Part shown: positions 1-64,000 of the stretch, one piece after another
Layout: every line of letters begins with the position of its first letter
How positions within the stretch are numbered: position 1 is the first letter of the stretch
Source of the DNA: Sporomusa sphaeroides DSM 2875
GTDB lineage: Bacteria; Bacillota; Negativicutes; Sporomusales; Sporomusaceae
Reading direction: 5' to 3'
DNA length: 64,000 nt
NCBI RefSeq assembly: GCF_001941975.2
Contig: NZ_CP146991.1
Span: 3,655,001-3,719,000, forward strand
Translations under genes and position numbers: made by a program
The notes under the pieces: model-generated
What the model was told of the DNA's origin: nothing
Databases searched by the model: none
What the model saw: the letters and a program-made list of their open reading frames with translations, nothing else

Positions 1-255
1 GGCCCCCACTTTATGCATAATAACATTACTGGGAACTTCAAAAAAGAAATACGTAATAAAGAAAATACCTGCCAGCATACCGAACATGCTTGCACTGATC
101 CCCAAGTCCTTGTTCATTTGCAAAGCGGCAAAACCGATATTAACCCGGTCCAGCATAGCAACAATGTACAGCAGCATGACATACGGTACAAGCTTCCACC
201 GTATTTTACTCATTAGCTGATTTTCACGTTCTTCGCTCAACTGTATAGTAGCCAA
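1..255 (-). CDS. MFS transporter, N-terminal part (runs off window)
   Basis: Only the first 85 codons are present; the gene continues beyond base 1. I read a TTG start at 255, seven bases after GGAGGTG. The protein has a short charged N-terminus, then a first membrane segment leading into LDRVNIGFAALQMNKDLG and a second segment, followed by EVPSNVIMHKVGA. The DR.N.GFA...M..DLG pattern is typical of the anion:cation symporter (ACS) branch of the major facilitator superfamily, which moves sugar acids and small organic anions. It is divergent from the glycolate oxidase operon and has its own -24/-12 promoter, so a glycolate or related acid is a reasonable substrate guess (inference). Confidence 0.8.
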   Translation of the reverse strand, partial: MATIQLSEERENQLMSKIRWKLVPYVMLLYIVAMLDRVNIGFAALQMNKDLGISASMFGMLAGIFFITYFFFEVPSNVIMHKVGA

Positions 256-426
256 ATTAGTACACCTCCATATATTTCCGGGGAAATTTAGTTACAATGA
301 ATCCACTAGTACATTTTAATCTTTTTGATTATTCTGTCTTTCCGGGGCGTACAATGTTTATATATCCTGTATTGTCGTACTCATACCCCCTTTTTTTTAC
401 AAATGCCTGCAAGCAATTACAATATA

Positions 427-443
427 TTGCAATTTTCGTGCCA
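427..443 (-). promoter_or_regulatory. Sigma-54 promoter for the MFS gene
   Basis: On the minus strand TGGCAC (443-438), five bases, then TTGCAA (432-427) match the sigma-54 consensus TGGCAC-N5-TTGCA. It faces the MFS start at 255, leaving a leader of about 170 bases. Confidence 0.65.
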
Positions 444-539
444 AACCTACACTGAGTCAAAGTAGTTACAAAAACCCTTGTTTTTACAGCAATTTAGCAC
501 TGCTCTTACTGTAATCAATGTTATATTTTTCTGAATATT

Positions 540-576
540 GTTATAAAACCTGTTAGTGTCTAACAAGTTTTATAAC
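540..576. promoter_or_regulatory. Palindromic upstream activator site candidate
   Basis: Two 17-base arms (540-556 and 560-576) around TGT form a palindrome with one mismatch; the right arm reads CTAACAAGTTTTATAAC. It sits between two divergent -24/-12 promoters, about 115 bp from one and 106 bp from the other, the usual place for a sigma-54 activator site. A related half-site (CTAACAATTTTATAAC) lies upstream of panB. The regulator gene is not in the window. Confidence 0.55.
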
Positions 577-663
577 AGCAACACACAAAAAAGGCTACTG
601 GCACACAGGCAAAGCAGCCACCCGCTCGGGCGCTAACCAAACTCCTTACTCCTCCTCCATGTA

Positions 664-680
664 TGGCACAATTTTTGCAT
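664..680 (+). promoter_or_regulatory. Sigma-54 promoter for glcEFD
   Basis: TGGCAC (664-669), five bases, TTGCAT (675-680) is a full match to the -24/-12 consensus. It precedes glcE by 74 bases and is the only gene-proximal promoter-like signal I see there. Confidence 0.7.
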
Positions 681-753
681 ATGAAATTCAGATAACGCTG
701 GCTGCAACGTATGAGTCAGAGTAGCGTACTTATCACATTAGCAGGAGGACAGT

Positions 754-1914
754 ATGAATGTTAGCAAAACAGTAGCTATTGCCAGCAGCGAACAGCTCCA
801 AAACATATTCCGGCAGGCTCAGCAAGAGAAAAACCCGGTCTATCTGTACCGCAAACCAGGTGATTATGGTATTAGCCTGGATCTAAGCAAATGGAATGAA
901 GTGGAAGAGTTCGATGTTGACAACTTAATGATTATTGTACCACCGGGAATTCTCCTTAGAGAACTCAATGAACTTGTAACTGCCAAAGGGCTGCGCTTTA
1001 TTCCGGCTGATTCACCCTATCTGGCTGGTCTGAGTGTCGGCGAGTGGGTCTATCGGGGCTGCCCGAATTTGTCGTCCTGGAAATATGGGGCAGGTAAACA
1101 TTTTTTGCTTGGCTCCAGTTATGTATTTCCCAATGGAGAAATAACAGACGTTGGCGGCAAATGTATCAAAAACGTAAGCGGTTATGACCTGACACGCTTT
1201 TTGGCAGGCGCTTATGCCGATTTTGCCGTTGGTGTTCGCTTTGTATTGAAGCTTATGCCACAGCCGGCCTGCCGGCGGTGTTATGATGTCGCCATCAGCT
1301 CCCTGGCAGACGTGAACCGGCTTGTCAGCGCCTTGCACTCGCAGCCTGTGCCGCCGGCTTGGTTATACTGGGCCGACGCGGCAGCCGGCAGTCAGCTTTT
1401 TGCGCAGCAGCAAGCGGCGCACCGGATCATCTTTGAACTGGATGGCAATGCAGCCGAGGTCAATGACTATGCTGCAGCCGTTGACAAGCTATTAATCGCC
1501 TGTAATGCGGAAAAAGCTGCTTTGCTAACCGCGCTGCCTGATGTCTCACAGCTGGAGGAGCAGGCAGCAGGCTTCTGGCTGCTTGATGAATTTAAAGTTC
1601 CCTATCCTGCTATCAGTGAATTTGCTGAAAAGGTAACAGCAGCCTTAGCGGAATTTCATTGGAACGGCGGGCTTTTTGGCCAGCTGGCCAATGGAAAAAT
1701 CCATCTGTATGTGGAAAAAACCGACTCCCGGCTAAATAGCTTTATCGCCAGACTGCAAACAGAAGCTGCCGCCCTTGGCGGAGCGGCAAGCGGTAAATAT
1801 GAGCGGGTGTATGGTGATGGCGGCAGCGGCATTTTGGCTGTGATCGAAAAGAATTTTAAACAACAGCTGGATCCGGCCCAGATATTCAATCCGGCAGCAG
1901 AGGTGACAAAATGA
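754..1914 (+). CDS. glcE: Glycolate oxidase, FAD-binding subunit GlcE-like
   Basis: The 386-residue protein is the small FAD-binding subunit of a glycolate (2-hydroxyacid) oxidase, a PCMH-type flavin fold. Visible features are PPGILLRELNE near residue 68, the GlcE-type block GGKCIKNVSGYDLTRFLAG near residue 130, and a C-terminal DPAQIFNPA tail typical of the family. The ATG follows AGGAGG at a normal distance. The stop overlaps the glcF start by four bases (ATGA), so glcE-glcF-glcD are translationally coupled. The complex oxidises glycolate to glyoxylate; the physiological electron acceptor in this organism cannot be read from sequence. D-lactate or another 2-hydroxyacid is an alternative substrate. 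Confidence 0.85.
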   Translation: MNVSKTVAIASSEQLQNIFRQAQQEKNPVYLYRKPGDYGISLDLSKWNEVEEFDVDNLMIIVPPGILLRELNELVTAKGLRFIPADSPYLAGLSVGEWVYRGCPNLSSWKYGAGKHFLLGSSYVFPNGEITDVGGKCIKNVSGYDLTRFLAGAYADFAVGVRFVLKLMPQPACRRCYDVAISSLADVNRLVSALHSQPVPPAWLYWADAAAGSQLFAQQQAAHRIIFELDGNAAEVNDYAAAVDKLLIACNAEKAALLTALPDVSQLEEQAAGFWLLDEFKVPYPAISEFAEKVTAALAEFHWNGGLFGQLANGKIHLYVEKTDSRLNSFIARLQTEAAALGGAASGKYERVYGDGGSGILAVIEKNFKQQLDPAQIFNPAAEVTK

Positions 1915-3212
1915 ACAAACAGGAAAGACGCCAGTTAATCGAACAGGAAATTGTGAAATGCAGCCGGTGCGGCAACTGCCGTTCCATCTGCCCGGTATTT
2001 CTTGCTGAAAATAATGAAAATACAACACCACGCAGCAAAGCGCGGCTGCTGGAAGCGGTGCTGGAAAACGACATTGAGCTGACAGCCGGGGTACAGCAAC
2101 GCTTTGAAAAATGCTTGTTCTGCAAAGCCTGCCTGACGCACTGCGGGTCAGGTGTCGCCACCGACAAGGTAATCCTGGCAGCACGAACTGCGGCGGCAGA
2201 GCGTAATGGCATTTCGCCCATGAAAAAACTCGCTTTCACCGGCCTGCGCTACCGGAAACTCTTTGACCTTTGTCTGAGGGCCGGCGCGCTGTTTCAGCAT
2301 GTCATCTTCAAAAAGCTGCCTGACGGCCGCGGGCGGGCTCCCCGGATTTTATTGCCTGGCGCCGGTCTGAACCAGCGGCGGATTATGCCGGATATGACGG
2401 TAAGCCCACTGCGGACACGTTTGCCGGAATTTATTCCTGCGAAAAAAGCGGACAGCCAAGGAACAGTATTGTTTTTCACCGGCTGTATGCTGAATTATTT
2501 TTATCCGCAAACCGGTGACGCGGTTGTTAACATTTTGACTGCCAATGGCTGGAATGTCGTAATTCCGGCAGAGCAATGCTGCTGCGGTACACCGGCCTTT
2601 ACCTCCGGGGATGAGGCAACCGGCCGGGTGCTGGCTGAGCAAAATGTCCAGGCCATCGGTTCAAAAAAATATGACCACATTGTAACAGCCTGCGCCTCCT
2701 GCGGGGCGGCGCTGAAAGAGGAATATGCGCATATCTTAGGTGATTCGCCGCTGCTGGCTGCCTCGCAAAACGTTGCCGGCAAGGTTTTGGATATAACCCA
2801 GTTTGTGCTGCAGCATTGTGATCTGACTAAGCTGGGAAAGGTACCGCTTAAGGTAACTTATCACGATCCGTGCCATCTGGTGCGGGGGATGCAGGTGTCA
2901 GCCGAACCCCGTCAAATCCTCCAGTCAATCCCAGGACTTGAGTATGTGGAAATGAAGGATGCCAGCCGCTGCTGCGGGGCCGGCGGGAGCTTTAGTGCGG
3001 TATATTATGAACTCTCACGCCACATCAATGATAAGAAGCTGGACAATGCGGCAAACACCGGCACAGACTATTGTATAACAGGCTGTTCCTCCTGCCGTAT
3101 GCATATTACGGACGGCCTGACACAGCGGCATAGTCCCATGAAGGTGCTGCATACTGCCGAGATAATCAGTATGGCCTACGAAGCTGGCGGCAAGGAGGGT
3201 GAAACATGCTAA
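1911..3212 (+). CDS. glcF: Glycolate oxidase, iron-sulfur subunit GlcF-like
   Basis: A 433-residue iron-sulfur subunit. Two 4Fe-4S motifs lie in the first 75 residues (CSRCGNCRSICP and CLFCKACLTHCG), followed by two cysteine-rich CCG domains (CCCGTPAF near 222 and CCGAGGSF near 350, with CITGCSSC near 390) as in HdrD/GlcF. It passes electrons from the flavin subunits to a membrane or soluble acceptor. It overlaps glcE by four bases and glcD by seven. The lack of membrane segments fits a soluble or peripheral complex. Confidence 0.88.
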   Translation: MNKQERRQLIEQEIVKCSRCGNCRSICPVFLAENNENTTPRSKARLLEAVLENDIELTAGVQQRFEKCLFCKACLTHCGSGVATDKVILAARTAAAERNGISPMKKLAFTGLRYRKLFDLCLRAGALFQHVIFKKLPDGRGRAPRILLPGAGLNQRRIMPDMTVSPLRTRLPEFIPAKKADSQGTVLFFTGCMLNYFYPQTGDAVVNILTANGWNVVIPAEQCCCGTPAFTSGDEATGRVLAEQNVQAIGSKKYDHIVTACASCGAALKEEYAHILGDSPLLAASQNVAGKVLDITQFVLQHCDLTKLGKVPLKVTYHDPCHLVRGMQVSAEPRQILQSIPGLEYVEMKDASRCCGAGGSFSAVYYELSRHINDKKLDNAANTGTDYCITGCSSCRMHITDGLTQRHSPMKVLHTAEIISMAYEAGGKEGETC

Positions 3213-4600
3213 AACCTGAAGTTCTCAACAAATTGCGGGCTGTTGTCGGCAACTCCCATGTGTTAAGCGAGCCGGAGGATATGATCGTCTATTCCAATGA
3301 TGCAACCATTCTTAGCGCCAAGCCGGAAGCGGTTGTCCAGCCGGCCAATCGCGATGAAGTTGCCGCAGTGGTAAAGCTTGCCGCCCGGTATAATATTCCG
3401 GTTACCTGCCGCGGCGCGGCAACCTGCCTGTCAGGCGGAACCATTCCGCTAAAGGGCGGTATCGTCTTGGAGCTGACCCGCTTAAATCAAATCCTTAAAA
3501 TTGACAAAGTAAACAAAATTGCGGTCGTACAACCTGGTGTCATTACTTTTGATTTGATTACGGCTGCCGGCAACGCCGGCCTGCTCTACCCGCCTGACCC
3601 GTCCAGTATGAAAGAGTCGACACTGGGCGGCAATGTTGCCGAATGCGCCGGCGGCCCGAAAGGGGTTAAGTATGGGATTACGCGCGATTTTGTCCTGGGT
3701 ATGGAAGCCGTATTGTCTGACGGCAGCATCATTCAGACCGGCAATGCCGTCGACGGCGATATGTGCGGTCCGGACTGGACAATGTTATTGACCGGTTCGG
3801 AAGGAACCATGGCGGTAATTACCAGCATAACTTTACGGCTGGTGCCGCTGCCGGCAGTAAAGAAAACCATGATGGCCGTCTATGACCGCCTGGAGGATGC
3901 GGCGAAAACAGTCAGCGTCACAATGGCGGCAGGCATCATCCCGACCACCCTGGAGCTCATGGATAATTTAAGCATTGTGTCGGTGGAAAAATATTTGAAA
4001 ATCGGCCTGCCGGTCAAAGCGGGCGGCCTGCTGTTAATTGAGGTGGATGGCGTTCTGTCAACCGTAGAGGAAAATGCCCGGCGCGTAAGCGAGATTTGTA
4101 AACAGTGCGGGGCAACTGAAGTAAAGATCGCCCAGACACCGCAGGAAGCGGAAGATCTGTGGCGGGCGCGGCGCTCCATTAATCCGGCCTTCGGTCAGGT
4201 CGCGCCCTGCAAATTTGCCGAAGACGCAACCGTTCCCCGCAGTTTGGTGCCTGTGCTTGTCGAAAAAATTATGTCCATTCAGGAAAAATACGATGTGCCT
4301 ATTTTTAATATGGGTCATGCCGGGGATGGGAACATGCATCCCACCATTATGTTCGATAAACGCAACAAGGAACAGATGGCCAGAGCTGAGCAGGCTTTGG
4401 ATGAAGTGCATATCGTTACCCTGGAACTTGGCGGCACGCTCAGCGGCGAGCATGGGATCGGCTGCGCGAAAGCCCCTTACCTGCGGGCCGAGACTGGCGC
4501 AACCGGGTATAAAATTGGCCGGGAGATCAAGCAGGCCGTTGATCCGCTCGGCATCCTCAATCCCGGGAAAATGTTCTTTTATGAAGGGAAACTGCATTAA
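3206..4600 (+). CDS. glcD: Glycolate oxidase, catalytic FAD subunit GlcD-like
   Basis: 464 residues, the normal GlcD length. The N-terminal FAD_binding_4 domain shows CRGAATCLSGGTIP near residue 70 and a GGNVAECAGGPKG block near 140. The C-terminal FAD-oxidase domain shows GHAGDGNMHP near residue 370 (metal and substrate side) and GEHGIGCAK near 413, both hallmarks of the GlcD/D-lactate dehydrogenase family. It starts inside the last codons of glcF. Together with glcE and glcF it should form the three-subunit enzyme that oxidises glycolate to glyoxylate. The nearby PucG-like aminotransferase could consume that glyoxylate (inference). Confidence 0.88.
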   Translation: MLKPEVLNKLRAVVGNSHVLSEPEDMIVYSNDATILSAKPEAVVQPANRDEVAAVVKLAARYNIPVTCRGAATCLSGGTIPLKGGIVLELTRLNQILKIDKVNKIAVVQPGVITFDLITAAGNAGLLYPPDPSSMKESTLGGNVAECAGGPKGVKYGITRDFVLGMEAVLSDGSIIQTGNAVDGDMCGPDWTMLLTGSEGTMAVITSITLRLVPLPAVKKTMMAVYDRLEDAAKTVSVTMAAGIIPTTLELMDNLSIVSVEKYLKIGLPVKAGGLLLIEVDGVLSTVEENARRVSEICKQCGATEVKIAQTPQEAEDLWRARRSINPAFGQVAPCKFAEDATVPRSLVPVLVEKIMSIQEKYDVPIFNMGHAGDGNMHPTIMFDKRNKEQMARAEQALDEVHIVTLELGGTLSGEHGIGCAKAPYLRAETGATGYKIGREIKQAVDPLGILNPGKMFFYEGKLH

Positions 4601-4610
4601 CCGCCAGACA

Positions 4611-4648
4611 AAGAGCCGTGTTGAAATGTACATTTCAACACGGCTCTT
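4611..4648. terminator. 38-bp perfect palindrome between glcD and panB
   Basis: Two 19-base arms pair perfectly with essentially no loop (centre TGTACA). It lies ten bases after glcD and downstream of convergent panB. The T-tract is weak, but the position suggests a shared bidirectional terminator. Confidence 0.6.
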
Positions 4649-4704
4649 GTTTGTATCACCTTTATGCTATTCCCTAGGGTGCTGTCCCGGCAGGCTAATA
4701 AAGC

Positions 4705-5556
4705 CTACTTTTCCAGTGCCAGCAAAAATTCCTTCGTTGCTTCTTCACTCATTTTGTAGGTATGCTCGGCATCGTCAGGGAATTCTCCCTTTATCACGTC
4801 CTCACGGTATTGTTTAAAGGCCGCTGTCAGCACTTCACCCACATTGGCATATTTCTTAACAAATTTAGGAGTAAAATTATCGTACATTCCCACCATATCG
4901 GCATAGATTAAGAGTTGGCCGTGGGTGTAAGAACCGCCGCCAATACCGAGGATAGGAACACCGGCTCTCTCCGTAATGGCCTTGCCTACAACCGCCGGCA
5001 CGCCTTCTATCAGGATACTGAAAGCGCCTGCCTGTTCCACTGCCTTGGCTTCATGGACAATTTTCATGGCAGCCGAGGCACTGCGGCCCTGGGCCTTATA
5101 GCCGCCGATTTGTCCCATAAGCTGCGGCGTCAGACCGATATGACCCATAACCAGGATACCGGCTTGCTGGATGGCTCTAATCCGGCTGGCAATTGCTTCC
5201 CCGCCGCCCTCAAGCTTGATAGCGTCAACCAGCGCCTCTTTTACCAGCCGGCCGGCATTGGCAACCGCATCTTCATCCGATTTTTGATAGGACATGTAGG
5301 GCATATCGCCAACAATAAAGGTATTGGGAGCGCCACGGCGGACTGCCTGGCAATGCCGCACCATATCGTCCATGGTGACCGGGAAAGTAGTATCATAGCC
5401 TAAGCAAACCATCCCCAGGGAGTCGCCCACCAGAATCATATCGATGCCCGCTTTTTCCACCATTTTTGCCGTAAGATAGTCATAAGCTGTTAAATAGGTG
5501 ATTTTTTCACCATTCTCAATCATTTTTGCAAAATCATTAATTGTTTTCTTTGCCAT
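4705..5556 (-). CDS. panB: 3-methyl-2-oxobutanoate hydroxymethyltransferase
   Basis: 283 residues, full PanB length. PanB transfers a hydroxymethyl group from methylene-tetrahydrofolate to 2-oxoisovalerate to give ketopantoate, the first step to pantothenate and CoA. Signature blocks are YDYLTAKMVEKAGID near residue 24, VGDSLGMV near 43 with Mg2+ ligand Asp45, KLEGGGE near 113, MGHIGLTPQ near 136 and LGIGGG near 204. The start follows GAGGAG. Its setting is odd: no panC, panD or panE is adjacent, and it lies in a glycolate/glyoxylate block with its own sigma-54 type promoter and an activator half-site shared with glcEFD. A role tied to C1/C2 metabolism is possible, but the sequence itself is ordinary PanB. 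Confidence 0.92.
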   Translation of the reverse strand: MAKKTINDFAKMIENGEKITYLTAYDYLTAKMVEKAGIDMILVGDSLGMVCLGYDTTFPVTMDDMVRHCQAVRRGAPNTFIVGDMPYMSYQKSDEDAVANAGRLVKEALVDAIKLEGGGEAIASRIRAIQQAGILVMGHIGLTPQLMGQIGGYKAQGRSASAAMKIVHEAKAVEQAGAFSILIEGVPAVVGKAITERAGVPILGIGGGSYTHGQLLIYADMVGMYDNFTPKFVKKYANVGEVLTAAFKQYREDVIKGEFPDDAEHTYKMSEEATKEFLLALEK

Positions 5557-5601
5557 AGTAATCTCCTCGCTGTTTATTTTTGACTAACTGCCCTATGTAT
5601 A

Positions 5602-5618
5602 GTGCAATTATCATGCCA
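5602..5618 (-). promoter_or_regulatory. Sigma-54 promoter for panB
   Basis: On the minus strand TGGCAT (5618-5613), five bases, TTGCAC (5607-5602) match the -24/-12 consensus, with the conserved GG and GC ten bases apart. It is 46 bases upstream of the panB ATG. Confidence 0.6.
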
Positions 5619-5703
5619 ACAATAAACGGCTCCTACAATGGCTTATTCCAAGGCTTTTACACAGTTATGGCCTGAGCATTGTGTGCAATACTCCGTTTTC
5701 GTC

Positions 5704-5738
5704 GTTAGAAATATTCTTTTTTCTAACAATTTTATAAC
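5704..5738. promoter_or_regulatory. Activator half-site upstream of panB
   Basis: CTAACAATTTTATAAC (5723-5738) repeats the right arm of the palindrome at 540-576, and GTTAG is present in opposite orientation at 5704-5708 (GTTAGAAA...TTTCTAAC). It is about 100 bp upstream of the panB -24/-12 promoter, the same geometry as in the glc region. Confidence 0.45.
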
Positions 5739-5742
5739 GCCA

Positions 5743-5783
5743 TAGAAAAGAGATAGTCTCTTCGTGAGACTATCTCTTTTCTA
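5743..5783 (-). terminator. Terminator of the pucG-like gene
   Basis: An 18-bp perfect stem (5743-5760 with 5766-5783) and a five-base loop, starting ten bases after the aminotransferase stop. The stem ends in a TTTTCTA run on the minus strand. Confidence 0.75.
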
Positions 5784-5792
5784 CGTTTGCTG

Positions 5793-7025
5793 TTATTTGG
5801 CTTTGGCAGCTTGGTACACATCCAAGGCTGCCTGTACAGCCTTACCGGCATAAACCTTAGCACCATGACGAATCAGAACAGCCTCTAACGCCCCTAGCAC
5901 AGTAAGGATATTCTTCTGCCGGCAACTGTATCCCATACTGCCAATACGCCAGATTTTTCCCTTCAAAGGACCAAACGAGCTGGCAATCTCCAGATAAAAA
6001 TCCTCAAGCAGCATTTTGCGGACAGACTCACCGTCCAGCCCGGCAGGGATAGTAATCGCAGTTACCACAGGCAGCTTGCATTCCGGATTGCCGTACAACT
6101 CCAGCCCCATGGCTGTAATTCCCTGCATCAGTGCTTTCTCATGCAGCGCATGGCGGGCAAATCGTTCTTCCAGTCCCTCTTCCAAAACAATCCGCAGACC
6201 TTCCCGCAGGGCATATATCATCGAAGTTGCTTCTGTATGGTGATTCAAGCGAGCCGGCCCCCAATAATCCATAAGCTGACTAAGATCAAAGTAATTGCTG
6301 CGAATCATGCGGCTTTGATTATTCTTAGCCTTGCCTGGCTCTACCAGTCCCTGCTCAATCTTCTTGCGCTCTAAAAGCAGCTTCTCTACCCGCGAATTAA
6401 AGGTAATGGGTGCCATTCCCGAAGGTACAGACAGACATTTTTGCGTACCGCCGATAGCGGCATCAATTTTCCATTCATCTACCTTAACAGCTGTCCCGCC
6501 CAGGGTAGCCACCGCATCGACAACAAACAGGACATCCAGCTCCCGGCAAGCTTCACCGATAGCTTTTAAGGGCTGCATACAACCTGTCGACGTTTCACCA
6601 TGCACCATAGCCACAATTTTGGGCTTAACCTTCTTTATCTCTTGAATCACGGTTTCCGGTTCGAACACATTGCCCCATTCAGTCTCGATAGAAACAACCT
6701 CTGCCCCATAGCGTTCGGCAATCTCTACCAGCAGATGTCCAAAACGGCCATAAATAGGTATGAACACCTTGTCCCCCGGTTCAACAATACTGCAAAGCAC
6801 AGCCTCAATCCCCGCCCGGGAAGTGCCGTCAATCGGGAAAGCCCATCTGTTCTCAGTCTGAAACACGGCGCGAATCATAGCCATAGTCTCATTCATAATC
6901 GCAGTAAAATCAGGGTCAAACTGCCCCAGAATCGGTGTACACATAGCCCTCAGTACCCTTGGTTCAACCTCAACCGGCCCTGGAGTCATCTGGGTACGTT
7001 CCGAAGTATTCAAGTCTTTATACAT
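5793..7025 (-). CDS. pucG: PucG-type ureidoglycine/alanine-glyoxylate aminotransferase
   Basis: A class V PLP aminotransferase of about 410 residues. From the N-terminus: MTPGPVEVEPRVL, GQFDPDFTAIMNETM, PIDGTSRAGIEAVL, MVHGETSTG, the PLP-binding aspartate in VVDAVATLGG, the Schiff-base lysine in GGTQKCLSVPSG, and C-terminal WRIGSMGYSC. These blocks closely follow my recollection of Bacillus PucG, which transfers the amino group of (S)-ureidoglycine to glyoxylate and forms glycine. Serine- or alanine-glyoxylate transaminase is the alternative. An upstream TTG at 7049 is possible, but the ATG at 7025 has AAGGAG at the right distance. Context: next to glycolate oxidase (a glyoxylate source) and in the same window as a xanthine dehydrogenase cluster (purine catabolism). 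A sigma-70 type promoter lies upstream. Confidence 0.85.
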   Translation of the reverse strand: MYKDLNTSERTQMTPGPVEVEPRVLRAMCTPILGQFDPDFTAIMNETMAMIRAVFQTENRWAFPIDGTSRAGIEAVLCSIVEPGDKVFIPIYGRFGHLLVEIAERYGAEVVSIETEWGNVFEPETVIQEIKKVKPKIVAMVHGETSTGCMQPLKAIGEACRELDVLFVVDAVATLGGTAVKVDEWKIDAAIGGTQKCLSVPSGMAPITFNSRVEKLLLERKKIEQGLVEPGKAKNNQSRMIRSNYFDLSQLMDYWGPARLNHHTEATSMIYALREGLRIVLEEGLEERFARHALHEKALMQGITAMGLELYGNPECKLPVVTAITIPAGLDGESVRKMLLEDFYLEIASSFGPLKGKIWRIGSMGYSCRQKNILTVLGALEAVLIRHGAKVYAGKAVQAALDVYQAAKAK

Positions 7026-7127
7026 AGTATGTATCTCCTTTTCCCCCAAAATAAAAGAAAGTCAGAACAATTGCTGCTCCTATTATTAAACTACATAGGT
7101 AGCTTATTCGAAGACATCGCTTTATTA

Positions 7128-7156
7128 ATTTAACACGCAAACCCTTATTTAGTCAA
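7128..7156 (-). promoter_or_regulatory. Sigma-70 type promoter for the pucG-like gene
   Basis: Minus strand TTGACT (7156-7151), 17 bases, TTAAAT (7133-7128). It lies about 100 bases upstream of the ATG, between the gene and the group II intron. Confidence 0.5.
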
Positions 7157-7233
7157 TAAATCATTTAGTTTGTAAACACAAAAAAACAATCAAGCGCCCC
7201 AAGCTCATCCTTATCTGCCAATCCAGAAGCAAG

Positions 7234-9110
7234 GTCGAGTAGAAGCGCGCCTCGCGGCACGCCCCCCTCACAGAACCGGACGTGCCCTATTAAGGCATCC
7301 GGCTCTTCATAGCAGCATTTACTTACGTTTAGCCATAGATATTTACATAGATCCTCGCTTTAGCTAGCGGGAATCTATCTTTGAGTTTTGCAAATCCTTC
7401 CCAGGTCAAGCTCTTCTTTTGGCTTCTTCGATTAAGTACTTCAAACAATTTACGCCGTATATAGTATCCAAATGTATTGATAGCGCTGCTGTTGTCGGTT
7501 ACTCCATAGTAGCGGAAGTGACCAACCAGCTTGATGTTTATCTGCTTAATCAATTTTCCTATCTCTGTATGCATATTTTGATAGAGCCATCCAGCGAAAT
7601 GTTTTAGCTTTGCTCTCAATTTCTTCCGGCTGGTTTTCCTTTTGACGCGGAATTTTCCCTTCTTGCTCTTGCTACAGTAGTGCGTGAACCCAAGAAAGTC
7701 GAATGTCTCCGGTTTGCTGGCCCCTTGGTTATTCCGTCTTTCCTCAGCAAAGCGCCCGAATTCGATAGTCTTTGTTTTCTCCTCTGCTATTTCTAGGTTG
7801 AATTTCCTCAATCGTTCTATCAACTTACCGTAGAAATCTTCGGCATCTTCTTGGTATTGAAAGAAGCATACAAAGTCGTCACAGTACCGAATTAAATAGG
7901 CCTCGCCTCTGCATTCCCGCTTTATCTTTACCATAAACCACAGGTCGAGCACATAGTGCAGGTATATGTTCGCCAGGGTTGGGGATATGATTCCCCCTTG
8001 CGGCGTTCCGGTGTCCGCCTCTTCTAGTTTCCCCTGTTCCATGACACCTGCTTTAAGAAATCGTACTATCAGTCTCAATAGATTCGGGTCTTGGATTCGT
8101 TCTTGTAGAAACTTCACCATCCACCCGTGTTCTACGTTGTCAAAGAATCCTTTAATGTCCGCATCCACTACATAGCTGACCTTCTTGCTTTCGAGAATCT
8201 TGGTGATTTCCTTCAGCGCTTCATGGCAATTTCTCTCTGGTCTGAAACCGTAGGAGCAGTCCAGAAATTCCGGTTCGTAGATGGCTGTCAGGACTTCATT
8301 AAGTACTTTCTGCACCAGTTTGTCCTCATAGGCAGGTATCCCTAGTGGGCGTTTCTTCTTATCCGTTTTGGGGATGTAGACTCTCTTTACTGGCTGCGGC
8401 TTGTACGCTTGCCGCTTCATTCTTTCCAGGAGATTCTTGATGTTTTCCTGTAGCTTTTCACCGTATTCTTCTTTGGTTACACCATCAACGCCTACTGCCT
8501 TGTCTGCTGACAGAATACTATGGGCCGCGTTCAGGCTTTCCTCGTCAATAGCATGGATAAGGGTTTGCAACTTGACTCTCGGTCTTTGTTTGGCTAATTC
8601 AGCTATCCTTGTCAGCTTTGTTTCCAATGGGTTCTCTGCCTCCAGTGCAGCATTGTTTCTTTTTCCAAGGCCACTACTATGTTACGTCCTTCCCTCCGCT
8701 GGCATTACCCGGCTTCTTCGGTACTACGACGTAATCCGACTCCCTGTCGCTTATTTGGCTTCCTCATCTTCGACTTGTCCGCCATACTCCTTTGAGAGCG
8801 GCAGGGTCTCCCAAGTTCACACGGAGTAACAGTGTGTAGCATGCCAAGACCTACGATCCCGGGCTGCCGCGATTAGCTCGCCTGTATCGCTAACTGCGGT
8901 GTTGTCTTCTGCTCGTCCCATGCATCGACCTTGACCATTGATGATTTCGGGATTCTACATCTTCAGCTTGTGCTTTCGGCCTACTACCTTTCCTGCCTAC
9001 GCTTAGACCTGGCGTTACCGCTTCAGTCCCAAGGCTGGATACTGGGTGGTTGGCTAGACCTTCCCAGACGGGATTTCCACCCGCTTTACTCCGTGCGCTT
9101 CTTGGCGCAC
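7234..9110 (-). mobile_element. Group II intron (about 1.88 kb) with RT/maturase
   Basis: The minus-strand RNA begins GTGCGCC at 9110, a group II 5' end, followed by the GC-rich domain I region with no gene (8628-9110). The RT gene lies in domain IV. After its stop there are only 95 bases, which hold a clear domain V hairpin (GAGCCGGATG ... CACGTCCGGTTC, about 7272-7304), a domain VI hairpin (GGGGGGCGTGCC region) and the 3' end CTACTCGAC at 7234. The ends are placed from conserved terminal motifs and from the palindrome that reforms when the intron is removed. Splicing competence is not shown, and the RT start is unusual. Confidence 0.85.
7329..8627 (-). CDS. Group II intron reverse transcriptase/maturase
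   Basis: 432 residues: RT fingers and palm (LGIPAYEDKLVQKVL near residue 98, YGFRPERNCHEAL near 130, ADIKGFFDNVEH near 160, GTPQGGIISPTLANIYLHYV near 215, catalytic RYCDDFVCF near 253), then the maturase/thumb region (FDFLGFTHYCSKSKKGKF) and a short C-terminal RNA-binding part ending in YVNIYG. No HNH endonuclease domain follows, so the protein is of the endonuclease-less type. The start is uncertain: no in-frame ATG exists. Reading continues upstream of the TTG at 8627 through AALEAENP-like codons to a stop, and a GTG start with better context is out of frame by one base in an A-run near 8660. Confidence 0.88.
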   Translation of the reverse strand: METKLTRIAELAKQRPRVKLQTLIHAIDEESLNAAHSILSADKAVGVDGVTKEEYGEKLQENIKNLLERMKRQAYKPQPVKRVYIPKTDKKKRPLGIPAYEDKLVQKVLNEVLTAIYEPEFLDCSYGFRPERNCHEALKEITKILESKKVSYVVDADIKGFFDNVEHGWMVKFLQERIQDPNLLRLIVRFLKAGVMEQGKLEEADTGTPQGGIISPTLANIYLHYVLDLWFMVKIKRECRGEAYLIRYCDDFVCFFQYQEDAEDFYGKLIERLRKFNLEIAEEKTKTIEFGRFAEERRNNQGASKPETFDFLGFTHYCSKSKKGKFRVKRKTSRKKLRAKLKHFAGWLYQNMHTEIGKLIKQINIKLVGHFRYYGVTDNSSAINTFGYYIRRKLFEVLNRRSQKKSLTWEGFAKLKDRFPLAKARIYVNIYG

Positions 9111-9214
9111 GGGACGTTCATTTTGCTTCTCTCGTCTCATTATAAGGAAAAAGGCCACTGCCGCTAAAGCCTCTATCATGTATTGCAGCGGCGAATTTAT
9201 TGCAAATAAAAAGT

Positions 9215-9250
9215 AAGAACGATACCTCACAATTATGAAATATCGTTCTT
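9215..9250 (-). terminator. Terminator of the acetyltransferase gene
   Basis: AAGAACGATA and TATCGTTCTT form a 10-bp stem with a 16-base loop. On the minus strand it is followed by ACTTTTTATTT, 13 bases beyond the acetyltransferase stop. Confidence 0.75.
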
Positions 9251-9262
9251 TCGCTTCTGCCG

Positions 9263-9820
9263 CTATTGCGTCATAGCGGTTGAACAGGCCATCAAATAAT
9301 AGTCATTCTGATTAAATTGAAAGGTTCCCGCTTTTAGCATCGGAACTTTTTTGGTATGTGCGGCATAGGAGCGGTGATTAATCTGGTTAATGAATGTCAC
9401 CATAACCGGATAACGTTCCCGCATGCTGGCCAACGAGGCGTAAAACACTTGCTCAAACAAGCCGGTTCCTCTAACCGACTTATCAATACAAATTGGCCCA
9501 TACTGATAAGAGTTTTGTGTTGTCAGTATCTTATCTTCAAACATAAACTCGGGTAACCTTTTAATCATATAAGCAAAAAACGGCCAATCCGACCAAAATT
9601 CCCATGACGTAGCCATAGCAAAAGCAAGAACCTGGTCATTGTCTTTTGCAATCGTAACACCGCGTTCCTGGACAATTAATGCTTTAAGCTGTGCGTCGGT
9701 AAAATTAGTTGTCACAAAGCCATCCGGCTTGTGCTCTGCGCTGATATAGCTGATGTGGTTGGCTTTTAACAAAGAAAGGATTCCATCTAAATCCTCTAGA
9801 TTTGCCTGCGAAATAATCAT
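9263..9820 (-). CDS. GNAT-family N-acetyltransferase
   Basis: About 185 residues. The N-terminus (IISQANLEDLDGILSLLKAN) is the usual first strand and helix of a GNAT fold. VLAFAMATSWEFW is the central strand, and YGPICIDKSVRGTGLFEQVF near residue 115 is the acetyl-CoA loop, in the variant RGTGL form. MVTFINQINHRSYAAHTKK is the late GNAT segment. The substrate is unknown. I prefer the ATG at 9820, eight bases after GAGGGGGA, over the ATG at 9850. It follows the broken aldo/keto reductase gene with a 33-base gap and was probably cotranscribed with it. Confidence 0.75.
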   Translation of the reverse strand: MIISQANLEDLDGILSLLKANHISYISAEHKPDGFVTTNFTDAQLKALIVQERGVTIAKDNDQVLAFAMATSWEFWSDWPFFAYMIKRLPEFMFEDKILTTQNSYQYGPICIDKSVRGTGLFEQVFYASLASMRERYPVMVTFINQINHRSYAAHTKKVPMLKAGTFQFNQNDYYLMACSTAMTQ

Positions 9821-9853
9821 GAATAAACTCCCCCTCATTCGGGTTGCCATATT

Positions 9854-10876
9854 TTACTTTGCATGGGTTTCATAAAACTCTTGGTAGCGCTTTAACTCCC
9901 GCTTCAGTAAATTGGGCGTATCAAGTTGGTAGGGGCACTGGGACCGGCACTGACCGCATTCCACACACTGATCAATCAAGTCCATTTTTTCTTTGAAATT
10001 ATCCTCTAAAAACCCCTGATACGGTGCCCGGTGCACCAGCAGTGAAATCCGGGCCTGTATTGGAATCTCTATGCCAACCGGACACGGCATGCAATACCCG
10101 CAGCCGCGGCAAAAATCCCCAGCAAGCTCGCTGCGGTCCTTGTGAATGGCCTGCCACATCGCCTCATCTAACACCGGCGGATTTTTTTCCATGGCAATAA
10201 ATTGATCCAGTTCGCTCAGGCGCTGGATACCCCAAATCGGCACCACATTATCATATTGCCGCAAAAAGGCAAAGGTTGTTGCCGCATTGGTGATCAGCCC
10301 GCCGGACAACGCCTTCATAGCAATGACGCCGATGTTTCTTTCTTTGCAGGCGGCAATTAGCCTCAAGTCTTCCTCCGAAGACAAGGTATTAAGGGGAAAC
10401 TGAATGGTATCATACATGCCAGAGGCAGCCGCCTCCATGGCCAGCTTATTGCTATGGTTGGTAATGCCGATAAAACGAATCAGACCTTTTTGCTTTGCCT
10501 CTGCCAAAGCAGCGTACAGCCCGTCTTCATCAGCAGCTTCCGGCAGTTCTCGGGGATTATGCAGTTGATAAATATCAATATAATCTGTCTTCAAATTGCG
10601 CAGGCTTGTTTCCAAATGCGACAGCAGCGTTTTCTTATCATGGGCGTGGCTTTTGGTTGCAATGACAATACGACTGCGCACATCGGCAAGAGCATAACCG
10701 ATTTTTTCTTAACTGTCCGTATACATACGCGCCGTATCAAAAAAATTGATTCCTTCATCATAGGCTTTACGCAGAATGGTTTTAGCCTCATCAAAAGAAA
10801 TGCGCTGTATCGGCAGAGCGCCAAAACCGCTTTTGCTCACCCGTAATCCTGTGCGTCCCAGTTGCATTATATCCAT
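9854..10876 (-). pseudogene. Ferredoxin-type aldo/keto reductase, broken by in-frame TAA
   Basis: One reading frame runs from ATG 10876 (seven bases after GGGAGG) to 9854 and is interrupted only by TAA at 10711-10709, directly after FFDTARMYTDS. The reading frame continues at once with EKIGYALADVRSRIVIATK, so no base is lost; the usual residue here would be Glu (GAA to TAA, one change). Family features: LGRTGLRVSKSGFGALP at the N-terminus, Asp-Tyr pair of the AKR active site (DTARMY), lysine in IATKSHAHDKK, and a C-terminal double-cluster ferredoxin part (CRGCGYCMPCPVGI and CVECGQCRSQCP). The 3' part could restart at GTG 10681 but would lack the catalytic Tyr. A sequencing error is the alternative explanation. 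Confidence 0.85.
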
Positions 10877-10899
10877 CTTACAACCTCCCAAATAATATC

Positions 10900-11081
10900 C
10901 TAAGGCTTACTAATTTCAAATGTCGCCTCAATTGCTGCCATAACGTTTCCCGGCAAAGAAGCTACACCAACCGCTGCCCGGGCATGTGCCCCAACACAAT
11001 GTTATAACCGGCATAACTACCTACCGCTTTGGGAACTTCCGGAAGTTCAAGGCCTTTCTGCGCTAATATTCTTGCTACCAT
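10900..11081 (-). pseudogene. RidA/YjgF-family gene with internal deletion
   Basis: ATG at 11081 follows AGGAGAAGAGAC and reads ARILAQKGLELPEVPKAVGS, an intact family N-terminus. After about 30 residues it jumps and shifts frame into HARAAVGVASLPGNVMAAIE and ends TFEISKP, the conserved C-terminus. About 90 central residues are missing, including the SGQ region. The arginine of the active site (HARAAVGV) survives but the fold cannot. Direction and spacing match the aldo/keto reductase downstream. An intact RidA gene is at 53972-54355, and this remnant is from a different, longer RidA subfamily. Confidence 0.75.
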
Positions 11082-11118
11082 GTCTCTTCTCCTCTGCAAT
11101 TATATTTTGCATTTTAAT

Positions 11119-11154
11119 AAAAAGTCCTGGGACTTCAATGGCCCAGGACTTTTT
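11119..11154. terminator. Terminator downstream of nifJ
   Basis: A 13-bp perfect stem (AAAAAGTCCTGGG with CCCAGGACTTTTT) and a ten-base loop. A/T runs flank both sides, so it can act in either direction. It lies about 55 bases after the nifJ stop. Confidence 0.8.
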
Positions 11155-11209
11155 CCTGCCTAAACCTGTCAGTTAAAGGCACGTGATGAGTTTACCTACT
11201 TACAGTAAC

Positions 11210-14200
11210 CTATTCTTGCCTGGCCAACCGTTTATAAACCGCTAACCGCTCCTTAGCGTCCTGCTCCGTCTTAGCAAACAAGCTTTCCGCCTGTTCAGGG
11301 AATTGCTGTATGAGGGAGGAGAAACGCACTTCGCCCATCAGGAATTCCTTGAAGTCCATGGTCGGCTCTTTGGAGTCCAGCACAAACGGATTCTTACCGG
11401 CTGCTTTTTGCTCCGGGTTATACCGGTACAGTGACCAATAACCGCTATCTACCGCCCGTTTGGCTTCCAGCTGGCTGCAGCCCATACCCAGCTTCAGTCC
11501 GTGATTAATACAGGGAGCATAGGCAATGATGATGGAAGGTCCGGGGTAAGCCTCGGCTTCGGCAATGGCTTTCAAGGTCTGGCTTTGGTCGGCTCCCATG
11601 GCAATCTGGGCGACATAGACATACCCATAGCTCATGGCAATCAGGCCCAGATCTTTTTTCTTGGTCTTTTTGCCGCTGGCGGCAAATTTGGCAATGGCCG
11701 CTGTGGGCGTGGCTTTGGAGGATTGCCCGCCGGTATTGGAGTACACCTCGGTATCAAAGACCAGAATATTGACATCTTCCCCGGTTGCCAGCACATGATC
11801 AAGCCCGCCAAAACCGATATCATAGGCCCAGCCGTCACCGCCAAATATCCATTGTGAGCGTTTGACCAAAAAGTCGCGGTTGTCATATAGCTCGTTAAGC
11901 AAGGGGTTGTCGCCTTTATACTGTTCTAACACCGCAATCAGTCTATCTGCCCTGGCTCTGGTTCCCTGGCTGGTGTCCTTGCCGGTAAGCCATTCTGTGC
12001 AAGCTTGCGCCAGTTCGCCGCCGGCAAACTCTTTAGCGGCTTGTTCCACCGCCAGCGCCACTTGCTTACGCATTTGCTTGACGGCAATATGCATGCCCAG
12101 GCCGAATTCGGCGTTATCCTCGAACAGGGAATTTGCCCAGGCCGGGCCATGACCGCGATGGTTTGTAGTATAAGGAATAGAAGGTATACTCCCTGCCCAT
12201 ACTGATGAGCAGCCGGTGGCGTTGGCTACCATCATTCTGTCGCCAAACAGTTGGGTTACCAGCTTGGCATAGGAGGTTTCCATACAGCCGGCACAGGCAC
12301 CTGAGAACTCCAGGAGTGGCTGTTCAAATTGACTGCCTTTAACGGTGAGTGGATTTACCGGATTTGGTTTAGGAGCAAGGGTTAACGCATAATCCCACAA
12401 TGCCGCTTGTGCCAGTTGTGTTGCCAGCGGCTCCATATGCAAGGCTTTTTCCTTGGCCGGACAAACCTGGACACAATTGCCACAGCCGGTGCAGTCATAA
12501 GGGGAGACGCCCAGGCGGAAACTTAGTTCTTTGGCACCGTTGGCTGTCTTTACCTGAAATCCTGCCGGGGCTTTAGTCACTTCTTCGCTGGTTGCCAATA
12601 CCGGCCTAATGGCGGCATGTGGGCAGACAAAGGAGCATTGGTTGCACTGAATGCAGTTTTCTGGTATCCATACGGGGACATCAACAGCAATGCCGCGTTT
12701 TTCATACGCAGAGGTTCCCAGCGGGTAGCTGCCGGATTCCAGGCCGGCAAAGGCACTTACCGGCAAGCTGTCTCCTTCCTGACGGTTCACAGGAACCAGT
12801 ATCTTGTTGATAAATTCAGGGGCTTGCCGCTCTGCGGCCTTACCTGCCTCTGCCTTGCTCCAGGTGGCGGGAATGGTAATCCTGACAAGGGCTTCTGCCC
12901 CTTTGTCGATGGCGGCCTGATTCATCGCCACGATTTTTTCCCCTTTGCTGCCGTAGGATTTGACCACGGCGTCCTTAAGGTAGGTAATGGCATCGGTTAA
13001 GGGAATGATGTCGGCAAGTTTAAAGAAGGCGGCCTGCATAATCATGTTAATCCGCCCGCCAAGGCCAAGTTCCTGAGCAATGCCGACAGCGTCAATGGTA
13101 TAAAAGTGAATGTCGTTTTTCGCCAGGTACCGCTTCATGGCTGCCGGCAGCTCTTTGTCCAGTTCTTCGGCGCTCCACCGGCAGTTTAGCAGGAAGCTGC
13201 CGCCCGGTTTGAGTCCGTCCAGCACGTTGTAGTTAGATACGTAAGACTGGTTGTGGCAGGCAATGAAATCGGCCTTAGTGATAAGATAGGGCGATTTGAT
13301 GGGCTGTTTACCAAAGCGGAGATGGGAGATGGTCACACCGCCGGATTTTTTGGCATCATAGACAAAGTAGGCTTGGGCATACATATCGGTATGCTCACCG
13401 ATAATCTTAATGGCACTCTTATTGGCACCAACCGTGCCGTCTGAGCCAAGGCCCCAGAATTTGCAGGCTTTGGTGCCGGGGGCGGTGGTGTCAATATCCT
13501 GGCCGTAGGGCAGCGATAAATGGGTGACATCATCAAGGATGCCGACGGTAAAGTTGTCCTTGGGTTGATCGGCTTTCAGGTTGGCAAAAACACCCTCGAT
13601 ATGGCTGGGGATGACATCCTTGCCGCCAACGCCACAGCGTCCGCCGAAGATTTCAGGCTGCCAGTCTTTGCCGTAGAAAGCAGTCTTCACATCCAGATAC
13701 AGCGGTTCGGCCAAAGCTCCCATTTCTTTGGTCCGGTCCAGGACGGCAATCCGTTTTACGGTTTTAGGGATATATTTAAAGAAATGCTCAAGAGAGAACG
13801 GCCGGTAGAGATGCACAGTCAATAAACCGACTTTTTCACCGCCGGCGTTAAGATAGTCTACTACTTCTTCGATGGTTTCACACATCGACCCCATGGCGAT
13901 AATCAGTCTGTCGGCATCCGGCGCGCCATGGTAATTGAACAGATGGTATTCCCGTCCGGTCAGGCGGGTAATTTCGGCCATGTAACCTTCCACAATGTCC
14001 GGCAGGGCCTGGTAATAGCGGTTGGAGACTTCACGCTGCTGGAAATGGACATCAGAATTTTGCACCGTACCGCGCAGGCTGGGATGGTCAGGATGTAATG
14101 CACCCCGCCGAAACTTAGCCACCGCCTCTTTGTCCAATAAACCGGCCAGTTCATCATACTCCAGCACTTCAATCTTTTGCACTTCATGCGAGGTTCTGAA

Positions 14201-14719
14201 ACCGTCAAAGAAGTTCAAAAAAGGCACACTTCCCTTGATGGCTGCCAAATGCGCGACAGCAGCCAAATCCATGACCTGCTGAACACTGCTTTCAGCCAAT
14301 AAGGCAAAGCCGGTCTGACGGGCGGCCATAACGTCGGAGTGGTCGCCAAATATGCTGATGGCGTTGGCCCCCACTACCCGTGCACTTACATGGAAGACGC
14401 CAGGCAATAACTCGCCGGCAATTTTGTACATATTGGGGATCATTAATAACAAGCCTTGGGAAGCAGTATAGGTGGTAGTCAGCGCACCTGCCTGCAGCGA
14501 ACCGTGAACAGCACCGGCGGCACCGCCTTCTGACTGCATTTCTACAACTTCTACTGTCTGCCCGAAGATATTTTTCTTGCCTTGTGCCGCCCACTCGTCG
14601 ACACTTTCCGCCATATTGGATGACGGGGTAATGGGGAAGATGGCTGCTACATCGGTAAAGGCGTAGGATATATAGGCTGCCGCTGTGTTGCCGTCCATGG
14701 TTTTTGTTTTTCTTGGCAT
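11210..14719 (-). CDS. nifJ: Pyruvate:ferredoxin (flavodoxin) oxidoreductase
   Basis: 1169 residues, the full homodimeric PFOR length. It oxidises pyruvate with CoA to acetyl-CoA, CO2 and reduced ferredoxin, the main pyruvate-splitting enzyme of anaerobes. Domains in order: pyruvate-binding domain I (ITPSSNMAESVDEW near residue 30), domain II/III (catalytic core), ferredoxin-like domain V with two 4Fe-4S motifs (CIQCNQCSFVCPHAA near 690, CTGCGNCVQVCPAKE near 745), and the TPP domain with proximal cluster cysteines (SGACAGCMETSY near 815) and GDGWAYDIGFGGLDHV near 965. GGAGG precedes the ATG. The gene is monocistronic, with its own terminator. Confidence 0.96.
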   Translation of the reverse strand: MPRKTKTMDGNTAAAYISYAFTDVAAIFPITPSSNMAESVDEWAAQGKKNIFGQTVEVVEMQSEGGAAGAVHGSLQAGALTTTYTASQGLLLMIPNMYKIAGELLPGVFHVSARVVGANAISIFGDHSDVMAARQTGFALLAESSVQQVMDLAAVAHLAAIKGSVPFLNFFDGFRTSHEVQKIEVLEYDELAGLLDKEAVAKFRRGALHPDHPSLRGTVQNSDVHFQQREVSNRYYQALPDIVEGYMAEITRLTGREYHLFNYHGAPDADRLIIAMGSMCETIEEVVDYLNAGGEKVGLLTVHLYRPFSLEHFFKYIPKTVKRIAVLDRTKEMGALAEPLYLDVKTAFYGKDWQPEIFGGRCGVGGKDVIPSHIEGVFANLKADQPKDNFTVGILDDVTHLSLPYGQDIDTTAPGTKACKFWGLGSDGTVGANKSAIKIIGEHTDMYAQAYFVYDAKKSGGVTISHLRFGKQPIKSPYLITKADFIACHNQSYVSNYNVLDGLKPGGSFLLNCRWSAEELDKELPAAMKRYLAKNDIHFYTIDAVGIAQELGLGGRINMIMQAAFFKLADIIPLTDAITYLKDAVVKSYGSKGEKIVAMNQAAIDKGAEALVRITIPATWSKAEAGKAAERQAPEFINKILVPVNRQEGDSLPVSAFAGLESGSYPLGTSAYEKRGIAVDVPVWIPENCIQCNQCSFVCPHAAIRPVLATSEEVTKAPAGFQVKTANGAKELSFRLGVSPYDCTGCGNCVQVCPAKEKALHMEPLATQLAQAALWDYALTLAPKPNPVNPLTVKGSQFEQPLLEFSGACAGCMETSYAKLVTQLFGDRMMVANATGCSSVWAGSIPSIPYTTNHRGHGPAWANSLFEDNAEFGLGMHIAVKQMRKQVALAVEQAAKEFAGGELAQACTEWLTGKDTSQGTRARADRLIAVLEQYKGDNPLLNELYDNRDFLVKRSQWIFGGDGWAYDIGFGGLDHVLATGEDVNILVFDTEVYSNTGGQSSKATPTAAIAKFAASGKKTKKKDLGLIAMSYGYVYVAQIAMGADQSQTLKAIAEAEAYPGPSIIIAYAPCINHGLKLGMGCSQLEAKRAVDSGYWSLYRYNPEQKAAGKNPFVLDSKEPTMDFKEFLMGEVRFSSLIQQFPEQAESLFAKTEQDAKERLAVYKRLARQE

Positions 14720-14773
14720 TAATAAATCTCCTCCATTCTTATAGAACTAACTGTATTTTCTGGATTATAGCTG

Positions 14774-14902
14774 TCAGACCTTCGACAAAGCCTGGAGGAT
14801 ATCCTGTTTTAAGTCTTCAACATTTTCTATTCCCACTGAAAACCGTACTAAATTATCACTGACCCCCAGCTTCATTCGTTCTTTCACTGAGTAAAATTTA
14901 AT
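14774..14902 (-). pseudogene. C-terminal fragment of a Cys/Met PLP lyase
   Basis: 42 codons read VKERMKLGVSDNLVRFSVG, then IENVEDL, and end QALSKV. This is the conserved C-terminus of cystathionine gamma-synthase, methionine gamma-lyase and O-acetylhomoserine sulfhydrylase (SDNLVRFSVGIE). Upstream in the same frame there is a stop within a few codons, and the PLP domain is absent. It is a decayed remnant on the same strand as nifJ. The rest of 14720-15069 is AT-rich and holds only a terminator. Confidence 0.75.
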
Positions 14903-14963
14903 CAAGTTTTATATTTTGAAGATTTCTAAGTAAAAAACAAAAAGTTTTTTTATCATAAAAATA

Positions 14964-14988
14964 AAAGAAGCCCACCTGTGGCTTCTTT
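14964..14988 (-). terminator. Terminator of the amino-acid kinase gene
   Basis: AAAGAAGCC and GGCTTCTTT form a 9-bp stem with a short loop. On the minus strand it is followed by TTATTTTTA, about 80 bases after the kinase stop. Confidence 0.65.
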
Positions 14989-15069
14989 ATTAAAAGATAT
15001 AAGCTTTGCAAAAACACCAGCATGGCACTTAGATACGAATCATGCCAATAGTATTCCCCAATCTTCGCT

Positions 15070-15900
15070 TTATCTGATTTGGAATACTGTCCGGGGACAG
15101 TTGCCGGTAAGTACTTCTTTTATGCTGTAACGCGGACTTGCAATCATAACCGTTGTTCCCTGACGAACAGGCTCTTTGATAAATTCCAACTTTGCTTTAG
15201 CCCCGCCAGCCCCGGAGCGGCTCGCTCCTATACAATGGCTTTGTAATTCGTCAATCGCAGCAATCAGTTCTTCCTCGTCTTTTCCCTCCACCCGCTCAAC
15301 CAATGTTGCTGGATTGTTGGGATCTAAATAAATGCCGTCGGCAGAAGTGAATATCAGTAAATATCTGGCATGTACCAATGTCGAAATGACTGAAGCTGTT
15401 TCGTCGTTATCAATACATTCTACAACCCGTTCATGTCCACTGAAGCGCAGTTGCTCAAGCTCCCAGCAGCGGTTTGCCTCAAAGCTGACCGCATCGTTAT
15501 AATTGACGATAGGAATTGCCTTTTGCTCAACACAACGCATTAAAGCCTCATAGATATTTTTTCGTTTCTCTGCATCATTGAAATGCGTATGTTCAACTAA
15601 AAACTGCCGCACGGAATAAGCTTTGGGTATGTACCGCCGATATTCCTCCATTAAAATGGCTTGCCCTTGGGCAGAGTAATCGGTCATTATGTTATCTTTG
15701 GGGCCTTCCAGTTCCCGGCCCGTACGCTTGATATAATCCAAACGCCCAATTTCTACCGCACCGGAACTAACCCAAATCATCCCCGGCTGCAGTTCCCGGC
15801 CAATACGACTAAATACATTGTAGTCAATATCGTGTTCCGCCTTCCGGATTAAGGCCATTGAACCAATTTTTCCTACCAATTCAATATCAAAAGATTTCAT
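15070..15900 (-). CDS. Amino-acid kinase family protein, glutamate 5-kinase-like
   Basis: 276 residues with the carbamate/amino-acid kinase fold: N-terminal LVGKIGSMALIRK (phosphate loop; the usual GTS reads GSM), WVSSGAVEIGRLDY near residue 45, TDYSAQGQAILMEEYRR near 75, NYNDAVSF near 132, ECIDNDETASVISTLV near 160, and the nucleotide-binding IFTSADGIYLDP near 185. This pattern is closest to ProB-type glutamate 5-kinase, but the PUA domain is missing and the P-loop and substrate loop deviate, so the substrate may differ. AGGAGCG precedes the ATG. It is divergent from a LysR gene that probably controls it. The end of the gene overlaps a GTCCGGGGAC palindrome. Confidence 0.7.
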   Translation of the reverse strand: MKSFDIELVGKIGSMALIRKAEHDIDYNVFSRIGRELQPGMIWVSSGAVEIGRLDYIKRTGRELEGPKDNIMTDYSAQGQAILMEEYRRYIPKAYSVRQFLVEHTHFNDAEKRKNIYEALMRCVEQKAIPIVNYNDAVSFEANRCWELEQLRFSGHERVVECIDNDETASVISTLVHARYLLIFTSADGIYLDPNNPATLVERVEGKDEEELIAAIDELQSHCIGASRSGAGGAKAKLEFIKEPVRQGTTVMIASPRYSIKEVLTGNCPRTVFQIR

Positions 15901-16024
15901 ATTCTGTACGCTCCTACAGCAAAAGCTTTGTGTTTTTCTTGACCTTATTGTAGAATAAATTTATCATAAAGTAAAACTAAATTTTATATTAATCGTATTT
16001 AGTATTACTTAAAAGGAGCGACTT

Positions 16025-16894
16025 ATGGAGAGTGCAAGATGTAAGGCATTTTTAGCCGCTGTTGAGGCTGGGAGTTTTTCCAAGGCGGCAGAAGTTTTAA
16101 ATTATACGCCCTCCGGGGTGAGCCAACTTGTCAGTGCTCTTGAAAACGAACTTGGCTTCTCGCTGTTGCGCCGAAACAAAAAAGGGGTAATACCAACTGA
16201 GAATGGAGAAAAAATGCTGCCTGCTGTGCGGGAATTTCTTTTGCAGGAAAATCGCATTTACCAACTTGCAGCTGAGATGAATGGCCGTCTAATAGGCAGT
16301 ATTACAATCGCTGCCTATTCCAGTATTGCAACACACTGGCTGCCAAGTGTTATTCGGGCTTTTCAAGAGGATTATCCACAAATTCAAATCAAACTAATGG
16401 AAGGGATACGGCAGAAAGTAACTAAATGGCTGGATGAAAAAATCGCAGATGTGGCTTTTTTGAGCTACAAAGACCCGATGCCTTACGACTGGATACCGCT
16501 TGCTGAAGATCAAATGCTGGCCATATTGCCGAAAACACATCCACTTGCTAAAGAAGCGTCGTACCCGCTTCAAAATTGTGAATATGAGCGTTTTATCATG
16601 CCTGCGCTTGGACGCGATGTTGATGTAGTCGCACTGTTTCAGGAAAACAATTTAAACCCAAATATCCAATTTTCTACATTGGAAAACTTTGCTGCTATGG
16701 CTATGATTGAACAAGGATTAGGAATGAGTATTATGAATGAGCTGATCACTCGCAAATGGCAATGTGATGTGGTGAAACTTCCGCTTTCCCCTCCACAGCA
16801 GATCACCTTGGGTATCGCACTTCCATCATTGGACAATGCATCTCCGACGGTTAAACGCTTTGTCAAATATGCTGTAGATCGATTAACTTGTTAA
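16025..16894 (+). CDS. LysR-family transcriptional regulator
   Basis: 289 residues. The N-terminal winged helix-turn-helix reads FLAAVEAGSFSKAAEVLNYT, PSGVSQLVSALENELGFSLL, typical LysR. The effector-binding domain starts near residue 90 (IGSITIAAYSSIATHWLP). AAAGGAG precedes the ATG. It is divergent from the amino-acid kinase gene with a 124-bp AT-rich gap, the classic LysR regulator/target layout. The last third (from base 16585) belongs to a 408-bp tandem duplication; the gene itself is intact. Confidence 0.88.
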   Translation: MESARCKAFLAAVEAGSFSKAAEVLNYTPSGVSQLVSALENELGFSLLRRNKKGVIPTENGEKMLPAVREFLLQENRIYQLAAEMNGRLIGSITIAAYSSIATHWLPSVIRAFQEDYPQIQIKLMEGIRQKVTKWLDEKIADVAFLSYKDPMPYDWIPLAEDQMLAILPKTHPLAKEASYPLQNCEYERFIMPALGRDVDVVALFQENNLNPNIQFSTLENFAAMAMIEQGLGMSIMNELITRKWQCDVVKLPLSPPQQITLGIALPSLDNASPTVKRFVKYAVDRLTC

Positions 16895-16906
16895 AAAATG
16901 CATACA

Positions 16907-16934
16907 AGAAGCAGAAGGACGCTCATTTTGCTTC
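16907..16934. repeat. Small palindrome of the intron-target family (diverged)
   Basis: AGAAGCAGAAGGACG followed by CTCATTTTGCTTC; the arms match the element split by the group II intron. An identical second copy at 17315-17342 comes from the tandem duplication. Confidence 0.55.
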
Positions 16935-16993
16935 GCAATGGCATCATAAATCTAAAGCCAAATAGGGAACGTCCCCATTGTCCGGCCTTGTCT

Positions 16994-17302
16994 GAGCGTT
17001 TTATCATGCCTGCGCTTGGACGCGATGTTGATGTAGTCGCACTGTTTCAGGAAAACAATTTAAACCCAAATATCCAATTTTCTACATTGGAAAACTTTGC
17101 TGCTATGGCTATGATTGAACAAGGATTAGGAATGAGTATTATGAATGAGCTGATCACTCGCAAATGGCAATGTGATGTGGTGAAACTTCCGCTTTCCCCT
17201 CCACAGCAGATCACCTTGGGTATCGCACTTCCATCATTGGACAATGCATCTCCGACGGTTAAACGCTTTGTCAAATATGCTGTAGATCGATTAACTTGTT
17301 AA
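16994..17302 (+). pseudogene. Duplicated 3' end of the LysR gene
   Basis: This copy of the LysR effector domain begins at ERFIMPALGRDVDV and ends at VDRLTC. It lacks the DNA-binding domain. It is open upstream as far as 16898, so a chimeric 134-residue protein could in principle be made from an ATG at 16898, but that ATG has no good ribosome site. Confidence 0.8.
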
Positions 17303-17447
17303 AAAATGCATACAAGAAGCAGAAGGACGCTCATTTTGCTTCGCAATGGCATCATAAATCTAAAGCCAAATAGGGAACGTCCCCATTGTCCGGCCTTGTC
17401 CCTGTCCATACATCCCCACTATCCGGCCATTTGTCTCTCTATCTGAC

Positions 17448-18329
17448 TTAACAATATTGTCCTTCTGAGCATAATTTTATGAAATCTTTCATTTGTTCAG
17501 TGAGATATTTGTTTTTGTGAAAAACAATTTTGAATTTACGCTCAAAGCGAATACCTTTTATTTCTTTCATGCACAGCATGCCTGACCTGACTTCATTTGT
17601 TACTGCGCGTTTTGAGATGATTGATATACCCAGCCCCTCAGCCACAGCCATTTTGATGGTATCGGCATTATTACATGTCCATGATGCTCTCCATGAAAGA
17701 TTATGTACTGCCAGGACATCTTCTGCTGTTTTACGGGTTCCACTGCCTTTTTCGCGTATGATAAAATCTTCCTTTTCAAGTTCATGCGCTTCTATCACAG
17801 CAAGATCTGCAAAACGATGTTTACTACTGCAAATGAGGATCAGTTCGTCTTCCATGAACGGCACACTGATAATATCCGGCGAGACGGTTTCCCCTTCTAC
17901 AAGGGCAACATCTGTTTGATCATGCAGGATTCGACTTTCAATCTGTTCTGTATTGCTTTCAAAAACTTCAATCTTTGTTTTCGGATTAGACTTTTTGTAA
18001 TCTGACACTAATTTCGGCAGCACATTGGCACCGATTGTAACGCTTGCCCCAAGGCGAATAGAACCGCTTTCCTGCAGTGTCTTCATAGCCTTTTCAATGT
18101 CCTCGTTCATTCCAATCATATGCCGAGCGTAACTGAGTAATCTTTCACCCGCGTGGGTCAGGTAAAGCTTTCTTGAAAGCCGTTCAAAGAGTCTATTATC
18201 ATAGTGTTTTTCAAGCTCTGCAATGGCTTGGCTGATAGCAGATTGCGACATAAAAAGAGCTTCTGCTGCCGCTGTCATATTCATATTGTCACAAACAGAT
18301 ACGAAGATTTTAAAGTGACGCAATGTCAT
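17448..18329 (-). CDS. LysR-family regulator, divergent from yeiH
   Basis: 293 residues. The helix-turn-helix reads TAAAEALFMSQSAISQAIAE near residue 18. The effector domain starts near 92 (IRLGASVTIGANVLPKLVSD), with the GSGTRKTAEDVL block near 198 that follows the ligand cleft. It resembles the CysL/CbbR group of LysR proteins. It faces yeiH across about 107 bp of very AT-rich DNA holding CTTAT...ATAAG inverted repeats, so it most likely controls yeiH (inference). Confidence 0.88.
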   Translation of the reverse strand: MTLRHFKIFVSVCDNMNMTAAAEALFMSQSAISQAIAELEKHYDNRLFERLSRKLYLTHAGERLLSYARHMIGMNEDIEKAMKTLQESGSIRLGASVTIGANVLPKLVSDYKKSNPKTKIEVFESNTEQIESRILHDQTDVALVEGETVSPDIISVPFMEDELILICSSKHRFADLAVIEAHELEKEDFIIREKGSGTRKTAEDVLAVHNLSWRASWTCNNADTIKMAVAEGLGISIISKRAVTNEVRSGMLCMKEIKGIRFERKFKIVFHKNKYLTEQMKDFIKLCSEGQYC

Positions 18330-18436
18330 CTCTTAGCCCCCTATACATTAGAATATACTTATCAATATAATAAGATAATAATATTGTACTTATTAATTGT
18401 CAAGGCGTATGATAAGGGGCACGGAGGTGATTGTTT

Positions 18437-19426
18437 TTGCAATCAATATTAAATAAGCTCTTGGGTATTGGTCTTACAATTATTATAGCAATTCCGGCAT
18501 GGTTCATAGGTGAGGCTTTTCCCATCATCGGTGGTCCTGTATTGGGTATTTTATTTGGCATGGTACTGGCCTTTGGGAAAAGGTCAGTCGTTTTTGATGA
18601 GGGGATCAAATATACCGCAAAAAAACTGCTGCAATACTCCATTATTCTTCTTGGTTTTGATATGAACCTGTACAATATTTTTAAAGTAGGAGGTCAGACG
18701 CTTGCTTTAATGGTGTTTACGCTGACAATTACATTTGGAACTGCTTTTGTTGCAGGAAAACTTCTGAAAATTGACCCCAAAACGAATATACTGATTGGAG
18801 TTGGTACCGCGATTTGCGGCGGTTCCGCAATTGCGGCAACAGCACCGGTGATTCGTGCCGACGCCGAGGAAGTTGCGCGCTCTATATCAACCATTTTTTT
18901 GTTCAATGTAATTGCAGCATTTCTATTTCCGTTGCTTGGGCATATTCTCGGCATGAGTGATCATACCTTCGGTTTATGGGCAGGCACTGCAATCAATGAT
19001 ACATCCTCCGTGGTTGCAGCCGGGTATGCCTTCAGCAATGAGGCCGGTAGCCTTGCCGTCATTGTGAAATTAACACGAACTCTGATGATTGTACCCATTA
19101 CGCTGGTACTGGCTATTTATACGTCTCGAAACTCGCCAAAGCATCATGGAAACGACAAAAGCAATGAAAGCTATATTATGGGAAAAATATTTCCGTGGTT
19201 TGTGATCGGCTTCGTAGCTGCCTCTATCGTTAACACTTTTATCCCGATGCCACAGGGAATGGGGGCTTCCATTGCGCAGCTTGGAAAGTTTATTATTATC
19301 ATGGCGATGGCTGCTATCGGGCTTAATATAAATGTAATAAAATTAGTAAAAAGCGGTACAAAGCCGATTTTGTTAGGATCAATTTGCTGGCTTGCATTAT
19401 CGCTGGCTTCATTCAGTTTAATTTAA
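18437..19426 (+). CDS. yeiH: YeiH family (UPF0324) membrane transporter
   Basis: About 329 residues and roughly ten membrane segments. Family blocks: GGPVLGILFGM near residue 32, DEGIKYTAKKLLQYSIILLG near 52, GVGTAICGGSAIAATAPVI near 116, and WAGTAINDTSSVVAAGYAFS near 180. Members are annotated as putative sulfate exporters, but transport has not been firmly shown for most. The start is taken as TTG at 18437, nine bases after GGAGG; the TTG at 18431 is too close to the ribosome site. The divergent LysR gene is the usual genomic partner. Confidence 0.88.
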   Translation: MQSILNKLLGIGLTIIIAIPAWFIGEAFPIIGGPVLGILFGMVLAFGKRSVVFDEGIKYTAKKLLQYSIILLGFDMNLYNIFKVGGQTLALMVFTLTITFGTAFVAGKLLKIDPKTNILIGVGTAICGGSAIAATAPVIRADAEEVARSISTIFLFNVIAAFLFPLLGHILGMSDHTFGLWAGTAINDTSSVVAAGYAFSNEAGSLAVIVKLTRTLMIVPITLVLAIYTSRNSPKHHGNDKSNESYIMGKIFPWFVIGFVAASIVNTFIPMPQGMGASIAQLGKFIIIMAMAAIGLNINVIKLVKSGTKPILLGSICWLALSLASFSLI

Positions 19427-19468
19427 TAAATTGTTATCCAGTGAAGCCAAATTGTCCGGTGGCAACTA

Positions 19469-19517
19469 AACAGGCTAATGCTAACCCATATTGGTTCAGC
19501 ACTAGCCTGTTATTTTT
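19469..19517. terminator. Terminator between yeiH and the convergent membrane gene
   Basis: AACAGGCTA and TAGCCTGTT pair around a 25-base loop and are followed by ATTTTTATC on the plus strand. It serves yeiH and overlaps the 3' end of the convergent gene. Confidence 0.65.
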
Positions 19518-20364
19518 ATCTGGGAAAAATGTAATCTATTTTAGCGATACGAAAAAGGCACATTAGAATAGGCACCACAATTATTGGCACTAAGATAAGC
19601 TGCCATGCTGAAATATCGTCAACTTGGGGAACAAAAATGTGATACTCGCCTATAATCCAATACACAAAAGTCAAAAATGCAATACCGAGCAACCGGTAGT
19701 GCAAAGGCAGCTTTAAACCTATTACTAATACAATAATTACGCTGGTGATAAAAAGATAGAGGTAAAAAAATCCCTGGTGAAACTTCTCAGGATCCCCTGC
19801 CAAGGGAACCTGAAATTTAAATAGTTCTCCCCCTTGGTTTACCAAGAAAACGATTATATTATGGATAGAAGCATAGGTTAGATAAATAACGGTGAGTCTA
19901 AAAATTGAACAGTTCCTTTTTTCCTGCAGTTCTGACCAAATCTTCCTGCTTATTCCATAGAGAATAATAAGTCCGATGCCGGTATAACCTGATTTCCACC
20001 AAAAGTGCTGATAAATGCCGAGGGTTGCGAAGAACCAGTCGATACCGGTGAAGATAACGGCAATAGGCACTATATATCCCCAGGAAAGTGAAAACGCATT
20101 TATGGCTACCGCAGAAGCCGGCACAATGAGCGAGTTAGATATGTATGAGCCCAAATAGTTATCCAGTCTCAGGTCAGCCAGAATACCAGGAAAGTAGCGA
20201 TATGCATCTGTTAGGATCAATACTACGATCTCGAACGGGTGAATTATGCCAGTAATTGTTAGCTGCAATACCAGCAGCTTCCAATCTTTTCTATATAATA
20301 ATGAAGCAGCCAGCAAGATCAGCGCAATAACAACTAATCCATAGTACCAATAGGCAGAGGGCAT
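19516..20364 (-). CDS. Integral membrane protein of unknown function
   Basis: 282 residues, with about eight hydrophobic segments spread over the whole length and short charged loops (YRKDWKL near residue 24, SRKIWSELQEKRNC near 145). Aromatic residues are frequent (DWFFATLGIYQHFWWKSGY near 120). I do not recognise the family with certainty; it is vaguely like the multi-pass CBO0543-type proteins of Firmicutes. AGGAG precedes the ATG. It stands alone between convergent yeiH and the downstream terminator of the signalling cluster. No enzymatic motif is visible. Confidence 0.65.
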   Translation of the reverse strand: MPSAYWYYGLVVIALILLAASLLYRKDWKLLVLQLTITGIIHPFEIVVLILTDAYRYFPGILADLRLDNYLGSYISNSLIVPASAVAINAFSLSWGYIVPIAVIFTGIDWFFATLGIYQHFWWKSGYTGIGLIILYGISRKIWSELQEKRNCSIFRLTVIYLTYASIHNIIVFLVNQGGELFKFQVPLAGDPEKFHQGFFYLYLFITSVIIVLVIGLKLPLHYRLLGIAFLTFVYWIIGEYHIFVPQVDDISAWQLILVPIIVVPILMCLFRIAKIDYIFPR

Positions 20365-20437
20365 AACTTTCTCCTATCTCCAAGAAAATATTCAGATTAG
20401 TTTTCCCGGATTATTATAAATCAGTCATAACAAAAAG

Positions 20438-20469
20438 ATACCCCAAGTTCGCATTGGACTTTGGGGTAT
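20438..20469 (-). terminator. Terminator of the chemosensory cluster
   Basis: ATACCCCAAGT and ACTTTGGGGTAT form an 11-bp stem. The minus strand continues with CTTTTTGTT. It starts seven bases after the GGDEF gene. Confidence 0.8.
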
Positions 20470-20476
20470 TTCTGTA

Positions 20477-21451
20477 TCAACCACTCTGCTGTCGGGAATA
20501 AATAGAGCCGTCCCGGGAGTCAACCACGCAGTTTCTCGAACACCGTTTCCCCAGGTACAGTCCGTTATCAAGTACCCGTATACTGTCATCCAGTGCGGAA
20601 TCAGCGGTCAGCCCCAGCACCGACAGAGTGATCGTCAAGGTGAATTCCTGACTGCGGTACACAAACACATGCTGGGCAATAGCTTCCCTGACTCGCTCGG
20701 CACACTGTTTAGCCTCAGCCAGTCCGCTGCCCGGCAACAGCATCAAAAACTCTTCGCCACCCCAGCGTGACAGGTAGTTCTGGCTACCCAACACCGACTG
20801 CATGCATTCCGCCACTGTTTTCAGCACCATATCGCCGCATTCATGCCCATAAGTGTCATTTATCCGTTTAAAATTATCAATATCCCCCAACAGGATTGCA
20901 TCCTGCCCGCCTTTTTCTTGCAACCGGACCATTGCCTGCTGCAGGGTTTCCATCATGCAGCGGCGGTTAGCCAGCCCTGTTATATAATCGGTTTTCGCGG
21001 AAATCTCCAGCTTTTCCATCATCTCTTTCAATTCCTCATTCTTTTGCTCCACCTGCAAAATATATTGCTGCAGGGCTTTCTGCGATTGCCGGAGTTCCAG
21101 ATGAACCTTGATTCTAGCCTGCAGTTCCAAGGCGTAAAAGGGTTTTATTATATAGTCCTGACCGCCGCAGCGAAAGCCTTCCACCACATCCCGGATCTGA
21201 GTGGCGCTGGTGATAAAGATGACTGGAATATCTGCCAGTTCAACCCGGCTTTTCAACGCCCGGCAAATAGCAAAACCGTCAAGACCGGGCATAATAATAT
21301 CCAATAGAATCAAATCCGGCTGGCAGGCCGCCGCCAGAGCAAGAGCCTCTTTCCCCTCCCGGGCCTCAATAATTTCATGCCAATTCTGCAGAAAATTACG
21401 CATAATCTTTATTTCCACCGAACTATCATCAACAATCAGTATTTTTGCCAT
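20477..21451 (-). CDS. Response regulator with diguanylate cyclase (REC-GGDEF)
   Basis: 324 residues. The REC domain (1-120) has the acidic pair in LIVDDSS, phospho-acceptor Asp in LILLDIIMPG near residue 53, and Lys in YIIKPF near 103. A coiled coil (125-155) leads to a GGDEF domain: TDYITGLANRR near 158, GDIDNFKRINDTYGHECGD near 192, and active-site RWGGEEFLMLLPG near 228, so the cyclase should be active and make c-di-GMP. The canonical RxxD inhibitory site is not obvious. It ends the leftward MCP-CheA-regulator series and is the likely output of that pathway. Confidence 0.92.
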   Translation of the reverse strand: MAKILIVDDSSVEIKIMRNFLQNWHEIIEAREGKEALALAAACQPDLILLDIIMPGLDGFAICRALKSRVELADIPVIFITSATQIRDVVEGFRCGGQDYIIKPFYALELQARIKVHLELRQSQKALQQYILQVEQKNEELKEMMEKLEISAKTDYITGLANRRCMMETLQQAMVRLQEKGGQDAILLGDIDNFKRINDTYGHECGDMVLKTVAECMQSVLGSQNYLSRWGGEEFLMLLPGSGLAEAKQCAERVREAIAQHVFVYRSQEFTLTITLSVLGLTADSALDDSIRVLDNGLYLGKRCSRNCVVDSRDGSIYSRQQSG

Positions 21452-21508
21452 TGTTTATCCATCTGCCTTACCTACTTTATTTATCTGATGACGCTCCACC
21501 TGGCAGGT

Positions 21509-22279
21509 CTACCGGGAAAATAAACGGACAACATTCGTCAAATAGGCATACCCCTGTTCGGCCAGGCTTTCGGTGAAGTTCACGTCATAGGAGATTGCCC
21601 GCACGGTGCCGCCTTTATTTTCAATCGTCTGCACCAACTGGTCCAAAGCAGCCAACGTCTCCGGCTTAAGGCTGGCAGTCGGGCCAAAATTCAGCAGCAA
21701 CCGAGCTTCCTCCTCCAGATATTCCTGCACCTCAATCAGCAGACTCTGGCAACTGACCGGCGACAATGTGGGATAAATAGCAACTTGCACCATTTTATCG
21801 TCCCGAAAAATTTGATAGGGCGGCCAGTGTACATCCCCCATCGTCTTGAGCCGTTCCTCCGTACCGGTAGTTCCCTTCAGCCGCCGTACCATTTCCAGGT
21901 GCTTGGGGTAATCAAAGTTTTGATTCAGGACATGGCCAACAACCTGTGCGACTTTACTAACAGTAATGGGTTTTATAATAAAATGCCGGGCTCCTCGCTC
22001 CAGAGAATCCAGAATGACCTGCCGCTCTTCAATGGCACTAATGACGATAATCCGTGCATCAGGATACCCGGCGATGATCTTGGAAATCGTCTCCGCCCCG
22101 CTGATGCCTTCCATCGTCATATCCATAGTCACTATATCCGGTTTATGCTTGACATATTCGACAAAAGCCTGTGCCCCATTCGCCGCTTCCGCCACAATCT
22201 TATGCCCTAATCCCTGGATGATTTCTATTAAGCTTTTCCGGGCAAACGCCGAATCATCTACAATAAGCACACGAGCCAT
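21509..22279 (-). CDS. Response regulator with C-terminal domain of unknown type
   Basis: 256 residues. The CheY-like receiver (1-120) has LIVDDSAFARKSL, acceptor Asp in VTMDMTMEGISG near residue 54, T/S switch (VISA near 83) and Lys in FIIKPI near 104. Residues 150-256 form a mixed alpha/beta domain (VQVAIYPTLSPVSCQSLLIE, then LDQLVQTIENKGGTVRAIS) that I cannot name with confidence; the layout is loosely STAS-like. AAGGAGG precedes the ATG. It lies between cheA and the REC-GGDEF gene, so it is probably a phosphorylation target of that CheA. Confidence 0.8.
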   Translation of the reverse strand: MARVLIVDDSAFARKSLIEIIQGLGHKIVAEAANGAQAFVEYVKHKPDIVTMDMTMEGISGAETISKIIAGYPDARIIVISAIEERQVILDSLERGARHFIIKPITVSKVAQVVGHVLNQNFDYPKHLEMVRRLKGTTGTEERLKTMGDVHWPPYQIFRDDKMVQVAIYPTLSPVSCQSLLIEVQEYLEEEARLLLNFGPTASLKPETLAALDQLVQTIENKGGTVRAISYDVNFTESLAEQGYAYLTNVVRLFSR

Positions 22280-22321
22280 TCCGCAGTTCCCTCCTTTCCG
22301 TTCTTAGCCACAGCAGCGCTT

Positions 22322-25003
22322 TCAAGACTTATCTTGCTGATTCTTTTGCAGCATGGCGGCAACACTTTTTAATAATCTCGCCCTGTTTAATTTACCTTCA
22401 TATAAATCAAAGCCCGCCCGCAAGCCCCTTTCCCGGTTGGTCTCGCCGCTTAGCGAGGTCAGGGCGATCGCCGGCAAGTGCTTAAGATCCTCCCGCGCCC
22501 GGATGGTCCGTACCAGTTCCAGCCCGTCCATTTTGGGCATTTCCACGTCGCTGACAACCACATCAAAAGACTGAGTGTCCAGCGCAGCCAGCGCCTGCAC
22601 CCCGTCCTCCACCACCACAACCTCGTAGCCGTCACTTTCCAGGTAACTTTTGGTGACACGGGCGAAAAAAGGAGTGTCCTCGGCCAGTAAAATTTTTACC
22701 CGCTGCGGCTTCCCGGCATCCTCCCCTTCTGCGGAAAGCTGCCGGGAAGCCTGATAATATTCAGGCACTGCCGTCTGAAACAGGGCATACATATCCAGCA
22801 GCGTGACAATCTGTCCATTCACCAAAATAGAACCGAGAGTGCTCTGTCCACTGCTATTGCAGCCCTCTAGCTGGATTGGCGTGGAAACCACATCATAAAT
22901 TTCCTCGGCCACGATGCCGACGGGAATTCTGACAAACCGCGGCAAAATGACATATACCCAGTCAGTCTTTGTCTTTCGCCGGCTAAGCGGCAAATAGTAT
23001 TCCGGCCGGATAACGCGAACAATCCGCTCCTGAAAAGTAACATACTGCTGTGATCCGATCTTTTGCAAGGTTGTTACCGCCACTTTCTCCACTCTGGCCA
23101 CCATCGACAGATCAATCCCCAACAATTCGCCGCCGGAGGTCCGAAATAAGAGCAGGTTGGTTTCTTCCGGCCGGGAATTTGCCTCCACCGTCGACCTCAG
23201 CTTTTCCTCCTGCAAAGACAACCCGGCTTTCCGATGAACCAGCTCCAGATCGAGAATCATCGCAATCCGCCCGTCGCCCAACACGGTCACCCCGGAATAA
23301 CAGCCGCTGGTTTTCAGTGCCGCCGGAACCGGCTTTACCAGAATTTCCTCGGTATCATAGACGGCATCCACCGCCAGACCATACCATAAGTTGCCGCTCT
23401 TAACCACCAGAATGCGAAAGGTTCTGGTCTCATCGGCAAAATAAGCCGCACTGTCGGCATGGGCTCCTTCTATTCCGAGAATATCGACAAGCCGGACCAG
23501 TGGCAGCAGACGGTTGCGCAGGCGGAGCACCGGCGTACCATGAATAAATTCAATCTGCTTTTGCTGTTGATTGTCCGGCTGCAGCAATACCAGTTCCTTG
23601 ACATTGGCCTGCGGAATGGCAAAGGCATCGCTGGCCCCTTCCACAATAAAGGAAGAAATAATGACCAAAGTCAATGGCAGCAGCAAGCGAAACGTAGTGC
23701 CCTGCTCCTTAGCGGTAAATACCTCTACTTTACCGCCCAGTTTTTCAATATTGGTTTTGACCACATCCATGCCGACTCCCCGGCCGGATACGGCGGTAAC
23801 CTGGTCAATAGTGGAGAATCCCGGCTTCATAATAAAACTCAGCAGCTCAGCTTCTTTTAATAGTGCTGCTTCCGCTTCCGTCACCCAGCCTTTGGCCACC
23901 GCCTTGGTTTTAATTTTCTCCAGATCAATGCCTGCACCGTCATCCTGGATATCAATGACCACCCGTCCGCTTTCATGATAGGCATGTAAAAGCAGTGTCG
24001 CCGGCAGCCGCTTGCCCTTATCCATTCTGTCCTGCGGCGTCTCAATGCCATGGTCCAGGGCATTGCGAACCAGATGGGTCATCGGGTCGGCCAGCGCTTC
24101 AATGATCGAACGGTCCATTTCCACGTTGTTCCCCTGAGTAACCAGTTCCACCTCTTTGCCCAAACTGCGCGCCAGTTCCCGGACAATACGGGGAAACTTA
24201 TTAAATACATTGGCAACAGGCTGCATTCTGGCCTTCATAACCTTTTCCTGCAGCTTGGTTGTTAAACTGTCGATCCCGTGAGTTACCACATCCAGCTGCG
24301 GTGCCTCACAACCAAGGCTTTCAGTAATGCGCAGCAATTGATTCCGCCGCAAAACCATTTCGCCGATAATATTCAGCAAATCGTCAAGCAACGCTACCTT
24401 GACCCGGATACTTTCCTCCACCAGGCCGGCCTGCGTCTTGCTGATTTCAGTGTAAGGCTTTTTGACCGCACCTCGATCAGACGCCGGTATGGTACTCTGG
24501 TTACCGGTCGCTGGCGGCAGGCTTTCATCCTGCGGCACCGCTGCTGCCTGAGTGGCCTCACCGGTCAATTGGTTCCACAACTCCCAGACATCCAGCGTAC
24601 CTTCTGCGCCGGCCGGCTGCTGCTGCGTCTTGCCGGTCAGAGCTTGCAGAATGTTCAAAGCGCTATCAATGTCTATCCCTTCCTGACCGGCAGGATTATT
24701 TACCAGGTCCTTCAATTGATCGGCAGCCAGTAACAGTCCGTCAATCATCGCTACGGTAATACCGCATTCCTGGTTGCGCAGTCTTCCCAGCAGGGTTTCC
24801 ATGGCATGCGCCAAAGTTACAACTTTATCCATTTCAAAGAAACCGGCCGTACCCTTTACACTGTGAACAGCGCGAAACAGTTCATCCAACAAAGATGCTT
24901 CGTAACTGCCTTCTTCCAGACGCAGCAGTCCTACCTCCAGTGTTCCGATATGAGCCTTGGCTTCTTCAACAAATTCTTGCAGTAATTCCTGACCGAAATC
25001 CAT
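22322..25003 (-). CDS. cheA: CheA-type hybrid histidine kinase
   Basis: About 893 residues. Order: Hpt domain (phospho-His in RAVHSVKGTAGF near 47), linker, dimerisation helices (LDDLLNIIGEMVLRRNQLL near 207), HATPase (LVRNALDHGIE near 305, DDGAGID near 350, GRGVGMDVV near 408), a first CheW-like domain (435-570), a second CheW-like domain (600-745), and a C-terminal REC domain (LLAEDTPFF near 772, acceptor Asp in VVVSDVEMPKMDG near 820). Two CheW modules plus REC make it a self-scaffolded kinase of the type used outside flagellar chemotaxis, and no separate cheW, cheR or cheB is adjacent. Translation starts at ATG 25003 or at one of the GTG codons up to 25015. Confidence 0.9.
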   Translation of the reverse strand: MDFGQELLQEFVEEAKAHIGTLEVGLLRLEEGSYEASLLDELFRAVHSVKGTAGFFEMDKVVTLAHAMETLLGRLRNQECGITVAMIDGLLLAADQLKDLVNNPAGQEGIDIDSALNILQALTGKTQQQPAGAEGTLDVWELWNQLTGEATQAAAVPQDESLPPATGNQSTIPASDRGAVKKPYTEISKTQAGLVEESIRVKVALLDDLLNIIGEMVLRRNQLLRITESLGCEAPQLDVVTHGIDSLTTKLQEKVMKARMQPVANVFNKFPRIVRELARSLGKEVELVTQGNNVEMDRSIIEALADPMTHLVRNALDHGIETPQDRMDKGKRLPATLLLHAYHESGRVVIDIQDDGAGIDLEKIKTKAVAKGWVTEAEAALLKEAELLSFIMKPGFSTIDQVTAVSGRGVGMDVVKTNIEKLGGKVEVFTAKEQGTTFRLLLPLTLVIISSFIVEGASDAFAIPQANVKELVLLQPDNQQQKQIEFIHGTPVLRLRNRLLPLVRLVDILGIEGAHADSAAYFADETRTFRILVVKSGNLWYGLAVDAVYDTEEILVKPVPAALKTSGCYSGVTVLGDGRIAMILDLELVHRKAGLSLQEEKLRSTVEANSRPEETNLLLFRTSGGELLGIDLSMVARVEKVAVTTLQKIGSQQYVTFQERIVRVIRPEYYLPLSRRKTKTDWVYVILPRFVRIPVGIVAEEIYDVVSTPIQLEGCNSSGQSTLGSILVNGQIVTLLDMYALFQTAVPEYYQASRQLSAEGEDAGKPQRVKILLAEDTPFFARVTKSYLESDGYEVVVVEDGVQALAALDTQSFDVVVSDVEMPKMDGLELVRTIRAREDLKHLPAIALTSLSGETNRERGLRAGFDLYEGKLNRARLLKSVAAMLQKNQQDKS

Positions 25004-25076
25004 CCTTGTCACCACTCATTTTTTGATCATCGCTTGTCACAGCCAGCCTATCCCCTGTTCGGGACGCCTTTATCAC

Positions 25077-27398
25077 CTAAATTTTGAACTGCGCCATCAT
25101 CTGTTCCAGATGGTGGGCCGTTTCGCCCAGTTCACTGGCAGAGCCGCTGGTGTGCGAAGCGGTGCCGGCCATATCTGCTGTAGCGGCATCGGCTTCCTGA
25201 ATGCTTTCTGTAATGTTTTGGGTTCCCTGGGCAATCTCTTTAGTCGCTAAAACGATATTCCCCATTAACGCCGACATTTGGTCGGCACTTTTAGCCGTCT
25301 CCACCGCTTTGACCGAAATATCCGCCGTAGCCTCATCCACTTGTCTGACTCCCTCTGAGGCCGCCGCCGCCATTTGCGACACCTGCTGGGCATGGTCTGC
25401 GATATCGCTGATCTCCTTGCTAATGCCTGCCACTTCTTTGACACCTGCCGTCATTGCAGTTGTAATATTACCAACACTGCGCGATTGTTCGGAAACCGCC
25501 GATGCAATCGTTCGGGTAATGCCGGTCGTTTCCGTAATAACGGTGGCAATCTTACTCACCGCGCCGACTGCCTCGCCCATATCACTGTGCATTTCTTCAA
25601 TTTGCCGGGCAATATGACGCGTCTCTTCCGCCGTCCGTTTCGCCAGTTCTTTGACCTCGGCCGCCACCACCGCAAACCCTTTGCCGGCCTCTCCGGCCCC
25701 GGCCGCCTCAATGGTGGCGTTCAGGGCCAGCATATTGGTCTGTTCGGCAATGCTGCGAATGACATCAACAATTTGATTAATCCGTTTTGTCGTTATGCTC
25801 AGTTTTTGAATCATTGCCGTCGTTTCCTGCGACTGATTCTCTGCCGCCAGCGTAATGTGAATGGACCGGTCGCAATGCTGGCCGACCTGACCAAGCGAAC
25901 AGCTGATCTCCTGTACTGCCCGGTCCACCTCCGCCATAGAAGCGGAAACGTCCCCTGCTGAAGCAGCCACACGATTGATGCTTTGCGATATTTCCGCCAC
26001 GACCTCACTCACCTGGTCAACCTGGCCGGCAATCCGGTTGGTTGTTGCCGACACATGCTGCGCGGCGGCCGACATTCCGTTAGCCAGTCCGGCCACCGCA
26101 TCCACACCATGGCTTACCTCCTCAGCCGAGCTGGCCGTTTCTTCAATGCCGGCCGAAATCTCCTCCACCGTGGCGCTGATTGTCGATATCTGGGCACTCA
26201 TTTGCTCACTATTGGCTGCCAATGTGGTCGAAACATCAATCAAATCGACCGAGGCATCCTTCATCAGCCCCGTCGTCTGCCGGATATCGCCGACCATGTC
26301 ACCCAGCACCTGCAGCGTATGATTCACTGCGCCGGTCAACGCTCCGATCTCGTCATTGGCATATATTTTGCCGCGCACCGTAAAATCACCGGTTTCCACT
26401 ACCGACATCATCGACTGAAAATCATTGAGCGGCCGGATGAGCCATTTGGTAAGCAGCAATCCGGTCACTCCGATAATCAAAACAGCCACAAATAACGGGG
26501 TCAGAAACGAAATGCGGCTAACTGTCGTCAACCGGCTGTGGACTTCGTCGGCCGGCACCGAAGCCACCAAGGCCCAATTGCTGCCAGGCACCGGCGCGTA
26601 CCCGGCATACTTGTCCACCTCGCCCCAACGATATGGGGTAATGCCTTGCTTACCCTGCAAAGCCTCTGTCAGTGCCTGCCGCAGGCGAAGATCACCTTCC
26701 TTGAGAAAATTGCTCTTCATCTCCACACTTTTCTCCGGATGGGCAATGACCAGCCCATCGCCCTGGACTAAAAAGGCATAGCCTGTTTGGTATACCTTGG
26801 TGCTGCTGATCTTCTGCATCAATTTTTCAATATTCATGCTGCCGCCGATCATTCCCACTACCCGGCCGTCCCGTTTCAGCGGCACGGCCACCACAACCAC
26901 CAGGTGTCCCGAGGTTTTGGAAATGACCGGATCGGAAATCACTGTTTTGCCCTTCATAACTTCGGGAAAATACTCGCGGTCACCGACATTGGCGCCCCCC
27001 TGGATAATCCCTCCCCGGTCATTGCGGGTCGCCGAAAAATAATCGCCCTTTTCATTGGCCACAAACAAAACATCATAATCGGTCGCCCGGGCCATCTCTC
27101 CAGCCAGGTACGGCCAGGTACGGGTCACATTGCCTACCTCTACCAAAGGGGAATTGGCCAGGGTGGTAATGTAGGACTTCTGTTCATTCAGCCACAGTCC
27201 TACCTCCTGCCCTGAACTGACAGCCAGTGCCTGTATAGACTGTTCGGTATTCTCCACCAGCGCCTTTTGCGCCGTCTCATAAATCAAAAACGAGGATAAC
27301 GCCAGGCCGACTACAACGGCGCTCACTAAAATTCCAATCATTTTTTTCCTAATGCTAGATATACCTTTACTCGTTTCAGTCCGTCCACCCATTTCCAT
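25077..27398 (-). CDS. Methyl-accepting chemotaxis protein with dCache sensor
   Basis: About 773 residues. An N-terminal membrane helix (near 20-40), a periplasmic double-Cache domain (45-300) with [14 protein letters not shown] near 125 and [13 protein letters not shown] near 145, a second membrane helix near 305-325, HAMP, and a long cytoplasmic coiled coil whose tip reads [20 protein letters not shown]. In most MCPs this tip has AARAGE; here it reads AAGAGE. The start is ATG 27398, nine bases after GGGAGG. It is the first gene of the leftward cluster and probably the dedicated receptor for the adjacent CheA. Confidence 0.92.
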
Positions 27399-27498
27399 GC
27401 TAACAGGCCTCCCACAAAATAACATAATTCCGTAAAATATGAATTATTTATACAGTCAGCCTGTCTTTTCCTGTATAATATTTGATTTATCCGCTCTG

Positions 27499-27536
27499 TC
27501 CGGACAAAATTATCCTTTAGGATAATTTTGTCCGGA
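27499..27536. promoter_or_regulatory. Perfect 17-bp-arm palindrome in a divergent promoter region
   Basis: TCCGGACAAAATTATCC and its exact complement flank TTTA. It lies about 100 bp from the MCP start and 130 bp from the response-regulator start. It may be an operator for both genes or a transcript hairpin; there is no T-tract for a terminator. Confidence 0.5.
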
Positions 27537-27663
27537 TATTCTTATCTTTTTGGATAGTATCTCATCCGGCAGGAAACAACCTGCTTACAGGGAAATAAAC
27601 ACCATACGCTGTTGCCTTACCGCGCAGCAACAAAAATCATGCAGAACAAGAGGTATGCGTCCC

Positions 27664-28860
27664 ATGATAAAAACCATCCTCATTGACGATGAATTGCCGG
27701 CCCTCGAAGCATTATCCTATCTGCTCCGGCAATATCCTGTTCTTGAAATCGTAGGCGAATATACCGACCTTGAGGAAGCCTGCCAAAAGCTTCGGCACGA
27801 GCCGGTTCAACTGGTTTTTCTCGACATCCAGATGCCAACGGCTAACGGCTTGGATGCCGCCAGAAAAATGCGTCAATACCAAAACAATCTAACCGTCGTC
27901 TTTGTCACCGCGCATAATCAGTTCGCCCTGCAGGCCTTTGAGGTCGACGCTATTGACTATATTGTCAAACCGGTAATTAAACGCCGGCTGGACGCCACCA
28001 TCGAAAAAATCATGGGGAAAATTCCGCAAGCTGCTCATGAACCGCTGCCAAAACGGCGCGGTGAATTTTTTAACCGTTTGCTCAAAGGAGCACTAACCAA
28101 CGATCAGGAAATAGCCGGACAAGCTCAACAATTGGGGCTTGACGCCTCCCAGCCCTTTTCTCTCTTCTTTCTGTTGCCGACTCCGCAAACTGCAGCGCCG
28201 GAAAGCAACCTGGCACCGGACTTCAGACACCGCCGCACCGCTATGCTTGATGCAATATCAACCGGCTCACTGCTAGCCTGGGAAACACCCCACGGGTTGG
28301 GCATACTGGATTTTTCCCCTGTCTCTGCCGCCAATGCCAAGGAAGAGGAACAGCTTGCCGCCGCCCGGCTGAAAGCCCTGCTGGACAGCCGGTTCCCCCA
28401 GACAGTAGCAGCTATCGGCATTGCCCCGCAGCCAGGCACCTTGGGAAACTTTGCCGCCAGGTACCGGGAAGCCCGCTATGCCGCCCTGCTCGGCATACGA
28501 ATATCTCCCCGAACAGAAGTCTATCATTTCCTGGACAGCGGGCTAATAATGCCCTTAGCCCATTACATTCCCCAGCCGGAAATCGACACCCTGATTAACA
28601 ACACCTTCGGCAAGCTGCTCCGCTATGACCGGCAAAACAGCACCGAACTGTTTGTCACGCTGGAAGCCATATTGTTGAACGACAGTCTGCAGACAGTGGC
28701 GGAGAAATTGTTTATTCATTATAAAACCGTATTGTTCCGCAAGCAGTCAATTGAAAAAATTCTGGGATTCTCCCTGAACTCTTTTACAGGCCGCACGACG
28801 TTAGGTGTTGCCCTGACTTTACTTTATTTAAACCAAACTCCTGCCGCGCCCAAGGAGTAG
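27664..28860 (+). CDS. Response regulator with PucR-type HTH output
   Basis: 398 residues from ATG 27664, which has AAGAGGT upstream; a longer frame back to 27550 lacks a good ribosome site. The REC domain (1-120) shows ILIDDELPALEAL, acceptor Asp in LVFLDIQMPTANG near residue 54, and Lys in YIVKPVIKRR near 103. The middle (145-320) resembles the regulatory part of PucR/CdaR-type proteins. The C-terminus (LNDSLQTVAEKLFIHYKTVL, then FRKQSIEKILG) is a PucR-family helix-turn-helix. It converges with the double-kinase gene 39 bp away, its likely cognate sensor. Confidence 0.85.
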   Translation: MIKTILIDDELPALEALSYLLRQYPVLEIVGEYTDLEEACQKLRHEPVQLVFLDIQMPTANGLDAARKMRQYQNNLTVVFVTAHNQFALQAFEVDAIDYIVKPVIKRRLDATIEKIMGKIPQAAHEPLPKRRGEFFNRLLKGALTNDQEIAGQAQQLGLDASQPFSLFFLLPTPQTAAPESNLAPDFRHRRTAMLDAISTGSLLAWETPHGLGILDFSPVSAANAKEEEQLAAARLKALLDSRFPQTVAAIGIAPQPGTLGNFAARYREARYAALLGIRISPRTEVYHFLDSGLIMPLAHYIPQPEIDTLINNTFGKLLRYDRQNSTELFVTLEAILLNDSLQTVAEKLFIHYKTVLFRKQSIEKILGFSLNSFTGRTTLGVALTLLYLNQTPAAPKE

Positions 28861-28899
28861 ACCGGAGCAGCGGACCACAGGCCCATATCCTGAAAACAG

Positions 28900-31800
28900 C
28901 TATTCGTCTGCCGGTTCCGGCCGGACGGGAATCTGAAAAGTTACAGTGGTGCCTTCATCCACCTTGCTGACGATCGCCAGCTGCTGCCCATAAAAGGACT
29001 GCAGACGGCGATTGATATTTTGCAGACCGATTCCGGTATTTTCTGCGCCGGAATCAGTCAATAGGCTGTCCAGCCGGTCCGGCGGAATTCCTGCACCGGT
29101 ATCGGCCACCGTTATGACCACGGTGCCGCCTTCCTTCTTCACTGTAATCCGCACCTGTCCCTTGCCGCTTTGTTGCATAATCCCATGCTGAATCGCATTT
29201 TCCACCAGCGGCTGGATAGTGAGCGGCAAAATAGGGACTTGCCATACCTGGGGATCAATGGCGTAATGGACCTCCAGCCTGCCACCAAAGCGGGCTTTTT
29301 CCAGTTCCACATAGGACTGCACCAGCTCCAGCTCGTTCTCCAGGTTGGTATAAATAGCTGTTCCCTGGATTTCAAAGCTTTTGCGCAAGTAATTACTGAA
29401 TTCACTCAGCAGCATCCCCGCCTTTTCCCCGTCGGTATAGCAAAAAGCAACAATGGTATTGAGCGCATTATACAAAAAATGCGGCTTGATTTGGGATTGC
29501 AGAAAGGCCATTTCTGCCCGGACAACATCCTTTACGGCTTTTTGCAGGGACAGCAGCGTCCTGACCCGTGACCTGATTTCCTGACTGGCAAACGGCTTGG
29601 CGACAAAATCATTGGCCCCGGCGGCAAAAGCGGCGGCAATGTCCTCCTGCGAATTGCAGGCTGTCAGGACGATAATCGGCAGTTCCAGCATAGAGTACCG
29701 CTCCCTGATTCTGCGGCACAATTCGTAGCCAGACATATCTGGCAGCATTACGTCCAGCAACACCAAATCCAGATTGCGGCTTGAGCCGATCTGCGCCAGC
29801 GCCTCCCCGGCCGTCATAGCAGTAAGAATAGTATAGTCCTCCTGAGCAAATACCCGGAGCACCATTTGCAGGTTGGCCGGTTCATCATCCACTGCCAATA
29901 TGGTGAATGCTCCGTTTTTTATTGTCTGCAGCGGCAATGCCGGCAGTAACGGTTGCTGCCGGTAGTTTGCCTGCCGGTCGCCAGCCAGTTCCGGCGCGGC
30001 CTGACTGACCGGCAATTCAAAGGCAAAGCGGGACCCCACACCGGGTTCCGACCAGTCAAGCCACAGCTTGCCTCCCATTAATTCAACCAATTGACGGGAA
30101 ATCGTTAACCCGATGCCCGTCCCCCCGCGCCTATGCTCAACCTGCTCGAAGGCATCAAATATCGTTTTCTGCCGCTCCTCCGGTATACCGCAGCCGGTAT
30201 CCTCCACAACGATCCGCAAACGGCCCTCCCGCAGTTCAGCCTTAACCTGGATTTCTCCCTCGCGGGTAAATTTGACGGCATTGCCGATAAGATTAAACAG
30301 TACCTGCTTCAGCCTGTCTTCATCGGCGACAATAGCCGGCAAGCCTGCCGGCAGTGCCTGAATCAGCCGGATTTTTCCCGGCGGCAGCATATAGCCGGCC
30401 ACATCCAATACGGCATCAACTACCGATTTACTGTCCACCGGCACCAGTTGCAGCCGGAGTTCCCTGGTTTTAAGCCGGGAAAAATCCAAAATATCATTGA
30501 TCAGATTAATCAGCCTGCGGCTAATGGAAATAATCTGCTGCCAATATTCCGTCTGGCGAGAGGCTGCCTGGCTCTCCGTGCCTTCCAGCCCGGCTTCCGC
30601 AATAGTAAGGATGCCCTGCAGCGGCGTTTTAAGCTCATGGGACGTATTCAGCAAAAATTCATCCTTGAGCTTATCTAGATTAAGCAGCCTTTGTGACATA
30701 TCGTCAATCGTATCATAGGCGTCGGAAAAGCGGATAACCAGAATCAACGACGTCAGTATGACAAAACTCAATGCACCAAAATCGCCAAGCACCCGGGCCG
30801 GCAGAAAATCATTCTGGTATAAGAAAATTTCCAAAATGGTCATTACGATGCAAGTAAAGGCACAGATCAGAATTTGCAGGCCCAGCCGCCCTAAATTTCC
30901 GTACCTTTTTTGACACAGTGACCGGCACAGAAAAAAAACAATAACGATGTAAGCGATACTTTGCAGCACAACAAACGGCAGCTCCACATAAGAATACAGT
31001 TTAAGCGGCGACAATAAAATAACCAGCAAGTAACTGCCAAAAACACCGATTATGGCTGTAAGCAGTTTAGGTGGAATCAGTTCCCTGCCGGCCTCTTTCA
31101 AAAACAGGGCCAGCGCCACAACATGGCCAAAGCCGACCAGGCTTTTTATTTTATAAATCGTTTCAAAGGGTATTTCCGGGAAAAACTGCGCCATCAGCCG
31201 CTGCCCCTGCGTAAATTGGGCCAAAGCCATAATAAGGCAGTACAGGCCGAAATACCCTAAACTCCGGTTATCAGGCCGGTAAAAGAACACACAAATATGA
31301 TAAAGGCCAATAAAAAATAACCCGGCAAATACAATAAGCTCACTCCGGGACAGTCTGTTTTCCAAAACGATAATGTCATTTTGCCGGCCAAGGTATACCG
31401 AGGTGGCAATTCCACTGTTTGGACGGTAGGTATAATTTGCCACCTGCACGATGATTTCCAGTTGATCCCCTTGTACGCTGAAAAAGGTGGTATACGGGGT
31501 ATTGCCGGATGTATAAACATGTTCACCGGTTCCAGGATTGCCGCTTTGCCCCCGCAAAAGCCCGTCGACAAACAGCTTATGGGACTGGCGGATGTACTGA
31601 GTCTTTATCCCCAGTGTATCAGTCGTTGGCTTAAGCTTAACCCGCAGCCGGTAAGTACCGCAGCCCTCTGTCTGCAGGGTTTCCTCCCCCAGCGTTCCCG
31701 CCCAGAGGGAAGGAACCTTTAGATATCCGGTCAATCTGGGAACGGCAGCCGGCCGGTTGCCGGCAAAATCATCCGGAGTCAGCAATTGCTGCCAGTAAAA

Positions 31801-31998
31801 CTCCCATTGGCCGTTCAACGCAACATTCCCGTCAATGGCAAAGTCCCAGCCGGAAAGATCAAGCACCCCCTGCACAGCCTGGGGGCCTTTTTTCTCCGGC
31901 ATCCCTCTGCCGAGCAGCCAGGAGCCGGCCAAAGAAAGACTGATTACCAGCAGTACAATCCCGTAAGCATTTTTCCTTTTTGTAATCCAATTAACCAA
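28900..31998 (-). CDS. Double-kinase hybrid sensor (7TM-HisKA-REC-LytS-type kinase)
   Basis: 1032 residues. Order: N-terminal membrane anchor, an extracellular jelly-roll-like domain (near 40-210, WDFAIDGNVALNGQWEFYW), seven membrane helices (near 215-425, 7TMR-DISM type), HisKA with phospho-His in NTSHELKTPLQG near 455, HATPase (LIGNAVKFT near 570, DTGCGIP near 603), REC (VDDEPANLQ near 705, acceptor Asp in LVLLDVMLPDMSG near 750), then a second kinase of the LytS/His_kinase type (QSQIKPHFLYNALNTIVAF near 835) with its own HATPase (ENAIQHGI near 945, DTGAGIPP near 990). Two complete kinases in one chain are unusual. Start is TTG 31998 after AGGGTG. Confidence 0.9.
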   Translation of the reverse strand: MVNWITKRKNAYGIVLLVISLSLAGSWLLGRGMPEKKGPQAVQGVLDLSGWDFAIDGNVALNGQWEFYWQQLLTPDDFAGNRPAAVPRLTGYLKVPSLWAGTLGEETLQTEGCGTYRLRVKLKPTTDTLGIKTQYIRQSHKLFVDGLLRGQSGNPGTGEHVYTSGNTPYTTFFSVQGDQLEIIVQVANYTYRPNSGIATSVYLGRQNDIIVLENRLSRSELIVFAGLFFIGLYHICVFFYRPDNRSLGYFGLYCLIMALAQFTQGQRLMAQFFPEIPFETIYKIKSLVGFGHVVALALFLKEAGRELIPPKLLTAIIGVFGSYLLVILLSPLKLYSYVELPFVVLQSIAYIVIVFFLCRSLCQKRYGNLGRLGLQILICAFTCIVMTILEIFLYQNDFLPARVLGDFGALSFVILTSLILVIRFSDAYDTIDDMSQRLLNLDKLKDEFLLNTSHELKTPLQGILTIAEAGLEGTESQAASRQTEYWQQIISISRRLINLINDILDFSRLKTRELRLQLVPVDSKSVVDAVLDVAGYMLPPGKIRLIQALPAGLPAIVADEDRLKQVLFNLIGNAVKFTREGEIQVKAELREGRLRIVVEDTGCGIPEERQKTIFDAFEQVEHRRGGTGIGLTISRQLVELMGGKLWLDWSEPGVGSRFAFELPVSQAAPELAGDRQANYRQQPLLPALPLQTIKNGAFTILAVDDEPANLQMVLRVFAQEDYTILTAMTAGEALAQIGSSRNLDLVLLDVMLPDMSGYELCRRIRERYSMLELPIIVLTACNSQEDIAAAFAAGANDFVAKPFASQEIRSRVRTLLSLQKAVKDVVRAEMAFLQSQIKPHFLYNALNTIVAFCYTDGEKAGMLLSEFSNYLRKSFEIQGTAIYTNLENELELVQSYVELEKARFGGRLEVHYAIDPQVWQVPILPLTIQPLVENAIQHGIMQQSGKGQVRITVKKEGGTVVITVADTGAGIPPDRLDSLLTDSGAENTGIGLQNINRRLQSFYGQQLAIVSKVDEGTTVTFQIPVRPEPADE

Positions 31999-32182
31999 AC
32001 AGGCACCCTCTTACTTATCGTTATTTCTTTTGATTATACCTTTCCCTTTCCGCCGGTGGCAAGCACTCTTCCATACTAAACATATACAGCACCGGCCTGC
32101 TTTTTCAGTGCAATGTCCCATACCGTTTCAATCAAATAACTCCACCACAGCGAATAGGTGTGACTGACTTTTATATAAAAGG

Positions 32183-32216
32183 AAGCTGGCCCGAAGGAAT
32201 CACTTCAGGCCAGCTT
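32183..32216 (-). terminator. Terminator repeat, copy 1
   Basis: AAGCTGGCC and GGCCAGCTT pair around a 16-base loop, just after the 51-residue ORF. A near-identical hairpin follows the spore protein gene at 33399-33432. Confidence 0.7.
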
Positions 32217-32219
32217 TCT

Positions 32220-32375
32220 TTATTTCTCGTTCTGATGCAATTCTTCATTGGCTTTCGCTTCTGCGGCTATCGCCTGTTCAGCATGTAAAGTAAGCTCTTC
32301 CCCCATACAATACACCAAGCTGAGAGCTGTCGAACGGGGAAGTTCCGAAACCAGAATCATCCCTTGATTCTTCAT
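32220..32375 (-). CDS. 51-residue ORF sharing the spore-protein tail
   Basis: ATG 32375 (weak AGG seven bases upstream) to TAA 32220. The protein begins MKNQGMILVSELPRS and ends AIAAEAKANEELHQNEK. Its last 17 residues match those of the spore protein at 33442 (AMAAEAKANGEIHQNAK), and the DNA similarity of about 100 bp runs on into the same terminator. The N-terminal two thirds have no counterpart I recognise. It may be a real small protein, or the 3' end of a duplicated spore-protein gene joined to unrelated sequence. Confidence 0.45.
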   Translation of the reverse strand: MKNQGMILVSELPRSTALSLVYCMGEELTLHAEQAIAAEAKANEELHQNEK

Positions 32376-32444
32376 TATTTACCTAGAATTATGATTTGAT
32401 AATGCGAAACACTAAAGTTAAATACAGTTGAAGGAGGGATAATA

Positions 32445-33047
32445 TTGGGAAAAAACAGCATAAAACGCAGGCAATTGAGACTCAAATTTAAGCGTCGCAC
32501 CGCTGCTTTAATGGGTGCTGCAATGATGACCGGAGCCGTATTGTCTGGTATGCCGGCTACTAAAGCCCTCGCTGCCGAAACAACTGCCAATGTGTATCCG
32601 GTAAAAGCGGAAATAGCGCAGCAATTTGCCAAGGATTCCCGCTCACCGGGACGCGACTGGCACCAGCACAGACACAGCTGGCCAGGTCCTAATGGAAACC
32701 AGGCCTTGTATCAGGATGGCAAGGTTTATTACCGGGCTGACTCTAGGCACCTCGGGTCGAAAGTTGACAAAAGCCACGCCTATCTGCGGGATGGGAAGCT
32801 TTATTACCAGAGTAAGAACAGCTATAACGGCAACTATGCCTATATCAACAGTCCTGTGGATTATGTAAAGAATAAGGCCGCCCAATATGGCTTTAATTCT
32901 AACCGTGATTCCTTTTCACTTCTTACCGCTTCCAACCAGCGGGCTGTCGTTGAAGTTCGCCGGAACGATACCGGCAAGTTCTATAACGTTATCTTGGAGC
33001 GGACGTACGACCGTGACTGGACTATCGTGGATGTACGCACCTTATAG
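32445..33047 (+). CDS. Secreted protein of unknown function
   Basis: 200 residues. The start is TTG 32445, six bases after GGAGGG. A basic N-terminus (SIKRRQLRLKFKRRT) precedes a hydrophobic stretch ending VLSGMPATKALAAE, a clear signal peptide cut near residue 43. The mature part is hydrophilic, rich in Tyr, His, Ser and Asn, and has two similar YxxDGKxYY segments (ALYQDGKVYYRADS, YLRDGKLYYQSK), a possible short internal repeat. The C-terminus (FYNVILERTYDRDWTIVDV) looks like a small beta domain. I do not recognise a family. Confidence 0.75.
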   Translation: MGKNSIKRRQLRLKFKRRTAALMGAAMMTGAVLSGMPATKALAAETTANVYPVKAEIAQQFAKDSRSPGRDWHQHRHSWPGPNGNQALYQDGKVYYRADSRHLGSKVDKSHAYLRDGKLYYQSKNSYNGNYAYINSPVDYVKNKAAQYGFNSNRDSFSLLTASNQRAVVEVRRNDTGKFYNVILERTYDRDWTIVDVRTL

Positions 33048-33133
33048 ACTTTTTCAAATTACAAACTCATGAAAAAATTTCCTGACATGAGCACAAATCA
33101 TTTAAAATTAATAGTAGGTATCAAAAAAGGGCA

Positions 33134-33164
33134 AAGAAGCAAGGGGACAGTCACCTTGCTTCTT
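33134..33164. repeat. Small palindrome, empty intron-target type
   Basis: AAGAAGCAAGGGGACAG followed by TCACCTTGCTTCTT: 8-10 bp arms and a GGGGACAG core. It matches the element split by the group II intron at 7225/9130. Confidence 0.65.
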
Positions 33165-33245
33165 CCACATTGTTATGAGGAACATCCCTACTTGTCCTCA
33201 CTACGCTTCTTATTACGAATTCAAAGTAAAAAACGCAAGGGGAAA

Positions 33246-33273
33246 AGCAAGGAGGACGTACATTTTGCTTTAA
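33246..33273. repeat. Small palindrome, second nearby copy
   Basis: AAAGCAAGGAGGACGT followed by ACATTTTGCTTT. It is close to the intron-target consensus, including the CATTTTGCTT right arm. Confidence 0.6.
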
Positions 33274-33398
33274 AATGCAATAATAAAAGAAGCACAAAGA
33301 ATGTCCCGTTTCTTGGCGCGGTAAAAACGTAATTGACTTAATCGTCTAATATATGTGTAGTGTGCATATTAGCCGATATTATCTGATTTTGTATAAAA

Positions 33399-33432
33399 AA
33401 GCTGGCCCGAAGTAATCACTTCAGGCCAGCTT
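33399..33432 (-). terminator. Terminator repeat, copy 2 (spore protein gene)
   Basis: The same AAGCTGGCC/GGCCAGCTT hairpin as at 32183-32216, with a TTTTTTATAC run on the minus strand directly after it. It starts ten bases beyond the spore protein stop. Confidence 0.8.
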
Positions 33433-33441
33433 CCTTTATTT

Positions 33442-33642
33442 CTATTTCGCGTTCTGATGAATTTCTCCATTGGCTTTCGCTTCTGCCGCCATCGCCTCTT
33501 CACCACGTTTAATGGCTTCTCTGACCATGGAGCCAACTTCACCTGTTGTAACATCGTCCCAGTTGCCGTCCTCAACTTTTTCACCAAAACCGAGCTCATG
33601 CGCTAATTTATATTTGGTTTCTTCTGACATCACTTTACCCAT
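33442..33642 (-). CDS. Small acid-soluble spore protein, alpha/beta-type-like
   Basis: 66 residues: MSEETKYKLAHELGFGEKV, then NWDDVTTGEVGSMVREAIKR, then an alanine/lysine-rich tail. The K..LA.ELG...V...W..V...E.G..V..AI order is that of clostridial alpha/beta small acid-soluble spore proteins, which coat spore DNA and protect it. The start at 33642 follows GGAGGTGG. Upstream on the minus strand, GAATA (33711-33707) and AATACTA (33688-33682), 18 bases apart, resemble a sigma-G/F promoter (weak evidence). This is the main sign that the organism forms spores. Confidence 0.75.
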   Translation of the reverse strand: MGKVMSEETKYKLAHELGFGEKVEDGNWDDVTTGEVGSMVREAIKRGEEAMAAEAKANGEIHQNAK

Positions 33643-33752
33643 ATACAGCCACCTCCATCATAATTTTTGGAAGCCTATGTATAGTATTTGCCATTATGTC
33701 AAAAGCTATTCAATTCGAAAAATGTCATATAGTAACAACACACTGCAAAAAA

Positions 33753-34355
33753 TTATCCTTCAGCCAACGTTTTCAGCTTCATATATTCTTCCCAGGTATC
33801 GGCGTCCAAAAAGCAGGCAGGCTCAGGCCAGTCCACTTCACTGACCCATTCCGGGTTATTACGCATAAGCTGCCGCCCGCCGGTGTCGCCGGTTAAGGCT
33901 GACAGACCGTCACGCCAATGGCTGCCGAACAGCACCGGGCTGTAGCGCTGCCCCTGACAGCAGGGCACCACAATTGCCTTGTCGCTCGCGGCCTGCCTGA
34001 ATTTCGCCAGTATGGCTTCAATCAGGGCAGAGGATACCAGTGGCTGGTCGCCCAAAAAGAACATGATGCCTGCCAGCTGCGGCGGCAGCATTTGCAGCGC
34101 CAGCACAAGGGAGGAAGCCTGACCGCTGTGCCTGTTGGCATTAAAAACCGACCTTACCTGGTATTGCCGGCATAATTCGGCCAGTTCGCTCTCAGGCTCG
34201 CCAATAACAGCAATACTTGCCGTCCATGGCAGGCTATGGACCGTGCCGAGCACATGGGCCATCAGGGACTTGCCGGCTAAAGGCAGCAGCAGTTTTTGTT
34301 TTCCCATGCGGCTGGCGGTTCCGGCCGCTAAGATTACTGCACCAACCGGTATCAT
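33753..34355 (-). CDS. MocA-like molybdenum cofactor cytidylyltransferase
   Basis: 200 residues with a nucleotidyltransferase fold: AVILAAGTASRMGKQKLLLP (the NTP loop) at the N-terminus, GQASSLVLALQ near 77, FFLGDQPLV near 97 (metal-binding Asp) and GDTGGRQLM near 155. In MocA and relatives this joins CMP to molybdopterin for xanthine dehydrogenase-family enzymes. It overlaps the yqeC stop by four bases and is the last gene of the purine hydroxylase cluster. Confidence 0.88.
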   Translation of the reverse strand: MIPVGAVILAAGTASRMGKQKLLLPLAGKSLMAHVLGTVHSLPWTASIAVIGEPESELAELCRQYQVRSVFNANRHSGQASSLVLALQMLPPQLAGIMFFLGDQPLVSSALIEAILAKFRQAASDKAIVVPCCQGQRYSPVLFGSHWRDGLSALTGDTGGRQLMRNNPEWVSEVDWPEPACFLDADTWEEYMKLKTLAEG

Positions 34356-35104
34356 AACCGGTACACCGCAAGCGGCTTCATGGAACAGCCATAACCGGCT
34401 GTCACCACTACCCGCTCAATGTTGGCTTTGGCCAGCTTGCAATACCCGGCAATTTGCGCCGCCGCGACCTGTGCAGCGATATCGCCGCCACTTAGCAGCA
34501 GCACCTTGGTTCCCCGGGCATGCTGAAAAATCCCCTGCCGGTGCACCGCCAGGCGGGCTATATCCTGCCATTCAACATTTGCGCCCGCTTGCTTGCTAAT
34601 AATGGCGGCTACCAAATCCAGGCGGTGAGCATTGTCCGCCGTTAAGGGCTGCCCCAGCGTGCTCAGATTCAACACACCGACAGTCATAGCAGTACCGGCA
34701 GGAATAACCGGTTCATGGGGCGCCGGCGCCTTGATCTTTGAGCAGCGGGCCCCGTCGGCTTCTACCAGAATATAAGCAGCAGGCACCTCGGCTGCCAGCT
34801 TGGCAAGCCACTCTGGCGGCAGCCCCAGAACCTTGCCGCCATTTTGCCTGGACAGCCACGCGATTATTTTCCCTGACTTTAGTGCCTCGACTACTTTTTC
34901 CTGGCCTGCCGCATAATCGTCTGTCACTACCGGCTGAAAATCAGCCACCTGGTTATAAAACATCTTCGTGGTTGCGGTAAGCAAAACCGGCCGGCCCTGC
35001 TGCCCGGCGCTCTTAGCCAGCGACTGCAGCAGCGAGGTCTTGCCGCCAGCACCGACACAGGCAATCATGCCCGGCAGGGTAATTCCCAGTGCATCCCAGA
35101 GCAT
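34352..35104 (-). CDS. yqeC: YqeC, putative selenium-dependent hydroxylase accessory protein
   Basis: 250 residues. The N-terminus has a P-loop-like ACVGAGGKTSLLQSLAKSAG, followed by TATTKMF near 43, VEADGARCSKIKAPAPHEPV near 113 and the C-terminal GYCKLAKANIERVVV. This is the YqeC family, known from genome comparisons to occur with SelD and YqeB in organisms with selenium-dependent molybdenum hydroxylases. Its exact reaction is not settled. It lies four bases after the small XdhC-domain gene and overlaps mocA. Confidence 0.88.
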   Translation of the reverse strand: MLWDALGITLPGMIACVGAGGKTSLLQSLAKSAGQQGRPVLLTATTKMFYNQVADFQPVVTDDYAAGQEKVVEALKSGKIIAWLSRQNGGKVLGLPPEWLAKLAAEVPAAYILVEADGARCSKIKAPAPHEPVIPAGTAMTVGVLNLSTLGQPLTADNAHRLDLVAAIISKQAGANVEWQDIARLAVHRQGIFQHARGTKVLLLSGGDIAAQVAAAQIAGYCKLAKANIERVVVTAGYGCSMKPLAVYRL

Positions 35105-35107
35105 AGC

Positions 35108-35419
35108 TCACACCACCTGAATAAATACTTCCATAATCCCGCCGCAGGCCATACCTTCGTCCGCGGCTGTATCGCCGGTCATCGACACATTATAGATGGA
35201 TGACCGGTTGTCATCAAGCGCGGTTAGCGCCTGCAGTTTTGCCTCCGCTTCGGCGCAACCGCCGCCGATGGTACCAAATACGCGGCCATCAGGATAGACC
35301 AGCATTCTGGCACCGGCCTTGCGCGGCGTGGAGCCGCGGGTGGCAATAATAGTAACAAGTGCTGCTTTCCAGCCTGCCTGCTTTGCCTCACAAATAGCCT
35401 GAACCATAGTATCATCCAT
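35108..35419 (-). CDS. XdhC/CoxI N-terminal-type domain, separate gene
   Basis: 103 residues from ATG 35419 (six bases after GGAGGT). ATRGSTPRKAGARMLVYPDG and GTIGGGCAEAEA, then ADEGMACGGIMEVFI, make up the XdhC_CoxI domain that normally forms the N-terminus of XdhC. Here it stands alone and is encoded after the Rossmann part, overlapping it by eight bases. XdhC proteins bind the molybdenum cofactor and insert it, often after sulfuration, into xanthine dehydrogenases. MACGG carries the conserved Cys. Confidence 0.85.
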   Translation of the reverse strand: MDDTMVQAICEAKQAGWKAALVTIIATRGSTPRKAGARMLVYPDGRVFGTIGGGCAEAEAKLQALTALDDNRSSIYNVSMTGDTAADEGMACGGIMEVFIQVV

Positions 35420-36197
35420 ATTTGTACCTCCACCTGTCACTCAGCGGACGGCAATTGGCGTTTCTGTCAACAGCTACCATTTCCGCAACAATACTAAGGG
35501 CAATCTCCTCCGGCGTTTCGGCACCGATATCCAGCCCGATAGGCGCCCGCAGCCGGTCTACCGCTTCACGGTCAAAACCTTCTTCCAGGAGAGTCTTCAT
35601 CGCCCCCCGCACCCGCCCCTGGCTGCCAATCATGCCAATATAGGATGCAGGCTGGGTAATCACCGCCCTGATACACTCCATGTCTGAGCGATGACCACGG
35701 GTAACAATAATGATGGCGCCAAAACCTGCCAGTGCCAGTTCGGTCAAAGCCCGGCCAAATGGCCGGCATACCACCTGCTCAGCCTGCGGAAAGCGGGTCC
35801 GGTTGGCAAAATCCGGACGGTCATCCACCACCGTAACGGCATAACCAACTTTGGCCAAAAACTCCGTAAGCGGCTGGCTGATATGGCCTGCCCCCAGCAC
35901 CAAAGCCGACCGCCGCCGGGAAAGTTTATCCCAGAACAAGCGGTATCGGTTTCCGGCATACGCGATTTCGAAAAGCAAGGGCTTGGTCCAGGGAGTGGCA
36001 GTGGCGGTTACCTTGTCAATAACCAGCCTGGTAAAAGCCCCATCGATAAGGCGCCCGCCGGTATAGTCCGCGGTAATGACCAGCGTGCTGCCGGCAGCAT
36101 TATGTTTGTCCGGCGGTGTGCCGACAAGGGTGATTATATCGGCAGGCTGCGCCTGCTGCGCACATTCTGCAAGTTTGAAAAGAATATCCTTATCCAT
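35412..36197 (-). CDS. xdhC: XdhC Rossmann-domain protein
   Basis: About 261 residues from ATG 36197, which has GGGGG just upstream; the longer frame to 36305 overlaps yqeB and lacks a ribosome site. The C-terminal half is the XdhC Rossmann domain: SALVLGAGHISQPLTEFLAK near 98, VVDDRPDFANRTRFP near 121, IIIVTRGHRSDMECIRAV near 160, and GLDIGAETPEEIALSIVAEM near 230. The CoxI domain is the next gene, giving an order opposite to ordinary XdhC. The fused gene at 58515 has the same inverted order in one chain. Confidence 0.88.
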   Translation of the reverse strand: MDKDILFKLAECAQQAQPADIITLVGTPPDKHNAAGSTLVITADYTGGRLIDGAFTRLVIDKVTATATPWTKPLLFEIAYAGNRYRLFWDKLSRRRSALVLGAGHISQPLTEFLAKVGYAVTVVDDRPDFANRTRFPQAEQVVCRPFGRALTELALAGFGAIIIVTRGHRSDMECIRAVITQPASYIGMIGSQGRVRGAMKTLLEEGFDREAVDRLRAPIGLDIGAETPEEIALSIVAEMVAVDRNANCRPLSDRWRYKYG

Positions 36198-36999
36198 GGT
36201 TCCCCCGCAAATGCAATAAGGCTTCCAGTACGCCGCCGCCAACGGCTCTGGCCTTATCTGAGATGGTAAAACAATGTTCCGGGCAGCAGCGCGGGTCAAC
36301 ATCACCTATTTTCATTTTTCTGGTAACAGTAAGTTGGCTTTGCAGCAAACCGCGCAAGATACCGGCAATATTAACTTTAACGGCAGTGTCGCCTACATGC
36401 CCGACAATATCACCTGCGGCTACGGTGTCGCCGATTTCACGGCAAGCCACAAACACACCGTCCGCCGGCGACCTGACCAGCCGTTCAATGGTAAAGCCGC
36501 CCACTTCACCCGGGATGCCGGTATTGGCGATGGCTGTACCGTGATAGATGACCCGGCCCAAATCATGGCCCCGCATGGTTTCCACTACGGCATGAACATC
36601 CTCGCCGGCGGTAAAGCCCGGTCCGGCGCCAATCACTACCGGTGCATCGGTGATGCGGGTGCCTGTGTTGCGTTTTGCCAAAATGGCGTCAACAATTGCC
36701 ACCGGCTTCAGGGTAGCAATTACCTGTTGTACTTCTTGCGGCTCTGAAGCCAACAGCACCGGAATCCGGCCGGCAGCTAACTTTTCCGGCACTGCAGCAA
36801 GCGTGGCTAATTCGGCTGTCACTGCTTCCACCGTCACCGGTGCATTTTGTATTACGGCCTGAGCAAAGGAAACCGTCCGCCGCACGGCGGTAGGGTTAGC
36901 TATTTCCAAAATTACTACAGCAAAGTGACTCGTGTGCAGACGATGGGCAATGCCTGTGGCAATATCGCCGCCACCTTTGACTATGACTATCTTGTCCAT
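36190..36999 (-). CDS. yqeB: YqeB, selenium-dependent molybdenum hydroxylase system protein
   Basis: 269 residues. IVIVKGGGDIATGIAHRLH at the N-terminus and VVIGAGPGFTAGEDVHAVVE near 121, DLGRVIYHGTAIANTG near 148, GDTVAAGDIVGHVG near 190 (a biotinyl-like hairpin) are the EF2563/YqeB pattern. YqeB is a marker for selenium-dependent molybdenum hydroxylases; with YqeC it is thought to help mature the labile selenium-containing centre (established association, mechanism unclear). It overlaps the downstream xdhC gene. Confidence 0.9.
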   Translation of the reverse strand: MDKIVIVKGGGDIATGIAHRLHTSHFAVVILEIANPTAVRRTVSFAQAVIQNAPVTVEAVTAELATLAAVPEKLAAGRIPVLLASEPQEVQQVIATLKPVAIVDAILAKRNTGTRITDAPVVIGAGPGFTAGEDVHAVVETMRGHDLGRVIYHGTAIANTGIPGEVGGFTIERLVRSPADGVFVACREIGDTVAAGDIVGHVGDTAVKVNIAGILRGLLQSQLTVTRKMKIGDVDPRCCPEHCFTISDKARAVGGGVLEALLHLRGNHG

Positions 37000-37025
37000 T
37001 ATTACTACTACCCTTCTAAAGGATT

Positions 37026-37059
37026 AAAGACGGCAACCGGCATTTCGGTTGTCGCCTTT
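37026..37059. terminator. Hairpin between permease and yqeB
   Basis: A 14-bp stem with two wobble mismatches (left arm 37026-37039, right arm 37046-37059) lies between the permease stop and the yqeB start. The plus strand has TTTTTC downstream; on the coding (minus) strand the T-run is weak, so it may only attenuate. Confidence 0.45.
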
Positions 37060-37072
37060 AGTTTTTCTCTAG

Positions 37073-38413
37073 TTAGCCAATATATTCCTGCTTGCCAATG
37101 GCCGCTTCAGCCGGTTTATTGGTGCCGTTAAGGACAGCATTCAGAATAATGGCCGCCACACTGCCGGCCGTGATGCCGCTGTGGAGGATTACCTGCGCCC
37201 AACTGGGGAATTGGTGATAGAAATTGGGGACAGCCAGGGTAATCATGCCAACTCCCATACTTATGGCAATTACCATAATATTATGAGTACCGTCAAATTG
37301 AACCTTGGACAAGGTTTTAATCCCACTGGCAGCCACCATGCCGAACATGGCAATACCGGCGCCACCCAATACCGGATTGGGGATGGCGGCAACTACAGCG
37401 GCGAATTTAGGGAACAAGCCCAGGATAACTAAAATGGCACCGGCGGCAGCCACTACAAAGCGGCTTTTTACTCTGGTCAAACCGACCAGGCCCACGTTTT
37501 GGGCAAACGCCGTATAGGGGAAGCTATTCAAAATACCGCCCAGGATGGTTGAAAAACCGTCAGCCCTGAGCCCGCGGGTCAAATCTTCCTGCGTAACAGG
37601 CTTGTCAATAATTTCACCGACGGCAATACAGTCACCGGTGGTTTCAGTCATAACGACCAGCATAACCAGGATCATAGCGACAATGGAAGCCAAGTCAAAG
37701 GTCGGCAGGCCAAAGGCAAACGGGGTGGTAATTCCCAGCCAATTGGCTGTGGCAACCTGCGAGAAGTTGACCATGCCAAACAAAGATGCGATCACTGTAC
37801 CGCAGAGAAGTCCCAGAAGAACAGCAATATTACTTAAAAATCCTGTAAAGTATCGGTAGAAGAATAATACCAGCAGCAAGGTAACAAGTGCCAGACAGAT
37901 ATATGAAAAAGAAGCAAAATCTTTAGCTGCCGGGTTACCGCCAGCCGCCCAGCGTACTGCCACCGGCATTAGGGTAACGCCGATAATTGTAATAATCGTA
38001 CCTGTCACTACCGGCGGGAAGAAACGGATCAGACGGCTAAAATACGGACTCATCAAATAGGTCACAATACCGGCAACAATAACAGAACCATAAATACCAG
38101 TTAAACCATGAGTCTGACCAATGATGATCATCGGGGTTACCGCAGCAAAGGTCACTCCTTGGATAATGGGAATACGAATCCCCATATTCCAAAAACCCAG
38201 GGTCTGAATCAAAGTAGCAATACCACAGGTGAACAAATCCGCGTTAATGAGATAAATCAGCTGTTCCTGGCTCAACCCCAGCGCATTGGCGATAATCAGC
38301 GGCACAGCCACCGCACCGGCATACATAGCCAAAACATGCTGCAACCCATAGGTAAACAAATGTCCCAAGGGCAGCATCTCGTCGACAGGGTGTTTTAGTT
38401 GATTGTCTTGCAC
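37073..38413 (-). CDS. NCS2-family xanthine/uracil permease
   Basis: 446 residues, about 12-14 membrane segments. Family blocks: GLQHVLAMYAGAVAVPLIIA near 20, a QTLGFWNMGIRIPIIQGVTF stretch near 68, TGDCIAVGEI near 258, and GILNSFPYTAFAQNVGLVGL near 290, the substrate-site signature. It should import xanthine, uric acid or uracil with protons or Na+. The start is GTG 38413, five bases after GGAGGAG. It sits inside the purine hydroxylase cluster, which favours xanthine/urate. Confidence 0.92.
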   Translation of the reverse strand: MQDNQLKHPVDEMLPLGHLFTYGLQHVLAMYAGAVAVPLIIANALGLSQEQLIYLINADLFTCGIATLIQTLGFWNMGIRIPIIQGVTFAAVTPMIIIGQTHGLTGIYGSVIVAGIVTYLMSPYFSRLIRFFPPVVTGTIITIIGVTLMPVAVRWAAGGNPAAKDFASFSYICLALVTLLLVLFFYRYFTGFLSNIAVLLGLLCGTVIASLFGMVNFSQVATANWLGITTPFAFGLPTFDLASIVAMILVMLVVMTETTGDCIAVGEIIDKPVTQEDLTRGLRADGFSTILGGILNSFPYTAFAQNVGLVGLTRVKSRFVVAAAGAILVILGLFPKFAAVVAAIPNPVLGGAGIAMFGMVAASGIKTLSKVQFDGTHNIMVIAISMGVGMITLAVPNFYHQFPSWAQVILHSGITAGSVAAIILNAVLNGTNKPAEAAIGKQEYIG

Positions 38414-38519
38414 AAATTCTCCTCCTTATACTTTCCGCTTTTGTCAGCATCCCTAACTATCGTACTAACTATTTTTGCCATCAGGTGGTGTGCCGGCAAA
38501 AGCGGCAGGCAACTACAGC

Positions 38520-38549
38520 AGGCAGATGTTTTCTGACAACACCCTGCCT
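38520..38549. promoter_or_regulatory. Hairpin upstream of the permease
   Basis: AGGCAG and CTGCCT close a hairpin in the 154-bp gap between the Mo-subunit gene and the permease. It may attenuate or process the operon transcript. No purine riboswitch motif was found here. Confidence 0.3.
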
Positions 38550-38567
38550 ACTGCAAAAGCGTACGCG

Positions 38568-40853
38568 TTATTTTGTCTGACTTTTCATTCCCATAAATAC
38601 TCTTTCCGGGGTTATCGGCAGCCGGGTAACTTTGGCGCCTACCGCATTATATACCGCATGGGCAATGGCCGGCGGCGGCGTGTTGATAACCACTTCACCG
38701 ATGGATTTGGCACCAAACGGGCCGGTGGGCTCATAGCTGGCTTCAAAGGCTACCGTAATTTTGCCGACATCTTTGCGGCAGGGAATCTTATACTGCATAA
38801 AGTTATTGGTCTGCAGCTTGCCGCGGCGGCTGTAGCGAACATCTTCATACAGCGCCATACCAATACCCTGAGCAATACCGCCTTCTACCTGAATCCTTGC
38901 CAGATTGGCGTTAAGCACGGTGCCACAGTCCACCACCGCCACATAGTCAAGCAGTTCAACCACACCGGTTGCGGGGTCAACTTCGACCTCGACAAAGCCG
39001 GCAATAAACGGCGGCGGCGATATAGGCGAACCACAGGTGGCATTGCCCACCAGCTGCCGCTTGCCAGCACCTAACACCTGGAGTTCTGCCAGTTTTGCCA
39101 GCGTCATCGACTGACTGCCGTCAGTTGTTCGCAGCACCTGACCGTCAAAGTCGATTTCCGCCGGGGTCACGGTAAGCAGCTTAGCCGCCTGCTCAATGAT
39201 CTGCTGCTTTAAATCCTCGGCGGCTTGCAAGGCAGCCATGCCGGTGACATAGGCAGTGCTGGAGGCATATGAGCCGGGATCATAGGGGGAAACATCGGTG
39301 TCAGCGGCATGCACAACAATGTTGTCAGGTGAAGTTTGCAGGACTTCGGCGGCAATTTGCGCCAATACCGTATCACTGCCTGTCCCCATATCGGTTGAGC
39401 CTGTCAACAGGGTATATTCACCGGCATCGGAAAGACGTATTTCAATAGAGGCTGTGTCAATACCGGCAATACCGGAACCCTGCATGGTTACCGCCATACC
39501 GACAGACCGGACTTTACCGTCAGGCAATTCCCGGCGGGGGTACTTTTCGTTCCAGCCAATCAATTCCTTCCCTTTGGCAATACAGCGGTCAAGCGCTGAA
39601 CTGTTAAGCACTTTTCCCTGATAAATAAGGCAGGTCTCGCCTTCTTTAATCAAGTTTTTCAGCCTAAGCTCAGCCGGGTCCAGGGAAAGCCGGGCAGCCA
39701 GCTGGTTGACAGCCGATTCCAGGGCAAACGTGCCTTGCGTGGCGCCATAGCCTCTGAGCGCTCCTGCCGGCATTTTGTTGGTGTATACGGCATGTCCGTG
39801 ATACCGGACAGCCCGGGTTTTATTGTACAGCGGCAGCGTCTTCTCGCCACATACCGAAAAAGTGGTGGACGAATGTTCGCCATAAGCGCCGGTATCTGAC
39901 AGGTTTTCAATATCAAGCGCCCGGATAAAACCGTCCTTGTCAGCGCCTAATCTGACGGTAAGCTTCATAGCATGACGGCTGGAGGTAGCGCTGAAGGTTT
40001 CCGTACGGCTGTAAATGTACATCGCCGGTTTGCCGGTGGTGAGCGAGACCAGGGCGGCAAACACATCACCGGAACCGGTCTGCTTGCCACCGAAACCGCC
40101 GCCGATCCGCGGCTTGATCACCCGCACTTTGCTGGCCGGCAATTCCAGTGCTCTGGCTACATGCCGCCTGATGTGGAAAGGCACCTGGGTGGAACTGACA
40201 ATCACCAGTCTGCCGGCATGGTCAAGATATGTGAAGGAACGGAAGGTTTCCATCATGGCATGGGCCTGCGCCTGGGTATAATAGGTTTCTTCAATAACAA
40301 TGTCACACTTTTTGAGTTCCTCATCAACATCGCCGACGGCGACAGTGTGCGAGGAACAAATGTTGCGCTCCTTGTCCATACCGATCGGGAAGTTGCAAAA
40401 GAGGTCAGACTCAGGGTGAACGACCGAAGTATGGTCAATGGCTTGTTCAAAATCAAGCACCGGTTCAAAAATCTCATAGCTGACCTTGATCAGTTTCATG
40501 GCGGCGTTGGCAGCTTTTTCATCCACAGCGGCAATAATGGCCACTTCATCACCGACATAACGCACAAGGGGATCAAGGATCAGCCGGTCATAGGGTGAAG
40601 GTTCAGGGTAGGACTGGCCTGCCAGCGTAAACCGTACCTGCGGCACATCTTTATAGGTAAGAATGCATTCTACCCCTGCAACCAGTTTGGCTTTGCTGGT
40701 GTCAATGGCTGTAATCCGGGCAAACGCATGAGGGCTTCTCAGGATTTTTACCACCAATGCGTTGGCCGGCGCTAAATCTTCCGTATATACCGGTTTGCCG
40801 GTGCTGATGGCAATGGCGTCTGTTTTGGCTAAGCCTTTACCTACATATTTCAT
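38568..40853 (-). CDS. Xanthine dehydrogenase-type molybdopterin-binding subunit
   Basis: About 761 residues. Ald_Xan_dh_C domain at the N-terminus (KPVYTEDL, LRSPHAFARI), then the large Mo-binding domain: QAQAHAMMETF near 217, PRIGGGFGGKQTG near 270, GALRGYGATQGTFALES near 382, GTGSDTVLAQIAAEVL near 500, and FGAKSIGEVVINTPPP near 715, where the final Glu is the catalytic base. It hydroxylates a purine or other N-heterocycle with water, passing electrons to the 2Fe-2S and FAD subunits. The start is ATG 40853, overlapping the 2Fe-2S stop (ATGA). With YqeB/YqeC in the operon, a selenium-dependent form is likely (inference). Confidence 0.92.
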   Translation of the reverse strand: MKYVGKGLAKTDAIAISTGKPVYTEDLAPANALVVKILRSPHAFARITAIDTSKAKLVAGVECILTYKDVPQVRFTLAGQSYPEPSPYDRLILDPLVRYVGDEVAIIAAVDEKAANAAMKLIKVSYEIFEPVLDFEQAIDHTSVVHPESDLFCNFPIGMDKERNICSSHTVAVGDVDEELKKCDIVIEETYYTQAQAHAMMETFRSFTYLDHAGRLVIVSSTQVPFHIRRHVARALELPASKVRVIKPRIGGGFGGKQTGSGDVFAALVSLTTGKPAMYIYSRTETFSATSSRHAMKLTVRLGADKDGFIRALDIENLSDTGAYGEHSSTTFSVCGEKTLPLYNKTRAVRYHGHAVYTNKMPAGALRGYGATQGTFALESAVNQLAARLSLDPAELRLKNLIKEGETCLIYQGKVLNSSALDRCIAKGKELIGWNEKYPRRELPDGKVRSVGMAVTMQGSGIAGIDTASIEIRLSDAGEYTLLTGSTDMGTGSDTVLAQIAAEVLQTSPDNIVVHAADTDVSPYDPGSYASSTAYVTGMAALQAAEDLKQQIIEQAAKLLTVTPAEIDFDGQVLRTTDGSQSMTLAKLAELQVLGAGKRQLVGNATCGSPISPPPFIAGFVEVEVDPATGVVELLDYVAVVDCGTVLNANLARIQVEGGIAQGIGMALYEDVRYSRRGKLQTNNFMQYKIPCRKDVGKITVAFEASYEPTGPFGAKSIGEVVINTPPPAIAHAVYNAVGAKVTRLPITPERVFMGMKSQTK

Positions 40854-41305
40854 GACGGTGTTACCCCCAGATATTTCTTGACAGCCCGAAGCTGCCCTTG
40901 ATAGCCGGTACAGCGGCACAGGTTGCCTGTCAGGTAATGAACAATCTGCGCCTCGGTGGGATTAACCAGTTCCCGCTTCATGGCAAGCACGGTGAGAATA
41001 AAGCCCGGGCTGCAATAACCACATTGGTCGGCACCCTCGGCAGCCATGAATTGGGCAAAGTTCTCCGCCTCGGACGGCACTCCCTCAATTGTCGTAATCT
41101 GCCTGCCATGCGCCCTGAATGATAATAGCGAGCAGGAAAGTGTCGGCTGGCCATCAAGCCAGACGGTACACAGACCGCAGCAGGTGGTATCACAGCCTCT
41201 GCGCACACTGTACAGCCCCTGTTGGCGCAGCGTATCCACCAGGAAATCGTCAGGCTGAACTTCCAAAGCTGTTCGCCGGCCATTGATGATGATTTCTATT
41301 TGCAT
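40850..41305 (-). CDS. Xanthine dehydrogenase-type 2Fe-2S subunit
   Basis: 151 residues. An N-terminal plant-type 2Fe-2S ferredoxin domain (RRGCDTTCCGLCTVWLDG near 36, closing Cys in LSCSLL) is followed by the helical 2Fe-2S domain (QCGYCSPGFIL near 94, NLCRCTGYQG near 128). All eight cluster cysteines are present; the usual GxCGxC reads TTCCGLC, with one extra Cys. It overlaps both neighbours by a few bases. Confidence 0.93.
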   Translation of the reverse strand: MQIEIIINGRRTALEVQPDDFLVDTLRQQGLYSVRRGCDTTCCGLCTVWLDGQPTLSCSLLSFRAHGRQITTIEGVPSEAENFAQFMAAEGADQCGYCSPGFILTVLAMKRELVNPTEAQIVHYLTGNLCRCTGYQGQLRAVKKYLGVTPS

Positions 41306-42093
41306 GCCGCCACCTCCGCGATTGCCCGTTTAACCAGCACCTGGCACATGGCCTGCCGGTATTCTGCCGACCCGCGCATATTGTCGCCAAAAGGCAACTC
41401 AATTGCTGCCGCCTGCGCGGCCTGTTCCATTACCGCCACAGTTAGGTTGCCACCTGGCAGCAGCTTAGCGGCCTCAAGCGCCAGTCTGGCCTTGGTGGGA
41501 CGCGCGCCGACAGCAATCTGCCACTCTGCTCCCAGCCGGGATACCGCTGCCGTAAGGACAGGATAATCGCTGGCCGAGTTACGCAGCGCCTGATAGGCTG
41601 CCCGGCGCTCTGTTTTGTGAATAATGATTTTCGTCAAAATATCTTTGGTACGGGGCCTGTCCATAAATTCTGCCAAGCCCATACGCCCGCCATCGTACAA
41701 TTCTATTTCGGTATCCAGTACCAATAATATGGTAAGCAAATCCGAAAAACCATACCGGGAAAATACCGACGCCCCGGCGGTGGCAACATTGCGGAATTGT
41801 ACCCCGATAATATTGCTGACAGCCTGAGGCACTACCCCGCCGCAATATTCCTGCAGCGCCTGGTGGGTTTCCAGCTCGCGCAAAGTAGCCATGGCCCCGA
41901 TCTCGATATGCCCGGTACAGTTATTGATATAGTCAAGTCCCAGTTTCGTTAGATCCACGCCGGTGTGGATGATTTGAGAACCCATACGAAGCCAGGCACA
42001 ACCGCCAAGTATCGTATTGCTCTTCTTTTCCCGCAATATTTTGTAAGCCTCTGGCAGCGTATCCGGTTGCACTACATTACGTAATGTAAACAA
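41296..42093 (-). CDS. Xanthine dehydrogenase-type FAD-binding subunit
   Basis: About 265 residues: an FAD_binding_5 domain (AYKILREKKSNTILGGCAWL near 20, IEIGAMATLRELETHQAL near 65, NIIGVQFRNVATAGASVFSR near 95) and a CO dehydrogenase flavoprotein C-terminal domain (VGARPTKARLALEA near 195). I take TTG 42093 as start, seven bases after AGGAGG; the ATG at 42117 is upstream of that ribosome site. It is the first gene of the cluster. A weak sigma-70 type -10 box (TATAAT) lies about 55 bases upstream, next to a TTCGAA-centred palindrome. Confidence 0.9.
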   Translation of the reverse strand: MFTLRNVVQPDTLPEAYKILREKKSNTILGGCAWLRMGSQIIHTGVDLTKLGLDYINNCTGHIEIGAMATLRELETHQALQEYCGGVVPQAVSNIIGVQFRNVATAGASVFSRYGFSDLLTILLVLDTEIELYDGGRMGLAEFMDRPRTKDILTKIIIHKTERRAAYQALRNSASDYPVLTAAVSRLGAEWQIAVGARPTKARLALEAAKLLPGGNLTVAVMEQAAQAAAIELPFGDNMRGSAEYRQAMCQVLVKRAIAEVAACK

Positions 42094-42213
42094 TTCTTTT
42101 CCTCCTACGCCGAACATTCGGTTTGTTTTTAATAATATAGTTCGAATTATATCATATCACAGTCATTATGAAAACCCACATTTCCCCCTAAAAATCCACA
42201 TTTCGACAATAAG

Positions 42214-42258
42214 AGGACAGGCTGCTTATCGCTTGTCCGTGAAAGCAGCCTGCCCCTT
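42214..42258 (-). terminator. Terminator of the ABC-F gene
   Basis: GGACAGGCTGCTT and AAGCAGCCTGCCC pair with one mismatch around a 16-base loop, eleven bases after the ABC-F stop. The minus strand continues CTCTTATTG. Confidence 0.6.
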
Positions 42259-42268
42259 TATGTCTGGC

Positions 42269-43825
42269 TTATACGATCTTAGTTGTCCAGTTTTCCACAT
42301 TCCATACAGCCGTTACCCAGTCTTCATAAAAGTCCGGTTCATGAGATACGAGCAAAATAGTTCCCTTGAATTCCATCAACGCCCGTTTCAGTTCAGCTTT
42401 GGCTTCAAGGTCAAGGTGGTTGGTCGGTTCGTCCAAAACCAGCCAGTTAATATCTTTGAGCATCAGCTTGCACAGCCGGACTTTGGCACTTTCACCGCCG
42501 CTTAAGACCATCATTTGGCTGGTGATGTGCTCGTTCGTCAGACCGCAGCGGGCTAACGCCGCCCGGACTTCAAAATTGGTCAGCCCCGGGAACTCCTCCC
42601 ACACTTCCTCCATCGCCGTATTGTTATTATGGCGGCTGGATTCCTGTTCGAAATAACCCGGATAGAGATAGTCGCCCAGCATAACCTTGCCTTCAACCGG
42701 CTGAATATGACCTAACAGGGTCTTGAGCAGCGTCGACTTACCCAGACCATTGACACCCCGGATAGCCACTTTTTGCCCGCGTTCCAGCGTAATATCCACA
42801 GGCTTGGTCAGAGGCTCATCATAGCCGAGCACCAGGTTTTTGGCCTCAACAATAAAACGGCTGGGCGTCCGGGCTTCACGAAACTGGAAGGTCGGTTTGG
42901 GCTTTTCCCGCGGTTTTTCCAGTATCTCCATTTTGTCCAGACGTTTCTGGCGGCTGTTGGCCATGCCACGTGTCGCCACCCGCGCTTTGTTGCGGGCGAT
43001 AAAATCCTCCAGCCGTTCCACTTCCTGCTGCTGGCGCTCATAGGCCCGATTTTCCTGACTCTTTCTGACGGCGTACATTTGCTGGAACTGCTCATAGTCG
43101 CCGGTATAACGGGTAAGCACGCCATTTTCCACATGATAGATGACATTGACCACTTCATTTAAAAAGGGAATATCGTGAGATACCAGGATGAAGCTGTTTT
43201 CATAGTTTTTCAGATACTTTTTCAGCCATTCTATATGCTCAAAATCAAGATAGTTAGTAGGTTCGTCCAAAATAAGGATTGTGGGATTTTGCAGCAGCAG
43301 TTTGGTCAACAGTACTTTGGTACGCTGACCGCCGCTAAGATCGGCAACATCCCGGTCAAGACCAATGCTGCCTAACCCCAGGCCGTTGGCAACCTCTTCG
43401 ATTTTGGCGTCAATCATATAGAAGCCGCCGTGATCGAGCATATCCTGGAGTTCGCCCACTTCTTCCATCATTTTTTCCACTTGTTCGGGTGTGGCCTCGC
43501 CCATCTCATTGTACAGCCCCAGCATTTCCGCTTCCAGGTCAAACATGTTTTGAAAGGCTTCCCGCAGTACGTCGCGGATGGTTTTGCCTTTAGTCAAAAC
43601 CGAATGCTGGTCAAGATAACCCACAGTTACGCGGTTGGACCATTCCACTTTGCCTTCGTCAGGCGTTAACTGGCCGGTAATGATATTTAAAAAGGTGGAT
43701 TTTCCTTCGCCATTGGCGCCAATCAGGCCGACATGCTCGCCTTTTAAAAGACGAAAAGACGCCTCGGTCAGAATCGTACGGGCACCAAAACCATGTGATA
43801 CATTTTCAACAGTTAAAACACTCAT
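42269..43825 (-). CDS. ABC-F family ATPase
   Basis: 518 residues, two ABC domains on one chain and no membrane segments. Walker A GANGEGKS near 36 and GVNGLGKS near 355, signatures LSGGQ near 160 and LSGGE near 440, Walker B LILDEPTNYLDF near 180 and LVLDEPTNHLDL near 461, joined by a charged linker (near 240-320; KARVATRGMANSRQKRLDKM) that enters the ribosome in this family. It is like YkpA/YbiT translation factors; antibiotic-protection ABC-F proteins are the alternative. It stands alone, with a long inverted repeat in its upstream region. Confidence 0.9.
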   Translation of the reverse strand: MSVLTVENVSHGFGARTILTEASFRLLKGEHVGLIGANGEGKSTFLNIITGQLTPDEGKVEWSNRVTVGYLDQHSVLTKGKTIRDVLREAFQNMFDLEAEMLGLYNEMGEATPEQVEKMMEEVGELQDMLDHGGFYMIDAKIEEVANGLGLGSIGLDRDVADLSGGQRTKVLLTKLLLQNPTILILDEPTNYLDFEHIEWLKKYLKNYENSFILVSHDIPFLNEVVNVIYHVENGVLTRYTGDYEQFQQMYAVRKSQENRAYERQQQEVERLEDFIARNKARVATRGMANSRQKRLDKMEILEKPREKPKPTFQFREARTPSRFIVEAKNLVLGYDEPLTKPVDITLERGQKVAIRGVNGLGKSTLLKTLLGHIQPVEGKVMLGDYLYPGYFEQESSRHNNNTAMEEVWEEFPGLTNFEVRAALARCGLTNEHITSQMMVLSGGESAKVRLCKLMLKDINWLVLDEPTNHLDLEAKAELKRALMEFKGTILLVSHEPDFYEDWVTAVWNVENWTTKIV

Positions 43826-43862
43826 GCTTTACATACTCCTGTGCAATATTTGGCAAATACCG

Positions 43863-43928
43863 GTAGTCTGCCAAGTCTAAAGCCATAGGATGAATAAGAA
43901 CACTATGGCTTTGGGCTTGGCAGACTAC
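43863..43928. repeat. 26-bp inverted repeat upstream of the ABC-F gene
   Basis: Arms 43863-43888 and 43903-43928 pair with two wobble mismatches around a 14-base loop. It ends about 40 bases from the ABC-F start and is followed on the plus strand by TTTATTTTATC. It may be a leader hairpin of the ABC-F gene or a terminator read from the right. Confidence 0.65.
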
Positions 43929-44007
43929 TTTATTTTATCGCAAAGCTGCCGGCCCTGTCAAAACCCAATTTCACATTCCTGGTATACCACACCGGAAAAG
44001 TATTTAC

Positions 44008-44037
44008 TTGCACATGTTTACAGTTTCACGATATAAT
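44008..44037 (+). promoter_or_regulatory. Sigma-70 type promoter for putP
   Basis: TTGCAC (44008-44013), 18 bases, TATAAT (44032-44037). It lies 48 bases upstream of the putP ATG, with short ACCATATTTACC-like direct repeats in between. Confidence 0.55.
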
Positions 44038-44085
44038 TTTACCATATTTACCACATTTACCATATTGTAGAGAGGGGATATACCT

Positions 44086-45567
44086 ATGTTAGAACTGGAT
44101 AGTGGCGTCATTATTGCCTTTGTTGTTTACTTGGGTACAATGATGGCCATCGGCATCTATTACTGGCGGAAAGAACAAAATATGTCTGACTATATTTTGG
44201 GCGGCCGCCGCTTAGGTGCCTGGGTTACTTCGATGAGCGCGGAAGCCTCTGATATGAGCGGCTGGATGCTTATGGGACTGCCAGGTTATGCCTATGTGGC
44301 CGGTTTGGGGGCAGGCTGGATTGCGCTTGGCCTGATTATCGGGACCTGGGCAAACTGGCGTTTTATTGCCAAACGGCTGCGCAAATATACGGAGATTGCC
44401 AATGATTCACTGACCGTGCCTGATTATTTCCAAAACAGATTCCGGGATAATTCCCAATTGCTCCGGATTATTTCAGCGGTATTTATTCTTATTTTCTTCC
44501 TAATTTATACCTCTTCCGGTTTTGTCGCCGGCGGGAAATTGTTTAATACCGTATTTGGCATTCCTTACACCTGGGCTATGCTCCTGGGAGCTTTTGTCGT
44601 GGTATTTTACACCTTTCTTGGCGGCTTTATGGCGGTTTGCTGGACAGACTTTGTCCAGGGCGTCATGATGTTTTTTGCCATCCTGGCGGTGCCTATTACG
44701 GCTTCCTTCATGATGGGCGGTCCTGCAACCACAGCGGCGGCCTTATCCACACTCAACCCTGAAATGTTCAATCCGTTTACCACACCTGACGGCAAACCCT
44801 TGTCACTGATTGCTATTATATCGCTGCTGGCCTGGGGGCTTGGCTATTTTGGCCAGCCGCACATTTTGGTCAGATTTATGGCCATCCGGTCATCTTCACA
44901 AATCAAACAAGCCACCAATATCGCCATGACCTGGGTTATCCTGTCACTGTCGGCCGCTGTTCTGGTCGGAATGGTGGGCCGGGTATATCTAAAGCAGCCG
45001 CTGGCAGGTTCGGCGGTTGAGACGGTGTTTATGGTAATGACCCATGATCTATTTTCCAGTTTCTTTGCCGGTCTCATTCTCTCAGCCGTTTTAGCCGCCA
45101 TTATGAGCACCGCTTCCTCCCAGCTGCTGGTTACTGCCTCGGCGGTATCGCAGGATTTCTATAAAGCATTAATCCGGAAGACTGCCGACGAAAAAGAGCT
45201 TGTCTGGGTCAGCCGGCTAACAGTAGTGGGTGTTACCATAATCGCTGTACTAATCGGCTTAGACCCCAATAACTTTGTCTTAGACATGGTTGCCTATGCC
45301 TGGGCTGGTTTTGGCGCCGCGTTCGGCCCGACACTGATCCTGTCACTCTTCTGGAAGCGCATGACCCGCAATGGGGCATTGGCCGGAATTATCGTCGGCG
45401 GTATCACGGTGCTTGTCTGGAAACAGCTGGCACTGTTCGGGCTCTATGAAATCGTGCCAGGCTTTATCTTATCCGGCCTGGCTATTTATGTGGTGAGCCT
45501 CCTGGACACCCCGCCGGCCAAAGAAATAGCCGAGGAGTTTGAGTCGGTAGGCAAAAGCAATATTTAA
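44086..45567 (+). CDS. putP: Sodium/proline symporter
   Basis: 493 residues, about 13 membrane segments of the SSS family. Diagnostic blocks: DYILGGRRLGAWVTSMSAEA near 37, SDMSGWMLMGLPGYAY near 57 (Na+ site), GNWRF-like ANWRFIAKRLRKYTE near 90, WTDFVQGVMMFFA near 186 and AIMSTASSQLLVTASAVSQD near 340. It should import L-proline with Na+. It has its own promoter and is not linked to proline catabolic genes here. Confidence 0.93.
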   Translation: MLELDSGVIIAFVVYLGTMMAIGIYYWRKEQNMSDYILGGRRLGAWVTSMSAEASDMSGWMLMGLPGYAYVAGLGAGWIALGLIIGTWANWRFIAKRLRKYTEIANDSLTVPDYFQNRFRDNSQLLRIISAVFILIFFLIYTSSGFVAGGKLFNTVFGIPYTWAMLLGAFVVVFYTFLGGFMAVCWTDFVQGVMMFFAILAVPITASFMMGGPATTAAALSTLNPEMFNPFTTPDGKPLSLIAIISLLAWGLGYFGQPHILVRFMAIRSSSQIKQATNIAMTWVILSLSAAVLVGMVGRVYLKQPLAGSAVETVFMVMTHDLFSSFFAGLILSAVLAAIMSTASSQLLVTASAVSQDFYKALIRKTADEKELVWVSRLTVVGVTIIAVLIGLDPNNFVLDMVAYAWAGFGAAFGPTLILSLFWKRMTRNGALAGIIVGGITVLVWKQLALFGLYEIVPGFILSGLAIYVVSLLDTPPAKEIAEEFESVGKSNI

Positions 45568-45583
45568 AGGAGAGGTTTTACTT

Positions 45584-45697
45584 TTGGCATCGCCCCATAA
45601 GCAGAGAACCAAGTTATTAGGAGCAATGCGACGCTCGAACTTGTGTGAATCGCTTAGTTCCAAGCGGAGCGCGGAACTTCCTTTAGCTAAATTCTAG
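45584..45697 (+). CDS. Candidate 37-residue ORF downstream of putP
   Basis: TTG 45584 lies eight bases after GGAGAGG, which itself starts just after the putP stop. The product is basic (ASPHKQRTKLLGAMRRSNLC ... AELPLAKF). No family is recognised. The region also folds (AGTTCC/GGAACT), so the ORF may be accidental. Confidence 0.3.
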   Translation: MASPHKQRTKLLGAMRRSNLCESLSSKRSAELPLAKF

Positions 45698-45850
45698 GCC
45701 GGAAGGTTACGGGAGTTACCAGGTTAGCATCGTCTTTTTATCCGGGCGTCAACATCGCTAAGGCGCGGCTGGTCGTTATGCATAAGCGGAGGTTAAGCGC
45801 CAGCGTCGCAGCGTTGTATGACGGCCGGCCGCGCCGGGCCTGTGATTAGA
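45698..45850. other. GC-rich structured intergenic stretch
   Basis: About 150 bp with no gene. Nested inverted repeats are visible: GGCGC...GCGCC around 45763-45814, and CGTCAACATCGC near 45748 facing GCGTTGTATGACG near 45820. Base composition is well above its neighbours. It could encode a structured RNA or be a degenerate mobile repeat. Confidence 0.35.
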
Positions 45851-45856
45851 CCAAGA

Positions 45857-45900
45857 AAAAGCGGGATTGCTTCACAATCGTTTGAAGCAATCCCGCTTTT
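45857..45900 (-). terminator. Terminator of the amino-acid ABC transporter operon
   Basis: A perfect 18-bp stem (AAAAGCGGGATTGCTTCA and complement) with an eight-base loop, ending in T-runs on both strands. It is 22 bases after the ATPase stop and may serve both directions. Confidence 0.85.
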
Positions 45901-45921
45901 CCAATGGCTAAGCCACTCGGG

Positions 45922-46680
45922 CTATACTACTCTTTGTAAAAACGCCTGAGTCCGGGGCTGGGACGGTGAGCCGAACACCGCCTCCGGCGTTCCTTGTTCT
46001 ACAATTTCACCATTATCCATAAAGATGACACGGTTGGCTACCTCGCGGGCAAAAGCCATTTCGTGGGTAACAACAATCATGGTCATGTGCTCCTCTGCCA
46101 GCTTACGCATGGCTTTCAGCACCTCGCCGGTAAGTTCCGGGTCAAGGGCCGAGGTCGGTTCGTCAAACAGCATGATATCCGGGTTCATCGCCAGGGCTCT
46201 GGCAATGGCTACCCGTTGTTTTTGCCCGCCTGACAGCCGTGACGGGTAAACATCCCGCTTTTCGAGCAAACCTACTTTGCCCAGCAGTTCTTCAGCCTGC
46301 GGCACAATGTCTTCCCGCTTAACCCCTTGGACCGTAATCGGCGCTTCAATCAGATTCTCCAGCACTGTCAGGTGGGGAAAGAGATTGAACTGTTGAAACA
46401 CCATGCCCATCCGGCGGCAAATTCGTCTGGCCTCGGCTTCAGGCGCATAACGCACCTGACCGTCCGGACCGTTTGCCGCCAAAGTATCTCCTCCTATTTC
46501 AAGGATACCCTGGTCAATGGTTTCCAGGCGGTTGAGACAGCGCAAAAAAGTACTCTTGCCGGAGCCAGAGGGGCCGATAATAGCAATTACCTCGCCTTTG
46601 TTAACTTCCAGCGAAATGCCTTTAAGCACTTCCAGGTGATTGAATTGTTTATAAATATTCATAGCCTTAATCATGTTCAT
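45922..46680 (-). CDS. Polar amino-acid ABC transporter, ATPase subunit
   Basis: 252 residues. Walker [10 protein letters not shown] near 33, Q-loop [17 protein letters not shown] near 94, signature [16 protein letters not shown] near 148, Walker [16 protein letters not shown] near 167, His switch VVTHEM near 204. The GlnQ-type length and sequence fit uptake of polar amino acids. AGAGGT precedes the ATG. It is the third gene of a binding protein-permease-ATPase operon. Confidence 0.93.
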
Positions 46681-46692
46681 AACTACATACCT

Positions 46693-47346
46693 CTACTCGT
46701 CATATACAGCATACCGCTGCTCCAGTTTCTGAAACATCCAGGTAAGCACCAGGGTCATTAACAGATAAAACACACCGGCCACAATAAACGCCGTGGTATC
46801 AAAATCACGTTGTACAATGGCGCGGGTTGTTCTCAGCAAATCATTCATGGCCAGAACATAGATAAGCGAGGTATCTTTGACCAGGGTAATGGTTTCATTG
46901 CTCACAGGCGGCAGGACCCGTTTGATAACCTGTGGCAGGATGATCCGCTGCATGGTCTGCACATAGCTCATGCCCAGGACTCTGGCCCCTTCATATTGCC
47001 CACGGTCAATCGACTGGATGCCTGCACGGAATATCTCGGCAAAATAGGCAGCATAATTGAGAACAAAAGCCAGCAAGGCTGCCGAAAAATCCGGCAGCCT
47101 GATGCCAATATACGGCAGCAAAGGCAGACCAAAATAGATAAATAACAGCTGCAGCATCAGAGGCGTACCCCTAAACAGCCAGATATACACCCCGACGGCG
47201 CCGCTCAATACCTTAAACCGGGAAATACGGCCCAAGGCCAGGAAAAGACCAAGCGGCAGCGACAAAATTATAGTTGAGAAAAACATTTGCAGCGTTACCA
47301 CCGTGCCATCCAGCATCGGCGGTAATATGCCCAGTATATAGTCCAT
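46693..47346 (-). CDS. Polar amino-acid ABC transporter, permease subunit
   Basis: 217 residues, about five membrane helices of the HisM/GlnP type. The N-terminal ILPPMLDGTVVTLQMFF motif is typical. The EAA loop reads YEGARVLGMSYVQTMQRIIL near 140, followed by LPQVIKR, and contacts the ATPase. AAGGAAG precedes the ATG. It starts 12 bases after the binding-protein gene and ends 12 bases before the ATPase gene. Confidence 0.93.
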   Translation of the reverse strand: MDYILGILPPMLDGTVVTLQMFFSTIILSLPLGLFLALGRISRFKVLSGAVGVYIWLFRGTPLMLQLLFIYFGLPLLPYIGIRLPDFSAALLAFVLNYAAYFAEIFRAGIQSIDRGQYEGARVLGMSYVQTMQRIILPQVIKRVLPPVSNETITLVKDTSLIYVLAMNDLLRTTRAIVQRDFDTTAFIVAGVFYLLMTLVLTWMFQKLEQRYAVYDE

Positions 47347-47357
47347 GTGTTACTTCC

Positions 47358-48122
47358 TTACTTTACAATATCTTCACCAAACCACTGCTGAGAAATCTTG
47401 GCAGATGTACCATCTTTCTTCATTTCATCCAATGCTTTTTGCAGTTTGGCTGCTAATTCTTTATCATCTTTACGCAGACCCACACCATATTCCTCAGAAC
47501 CGAAATGTTCGGTGAGAACACTGTATTCACCCGGCTTTTTGGCTATGTAGTAACGGCCCACGACTTCATCCACAACAACGGCATCAAGACGTCCGGTTTT
47601 CAAATCCATGAGTGCGGCCACATTATCGCCGTACTTTTTAAGTTCTTTAAACGATTGCATGGTAGCAGCATCTTTTTCAATGGCTTCAACACTGCTGCTG
47701 CCTTCTTGGGTGCCAATCACCTTACCGGCCAGATCGGCTTTGGTTTTAACCGGTGAATTAGCCGCTACAACAATAATTTGGCGGTTTTCCATATAAGCGT
47801 TGCTAAACAGAATATTTTCTTTGCGCTTTTCGGTAATAGTCAGGCCATTCCACAGAACATCCACCCGTTTGCCGCTGAGCTCGGCTTCTTTACTGTTCCA
47901 GTCAATGGGTTTGAACTCCACTGCCACACCCATCCGCTTGGTGGCTTCTTTAGCCATATCAACATCAAAACCTACGATATTGTTTTTGTCATCACGAAAA
48001 CCCATGGGCGGAAAATTATCATCAAGGCCAACCACGATTTTTTTCTGTTCGGTTCCACCGCACCCGGCTACCAGCACACCGGCCACTAATAACACCAACA
48101 TGGCTGCAATTAATTTTTTCAC
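47358..48122 (-). CDS. Amino-acid ABC transporter substrate-binding lipoprotein
   Basis: 254 residues. A lipoprotein signal peptide ends LVAGVLVAGCGG (Cys near 21 is the lipidation site). The mature SBP_bac_3 domain shows IVVGLDDNFPPMGFRD near 30, VGFDVDMAKEATKRMG near 50, AELSGKRVDVLWNGLTI near 82 and DAVVVDEVVGRYYI near 178. The specificity is likely a polar amino acid or cystine; it cannot be fixed from sequence. The start is GTG 48122 after GGAGGAG. A long structured region lies upstream (48186-48355). Confidence 0.92.
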   Translation of the reverse strand: MKKLIAAMLVLLVAGVLVAGCGGTEQKKIVVGLDDNFPPMGFRDDKNNIVGFDVDMAKEATKRMGVAVEFKPIDWNSKEAELSGKRVDVLWNGLTITEKRKENILFSNAYMENRQIIVVAANSPVKTKADLAGKVIGTQEGSSSVEAIEKDAATMQSFKELKKYGDNVAALMDLKTGRLDAVVVDEVVGRYYIAKKPGEYSVLTEHFGSEEYGVGLRKDDKELAAKLQKALDEMKKDGTSAKISQQWFGEDIVK

Positions 48123-48185
48123 TTGTTTTACTCCTCCACTCTCCCTCTATTTGGTACCTTACGCCACCTAACTATTTGGATTATA

Positions 48186-48280
48186 TAGCAGTCTTTTTCC
48201 GTCCTGCGTCGTTGTCGTCGCCTTACATATGTCCGATATGCGCGGCTCCTCCGCCTAGCAGGGCGAAAAAATCCTTGCTA
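48186..48280. repeat. 95-bp imperfect palindromic element
   Basis: The outer arms (TAGCAGTCTTTTTCCGTCCTGC and GCAGGGCGAAAAAATCC...) pair imperfectly over about 20 bp, and a central hairpin (CATAT-GTCCG-ATATG) marks the axis near 48233. It lies between the terminator of the upstream gene and the binding-protein gene, on the leader side of the latter. It looks like a dispersed palindromic repeat or a structured leader. Confidence 0.45.
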
Positions 48281-48297
48281 TCTAATCTCAAATGTTA

Positions 48298-48355
48298 AGT
48301 ACCGCAAGGTACTGGTGGTTTGTCTGCATTTACGCTTTCAACACAGGCGAACCAC
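48298..48355 (-). other. Two further hairpins in the same leader
   Basis: AGTACC-GCAA-GGTACT (48298-48313) is a tight tetraloop hairpin. GTGGTTTGTCTG (from about 48315) pairs with CAGGCGAACCAC (ending about 48354), with wobble pairs. With the element at 48186-48280 they make this gap strongly folded on the minus strand. No known riboswitch consensus was recognised. Confidence 0.35.
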
Positions 48356-48401
48356 TGACTCTATTTTACTTTAATACATTAAAGTTTGGAAGTAATGAAA
48401 A

Positions 48402-48421
48402 GTGCCGTTTTGGTAAACGGC
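48402..48421 (-). terminator. Terminator of the QueG-like gene
   Basis: GCCGTTT and AAACGGC form a 7-bp stem, with ACTTTTCATT after it on the minus strand, about 90 bases beyond the gene. Confidence 0.45.
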
Positions 48422-48510
48422 TTTTGGTTTGTACCTAAAAATCTCTTGTTTACAAGCAAAATCGCAGAATATTGTTCTTTTAGCAAGGCACTGCCAAGAG
48501 ACGGGAATAG

Positions 48511-49275
48511 TTACACCGGCAGCGCCGCTTCACAGGGTACGGCAGTCTGGCATTTGCCACAGCCGTAACGGGGCTTGAACCGTTCTGCCATGCTGTCAAG
48601 AAACTTAGCACAAAGATCATTGTTTTTGCCGGTAGTATCAATAGCTTGCGGCGGACAGCGCTTAATACAGGCGTTGCATTTACTGCAGTACTCGTCATAG
48701 GTTTGGTACTCACGAAGCGTCGCCGCCAGGTCGGCGGTGACAATAATGCTTCCCAGCCGCCCTGCCGCACCGGCTTTGGTAATAAACGACCGGTTCAGAC
48801 TAAAAGTCCCTAAACCGGCAACAAAAGCAACATGCCGCTCCGACCAGTTGCTCTTGCGGTTAGCAACAGCATGCCGGGCGTCAATTCCCGGCGCTACCGC
48901 CTGATAGCCGGCCTGCACAAACCACTCTATCAGAAACTTGCGCAAAGCATTGTTAACCAGTTCGCCTTCAATCCGCGCATACAGCCATTCGGTTGCAGGC
49001 AGCTTCCCCTGTCTGTTGGCCTCCCGCACCTGCCGGGAAAAGGGCAGGAAATACGAAACAACCGACCGGGCGGCAGGCAGCCAGTCCCGTGGCAGCAGAT
49101 GCCGCGGCCCGACAACCTCCTCCGCCTGTAATGACGCAAATAAACTATCCTCCGCCCAGGCCACCCCCACCAGCGGCCGGTCATAAATGGCAGACAGTCC
49201 GATTTCCGCCGCAGCATTCAGCGGTGTTGCGGCAATAAATTCTGCTATCGCCTGTTCAACCGAATATCGTTGCAT
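48511..49275 (-). CDS. QueG-like double 4Fe-4S protein
   Basis: About 254 residues from ATG 49275, which follows GGGAGGGAGA; the longer frame to 49341 overlaps the lipase gene. Residues 1-170 resemble the N-terminal cobalamin-type domain of the epoxyqueuosine reductase family (WLPAARSVVSYFLPFSRQV near 65, GTFSLNRSFITKAGAAGRLG near 155). The C-terminal part holds two 4Fe-4S motifs: CSKCNACIKRCPPQAI near 200 and CGKCQTAVPCE near 243 (the second is short, with a divergent layout). True QueG is longer (about 380 residues with HEAT repeats), so this is a shorter relative with unknown substrate. Confidence 0.75.
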   Translation of the reverse strand: MQRYSVEQAIAEFIAATPLNAAAEIGLSAIYDRPLVGVAWAEDSLFASLQAEEVVGPRHLLPRDWLPAARSVVSYFLPFSRQVREANRQGKLPATEWLYARIEGELVNNALRKFLIEWFVQAGYQAVAPGIDARHAVANRKSNWSERHVAFVAGLGTFSLNRSFITKAGAAGRLGSIIVTADLAATLREYQTYDEYCSKCNACIKRCPPQAIDTTGKNNDLCAKFLDSMAERFKPRYGCGKCQTAVPCEAALPV

Positions 49276-49319
49276 GATTCTCCCTCCCGGTCTTAAGTGA
49301 CGCTCCCGGACACAGCGAC

Positions 49320-50660
49320 TCAGTCCGGTGCGTTCAGCCATTTGCCGTTATCGGCAGTCGTACCCCTGATATTATGAATAAGCGCGGTAAGCGGGGTTAG
49401 ATTATCGGTGCTTGTTGAGAAACTGGTCATATACAGGATGCTGCCGGTGGCAGTATCATACACGGTTTGATCTAAGGTAACATAATATATGTTTTTCCTT
49501 GTTTTCAACTTATGGGCACTAATTTCCGGAACTACCAGCAAATTATAGCCCAGCGCGGCAGCCTGGTCGCGCAGGGAGCTGTCAGGCACGGCGGCTGCCA
49601 GCCTGTAGCCGGGCAGCACTCGGCGGTACTCATCCCAGATGGCCTGCTGCATATACCAAAATTCCGGCTGCAGCTTTGCCGGCAGATCATTCCTGGCCGG
49701 ACTGACGTAAACCCTGGGAGCACCGGCTGCAGTCAGTTTCACAGGCAGCGTCAGCAAGCCCGCCTCTTCCGCCTGGTGGCGCTTATCGTAATATTCCTTG
49801 ATGGCGGCATCCAGATAGCTGACCATCGCATGCTGTCCCTTATGAGTAACCTCCCGAGAAGTCCAGAGGATTTCCCGTCCAAATTGTTCATAGCCGGACA
49901 AGCCCTGCAAAATCCCGGTTACCGGGTCGCCGTGAATAACCACCCGGGTTACAGGCAGCACCGGCGCAAACTGTTCGACAAAGGCCTGGCTGCCGACAGC
50001 CGGCGCACCAAAAGTGATTACCTGAATTTGTTCCGGCTGTACCCCCAGGCTTAGCAAGCGTGCACCGGCAAGGGTGGCTGCCGCCCCTCCCAGGCTGTGT
50101 CCTGTCAGGTACACTTTCCGGTCTTTATTTTCCAGCAGCAATTCACTTAACAGGCGGGGAGTGCTGTCGTCCTTGGTTGCTGCTTTGGCCTGAAAGGCTG
50201 TTTCCACATATTTATAGAAACCATGATGCACTTTGGGCACCGAGTCAGGCATATGCTTCAGCGCAGCATTGGCGGCAAACTCCTCCGGTGTGCGCCCGGC
50301 AAAATACACCTGCCCCAGCGTCAGATTGGTCTTCACATTCTTAAGCGTTTCCGTACCGGCAATTGCCAATATATATAACGGCTCTCCACCGTCTGCCGAT
50401 TCCTTTTTGGCAATCAGAAACCGGGCATCATCAATATCACCGTCTGCTATGAACGGCTGAATCTCCCAGCCTTCCTGCTCAAGATACTCATAGGAAAGAC
50501 TGCCTGTTCTGTCACTATAGATTGCCAGACAAGCCCGTGCCGCCAACAATAAGGTATGCGCCTCCTCATAGTCTTCGCCGGCTCCGGCATGGGAGGCCAG
50601 CGGCATCAGGCACCATAGCACTATCAGCAGTTTACTGATGTATATTCTCAACTGTTTCAT
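49320..50660 (-). CDS. Secreted class 3 lipase-like hydrolase
   Basis: 446 residues. A signal peptide ends LASHAGAGE near 28. The alpha/beta-hydrolase core is lipase class 3: VHHGFYKYVETAF near 145, nucleophile elbow LTGHSLGGAAATLAGARLL near 190 (Ser in GHSLGG), ITFGAPAVGSQAF near 217, and VVIHGDPVTG near 243, supplying the likely acid. The C-terminal 150 residues form an additional domain that I do not recognise. It should act outside the cytoplasm on lipid or ester substrates. Confidence 0.82.
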   Translation of the reverse strand: MKQLRIYISKLLIVLWCLMPLASHAGAGEDYEEAHTLLLAARACLAIYSDRTGSLSYEYLEQEGWEIQPFIADGDIDDARFLIAKKESADGGEPLYILAIAGTETLKNVKTNLTLGQVYFAGRTPEEFAANAALKHMPDSVPKVHHGFYKYVETAFQAKAATKDDSTPRLLSELLLENKDRKVYLTGHSLGGAAATLAGARLLSLGVQPEQIQVITFGAPAVGSQAFVEQFAPVLPVTRVVIHGDPVTGILQGLSGYEQFGREILWTSREVTHKGQHAMVSYLDAAIKEYYDKRHQAEEAGLLTLPVKLTAAGAPRVYVSPARNDLPAKLQPEFWYMQQAIWDEYRRVLPGYRLAAAVPDSSLRDQAAALGYNLLVVPEISAHKLKTRKNIYYVTLDQTVYDTATGSILYMTSFSTSTDNLTPLTALIHNIRGTTADNGKWLNAPD

Positions 50661-50766
50661 AACGTTTTTCTCCTGCGGAATGGATATACTGTTTATGTTA
50701 ACCGCCGAGTAAAACTCCCGCCCTTGCAGGCGGCGTCAGAGCTGCTTACGCTCTGCTGAAACGGGT

Positions 50767-51378
50767 TTACTTGGCGGCTTCGATGGTAATCTTTTTAATC
50801 ACAACATCTTCTACCGGCTTATCCTGAGAACCTGTCTTGACCTTGCCAATGGCGTGAACGACATCCATTCCCTCAATGACTTTGCCAAAGACGGCATGTT
50901 TGTTATCAAGCCACGGCGTGGCTGTCAGGGTGATGAAAAACTGGGAACCGCCGGTATTCGGTCCGGCATTTGCCATGGAAATAACCCCTTCGTCATGCCT
51001 GAGGTCGCGGTGGAATTCATCGGGAATTTTATAGCCGGGACCACCGGTACCGTTACCTTTCGGATCACCGCCCTGGATCATAAAATTATCGATAACGCGG
51101 TGAAAAATCAACCCATCATAGAAGCCCTTATTCACCAGGGTAATAAAATTCTGGGTGGTCTGCGGCGCCTTATCCTCAAACAGTTCCAAGCGGAAATTGC
51201 CTTTAGAGGTTTCGAACAAGGCACTACTGTTCTTCTGGGTTGTGGCTGCCGGCGCCTTAGGGGCGGGCTCTGCCGGCTTCGGTGAACCGGTATTGCTGCC
51301 GGCACAGCCAACCGTAAACAACAGTAAAAATGTCACCAACATCGCAAAAGTTACTGCATACTTCTTCACAAGTCTCAC
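50767..51378 (-). CDS. Lipoprotein cyclophilin (peptidyl-prolyl isomerase)
   Basis: 203 residues. A lipoprotein signal ([11 protein letters not shown], Cys near 25) and a Pro/Ala-rich linker ([17 protein letters not shown]) precede a cyclophilin domain (near 53-200): [59 protein letters not shown], and [18 protein letters not shown]. The catalytic Arg (FHRV) and Gln (MIQGGD) are present. It should speed folding of exported proteins at the outer face of the inner membrane. The start is the first GTG after AGGA. Confidence 0.92.
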
Positions 51379-51479
51379 TCGCTTCCTATTTTACTATCCA
51401 GATATTAGTATACCATATCAGTCTAAATAAGTGAATCAGCAACGCACCGCCACAGAATGACGGTGCGTCTGCCGTATTT

Positions 51480-53474
51480 TTAATTGTGCTCTGCAGCCGT
51501 CCCGGTTTGCAGGGTTTTCCCGAACTTTATCCGCCACCAGGAGATGGCCCGGGCGGCATCAATTTCCTGGCGGATTTTATGCTGTGGCGGCGGCAGCTGC
51601 CCCTGCCGCGGCGAGTGGACTTCATTATAATCAGTATCGGCTTTCCCCATATGTCCGGCGGTAATCCAAAAGCCGTAATTCATGCCAAAGTCGTTGCCAT
51701 TGGTCAAACTGCGCCCTACCGAATAATACTCGAAACCGGCAGGCGCAACAAGCTCCAGCAGGGTAGGTGCCAGATTGATGTGGCTGCCGGCGGCATTTTC
51801 CGGCAGACTTTCCCTGGTAACCCCTTTGCCATACAGGACTAAGGGAATGGCATAGCGCTCAAACAGCGGCGGATTGGCCTCCACGTTCAGCCTGTCGGCG
51901 TGGTCGCCGACAATAACAAACAAACTGTCAGGATATTTGCGCCTGGCCTCTGTTACAAATTGAGCCAGCATTTTGTCGGCATACCAAAAATGCCCCAGCT
52001 TTTTGATGAATTCCGGGTCGTCCTTGAGTTTTTCCGGCAATCCGGCGGTTACAAGGGCAGGATCAAAACCCTCGCCGGCCAAATCAACGGTGTAAGGTGA
52101 ATGATTGGACACGGTAAGCACCACATGCAAACCCGGTTGGCTGTCAGTAACTCGCTCAAGCACGGCTTTATACAGATCACGGTCGTCACAGCCCCAGACA
52201 TTGCCGCCGTCGCTGGTAAAGTCGCCCATACCGTAGAAGGCGTCAAAGCCCTGCGCCAGGGAAAAATCCCTGATCTTTTCCCAGGAGGCAGGCCCGGAAT
52301 ACCAAAAATCGGCCGTATAGCCCAGCCGTTTCAGCTGTGGCGCCAACGCGGTGCTATAAGGCTCCTTGTAGGACTCCGGCAAATAATTCAAATACAGGTT
52401 GGCTTCAGCCAAACCGGTAACGACCCCCATAACCCCGGAAATGGTACTCATGCCGTTAGGCAGCATATTCGGCGAAAACGCCGCGTTGTCTTGCGCAATA
52501 ATACCTTTCAGACCACCGGCAAGATTAAGCTTGTCATATTGCGGCAATAACGGCCAGGCGGCATAGCTCTCGGCAATAATCAAGAAAACATGGCGGGGAG
52601 GCGAGTCTGTGCCTACCATCACTTTTTTGCGTAAGAAATCATCAACATTGGTTGATTGTACCGGACGCTCAGCCAGATAGCTGCCATAATCGACCAGCCT
52701 CCCCGGCTCCATATCCAGGCCGGTAGAGGAAGAAACCCGTTCATGCAGGACATATGCCCGGTACAGCGCCTGCACATCATCTAAGATGGCTTCATTCAGC
52801 AGTTGGTCCTTGGTTACCCCCGAGTTCTCCCAGTCAATATTATAAGCATAGGTCATCGTACCGCCAAAGCGGACAAAAATAGTCAGTTGATAAATAACGA
52901 TAAGCAGGGCGGCGCGCAGGGCGATATTCAGATACCACTGGGGCAGCCGGGGAAAGGCATAGGTTTTGGCTGACAACCAGCGCTGCAGCAGCTTGCAGAG
53001 AAAAAAAGCCGTAGCACCGGCCAAGAGCAGTCTGACAGGCAGATTATATTGCTCGATAACAGTATAGGCTATGGCCGTGACATCATCACGCAGCGTATTG
53101 AACAGCAGTTGGTTAAACGCCATACGGAATTCCTGATAGTAAGGAATGCGGGCATGAAATAAAAAACTAAGGATAACAACATAGGCGATACCCAGATAAA
53201 GCCGGATATGACTTAGCCGCTTCCAGGAAATAAACAGCCTCAGGCCGGTGCAGCAAACCATGGGCAGTAAAACAAGCAACCCGGCGCTTTTCAGGCTGAT
53301 GCGAAAACCGTAATACATCGCGGCCAAAAAATCTTTCATTGTCACGGCATCACTCAGAAAGGAGTGCATAACTACAATAAAACTCACACGAAACAGACAA
53401 AAAACAGCAAGAATGAAGACAAATAGCTTGCAATCCTGCTGTAATTCCCCAAAAAATTCATTCCAACTTACCAA
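51480..53474 (-). CDS. LTA synthase-like phosphoglycerol transferase/sulfatase
   Basis: 664 residues. Five N-terminal membrane helices (within about 1-215) precede an extracytoplasmic sulfatase-fold domain (near 290-620). Key sites: HVFLIIAESYAAWPL near 297 (metal-binding Glu), NGMSTISGVMG near 343 (the Ser/Thr nucleophile region), VLTVSNHSPY near 460 (His), and FVIVGDHADR near 526 (Asp-His metal ligands). This is the LtaS/MdoB family, which transfers phosphoglycerol or phosphoethanolamine from lipids to polymers. The role in a two-membraned spore former is unclear. The TTG start at 53474 lacks a strong ribosome site. Confidence 0.85.
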   Translation of the reverse strand: MVSWNEFFGELQQDCKLFVFILAVFCLFRVSFIVVMHSFLSDAVTMKDFLAAMYYGFRISLKSAGLLVLLPMVCCTGLRLFISWKRLSHIRLYLGIAYVVILSFLFHARIPYYQEFRMAFNQLLFNTLRDDVTAIAYTVIEQYNLPVRLLLAGATAFFLCKLLQRWLSAKTYAFPRLPQWYLNIALRAALLIVIYQLTIFVRFGGTMTYAYNIDWENSGVTKDQLLNEAILDDVQALYRAYVLHERVSSSTGLDMEPGRLVDYGSYLAERPVQSTNVDDFLRKKVMVGTDSPPRHVFLIIAESYAAWPLLPQYDKLNLAGGLKGIIAQDNAAFSPNMLPNGMSTISGVMGVVTGLAEANLYLNYLPESYKEPYSTALAPQLKRLGYTADFWYSGPASWEKIRDFSLAQGFDAFYGMGDFTSDGGNVWGCDDRDLYKAVLERVTDSQPGLHVVLTVSNHSPYTVDLAGEGFDPALVTAGLPEKLKDDPEFIKKLGHFWYADKMLAQFVTEARRKYPDSLFVIVGDHADRLNVEANPPLFERYAIPLVLYGKGVTRESLPENAAGSHINLAPTLLELVAPAGFEYYSVGRSLTNGNDFGMNYGFWITAGHMGKADTDYNEVHSPRQGQLPPPQHKIRQEIDAARAISWWRIKFGKTLQTGTAAEHN

Positions 53475-53929
53475 CCTGATGATAAACCCAACCTTTCTGC
53501 TATTGCCCTGCCCAAAGTAAAAAACCAGTGCTGTACTATATTCAAAACTCCGGTAGTTTTCTACTTTTTTTGCTAAAATCCTGCTTTATGTATCAAATAT
53601 TTTCCCGGCAAAATGAGCAGTCCGGCTGACACCAGCCAAAGTCCCTGCAAATAGGCAAAAAAAATCCCCCGCCACCATCTCAGCAGAGGATTCCTGGGAC
53701 GCGGGGACAGGTCCCTTGTCCCATAATTTATTTGAATTACTTGAGTGCTGTGGAAATTCAGTCCCGAATAATCTAAAAAACTTCATTATTTTAATTGTAT
53801 TTTCTATCACCTCATCCATATTTCCATATAGATGAAATAACGTTATCCAGCCAATCCCTGGCAAAAACGGCAGAAGAGCTTAGGGCCATTGTAGTGAAAT
53901 TTAAAGTGTAAAACAGCTCCAACCGGACG
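53475..53929. other. Long intergenic region with a small palindrome
   Basis: No credible gene. A 92-codon open frame on the minus strand (53586-53864) has no family features and passes through the GTCCC palindrome at 53703-53722. The rest is AT-rich spacer around the LTA synthase-like promoter and the ridA terminator. Confidence 0.5.
53703..53722. repeat. GTCCC palindrome copy
   Basis: GGGGACAGGTCCCTTGTCCC. The same pattern recurs at 54477-54496 and 57161-57195. Confidence 0.6.
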
Positions 53930-53962
53930 AAAAGGCGCTAATCTAGCTGATTAGCGCCTTTT
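53930..53962 (-). terminator. Terminator of ridA
   Basis: AAAAGGCGCTAATC and GATTAGCGCCTTTT form a 14-bp perfect stem with a five-base loop, ten bases after the ridA stop, with flanking A/T runs. Confidence 0.85.
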
Positions 53963-53971
53963 GTTAAGTAT

Positions 53972-54355
53972 TTATTCTGCTTTGCACAAAGCAATTGCTT
54001 CTACTTCAACCAACGCATCTTTCGGCAGGCGGGCTACTTCGACGCAGGCACGGGCCGGAAAGTCTTTGGTAAAATATTGGGCATACACAGCATTAATTGC
54101 CGCAAAGTCATTCATGTCTTTGATAAAAACAGTTGTTTTGACAACATCTTCTGTAGAGAGACCGGTAGCCTGTAAAATAGCTGCTACATTTTCCAGCGAT
54201 TGCTTGGCCTGGTCTTCTACTTTGGCCGGAATAGTGCCGTCAGCCGGATTCACCGGCAACTGGCCTGAAATGAACAAAAGGCCGCCCGCTTTAATCGCCT
54301 GGGAATAGGGGCCGATAGCGGCCGGAGCCTTGTCAGTATTTACAATTGTTTTCAT
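53972..54355 (-). CDS. ridA: RidA, 2-iminobutanoate/2-iminopropanoate deaminase
   Basis: 127 residues, the standard RidA length. AIGPYSQAIKAGGLLFISGQ near 13, LENVAAILQATGLSTEDVV near 55, FPARACVEVARLPKDALVEV near 98 with the conserved Arg of the active site. RidA hydrolyses reactive enamine/imine products of PLP enzymes. GGAGG precedes the ATG. The upstream region contains CTAACAATTAGTTTATAAC, loosely like the activator half-sites near glcE and panB, but I see no -24/-12 promoter. Confidence 0.93.
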   Translation of the reverse strand: MKTIVNTDKAPAAIGPYSQAIKAGGLLFISGQLPVNPADGTIPAKVEDQAKQSLENVAAILQATGLSTEDVVKTTVFIKDMNDFAAINAVYAQYFTKDFPARACVEVARLPKDALVEVEAIALCKAE

Positions 54356-54476
54356 AGATGATTACCTCCAATTATTAATTAATAGTTAGGATTTGGTATT
54401 TTCTGTTTTCTCATCCTAACAATTAGTTTATAACAAGGAAACAAATGGTGCAATAACCAATAAAACCCCAATGATA

Positions 54477-54496
54477 AGGAACAGGTACCTTGTCCC
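54477..54496. repeat. GTCCC palindrome copy
   Basis: AGGAACAGGTACCTTGTCCC lies at the 3' end of the amidohydrolase gene and differs from the 53703 copy at three bases. Confidence 0.5.
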
Positions 54497-54497
54497 A

Positions 54498-56189
54498 CTA
54501 GCGTCTGTATACCAGTTTCCCGGCAAAGAAGGTCATATCTACCTTGACTTTGTCAATGTCAACAGGATTGATTGACAGCAAATCCCGGTCGAGGACCACC
54601 ATGTCGGCCTGTTTGCCCACCTCCACCGAACCGGTTTGCTGCTCAATAAATAAAGCGTAGGCGCCATTGATGGTAAAACTTTTTATCATTTCCCTTACAG
54701 GAATACGTTCTGCTTTATTTAGCAAATACCGTGCATCATCCATATCGGTGATATCCTCAACGCCCAAAGCGGGACCGCTGTACATATTGCGGGTAACCCC
54801 GGTCTCGATGGCAAACAGGGGATTAGGTACAGGCGTGATCGAATAATCGGAAGAGGAGGCTATGATTACGCCCTGGTCTAAAAAGGAGCGCAGCGGATAT
54901 TCGTATTCTGCCCGCTCACCCAAAATCCGGTAATCAACATACTTCCACCAGTTGGGGCTTTTGAAATGCCAGTAAGGCTGCACACTGGCAATGACCTGCA
55001 GTTCTTTGAATCTGGGTATATCGGCTTGATCAACAAGCTGCAGATGGGTAATGGTATTGCGAAAATCGCCTGCCGGAACCTGGCTGCGGATTGCGGCAAA
55101 GCTATCCAGCACCTGGCGTGTTGCCGCATCGCCGGTGGAGTGCACATGAATTTGCAACCCGCGTTGATTGGCCAGACAAAATGCCTCATTAAGCCTGTCC
55201 TGGTCCCATAAAAACTCACCGCAGTAATCGCTGCCTTTTCCCGCCGCTTGCGCATAGGGGGTTAACAAATAACTGGTTACTCCCTCAACAACCCCATCGG
55301 CAAAAAACTTGGCTGTCGTTATTTGAAAGTTAGGAGAATGATATTGTTCCTTAATCTGGTCAATAACCTCAAACTGAGCCTGCAAGGGCTCCCGGGGCTG
55401 GACCATGACGGCTCCCCGCACATGCAAGGCCAGATTCCCCTGTTGCTGCAATGTGTCCCACGCCTGCATAATCGGCTCTCTGGCGTTTCCCATAATCGAA
55501 AGGACACCGGTTATGCCCAGGCTGTGCATTTTGCGCTGAAAGGCATGGATGCCTTCGATATACTCTGCCGGAGTGTGCGAAGGCTGCAACGAAAGCCAGA
55601 TAGCACTTTCTTTTAGAATTCCCCACGGCTCGCCGCTGGCGTCTTTTTCAATAATCCCGCCTTCGGGCGCCTGAGTATCACGGGTTATGCCGCTGACTGC
55701 AAGCGCCCGGGAGTTAAGCCACCAGCTATGCCCGTCCATGGCCCGCAACGCTACGGGAATATCCGGCGCCACAGTGTCAAGATGCTCTTTCCTCGGCCCT
55801 TTAAGCGCCTCTTCACCGCTAAAAGCACTCCACAGCCACCCCAGGCCAAACACTGCTTTAATTCCCGGATTTCGGGTAATAAAGTTTTTTATAGCCTCCA
55901 GATATCCTTCCAGACTGTTAATGCCAAACAGCTGCACCTCGTAAAGCTCAGCAAGGGCAATTCCCGGCGGGTGAATGTGGCTGTCAATCATGCCCGGAAT
56001 GAGCATCCTGCCCTGCAAATCAATTCTTTCGGTATGTTCACCGGCATAAGTGCCAATTTGTTCATCACTGCCAACAGCAATAATTTTATCGCCCTTGACA
56101 GCCACCGCCTGACAGACGGTATCCTGCGCATCGGCAGTATACACTGCTCCGTTTACAAATACAATATCGGCCAAAAATTTCTGAAGCAT
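54498..56189 (-). CDS. YtcJ-like metal-dependent amidohydrolase
   Basis: About 563 residues. N-terminal beta-sandwich strands (DIVFVNGAVYTAD), metal site LIPGMIDSHIHPPGIAL near 65, GLQIHVHSTGDAATRQVLDS near 350, THLQLVDQADIPRF near 383, and SSSDYSITPVPNPLFAIETG near 447 follow the YtcJ/amidohydrolase 3 pattern. Members hydrolyse amides, imidates or similar bonds; the substrate is unknown. Position on the minus strand after ridA's upstream neighbour gives no clear pathway. The start is ATG 56189 or GTG 56198; AGGTGAG supports the ATG. A good sigma-70 type promoter lies at 56271-56299. Confidence 0.88.
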   Translation of the reverse strand: MLQKFLADIVFVNGAVYTADAQDTVCQAVAVKGDKIIAVGSDEQIGTYAGEHTERIDLQGRMLIPGMIDSHIHPPGIALAELYEVQLFGINSLEGYLEAIKNFITRNPGIKAVFGLGWLWSAFSGEEALKGPRKEHLDTVAPDIPVALRAMDGHSWWLNSRALAVSGITRDTQAPEGGIIEKDASGEPWGILKESAIWLSLQPSHTPAEYIEGIHAFQRKMHSLGITGVLSIMGNAREPIMQAWDTLQQQGNLALHVRGAVMVQPREPLQAQFEVIDQIKEQYHSPNFQITTAKFFADGVVEGVTSYLLTPYAQAAGKGSDYCGEFLWDQDRLNEAFCLANQRGLQIHVHSTGDAATRQVLDSFAAIRSQVPAGDFRNTITHLQLVDQADIPRFKELQVIASVQPYWHFKSPNWWKYVDYRILGERAEYEYPLRSFLDQGVIIASSSDYSITPVPNPLFAIETGVTRNMYSGPALGVEDITDMDDARYLLNKAERIPVREMIKSFTINGAYALFIEQQTGSVEVGKQADMVVLDRDLLSINPVDIDKVKVDMTFFAGKLVYRR

Positions 56190-56270
56190 GTAGCTCACCT
56201 ACCTAACTCTATATCCTGGCTAGTGCCTGTCGCTATTTCGTCAAATGTACACATTTTCCATTTAAATAAA

Positions 56271-56299
56271 ATAATATATAATTTAATGAAGACGGTCAA
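56271..56299 (-). promoter_or_regulatory. Sigma-70 type promoter for the amidohydrolase gene
   Basis: Minus strand TTGACC (56299-56294), 17 bases, TATTAT (56276-56271), about 80 bases upstream of the start codon. Confidence 0.6.
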
Positions 56300-56407
56300 T
56301 ATAAAGTAAGAATTGCTTCAGCTGGAGTTTTATTCCCAGTTAAAGCAACTGCCACTCTTATCCTGGGACTGAGTCCCCGGAAAAAAATTTATCCGGAGGT
56401 ACTGCCT

Positions 56408-57064
56408 ATGAACATCATAGCCATTAACGGAAGCCCGCGAAAGAACTGGAATACCGCCATTCTGCTCGGCAAAGCCCTGGAAGGGGCTGCTTCGCAAGGC
56501 GCCGCCACTGAGCTCATCCATCTTTATGATTTGAGCTTCAAAGGCTGTATTAGCTGCTTTGCCTGCAAGCGAAAGGGAGGGCAAAGCTATGGGAAATGTG
56601 CAGTGAAAGATGACTTGACCCCGGTTCTGGAAAAGTTGGCGACCGCCGATGCCATTGTGCTGGGTTCGCCTATCTATTTTGGCAATGTTACCGGTGAAAT
56701 GCGCTCTTTCCTTGAGCGACTGGCTTTTCCCTACCTGGTATATGATGCCACCTACTCCTCCTTATTCACCCGCAAGCTCCCTGTAGGTTTTATTTATACC
56801 ATGAATGTTGATGAGAACAGAATGCAGGCCATGGGTTATCCCCAGAACCTGAAGGCAATGGAAATGTCACTGGAAAGACTGTTTGGCACCTGTGAAGCCT
56901 TATACAGTTATGATACCTGCCAATTTGACGATTATTCCAAATATGTCGTAACAGCGTTTAGCGAAGCGGATAAAGCCAAAAGGCGCGAAGAGGTATTTCC
57001 CTTAGATTGCCGGAAATCCTTTGAGATGGGCGTACGCTTCGCAACACCGGCGGCTTCCCGGTAA
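56408..57064 (+). CDS. Flavodoxin-like NAD(P)H-dependent FMN reductase
   Basis: 218 residues. NIIAINGSPRKNWNTAILL at the N-terminus is the FMN phosphate loop. CISCFACKRKGGQSYGKC near 48 is the cysteine motif of iron-sulfur flavoproteins (Isf-like), and ADAIVLGSPIYFGNVTGEMRSF near 78 completes the FMN site. In the Isf family the four cysteines bind a 4Fe-4S cluster; here three or four are present, with spacing C-x2-C-x2-C-x10-C. GGAGG precedes the ATG. It stands alone on the plus strand. Confidence 0.85.
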   Translation: MNIIAINGSPRKNWNTAILLGKALEGAASQGAATELIHLYDLSFKGCISCFACKRKGGQSYGKCAVKDDLTPVLEKLATADAIVLGSPIYFGNVTGEMRSFLERLAFPYLVYDATYSSLFTRKLPVGFIYTMNVDENRMQAMGYPQNLKAMEMSLERLFGTCEALYSYDTCQFDDYSKYVVTAFSEADKAKRREEVFPLDCRKSFEMGVRFATPAASR

Positions 57065-57160
57065 AAGCCAGACTGTACATATATCCTTGCGTTTACCTGC
57101 CGTTTTTATGACAAACATCCCCTGCTGTCAATACCCGTAAGGCTCTGTCAAAAAGCAAAG

Positions 57161-57195
57161 GCTGGGACAAGGGACCTGTCCCCTTGTCCCAGCCT
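57161..57195. repeat. GTCCC palindrome, longest copy
   Basis: Arms GGCTGGGACAAGGG and CCCCTTGTCCCAGCC flank ACCTGT, giving a nearly perfect hairpin. The inner core equals the copies at 53703 and 54477. Confidence 0.65.
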
Positions 57196-57233
57196 ATTTA
57201 GAAAAACATAACCACAAATGTTTATAGTAATTC

Positions 57234-57255
57234 AGAGCCTTCGGGCTCTTTTTTT
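57234..57255 (+). terminator. Rho-independent terminator
   Basis: AGAGCC-TTCG-GGCTCT followed by seven T. It lies 170 bases after the flavoprotein gene and is the best terminator for it. Confidence 0.85.
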
Positions 57256-57397
57256 GATGCCATACAGCCCGCTAACCATAAACCGGTGTTGCTATAATTG
57301 CGGCTGTTCAATTTTAGCGCCGGCTACATACCTTGCAACAATATTGCCAAGTTATTATTTGAATAGGGACAATGAACAATAGAATGTCCCCTCGCTT

Positions 57398-58339
57398 CTA
57401 TTTTGTTTCTACTCTTCTATTATATCTGTTAAAAGTTGCACTCGTAAAATAATTTTCCAGATAAGAAACAAACACCTTTTGGACCGGCGATAACACCACT
57501 GCTTTTTTAAAAACAAGATGCAATTGCCGGGTAAATGCCTGTTTTCCAAGGTCATATACCTTGATTTGCCCCGTCTTTTCATAGGCAGCGGCAGCAACTT
57601 TGGAAACAAAGGATATTCCCATCCCGTGGGACACAGCGGATAAAATACCCTGGGTATCGTGGAAATAGGACACAACATTCAGATTCCGGACAGAAATGCC
57701 TTGCTTGTGCAGCAGCTGCTCCATTTCCGTGCGGGTGCCGGAGCCGTCCCCGCGCATTACAAAAGGCTGCTGCCGTAAAAACGATGACAGATCGCGATAA
57801 AGCTCCTCTTGGTTAACGATCATCGATTTAGGGGTAATCAACACCAGCCTGTCACGGTAGAAAGGAACCGTCAGCAAATGGCGGGAACTGACGCTGGTAC
57901 CCACTATGCCAAAATCATACCGGTACCCCAAAAGACTTTCCGCAACCTGCAGGCTGTCTGCCTGGTGGACATCAAACACGATATGGGGATACTGTTGTTG
58001 AAATGCCGCAATGATCTCCGGCAGCAGGAACTGAGCAGGAACGGTAGAGGCTAAGATACTGATTTCTCCACCCATCTCCCGGTCAACTCTCTTAATACTG
58101 CCGATTGCCTCATCGCGCAGGGCAAGGATGCTTTTGGCGCGGTGAAACAGCTCTTTGCCTATCTGGGTCGGGTAAACGGTCCTGGTAGAACGTATTAAGA
58201 GTTGCGCCCCTATCTCGTTCTCCAGAGAACTGATGTGGGCGCTGATGGTCGGCTGAGACAAATAGATCATGTCGGCTGCCTTGGAAAAGCTGTTGTGTCG
58301 GACCACTGCGACAAATGCTTCCAGTTGTTTCATTTCCAT
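57398..58339 (-). CDS. LysR-family regulator of the second molybdenum module
   Basis: About 313 residues from ATG 58339, seven bases after GGGAGGT. The helix-turn-helix reads NSFSKAADMIYLSQPTISAH near 20. The effector domain starts near 92 (GEISILASTVPAQFLLPEII), with the RGDGSGTRTEMEQLL cleft segment near 208. It is on the same strand as, and directly downstream of, the fused XdhC and MoeA-like genes, so it probably controls them or an unlinked molybdoenzyme. Confidence 0.88.
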   Translation of the reverse strand: MEMKQLEAFVAVVRHNSFSKAADMIYLSQPTISAHISSLENEIGAQLLIRSTRTVYPTQIGKELFHRAKSILALRDEAIGSIKRVDREMGGEISILASTVPAQFLLPEIIAAFQQQYPHIVFDVHQADSLQVAESLLGYRYDFGIVGTSVSSRHLLTVPFYRDRLVLITPKSMIVNQEELYRDLSSFLRQQPFVMRGDGSGTRTEMEQLLHKQGISVRNLNVVSYFHDTQGILSAVSHGMGISFVSKVAAAAYEKTGQIKVYDLGKQAFTRQLHLVFKKAVVLSPVQKVFVSYLENYFTSATFNRYNRRVETK

Positions 58340-58514
58340 CCTTGCTACCTCCCGCGAAGTTCCGCTCAACCACTGCACAAAGTATAGTAAATAGCCCGCC
58401 TCAAACTATGTCTCCTGCAGGTTTCAAGAACTATATGCACATTCTTACCGGCAATAAACCCTGAGTTAAGTCTTCGCTTCCTTTGATTACAACTAAAGGC
58501 TTAAACTGTTGTCA

Positions 58515-59657
58515 TTAGTTTTCACATCCCTCTATAGCCCGGTAAAAAGTGGTCACCGGCTCAATGAAAACTTCTAGCATCCCGCCGCAAGCCATACCTT
58601 CCATCGCAGCTATATCGGCAGTCATTGATACTCTGTAGATGTGAGGCTTATCTTGGTCCATGACATGTAAAGCCATCCTGCGTACTTCCGCTTCCGCACA
58701 GCCGCCGCCGATTGTGCCATATGCCCGTCCGTCCCGGTAAAACAGCATCCTGGCGCCACTCTTACGCGGCGTTGAACCCTGCGATTTTATTATTGTCGCC
58801 AGCGCGGCCGGCGTTTTATCCCGCGCCGCAGCCAATGCCGCATCCAGGGTTTCCCGATCTGCGGCTGTCAGCATTTCGCAGATTTCCCCTTGTTTAACCG
58901 GCGTCGTATCTTTTAGAGATAACGTCTCTCCGGCACGACGGACACTGATTAGTTCCGCAGCAATACTGACGGCAATTTCCGCCGGAGTCTGCGCCCCAAT
59001 CGCCAAGCCAATAGGCATATGTATCTGGTCAATTTTTTCCTGAGCCACTCCTTCCTCAGCCAAGGTTTGTTTTACCAATGCCACTTTCCGCCTGCTGCCG
59101 ATCATTCCCAGGTAAGCAAATGGATACTTAATAACCGTCCTCAGGCAGTCCATATCATGGAGATGGCCGCGGGTAACAATGACAACGCTGCTTGCCGGCC
59201 CCAGTCTCACCACTTCTTCCAGATCGCTGAAACTGCAGCAGATGCTTCTGTCATGCACAGTCAAATATTCATTCATTGCGAAATCCGGCCGGTCATCGAT
59301 CACGGTAATCTTATATCCCAGCAGATGCCCCACCTGAATTAGCTGCCTGGCAATATGGCCGCCGCCGAGGATTACAAGTTCCTGACAAGGCAGGTAAGGA
59401 TCCAGCATAACCTTAACGATTTGCTCCGGCTCCTCCGGATTGGCAAGACTTGCCGTTCTAAACTTACCATCCTTCAGCGCTTCTCTGGACAAACACGCCA
59501 ATTCTTCATCAAGCCAGTTCATCGGCAGCTTGATATTTCCCGTTCTGTTTTCACCGTCCGGCGAAAGCAGCGTTTTTTGCCCAAGTATATCACACGGCAG
59601 GTTTTCCACTCCGATAACTGTCGCTATTACTATTGCTTCCGGTAATTCAAATTCCAT
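58515..59657 (-). CDS. XdhC-family maturation protein, inverted-order fusion
   Basis: 380 residues. The Rossmann domain comes first (VILGGGHIARQLIQVGHLLG near 94, VIDDRPDFAMNEYL near 119, VIVTRGHLHDMDCLRTV near 158, GLAIGAQTPAEIAVSIAAEL near 220) and the XdhC_CoxI domain second (IKSQGSTPRKSGARMLFYRD near 290, GTIGGGCAEAEVRRMAL near 315, MEGMACGGMLEVFIEP near 350). Standard XdhC has the reverse order. The two-gene version at 35108-36197 has the same order as this fusion. It should bind and deliver the molybdenum cofactor to a hydroxylase of the xanthine dehydrogenase family. AGGAGGGGG precedes the ATG. Confidence 0.88.
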   Translation of the reverse strand: MEFELPEAIVIATVIGVENLPCDILGQKTLLSPDGENRTGNIKLPMNWLDEELACLSREALKDGKFRTASLANPEEPEQIVKVMLDPYLPCQELVILGGGHIARQLIQVGHLLGYKITVIDDRPDFAMNEYLTVHDRSICCSFSDLEEVVRLGPASSVVIVTRGHLHDMDCLRTVIKYPFAYLGMIGSRRKVALVKQTLAEEGVAQEKIDQIHMPIGLAIGAQTPAEIAVSIAAELISVRRAGETLSLKDTTPVKQGEICEMLTAADRETLDAALAAARDKTPAALATIIKSQGSTPRKSGARMLFYRDGRAYGTIGGGCAEAEVRRMALHVMDQDKPHIYRVSMTADIAAMEGMACGGMLEVFIEPVTTFYRAIEGCEN

Positions 59658-59701
59658 ATTATTACACCCCCTCCTGCGTCAATACCACTGATTGTCACCG
59701 C

Positions 59702-60745
59702 CTAAGATAAATAGGTAGTTCCTTTGCCGAAGGTACAATTTGGATAGGTGCACTCAGTGCATGCACGGCATAGGCCTCCATGGGCCAGCGCCACTATGTC
59801 TTTGCGTGATACTTTTTCGCCTGCCAAAAGCCGGGGCAAAAGCAAATCAATAATAGTTATTTTGAAAAACATGCCACAGGCAGGCACGCCCATTACCGGT
59901 ATATTATCCAGATAGGCAAGCATAAACATCGCCCCGGGGAGCGCTGGAGCACCATACTTTTCGACTTTGGCGCCGGATAATTTTATAGCATTCGGAGTAA
60001 CGTCGTCGGGATCGACCGACATTCCTCCGGTGACAAAAATAATGTTTGCGCCATTATTGGCCATCTCTTTAATTTTAGTTGAAATGACTTCCATATCATC
60101 TGGAGCATATTCGAGTTTTAGGATTCTTGAGCCAAAAGCTTCCACCTTTTCAGTGATTACAGGGCTAAACCCATCGCGAATCCGCTGTTTAAAAACCTCG
60201 CTGCCAGTAATGACCACACCGACATCAAGCTTGCGAAAGGGAGCCACCTTAATAACCCATCCTGCCTGCCGGCAAATCCCTTCAGCCGCCATAATGACTT
60301 TTTCTTCAGTCACCAATGGTATAACTTTCGTTCCTGCCAACAATTCACCGCTTTTGACAACAGTATTATTGGGCAGTGTGGATAAAATCACGTCAGGCAG
60401 ATTATTGATCGCCTCCAGAGCACGGACATTGACTTTAAAAAGACCGTCACGTTCAGCATATAGATTGACCCGGCTTTCCTTAGGCGGGCTACAGCGCACA
60501 CCCTGATTCGCAACCGCTGCCCCCAGGCGGATTCCGGCCTCGTCCTCGTGCACATCGCCTGGTTCAAGCTCCAGGATATAAATGTTTTCTTTGCCCATTT
60601 TAAGCAGTTCTGGCACATCCTCCTCTTTGATTATGTACCCTTTTCTAAAAGGTGTGTCCTTAAACCCGCCCTGCACAACTTTTGTAAGATCATGGCTGAG
60701 CACCTTTCCAATTGCTTCTTCCACCTTAATTGTTTGTACTTTCAT
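59702..60745 (-). CDS. MoeA/MogA-like molybdopterin-binding protein with Cys-rich tail
   Basis: 347 residues. The MoCF_biosynth (MogA-like) domain lies near 175-310: VGVVITGSEVFKQRIRDGFS, ANIIFVTGGMSVDPDDVTPN and VMGVPACGMFF. The N-terminal half resembles part of MoeA but is not a standard MoeA. The last 25 residues carry CRACTECTYPNCTFGKG, a CxxCxxCxxxxC motif that could hold an iron-sulfur cluster or zinc. Such proteins occur next to molybdenum hydroxylase accessory genes; the reaction is unproven. It is the first gene of a leftward MoeA-like/XdhC/LysR series. Confidence 0.82.
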   Translation of the reverse strand: MKVQTIKVEEAIGKVLSHDLTKVVQGGFKDTPFRKGYIIKEEDVPELLKMGKENIYILELEPGDVHEDEAGIRLGAAVANQGVRCSPPKESRVNLYAERDGLFKVNVRALEAINNLPDVILSTLPNNTVVKSGELLAGTKVIPLVTEEKVIMAAEGICRQAGWVIKVAPFRKLDVGVVITGSEVFKQRIRDGFSPVITEKVEAFGSRILKLEYAPDDMEVISTKIKEMANNGANIIFVTGGMSVDPDDVTPNAIKLSGAKVEKYGAPALPGAMFMLAYLDNIPVMGVPACGMFFKITIIDLLLPRLLAGEKVSRKDIVALAHGGLCRACTECTYPNCTFGKGTTYLS

Positions 60746-60888
60746 TGTTTTACTCCTTCAATCATTCTAAGTTCCAGGCATCCATACGGTGAATCCAACC
60801 ACCTGTAAGAACACTCTAGTGGCATAATACATGATTCGCACAAGGAATAGACAAAACAGAAGCTGGTGCGGCAACCCCATCTTTTTAT

Positions 60889-62937
60889 CTACAACTTAAA
60901 CTTGCTTACAGCTTGCGTCAAATTCTCCGCCAATTGAGCCAACGCCTCGCTGGCAGCGGCAATTTGCTGCATGGAGGCTGCTTGCTGTTCGGTAACTGCC
61001 GATACTGTCTGGGTTTGACCTGCGGTATCTTTGTTTATTTCCTCAAGTTCCTTTACGGTAGCAACAATATCCTGGCTGCCGCCGGCAACGCGCTGTACGG
61101 CACTGGTAATTTGTCCTACCTGCGTTGATACCTGGTCAAACAGTTTCACTATTTCGGCAAAAGCAATTCCCGCGTTATTGACAACCTCTGCCCCGATTTT
61201 CACCTCACGGTTGCCTTCATCCATAGCCAAAACCGCACCGGTTGTCTCATCTTGGATTTCGCCAATTAAGACGGCAATCAGCTTGGCGGCTTCCTGAGAT
61301 TGTTCTGCTAATTTGCGGACCTCCTCAGCCACTACCGCAAAGCCGCGCCCTTGCTCGCCGGCACGGGCGGCCTCAATGGCGGCGTTCAGAGCCAAGAGGT
61401 TGGTCTGGCTGGCAATACCGGCAATGGTGCCGACAATTTGTCCGATTTCTTTAGAGCGTTCCCCCAGCTTAACTACAATCTGGGCCGAGTGTGTCACTTT
61501 TGTTTCAATATTAGCCATTTGGCGCACTGCCGCTTCCACGGCTTGGCTCCCATCTTGGGCAGCACCTGATGCTTTTCCGGCAGTTGCCTCAACTATACCA
61601 ACATTATCGGCAACCTGAGCAAGCTCTTGTGAAATGCGTTCAACAGCAGCCGCAGCTTCGTCAATAGCTCCGGTTTGCCGCTCCGTACCTGCCGACACCG
61701 CCGTGATGCTCGTGGCTGCCTGGGTTGCGCCCTGCGCCGACTGCTCGGCACTTGCCGTCAGTTCTTCTGACGAAGAGGCCAGATGCTCGGACGATTGCAT
61801 TACCTGCAGCATCAATCTGCTCAGGTTGTCAGACATGGTAGCAAAGGCTGCGCTCAATTGACCAATTTCATCGTTACTTACATACTTTGTCCCTATGTTG
61901 CGAAGATCTCCTGCCGCTACTTTGTTGGCGGTTTCAGCCAATATTCGCAGCGGATTGACAACACGCCGATTGACAAGATAGGATAAGATAAGCACAAACA
62001 AGATAAGGGAGACAATCACCAGAATCAGGTTAGAATATATAAGTTTATTCAGTCCTGCATAAACTTCCTCAGTCGGATAAACCAATACCAGGGTAAAGCC
62101 TGTACTGCCAATGGGAGCATATGCAACATAATTATCTTTCACCTGCATAACTCCGGTTTTGCCTGATTGCAGCGCGACCTGTCCCAGTGCCTTCCAATCC
62201 GCGTCAGCCGCTTCGGTAAGGTTTACTGATAAGTCTTTCGTCTCCCCGGTTTTAGAACCGGTATGATTGCCAATCACCGCACCGGCTCTGGTAAGGGCGA
62301 AGGCATAACCGCTCTGTCCCACGCGAATGTCTGCTATCTGCTGCTTAAAAGTATCTAAGGTGAAGTCGGTCTCAGCCACGCCGATGCGTTTACCGTTTTT
62401 TTCTATCGGGTGAACGCAAGTTACCCAGATGGTATCAGCGCCGGTTGAGTCTGCATATGGTTCTGTATAATCGACTGATTTTTGCGTACTAACACCCAAT
62501 TTATACCATGGATTCGCGTGATAATTCCCGGAACTATATGCCCACGTCAAAGCAGGTGTACCGTTTTTATCCTTCACTATGTACGGCCAATGATTTTTTA
62601 CATCCGGTTGATAGGCATATGGCTCAAATGCAATGCCGGCACCGACAAATGTTTTGCTTTTTTGTACAGTTTTCATAATATAATTAAGGATTATATCCTC
62701 ACGATACTCTGTCATAGTTTCGAACATATTACCAATGGTTATTGCCTCATCGGCGATCTCTTTTAATGGGATATACAAGTTAGTAGCCTCTTGTGACGCC
62801 TGAAACAATAACTGTTCTTCCAGTTGGGTTACTACATACTCCCTGGTCTGTGTTGACGAAACATAGGTCTGGATACTAAATACCAATAGGGTAATACCGG
62901 CAATGATAAGTACAAAAAAAGTTCGAATACTCTTCAC
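60889..62937 (-). CDS. Methyl-accepting chemotaxis protein with Cache sensor
   Basis: About 683 residues from GTG 62937, eight bases after AAGGAG. An N-terminal membrane helix ([16 protein letters not shown]), a periplasmic double-Cache domain (near 30-280, [17 protein letters not shown] near 110, [18 protein letters not shown] near 165), a second helix near 285-310, HAMP, and a cytoplasmic signalling hairpin with tip [20 protein letters not shown]. It is a separate receptor from the one in the CheA cluster. The IS110-type element begins close upstream, so its promoter may have been moved or supplied by the element. Confidence 0.93.
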
Positions 62938-62989
62938 AGGCTTTTCTCCTTGTATTATAGAGTAGTAGTTATTAGAGCCCCTCTCCAAG

Positions 62990-63188
62990 GGCTATATGCT
63001 ACACTGTAAAGGATGCTGTGGATTGGTTTTATCTCCTACCACCAGATGGTTCAAGAGAGGCTCCAACCGCAGCCCTTTGCAGGTTTGTTAATCAGTTAGA
63101 TACCGCCAGACGGTTGATGTAGAACAAGGTTACAAGAGCAAAGTGTTCTGTGGGTACAGCATCAAATAATACCGTTGGAGGTCTTGCT
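62990..63188 (+). ncRNA. IS110 left-end region, possible bridge RNA
   Basis: The 200 bases before the transposase have no ORF. They fold into hairpins (AACCGCAG...CAGGTT near 63067, and AGAACA...TGTTCT near 63121-63150). In the IS110 subgroup the leader encodes a bridge RNA whose loops pair with donor and target DNA. The left end of the element is not fixed from one copy. Confidence 0.4.
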
Positions 63189-64000
63189 ATGATTTGTGTC
63201 GGGATTGATGTCGCTAAGGATAAACACGACTGCTTCATCATCAGTTCGGAGGGTAAAGTCCTTGCAAATGTGTTCACCATCCAAAACAGCATGGAAGGAT
63301 TTGGCTACCTGTTGGAAAAAATCCGTGCCTGTTCTTTGCCCCTGGACAAAATAAAGGTAGGGCTTGAGGCTACCGGACACTACAGCTACAACATTCTCGG
63401 GTTTCTCCTTGACAATGGTCTGGACACCTATGTCATTAACCCCTTGCACACCAATCTTTACCGGAAAAGCCTCACCCTGCGAAAGACGAAGACTGACCGT
63501 GTCGATGCGCGAACAATTGCGGCTATGCTCATGTCTGATGTGGGCCTCAAGCCCTACACAGACACAGCTTACCACAATGAGGAGCTAAAGTCACTCACCA
63601 GATACCGGTTCGACAAGGTGAAGGTACGCGCTAAGCTGAAGTCCTCAATTGCCAGGCTGGTATGCATCCTGTTCCCGGAGCTGGAAAAGCTGGTATCGTC
63701 ACTCCATATGGCCTCTGTTTACGCCTTGCTCGATGAGTTCCCGGGGGCTAAGCAGATTGCAGCGGCACATCTGACGCGGCTCACCCATTTGCTTGCCGAA
63801 TCCTCCAAAGGCCGTTACGGACGGGACAAAGCCATAGAGATACGTGAAGCCGCCAGGCAATCGATTGGCTCTGTGACGACCGCGAAATCACTGGAACTGC
63901 GGCATACCATCCGGCTCATCCGTGAACTCGATGCCGAGATTGCGGAAATTGAACAGGTCATCCAACGCATCATGGACAAGATGCTTTCGCCTATTACCAC
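63189..64000 (+). mobile_element. IS110-family transposase gene, cut by the window end
   Basis: The ATG at 63189 follows GGAGGT, and 270 codons are open to the end of the window. The N-terminal DEDD (RuvC-like) domain shows VGIDVAKDKHDCFI (first Asp), VGLEATGHYSYNILGFLL near 58 (Glu), and RKTKTDRVDARTIAAML near 97 (two Asp). A helical linker (EIREAARQSIG, ELRHTIRLIRELDAEIAEIE) follows. The C-terminal transposase_20 domain with its Ser active site lies outside the window. The DNA-binding and catalytic residues seen are intact, so the element may be active. Confidence 0.92.

Follow-up and report, generated by a model that had tools for sequence, protein, structure and literature searches.

A putative degenerate CoxI domain and a movable intact CoxI domain in split and fused XdhC-type chaperones of Sporomusa sphaeroides and other Bacillota

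According to passages of three papers on XdhC-type chaperones (PMC2997495, PMC3909100, PMC10609526), XdhC binds the molybdenum cofactor, undergoes sulfuration with a cysteine desulfurase and carries out cofactor insertion; XdhC of R. capsulatus and PaoD of E. coli are dimers, and one cysteine is kept in almost all XdhC proteins. In R. capsulatus XdhC this conserved cysteine is Cys82 (a passage of PMC2997495). The CoxI domain stands in front of the Rossmann domain in the PDB entries 2WE7 and 3ON5 and in the profile NF045664 (profile positions 2-100 for CoxI and 181-344 for Rossmann), in agreement with an earlier description, made from the sequence alone, of CoxI-first XdhC as the standard; this order is typical of the XdhC family and lies outside the two Pfam definitions. 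The protein family TIGR03309 (YqeB) is described in passages of Haft and Self 2008 (PMC2276186) as often fused with XdhC-like domains.

The window, i.e., the whole stretch of 64,000 nucleotides from Sporomusa sphaeroides DSM 2875 analysed here, contains two XdhC copies in which CoxI is not N-terminal to the Rossmann domain; the order is reversed in both, and in one of them the domains are split between two genes. At the split locus, the first gene (35412..36197, minus strand) encodes a core protein of 261 amino acids (297 from an alternative upstream GTG start) with a match to the Rossmann family PF13478 (XdhC_C, 5e-42), and the second gene (35108..35419, minus strand) encodes a CoxI protein of 103 amino acids from the ATG at 35419 (110 from an upstream GTG start, to 35440) with a match to PF02625 (1.4e-24). 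The motifs GSTPR, GGGC and MACGG, the last being the cysteine motif, are present in the 103-residue protein. Residues ~1-85 of the core are assigned to a degenerate CoxI-fold domain, here called psiCoxI, from the profile comparison of the set to which it belongs and from motif loss, and the remainder is the XdhC_C Rossmann domain; in the core, no CoxI match of PF02625 was found at 0.01, and its own pre-Rossmann segment gives 9.6 bits with the CoxI profile. The core and CoxI genes overlap by 8 nt (ATGGATGA, 35412-35419), and the yqeB and core genes overlap likewise by 8 nt (36190-36197), which suggests translational coupling. The fused copy (58515..59657, minus strand) is a single chain of 380 residues with PF13478 at 94-236 and PF02625 at 278-342, and Pfam and an AlphaFold2 (AF2) model divide it into psiCoxI (1-88), Rossmann domain (93-241), a linker of low confidence (244-257) and intact CoxI (265-376).

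The domain order that had been read from the sequence at both loci, in overlapping genes at 35108-36197 and in one chain at 58515-59657, is thus confirmed by the Pfam matches, and the two copies form a genuine Rosetta-stone pair with a shared domain order. Chance matches are excluded because the CoxI domains of the split and fused copies (86.2 and 91.6 bits; gathering cut-off of PF02625, 24.3) and their XdhC_C domains (143.8 and 140.2 bits; gathering cut-off of PF13478, 29.7) lie 62-114 bits above the Pfam cut-offs. Between the two copies, 67 of 163 aligned columns are identical in the Rossmann domain and 58 of 99 in CoxI, and in the tree the copies are assigned to different starred sets; the identities and the tree together rule out that one copy arose recently from the other by fission or fusion. 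The closest proteins to the fused copy in the compared set belong to genome G084 (68%) and to Pelotomaculum propionicicum (65%), the latter being encoded directly before yqeB and yqeC, and the split copy is most similar to other split copies from within its family (75-78%).

The split pair belongs to a run of minus-strand genes, which encode, in order, the FAD subunit (41296..42117; PF00941, PF03450), the 2Fe-2S subunit (40850..41305; PF01799, PF00111) and the Mo-binding subunit (38568..40919; PF02738, PF20256; best NCBIfam match NF043082, under its cut-off) of a xanthine dehydrogenase-type hydroxylase, a xanthine permease (37073..38413; TIGR03173, 573.3 bits, cut-off 414), the selenium-dependent molybdenum cofactor protein YqeB (36190..36999; TIGR03309, 334.8 bits, cut-off 220), the psiCoxI-Rossmann core, CoxI, YqeC (34352..35104; TIGR03172, 160.3 bits, cut-off 73), 3 nt after the CoxI gene, and a MocA-like nucleotidyltransferase (33753..34355; TIGR03310, 159.2 bits, below the cut-off of 186; PF12804). 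This hydroxylase is the likely client of the split-pair chaperone. Adjacent YqeB and YqeC together with SelD in the genome (387 bits, C1:4911551-4912471), which characterize an accessory locus of selenium-dependent molybdenum hydroxylases (SDMH), are all found for the split pair. The selD frame contains one in-frame TGA, probably for selenocysteine.

The fused copy is flanked, also on the minus strand, by the gene of a MoeA-like protein (59702..60745; PF00994; with a C-terminal cysteine cluster) and that of a selenium metabolism-associated LysR regulator (57398..58378; NF040786, 332 bits, cut-off 250); no yqeC was found near it within the window. A second yqeB lies 0.5 kb past the window end, 4.9 kb from the fused XdhC and behind an IS110 element. 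The genes past the window end are those of the IS110 transposase, the second YqeB, a transporter of the sodium:solute symporter family and a molybdenum hydroxylase of 969 residues. The gene of the IS110-family RNA-guided transposase (L212 7150-8364; from 63150 of the window past its end) separates the fused-XdhC group from the second yqeB, and upstream of the second yqeB group (L212 14827-17332) there are proteins of 296 and 526 amino acids with no Pfam match at 1e-8, the longer one having ferredoxin-like cysteine motifs. MoeA-like proteins of 341-347 amino acids adjoin both the fused XdhC and an aldehyde oxidoreductase cluster (L009 1850-2875); their C-terminal cluster consists of GGLC followed by Cys after 2, 2 and 4 residues, and no NCBIfam model matched them above its cut-off at either site.

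In the whole genome, four CoxI and four Rossmann matches were found, two of each in the window. Outside the window there are a standard-order XdhC and, 0.6 kb from it, a third permuted copy, again a split pair (C1:1428.2-1430.6 kb). Both lie in a cluster encoding proteins above the cut-offs of NF045664, NF045665, NF045666, NF045667, NF045668 and NF045669, which make up the aldehyde oxidoreductase maturation set; the standard-order paralogue is a full member of NF045664 (432 bits). The 20 kb around the third permuted pair contain neither yqeB nor yqeC.

To speak of an inverted order is a simplification, since the segment before the Rossmann domain is, as judged by profile comparison, a second and degenerate CoxI. 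In both orders this concerns about 80 residues (medians of 81 in permuted proteins, after a cut at 90, and of 80 between CoxI and Rossmann in standard long proteins). The segment profile of 133 permuted proteins matched in HHalign the CoxI profiles of the permuted, standard long and short forms at 97.6% (E 2.7e-12), 98.2% (E 5.6e-14) and 98.4% (E 4.7e-15), respectively, and that of 54 standard long proteins matched the same three profiles at 94.6%, 96.3% and 96.2%, while all controls (reversed, Rossmann, YqeB and YqeC profiles) on the cleaned sets stayed below 1%. For a strict test, segments with at least 5 bits to any CoxI profile were removed, which left 33 of the 133 permuted and 30 of the 60 standard segments (classified before the motif filter). 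The remaining permuted and standard segments matched standard-order CoxI at 95.2% and 87.6%, respectively, and permuted-order CoxI alone at only 77.6% and 38.6%, with a maximum of 15.2% among the controls (standard segment against YqeC). Segments above the Pfam CoxI cut-off were found in four genomes of the phylum sample (G261, 45.0; G184, 32.6; G197, 28.0; G290, 27.6 bits), three of which are of one genus.

The degeneration of psiCoxI is seen in its motifs: C.G and G[STA].P occur in 1 and 2 of the 133 permuted segments, respectively, and both in 0 of the 54 standard ones. They occur in 203/203 intact CoxI domains, a set that was itself chosen by these motifs, so that the contrast between intact CoxI and psiCoxI is circular for the intact side; with unfiltered labels, CoxI of the permuted order has C.?GG in 135/136 and G[ST].P in 134/136 cases. 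Comparisons with equal-sized profiles gave psiCoxI its best score against short-form CoxI in 1093 of 1480 cases for the permuted and 327 of 390 for the standard segments; the short-form profile was built from the same 12 sequences in each of the 15 draws and could in part be a more generic one; in HHalign the standard segment is equally close to long-form and short-form CoxI (96.3% vs 96.2%). The best scores suggest that psiCoxI descended from the CoxI of a short CoxI-Rossmann protein, a second intact CoxI having been recruited in front, behind or in a gene of its own.

Structure prediction from the single sequence of the fused chain gave a pLDDT of 35.7, and the AF2 model with 30 sequences gave a pLDDT of 84.9 and a pTM of 0.80. 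In this model psiCoxI has strands 9-18, 28-31 and 38-40, helix 47-63 and strands 67-72 and 80-88, and CoxI has strands 284-294, 303-307 and 312-314, helix 319-335 and strands 339-344 and 359-367. By eye, five strands and one long helix follow each other in the same order in both domains, with elements of almost equal length, and CoxI has three further helices (265-279, 348-352 and 369-376). Residues 1-241 of the model (psiCoxI-Rossmann) were superposed on residues 115-359 of 2WE7 by VIA-align over 233 residues at 3.2 A with a Z of 22.4, indicating that the same core is present in a solved standard-order protein. Superposition on 3ON5 gave a Z of 22.1 but an rmsd of 12 A, and domain placement there differs or is uncertain.

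The architectures seen in the compared genomes are CoxI-Rossmann, CoxI-psiCoxI-Rossmann, and psiCoxI-Rossmann with CoxI behind it, the permuted form, either split or fused. Nonredundant loci in which an intact CoxI and a Rossmann domain lie at most 2.6 kb apart were collected, and the motif filter reduced them from 229 to 212. They are unevenly drawn: the class sample together with the S. sphaeroides genome contributes 82, the named-genome scan 69 and the phylum sample 61. Of the permuted loci, 83 are split and 54 fused, and of the standard loci, 69 are fused and 6 split. A segment of at least 40 amino acids precedes the Rossmann domain in 136 of the 137 permuted loci (the exception, L064, starts 19 nt from a contig end) and in 6/6 standard split loci, and lies between CoxI and Rossmann in 57 of the 69 standard fused loci, the other 12 being short proteins with intact CoxI directly on the Rossmann domain; this rule counts length only, and the CoxI fold of each single segment is inferred from its set.

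In the class sample, CoxI was found in 67 of 120 genomes, and permuted XdhC, split or fused, in 50 of the 64 classified (G039, G068 and G062 were left out, the last probably as a duplicate). Locus L122 of G062 is permuted and has yqeB. In the phylum sample, CoxI was found in 70 of 149 genomes and permuted XdhC in 33 of the 69 classified (G314 was left out), with 57 standard fused, 21 permuted fused and 15 permuted split loci; the phylum labels are those without the motif filter, and they omit unpaired Rossmann rows (G186 C1:2073280, G314 C75), the fragment G314 C69, the partnerless CoxI of G245 C13, fragmentary Rossmann rows above the cut-off (G248, G245 C13, G226 C1:1513565, G241) and Rossmann rows below it. 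The named loci are the best 80 of 582 relatives found with a CoxI query seeded on the window, an uneven sample, and the permuted order is found there in Sporomusa, Propionispira, Pelotomaculum, Natroniella, Clostridium, Blautia, Cytobacillus, Neobacillus, Moorella and others; the same scan found no relative when queried with the fused protein of 380 residues. On these three samples, the permuted order is widespread in Bacillota. In a Chloroflexi MAG (L207, 6276-8288) the order is Rossmann, yqeB, CoxI, with YqeB encoded between the XdhC pieces.

On FastTree trees of the 212 rows, the order changes 10 times (Rossmann), 13 times (CoxI) and 9 times (both joined) against about 62 times when shuffled, so the order is inherited with occasional switches; the fusion state changes 10-12 times. 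The trees are unrooted and without outgroup, and 80 of the 93 phylum loci were fetched for them (the others are the own genome's 4, those of G020 and G013, already in the set, and those of G179 (two), G221 (two), G257 (two) and G232, left out). Such clustering, with rare switches, is what a plain circular permutation would give, in which a single rearrangement, e.g., by tandem duplication with partial loss, turned CoxI-linker-Rossmann into linker-Rossmann-CoxI, and in which the linker has no relation to CoxI. This is in line with the superposition of the core on the standard-order 2WE7, and a single clade of permuted forms was not rejected by the AU test on 92 rows including degenerate CoxI (p 0.254), but it was rejected on 67 cleaned rows (p 0.023). 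The linker is moreover CoxI-derived by profile comparison and AF2 secondary structure, and among the 212 loci a separate CoxI gene follows the core in 83 (permuted split) and precedes it in 6 (standard split), which favours recruitment of a module over one cut-and-join event; we consider a plain permutation improbable. The sequence-only reading had suggested that the permuted order is the ancestral or functional form in this lineage. As a regular form it stands, being the commonest in the class sample (50/64 genomes), and its ancestry does not follow from an unrooted tree. An ancestral permuted order in Bacillota, from which the standard order was derived repeatedly, would agree with that frequency and with the nesting of some standard-order rows among permuted rows; however, with no outgroup root and 37 of the 64 inner branches of the cleaned tree open, the direction is unreadable, and starred branches force only 2 order changes on that tree. 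The phylum sample has 57 standard against 36 permuted loci, and we hold an ancestral permuted order to be doubtful.

A third explanation takes the permuted order for the mark of selenium-specific chaperones, which together with YqeB and YqeC would serve selenium insertion only. Within the window, the position of the split pair between yqeB and yqeC speaks for it, as does that of the fused copy beside the selenium-associated LysR gene and 4.9 kb from a second yqeB. The link to selenium proposed from the sequence alone was also recovered at the genome level in the phylum sample, where YqeB is present in 30/33 permuted and 16/36 standard-only genomes (Fisher 3.9e-5), although it weakens to a median p of 0.03 (0.008-0.16) when each family is represented by a single genome; among seven families with both states, four are informative, all in the expected direction, and three uninformative. 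It was not recovered in the class sample (42/50 permuted vs 13/14 standard genomes, p 0.67; 42/50 vs 13/13 with cleaned labels), nor at the locus level, where 17/33 permuted and 15/28 standard loci of the YqeB-bearing phylum genomes lie within 10 kb of yqeB (p 1.0). A scan of 50 named genomes, covering 50 of the 80 loci and picked to favour isolates and long contigs, gave YqeB above its cut-off in 26/42 permuted and 6/8 standard ones. In genomes with both orders, yqeB is nearer the permuted copy in three (G000, G283, G306) but beside the standard copy in four (G226, G262, G291, G316). The expected tracking of the order with yqeB also fails in eleven permuted genomes with neither YqeB nor SelD above the cut-offs, some of them MAGs, where assembly may miss genes (G014, G027, G031, G041, G042, G044, Propionispira raffinosivorans, Clostridium beijerinckii HUN142, two Tissierellia MAGs and Sinanaerobacter chloroacetimidivorans). 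Nine genomes of Cytobacillus, Neobacillus, Paenibacillus and Rossellomorea have permuted split pairs and SelD without YqeB, and the third permuted pair of S. sphaeroides lies in the aldehyde oxidoreductase maturation cluster, with neither yqeB nor yqeC in the surrounding 20 kb. The gene tree offers only 2-3 supported independent contrasts of order and selenium, too few for a test. We regard a selenium-specific form as very unlikely; permuted chaperones serve SDMH loci and are not specific to them. Permuted XdhC is likewise unfit as a selenium marker, a use rejected by the locus-level results, the class sample and the genomes lacking both YqeB and SelD. YqeB matches in G073, G214, G251 and G281 lie in open frames of 450-585 amino acids, suggesting a YqeB fused to another domain.

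The explanation that we prefer, and judge as a whole to be probable, is a modular chaperone with a fixed core of CoxI or psiCoxI and Rossmann domain, and with a movable intact CoxI that pairs in a pseudo-symmetrical manner with psiCoxI. The architectures are best explained by an old duplication, which left a worn-out copy in the middle of the chain and a working CoxI free to stand at either end or in its own gene. By sequence, the core consists of the Rossmann domain and the CoxI-fold domain before it, which is intact in the short form and a psiCoxI without the motifs in the others; in the standard long and permuted forms, the intact CoxI stands in front, behind or as the separate protein of 103 residues.

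The function of the window proteins is probably ordinary XdhC chaperoning. By homology, the chaperones of both loci would hold the molybdenum cofactor while its equatorial oxygen is replaced by sulfur, or perhaps by selenium in SDMH loci, and would then deliver it to an enzyme of the xanthine oxidase family. The intact CoxI would bring the cysteine, with psiCoxI as its docking partner, and the two may pack against each other, within one chain or between subunits, as a pseudo-pair in place of the contact between the two CoxI domains of a short-form dimer; such a pair would leave the chain free to be linked at either end or to stay unlinked. The conserved cysteine of CoxI, lost from psiCoxI, would be the working residue. 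In the CoxI alignments, the cysteine of GMxCGG is invariant (C93, 14 rows; C357, 30 rows), and we infer that it is Cys82 of R. capsulatus XdhC, the sequence of which is outside these alignments. In the operon, psiCoxI-Rossmann is followed by CoxI, in overlapping and probably coupled genes, and an in-frame fusion of these would give the single chain. We also considered that a single cell has several psiCoxI-Rossmann cores, each serving its own hydroxylase, and that the 103-residue CoxI is a diffusible, exchangeable S/Se carrier, which would collect the chalcogen from a desulfurase or selenophosphate and bring it to the cofactor on these cores. If this were true, order and fusion would matter only for how firmly the carrier is bound to a single client; we give this carrier reading little credence.

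The architecture is common, and in open-licence literature we found no paper naming a permuted or duplicated XdhC domain order and no experiment on a permuted XdhC. The useful result is psiCoxI together with the movable CoxI module. A long XdhC with two CoxI-fold domains, only one of which has the cysteine motif, gives a simple structural hypothesis in which the order need not matter, and this bears on the sulfuration of the molybdenum cofactor by XdhC and on the entry of selenium into SDMH enzymes. The split pair is a natural two-piece chaperone, the cysteine-bearing part of which can be swapped, titrated and mutated on its own.

Compared with the known XdhC chaperones (R. capsulatus XdhC and E. 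coli PaoD/YagQ), the window proteins share PF02625 and PF13478, a conserved cysteine motif in the intact CoxI and the gene location beside that of a xanthine-dehydrogenase-type enzyme. They differ in domain order, in the separate CoxI gene and in the extra degenerate CoxI, the last being common to the standard long forms, and 2WE7 has the same core. The profile of the XdhC family aldehyde oxidoreductase maturation factor, NF045664, is matched by both halves of the window proteins, but as two stretches in the opposite order and below the cut-off of 350 (276.4 bits for the fused copy; 188.3 and 92.0 for the split pair); the scores with TIGR02964 (xanthine_xdhC, cut-off 161.6) are also all below (133.7 for the fused copy; 79.5 and 47.0 for the split pair). 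The SDMH accessory set of Haft and Self 2008 comprises YqeB (TIGR03309), YqeC (TIGR03172) and YgfJ (TIGR03310), and the split pair is likewise placed between yqeB and yqeC in a run with xanthine dehydrogenase and permease genes. The passages of that paper make no mention of domain order in XdhC; in the genomes compared here, both XdhC orders are found together with YqeB, and there are also genomes with the permuted order that lack YqeB.
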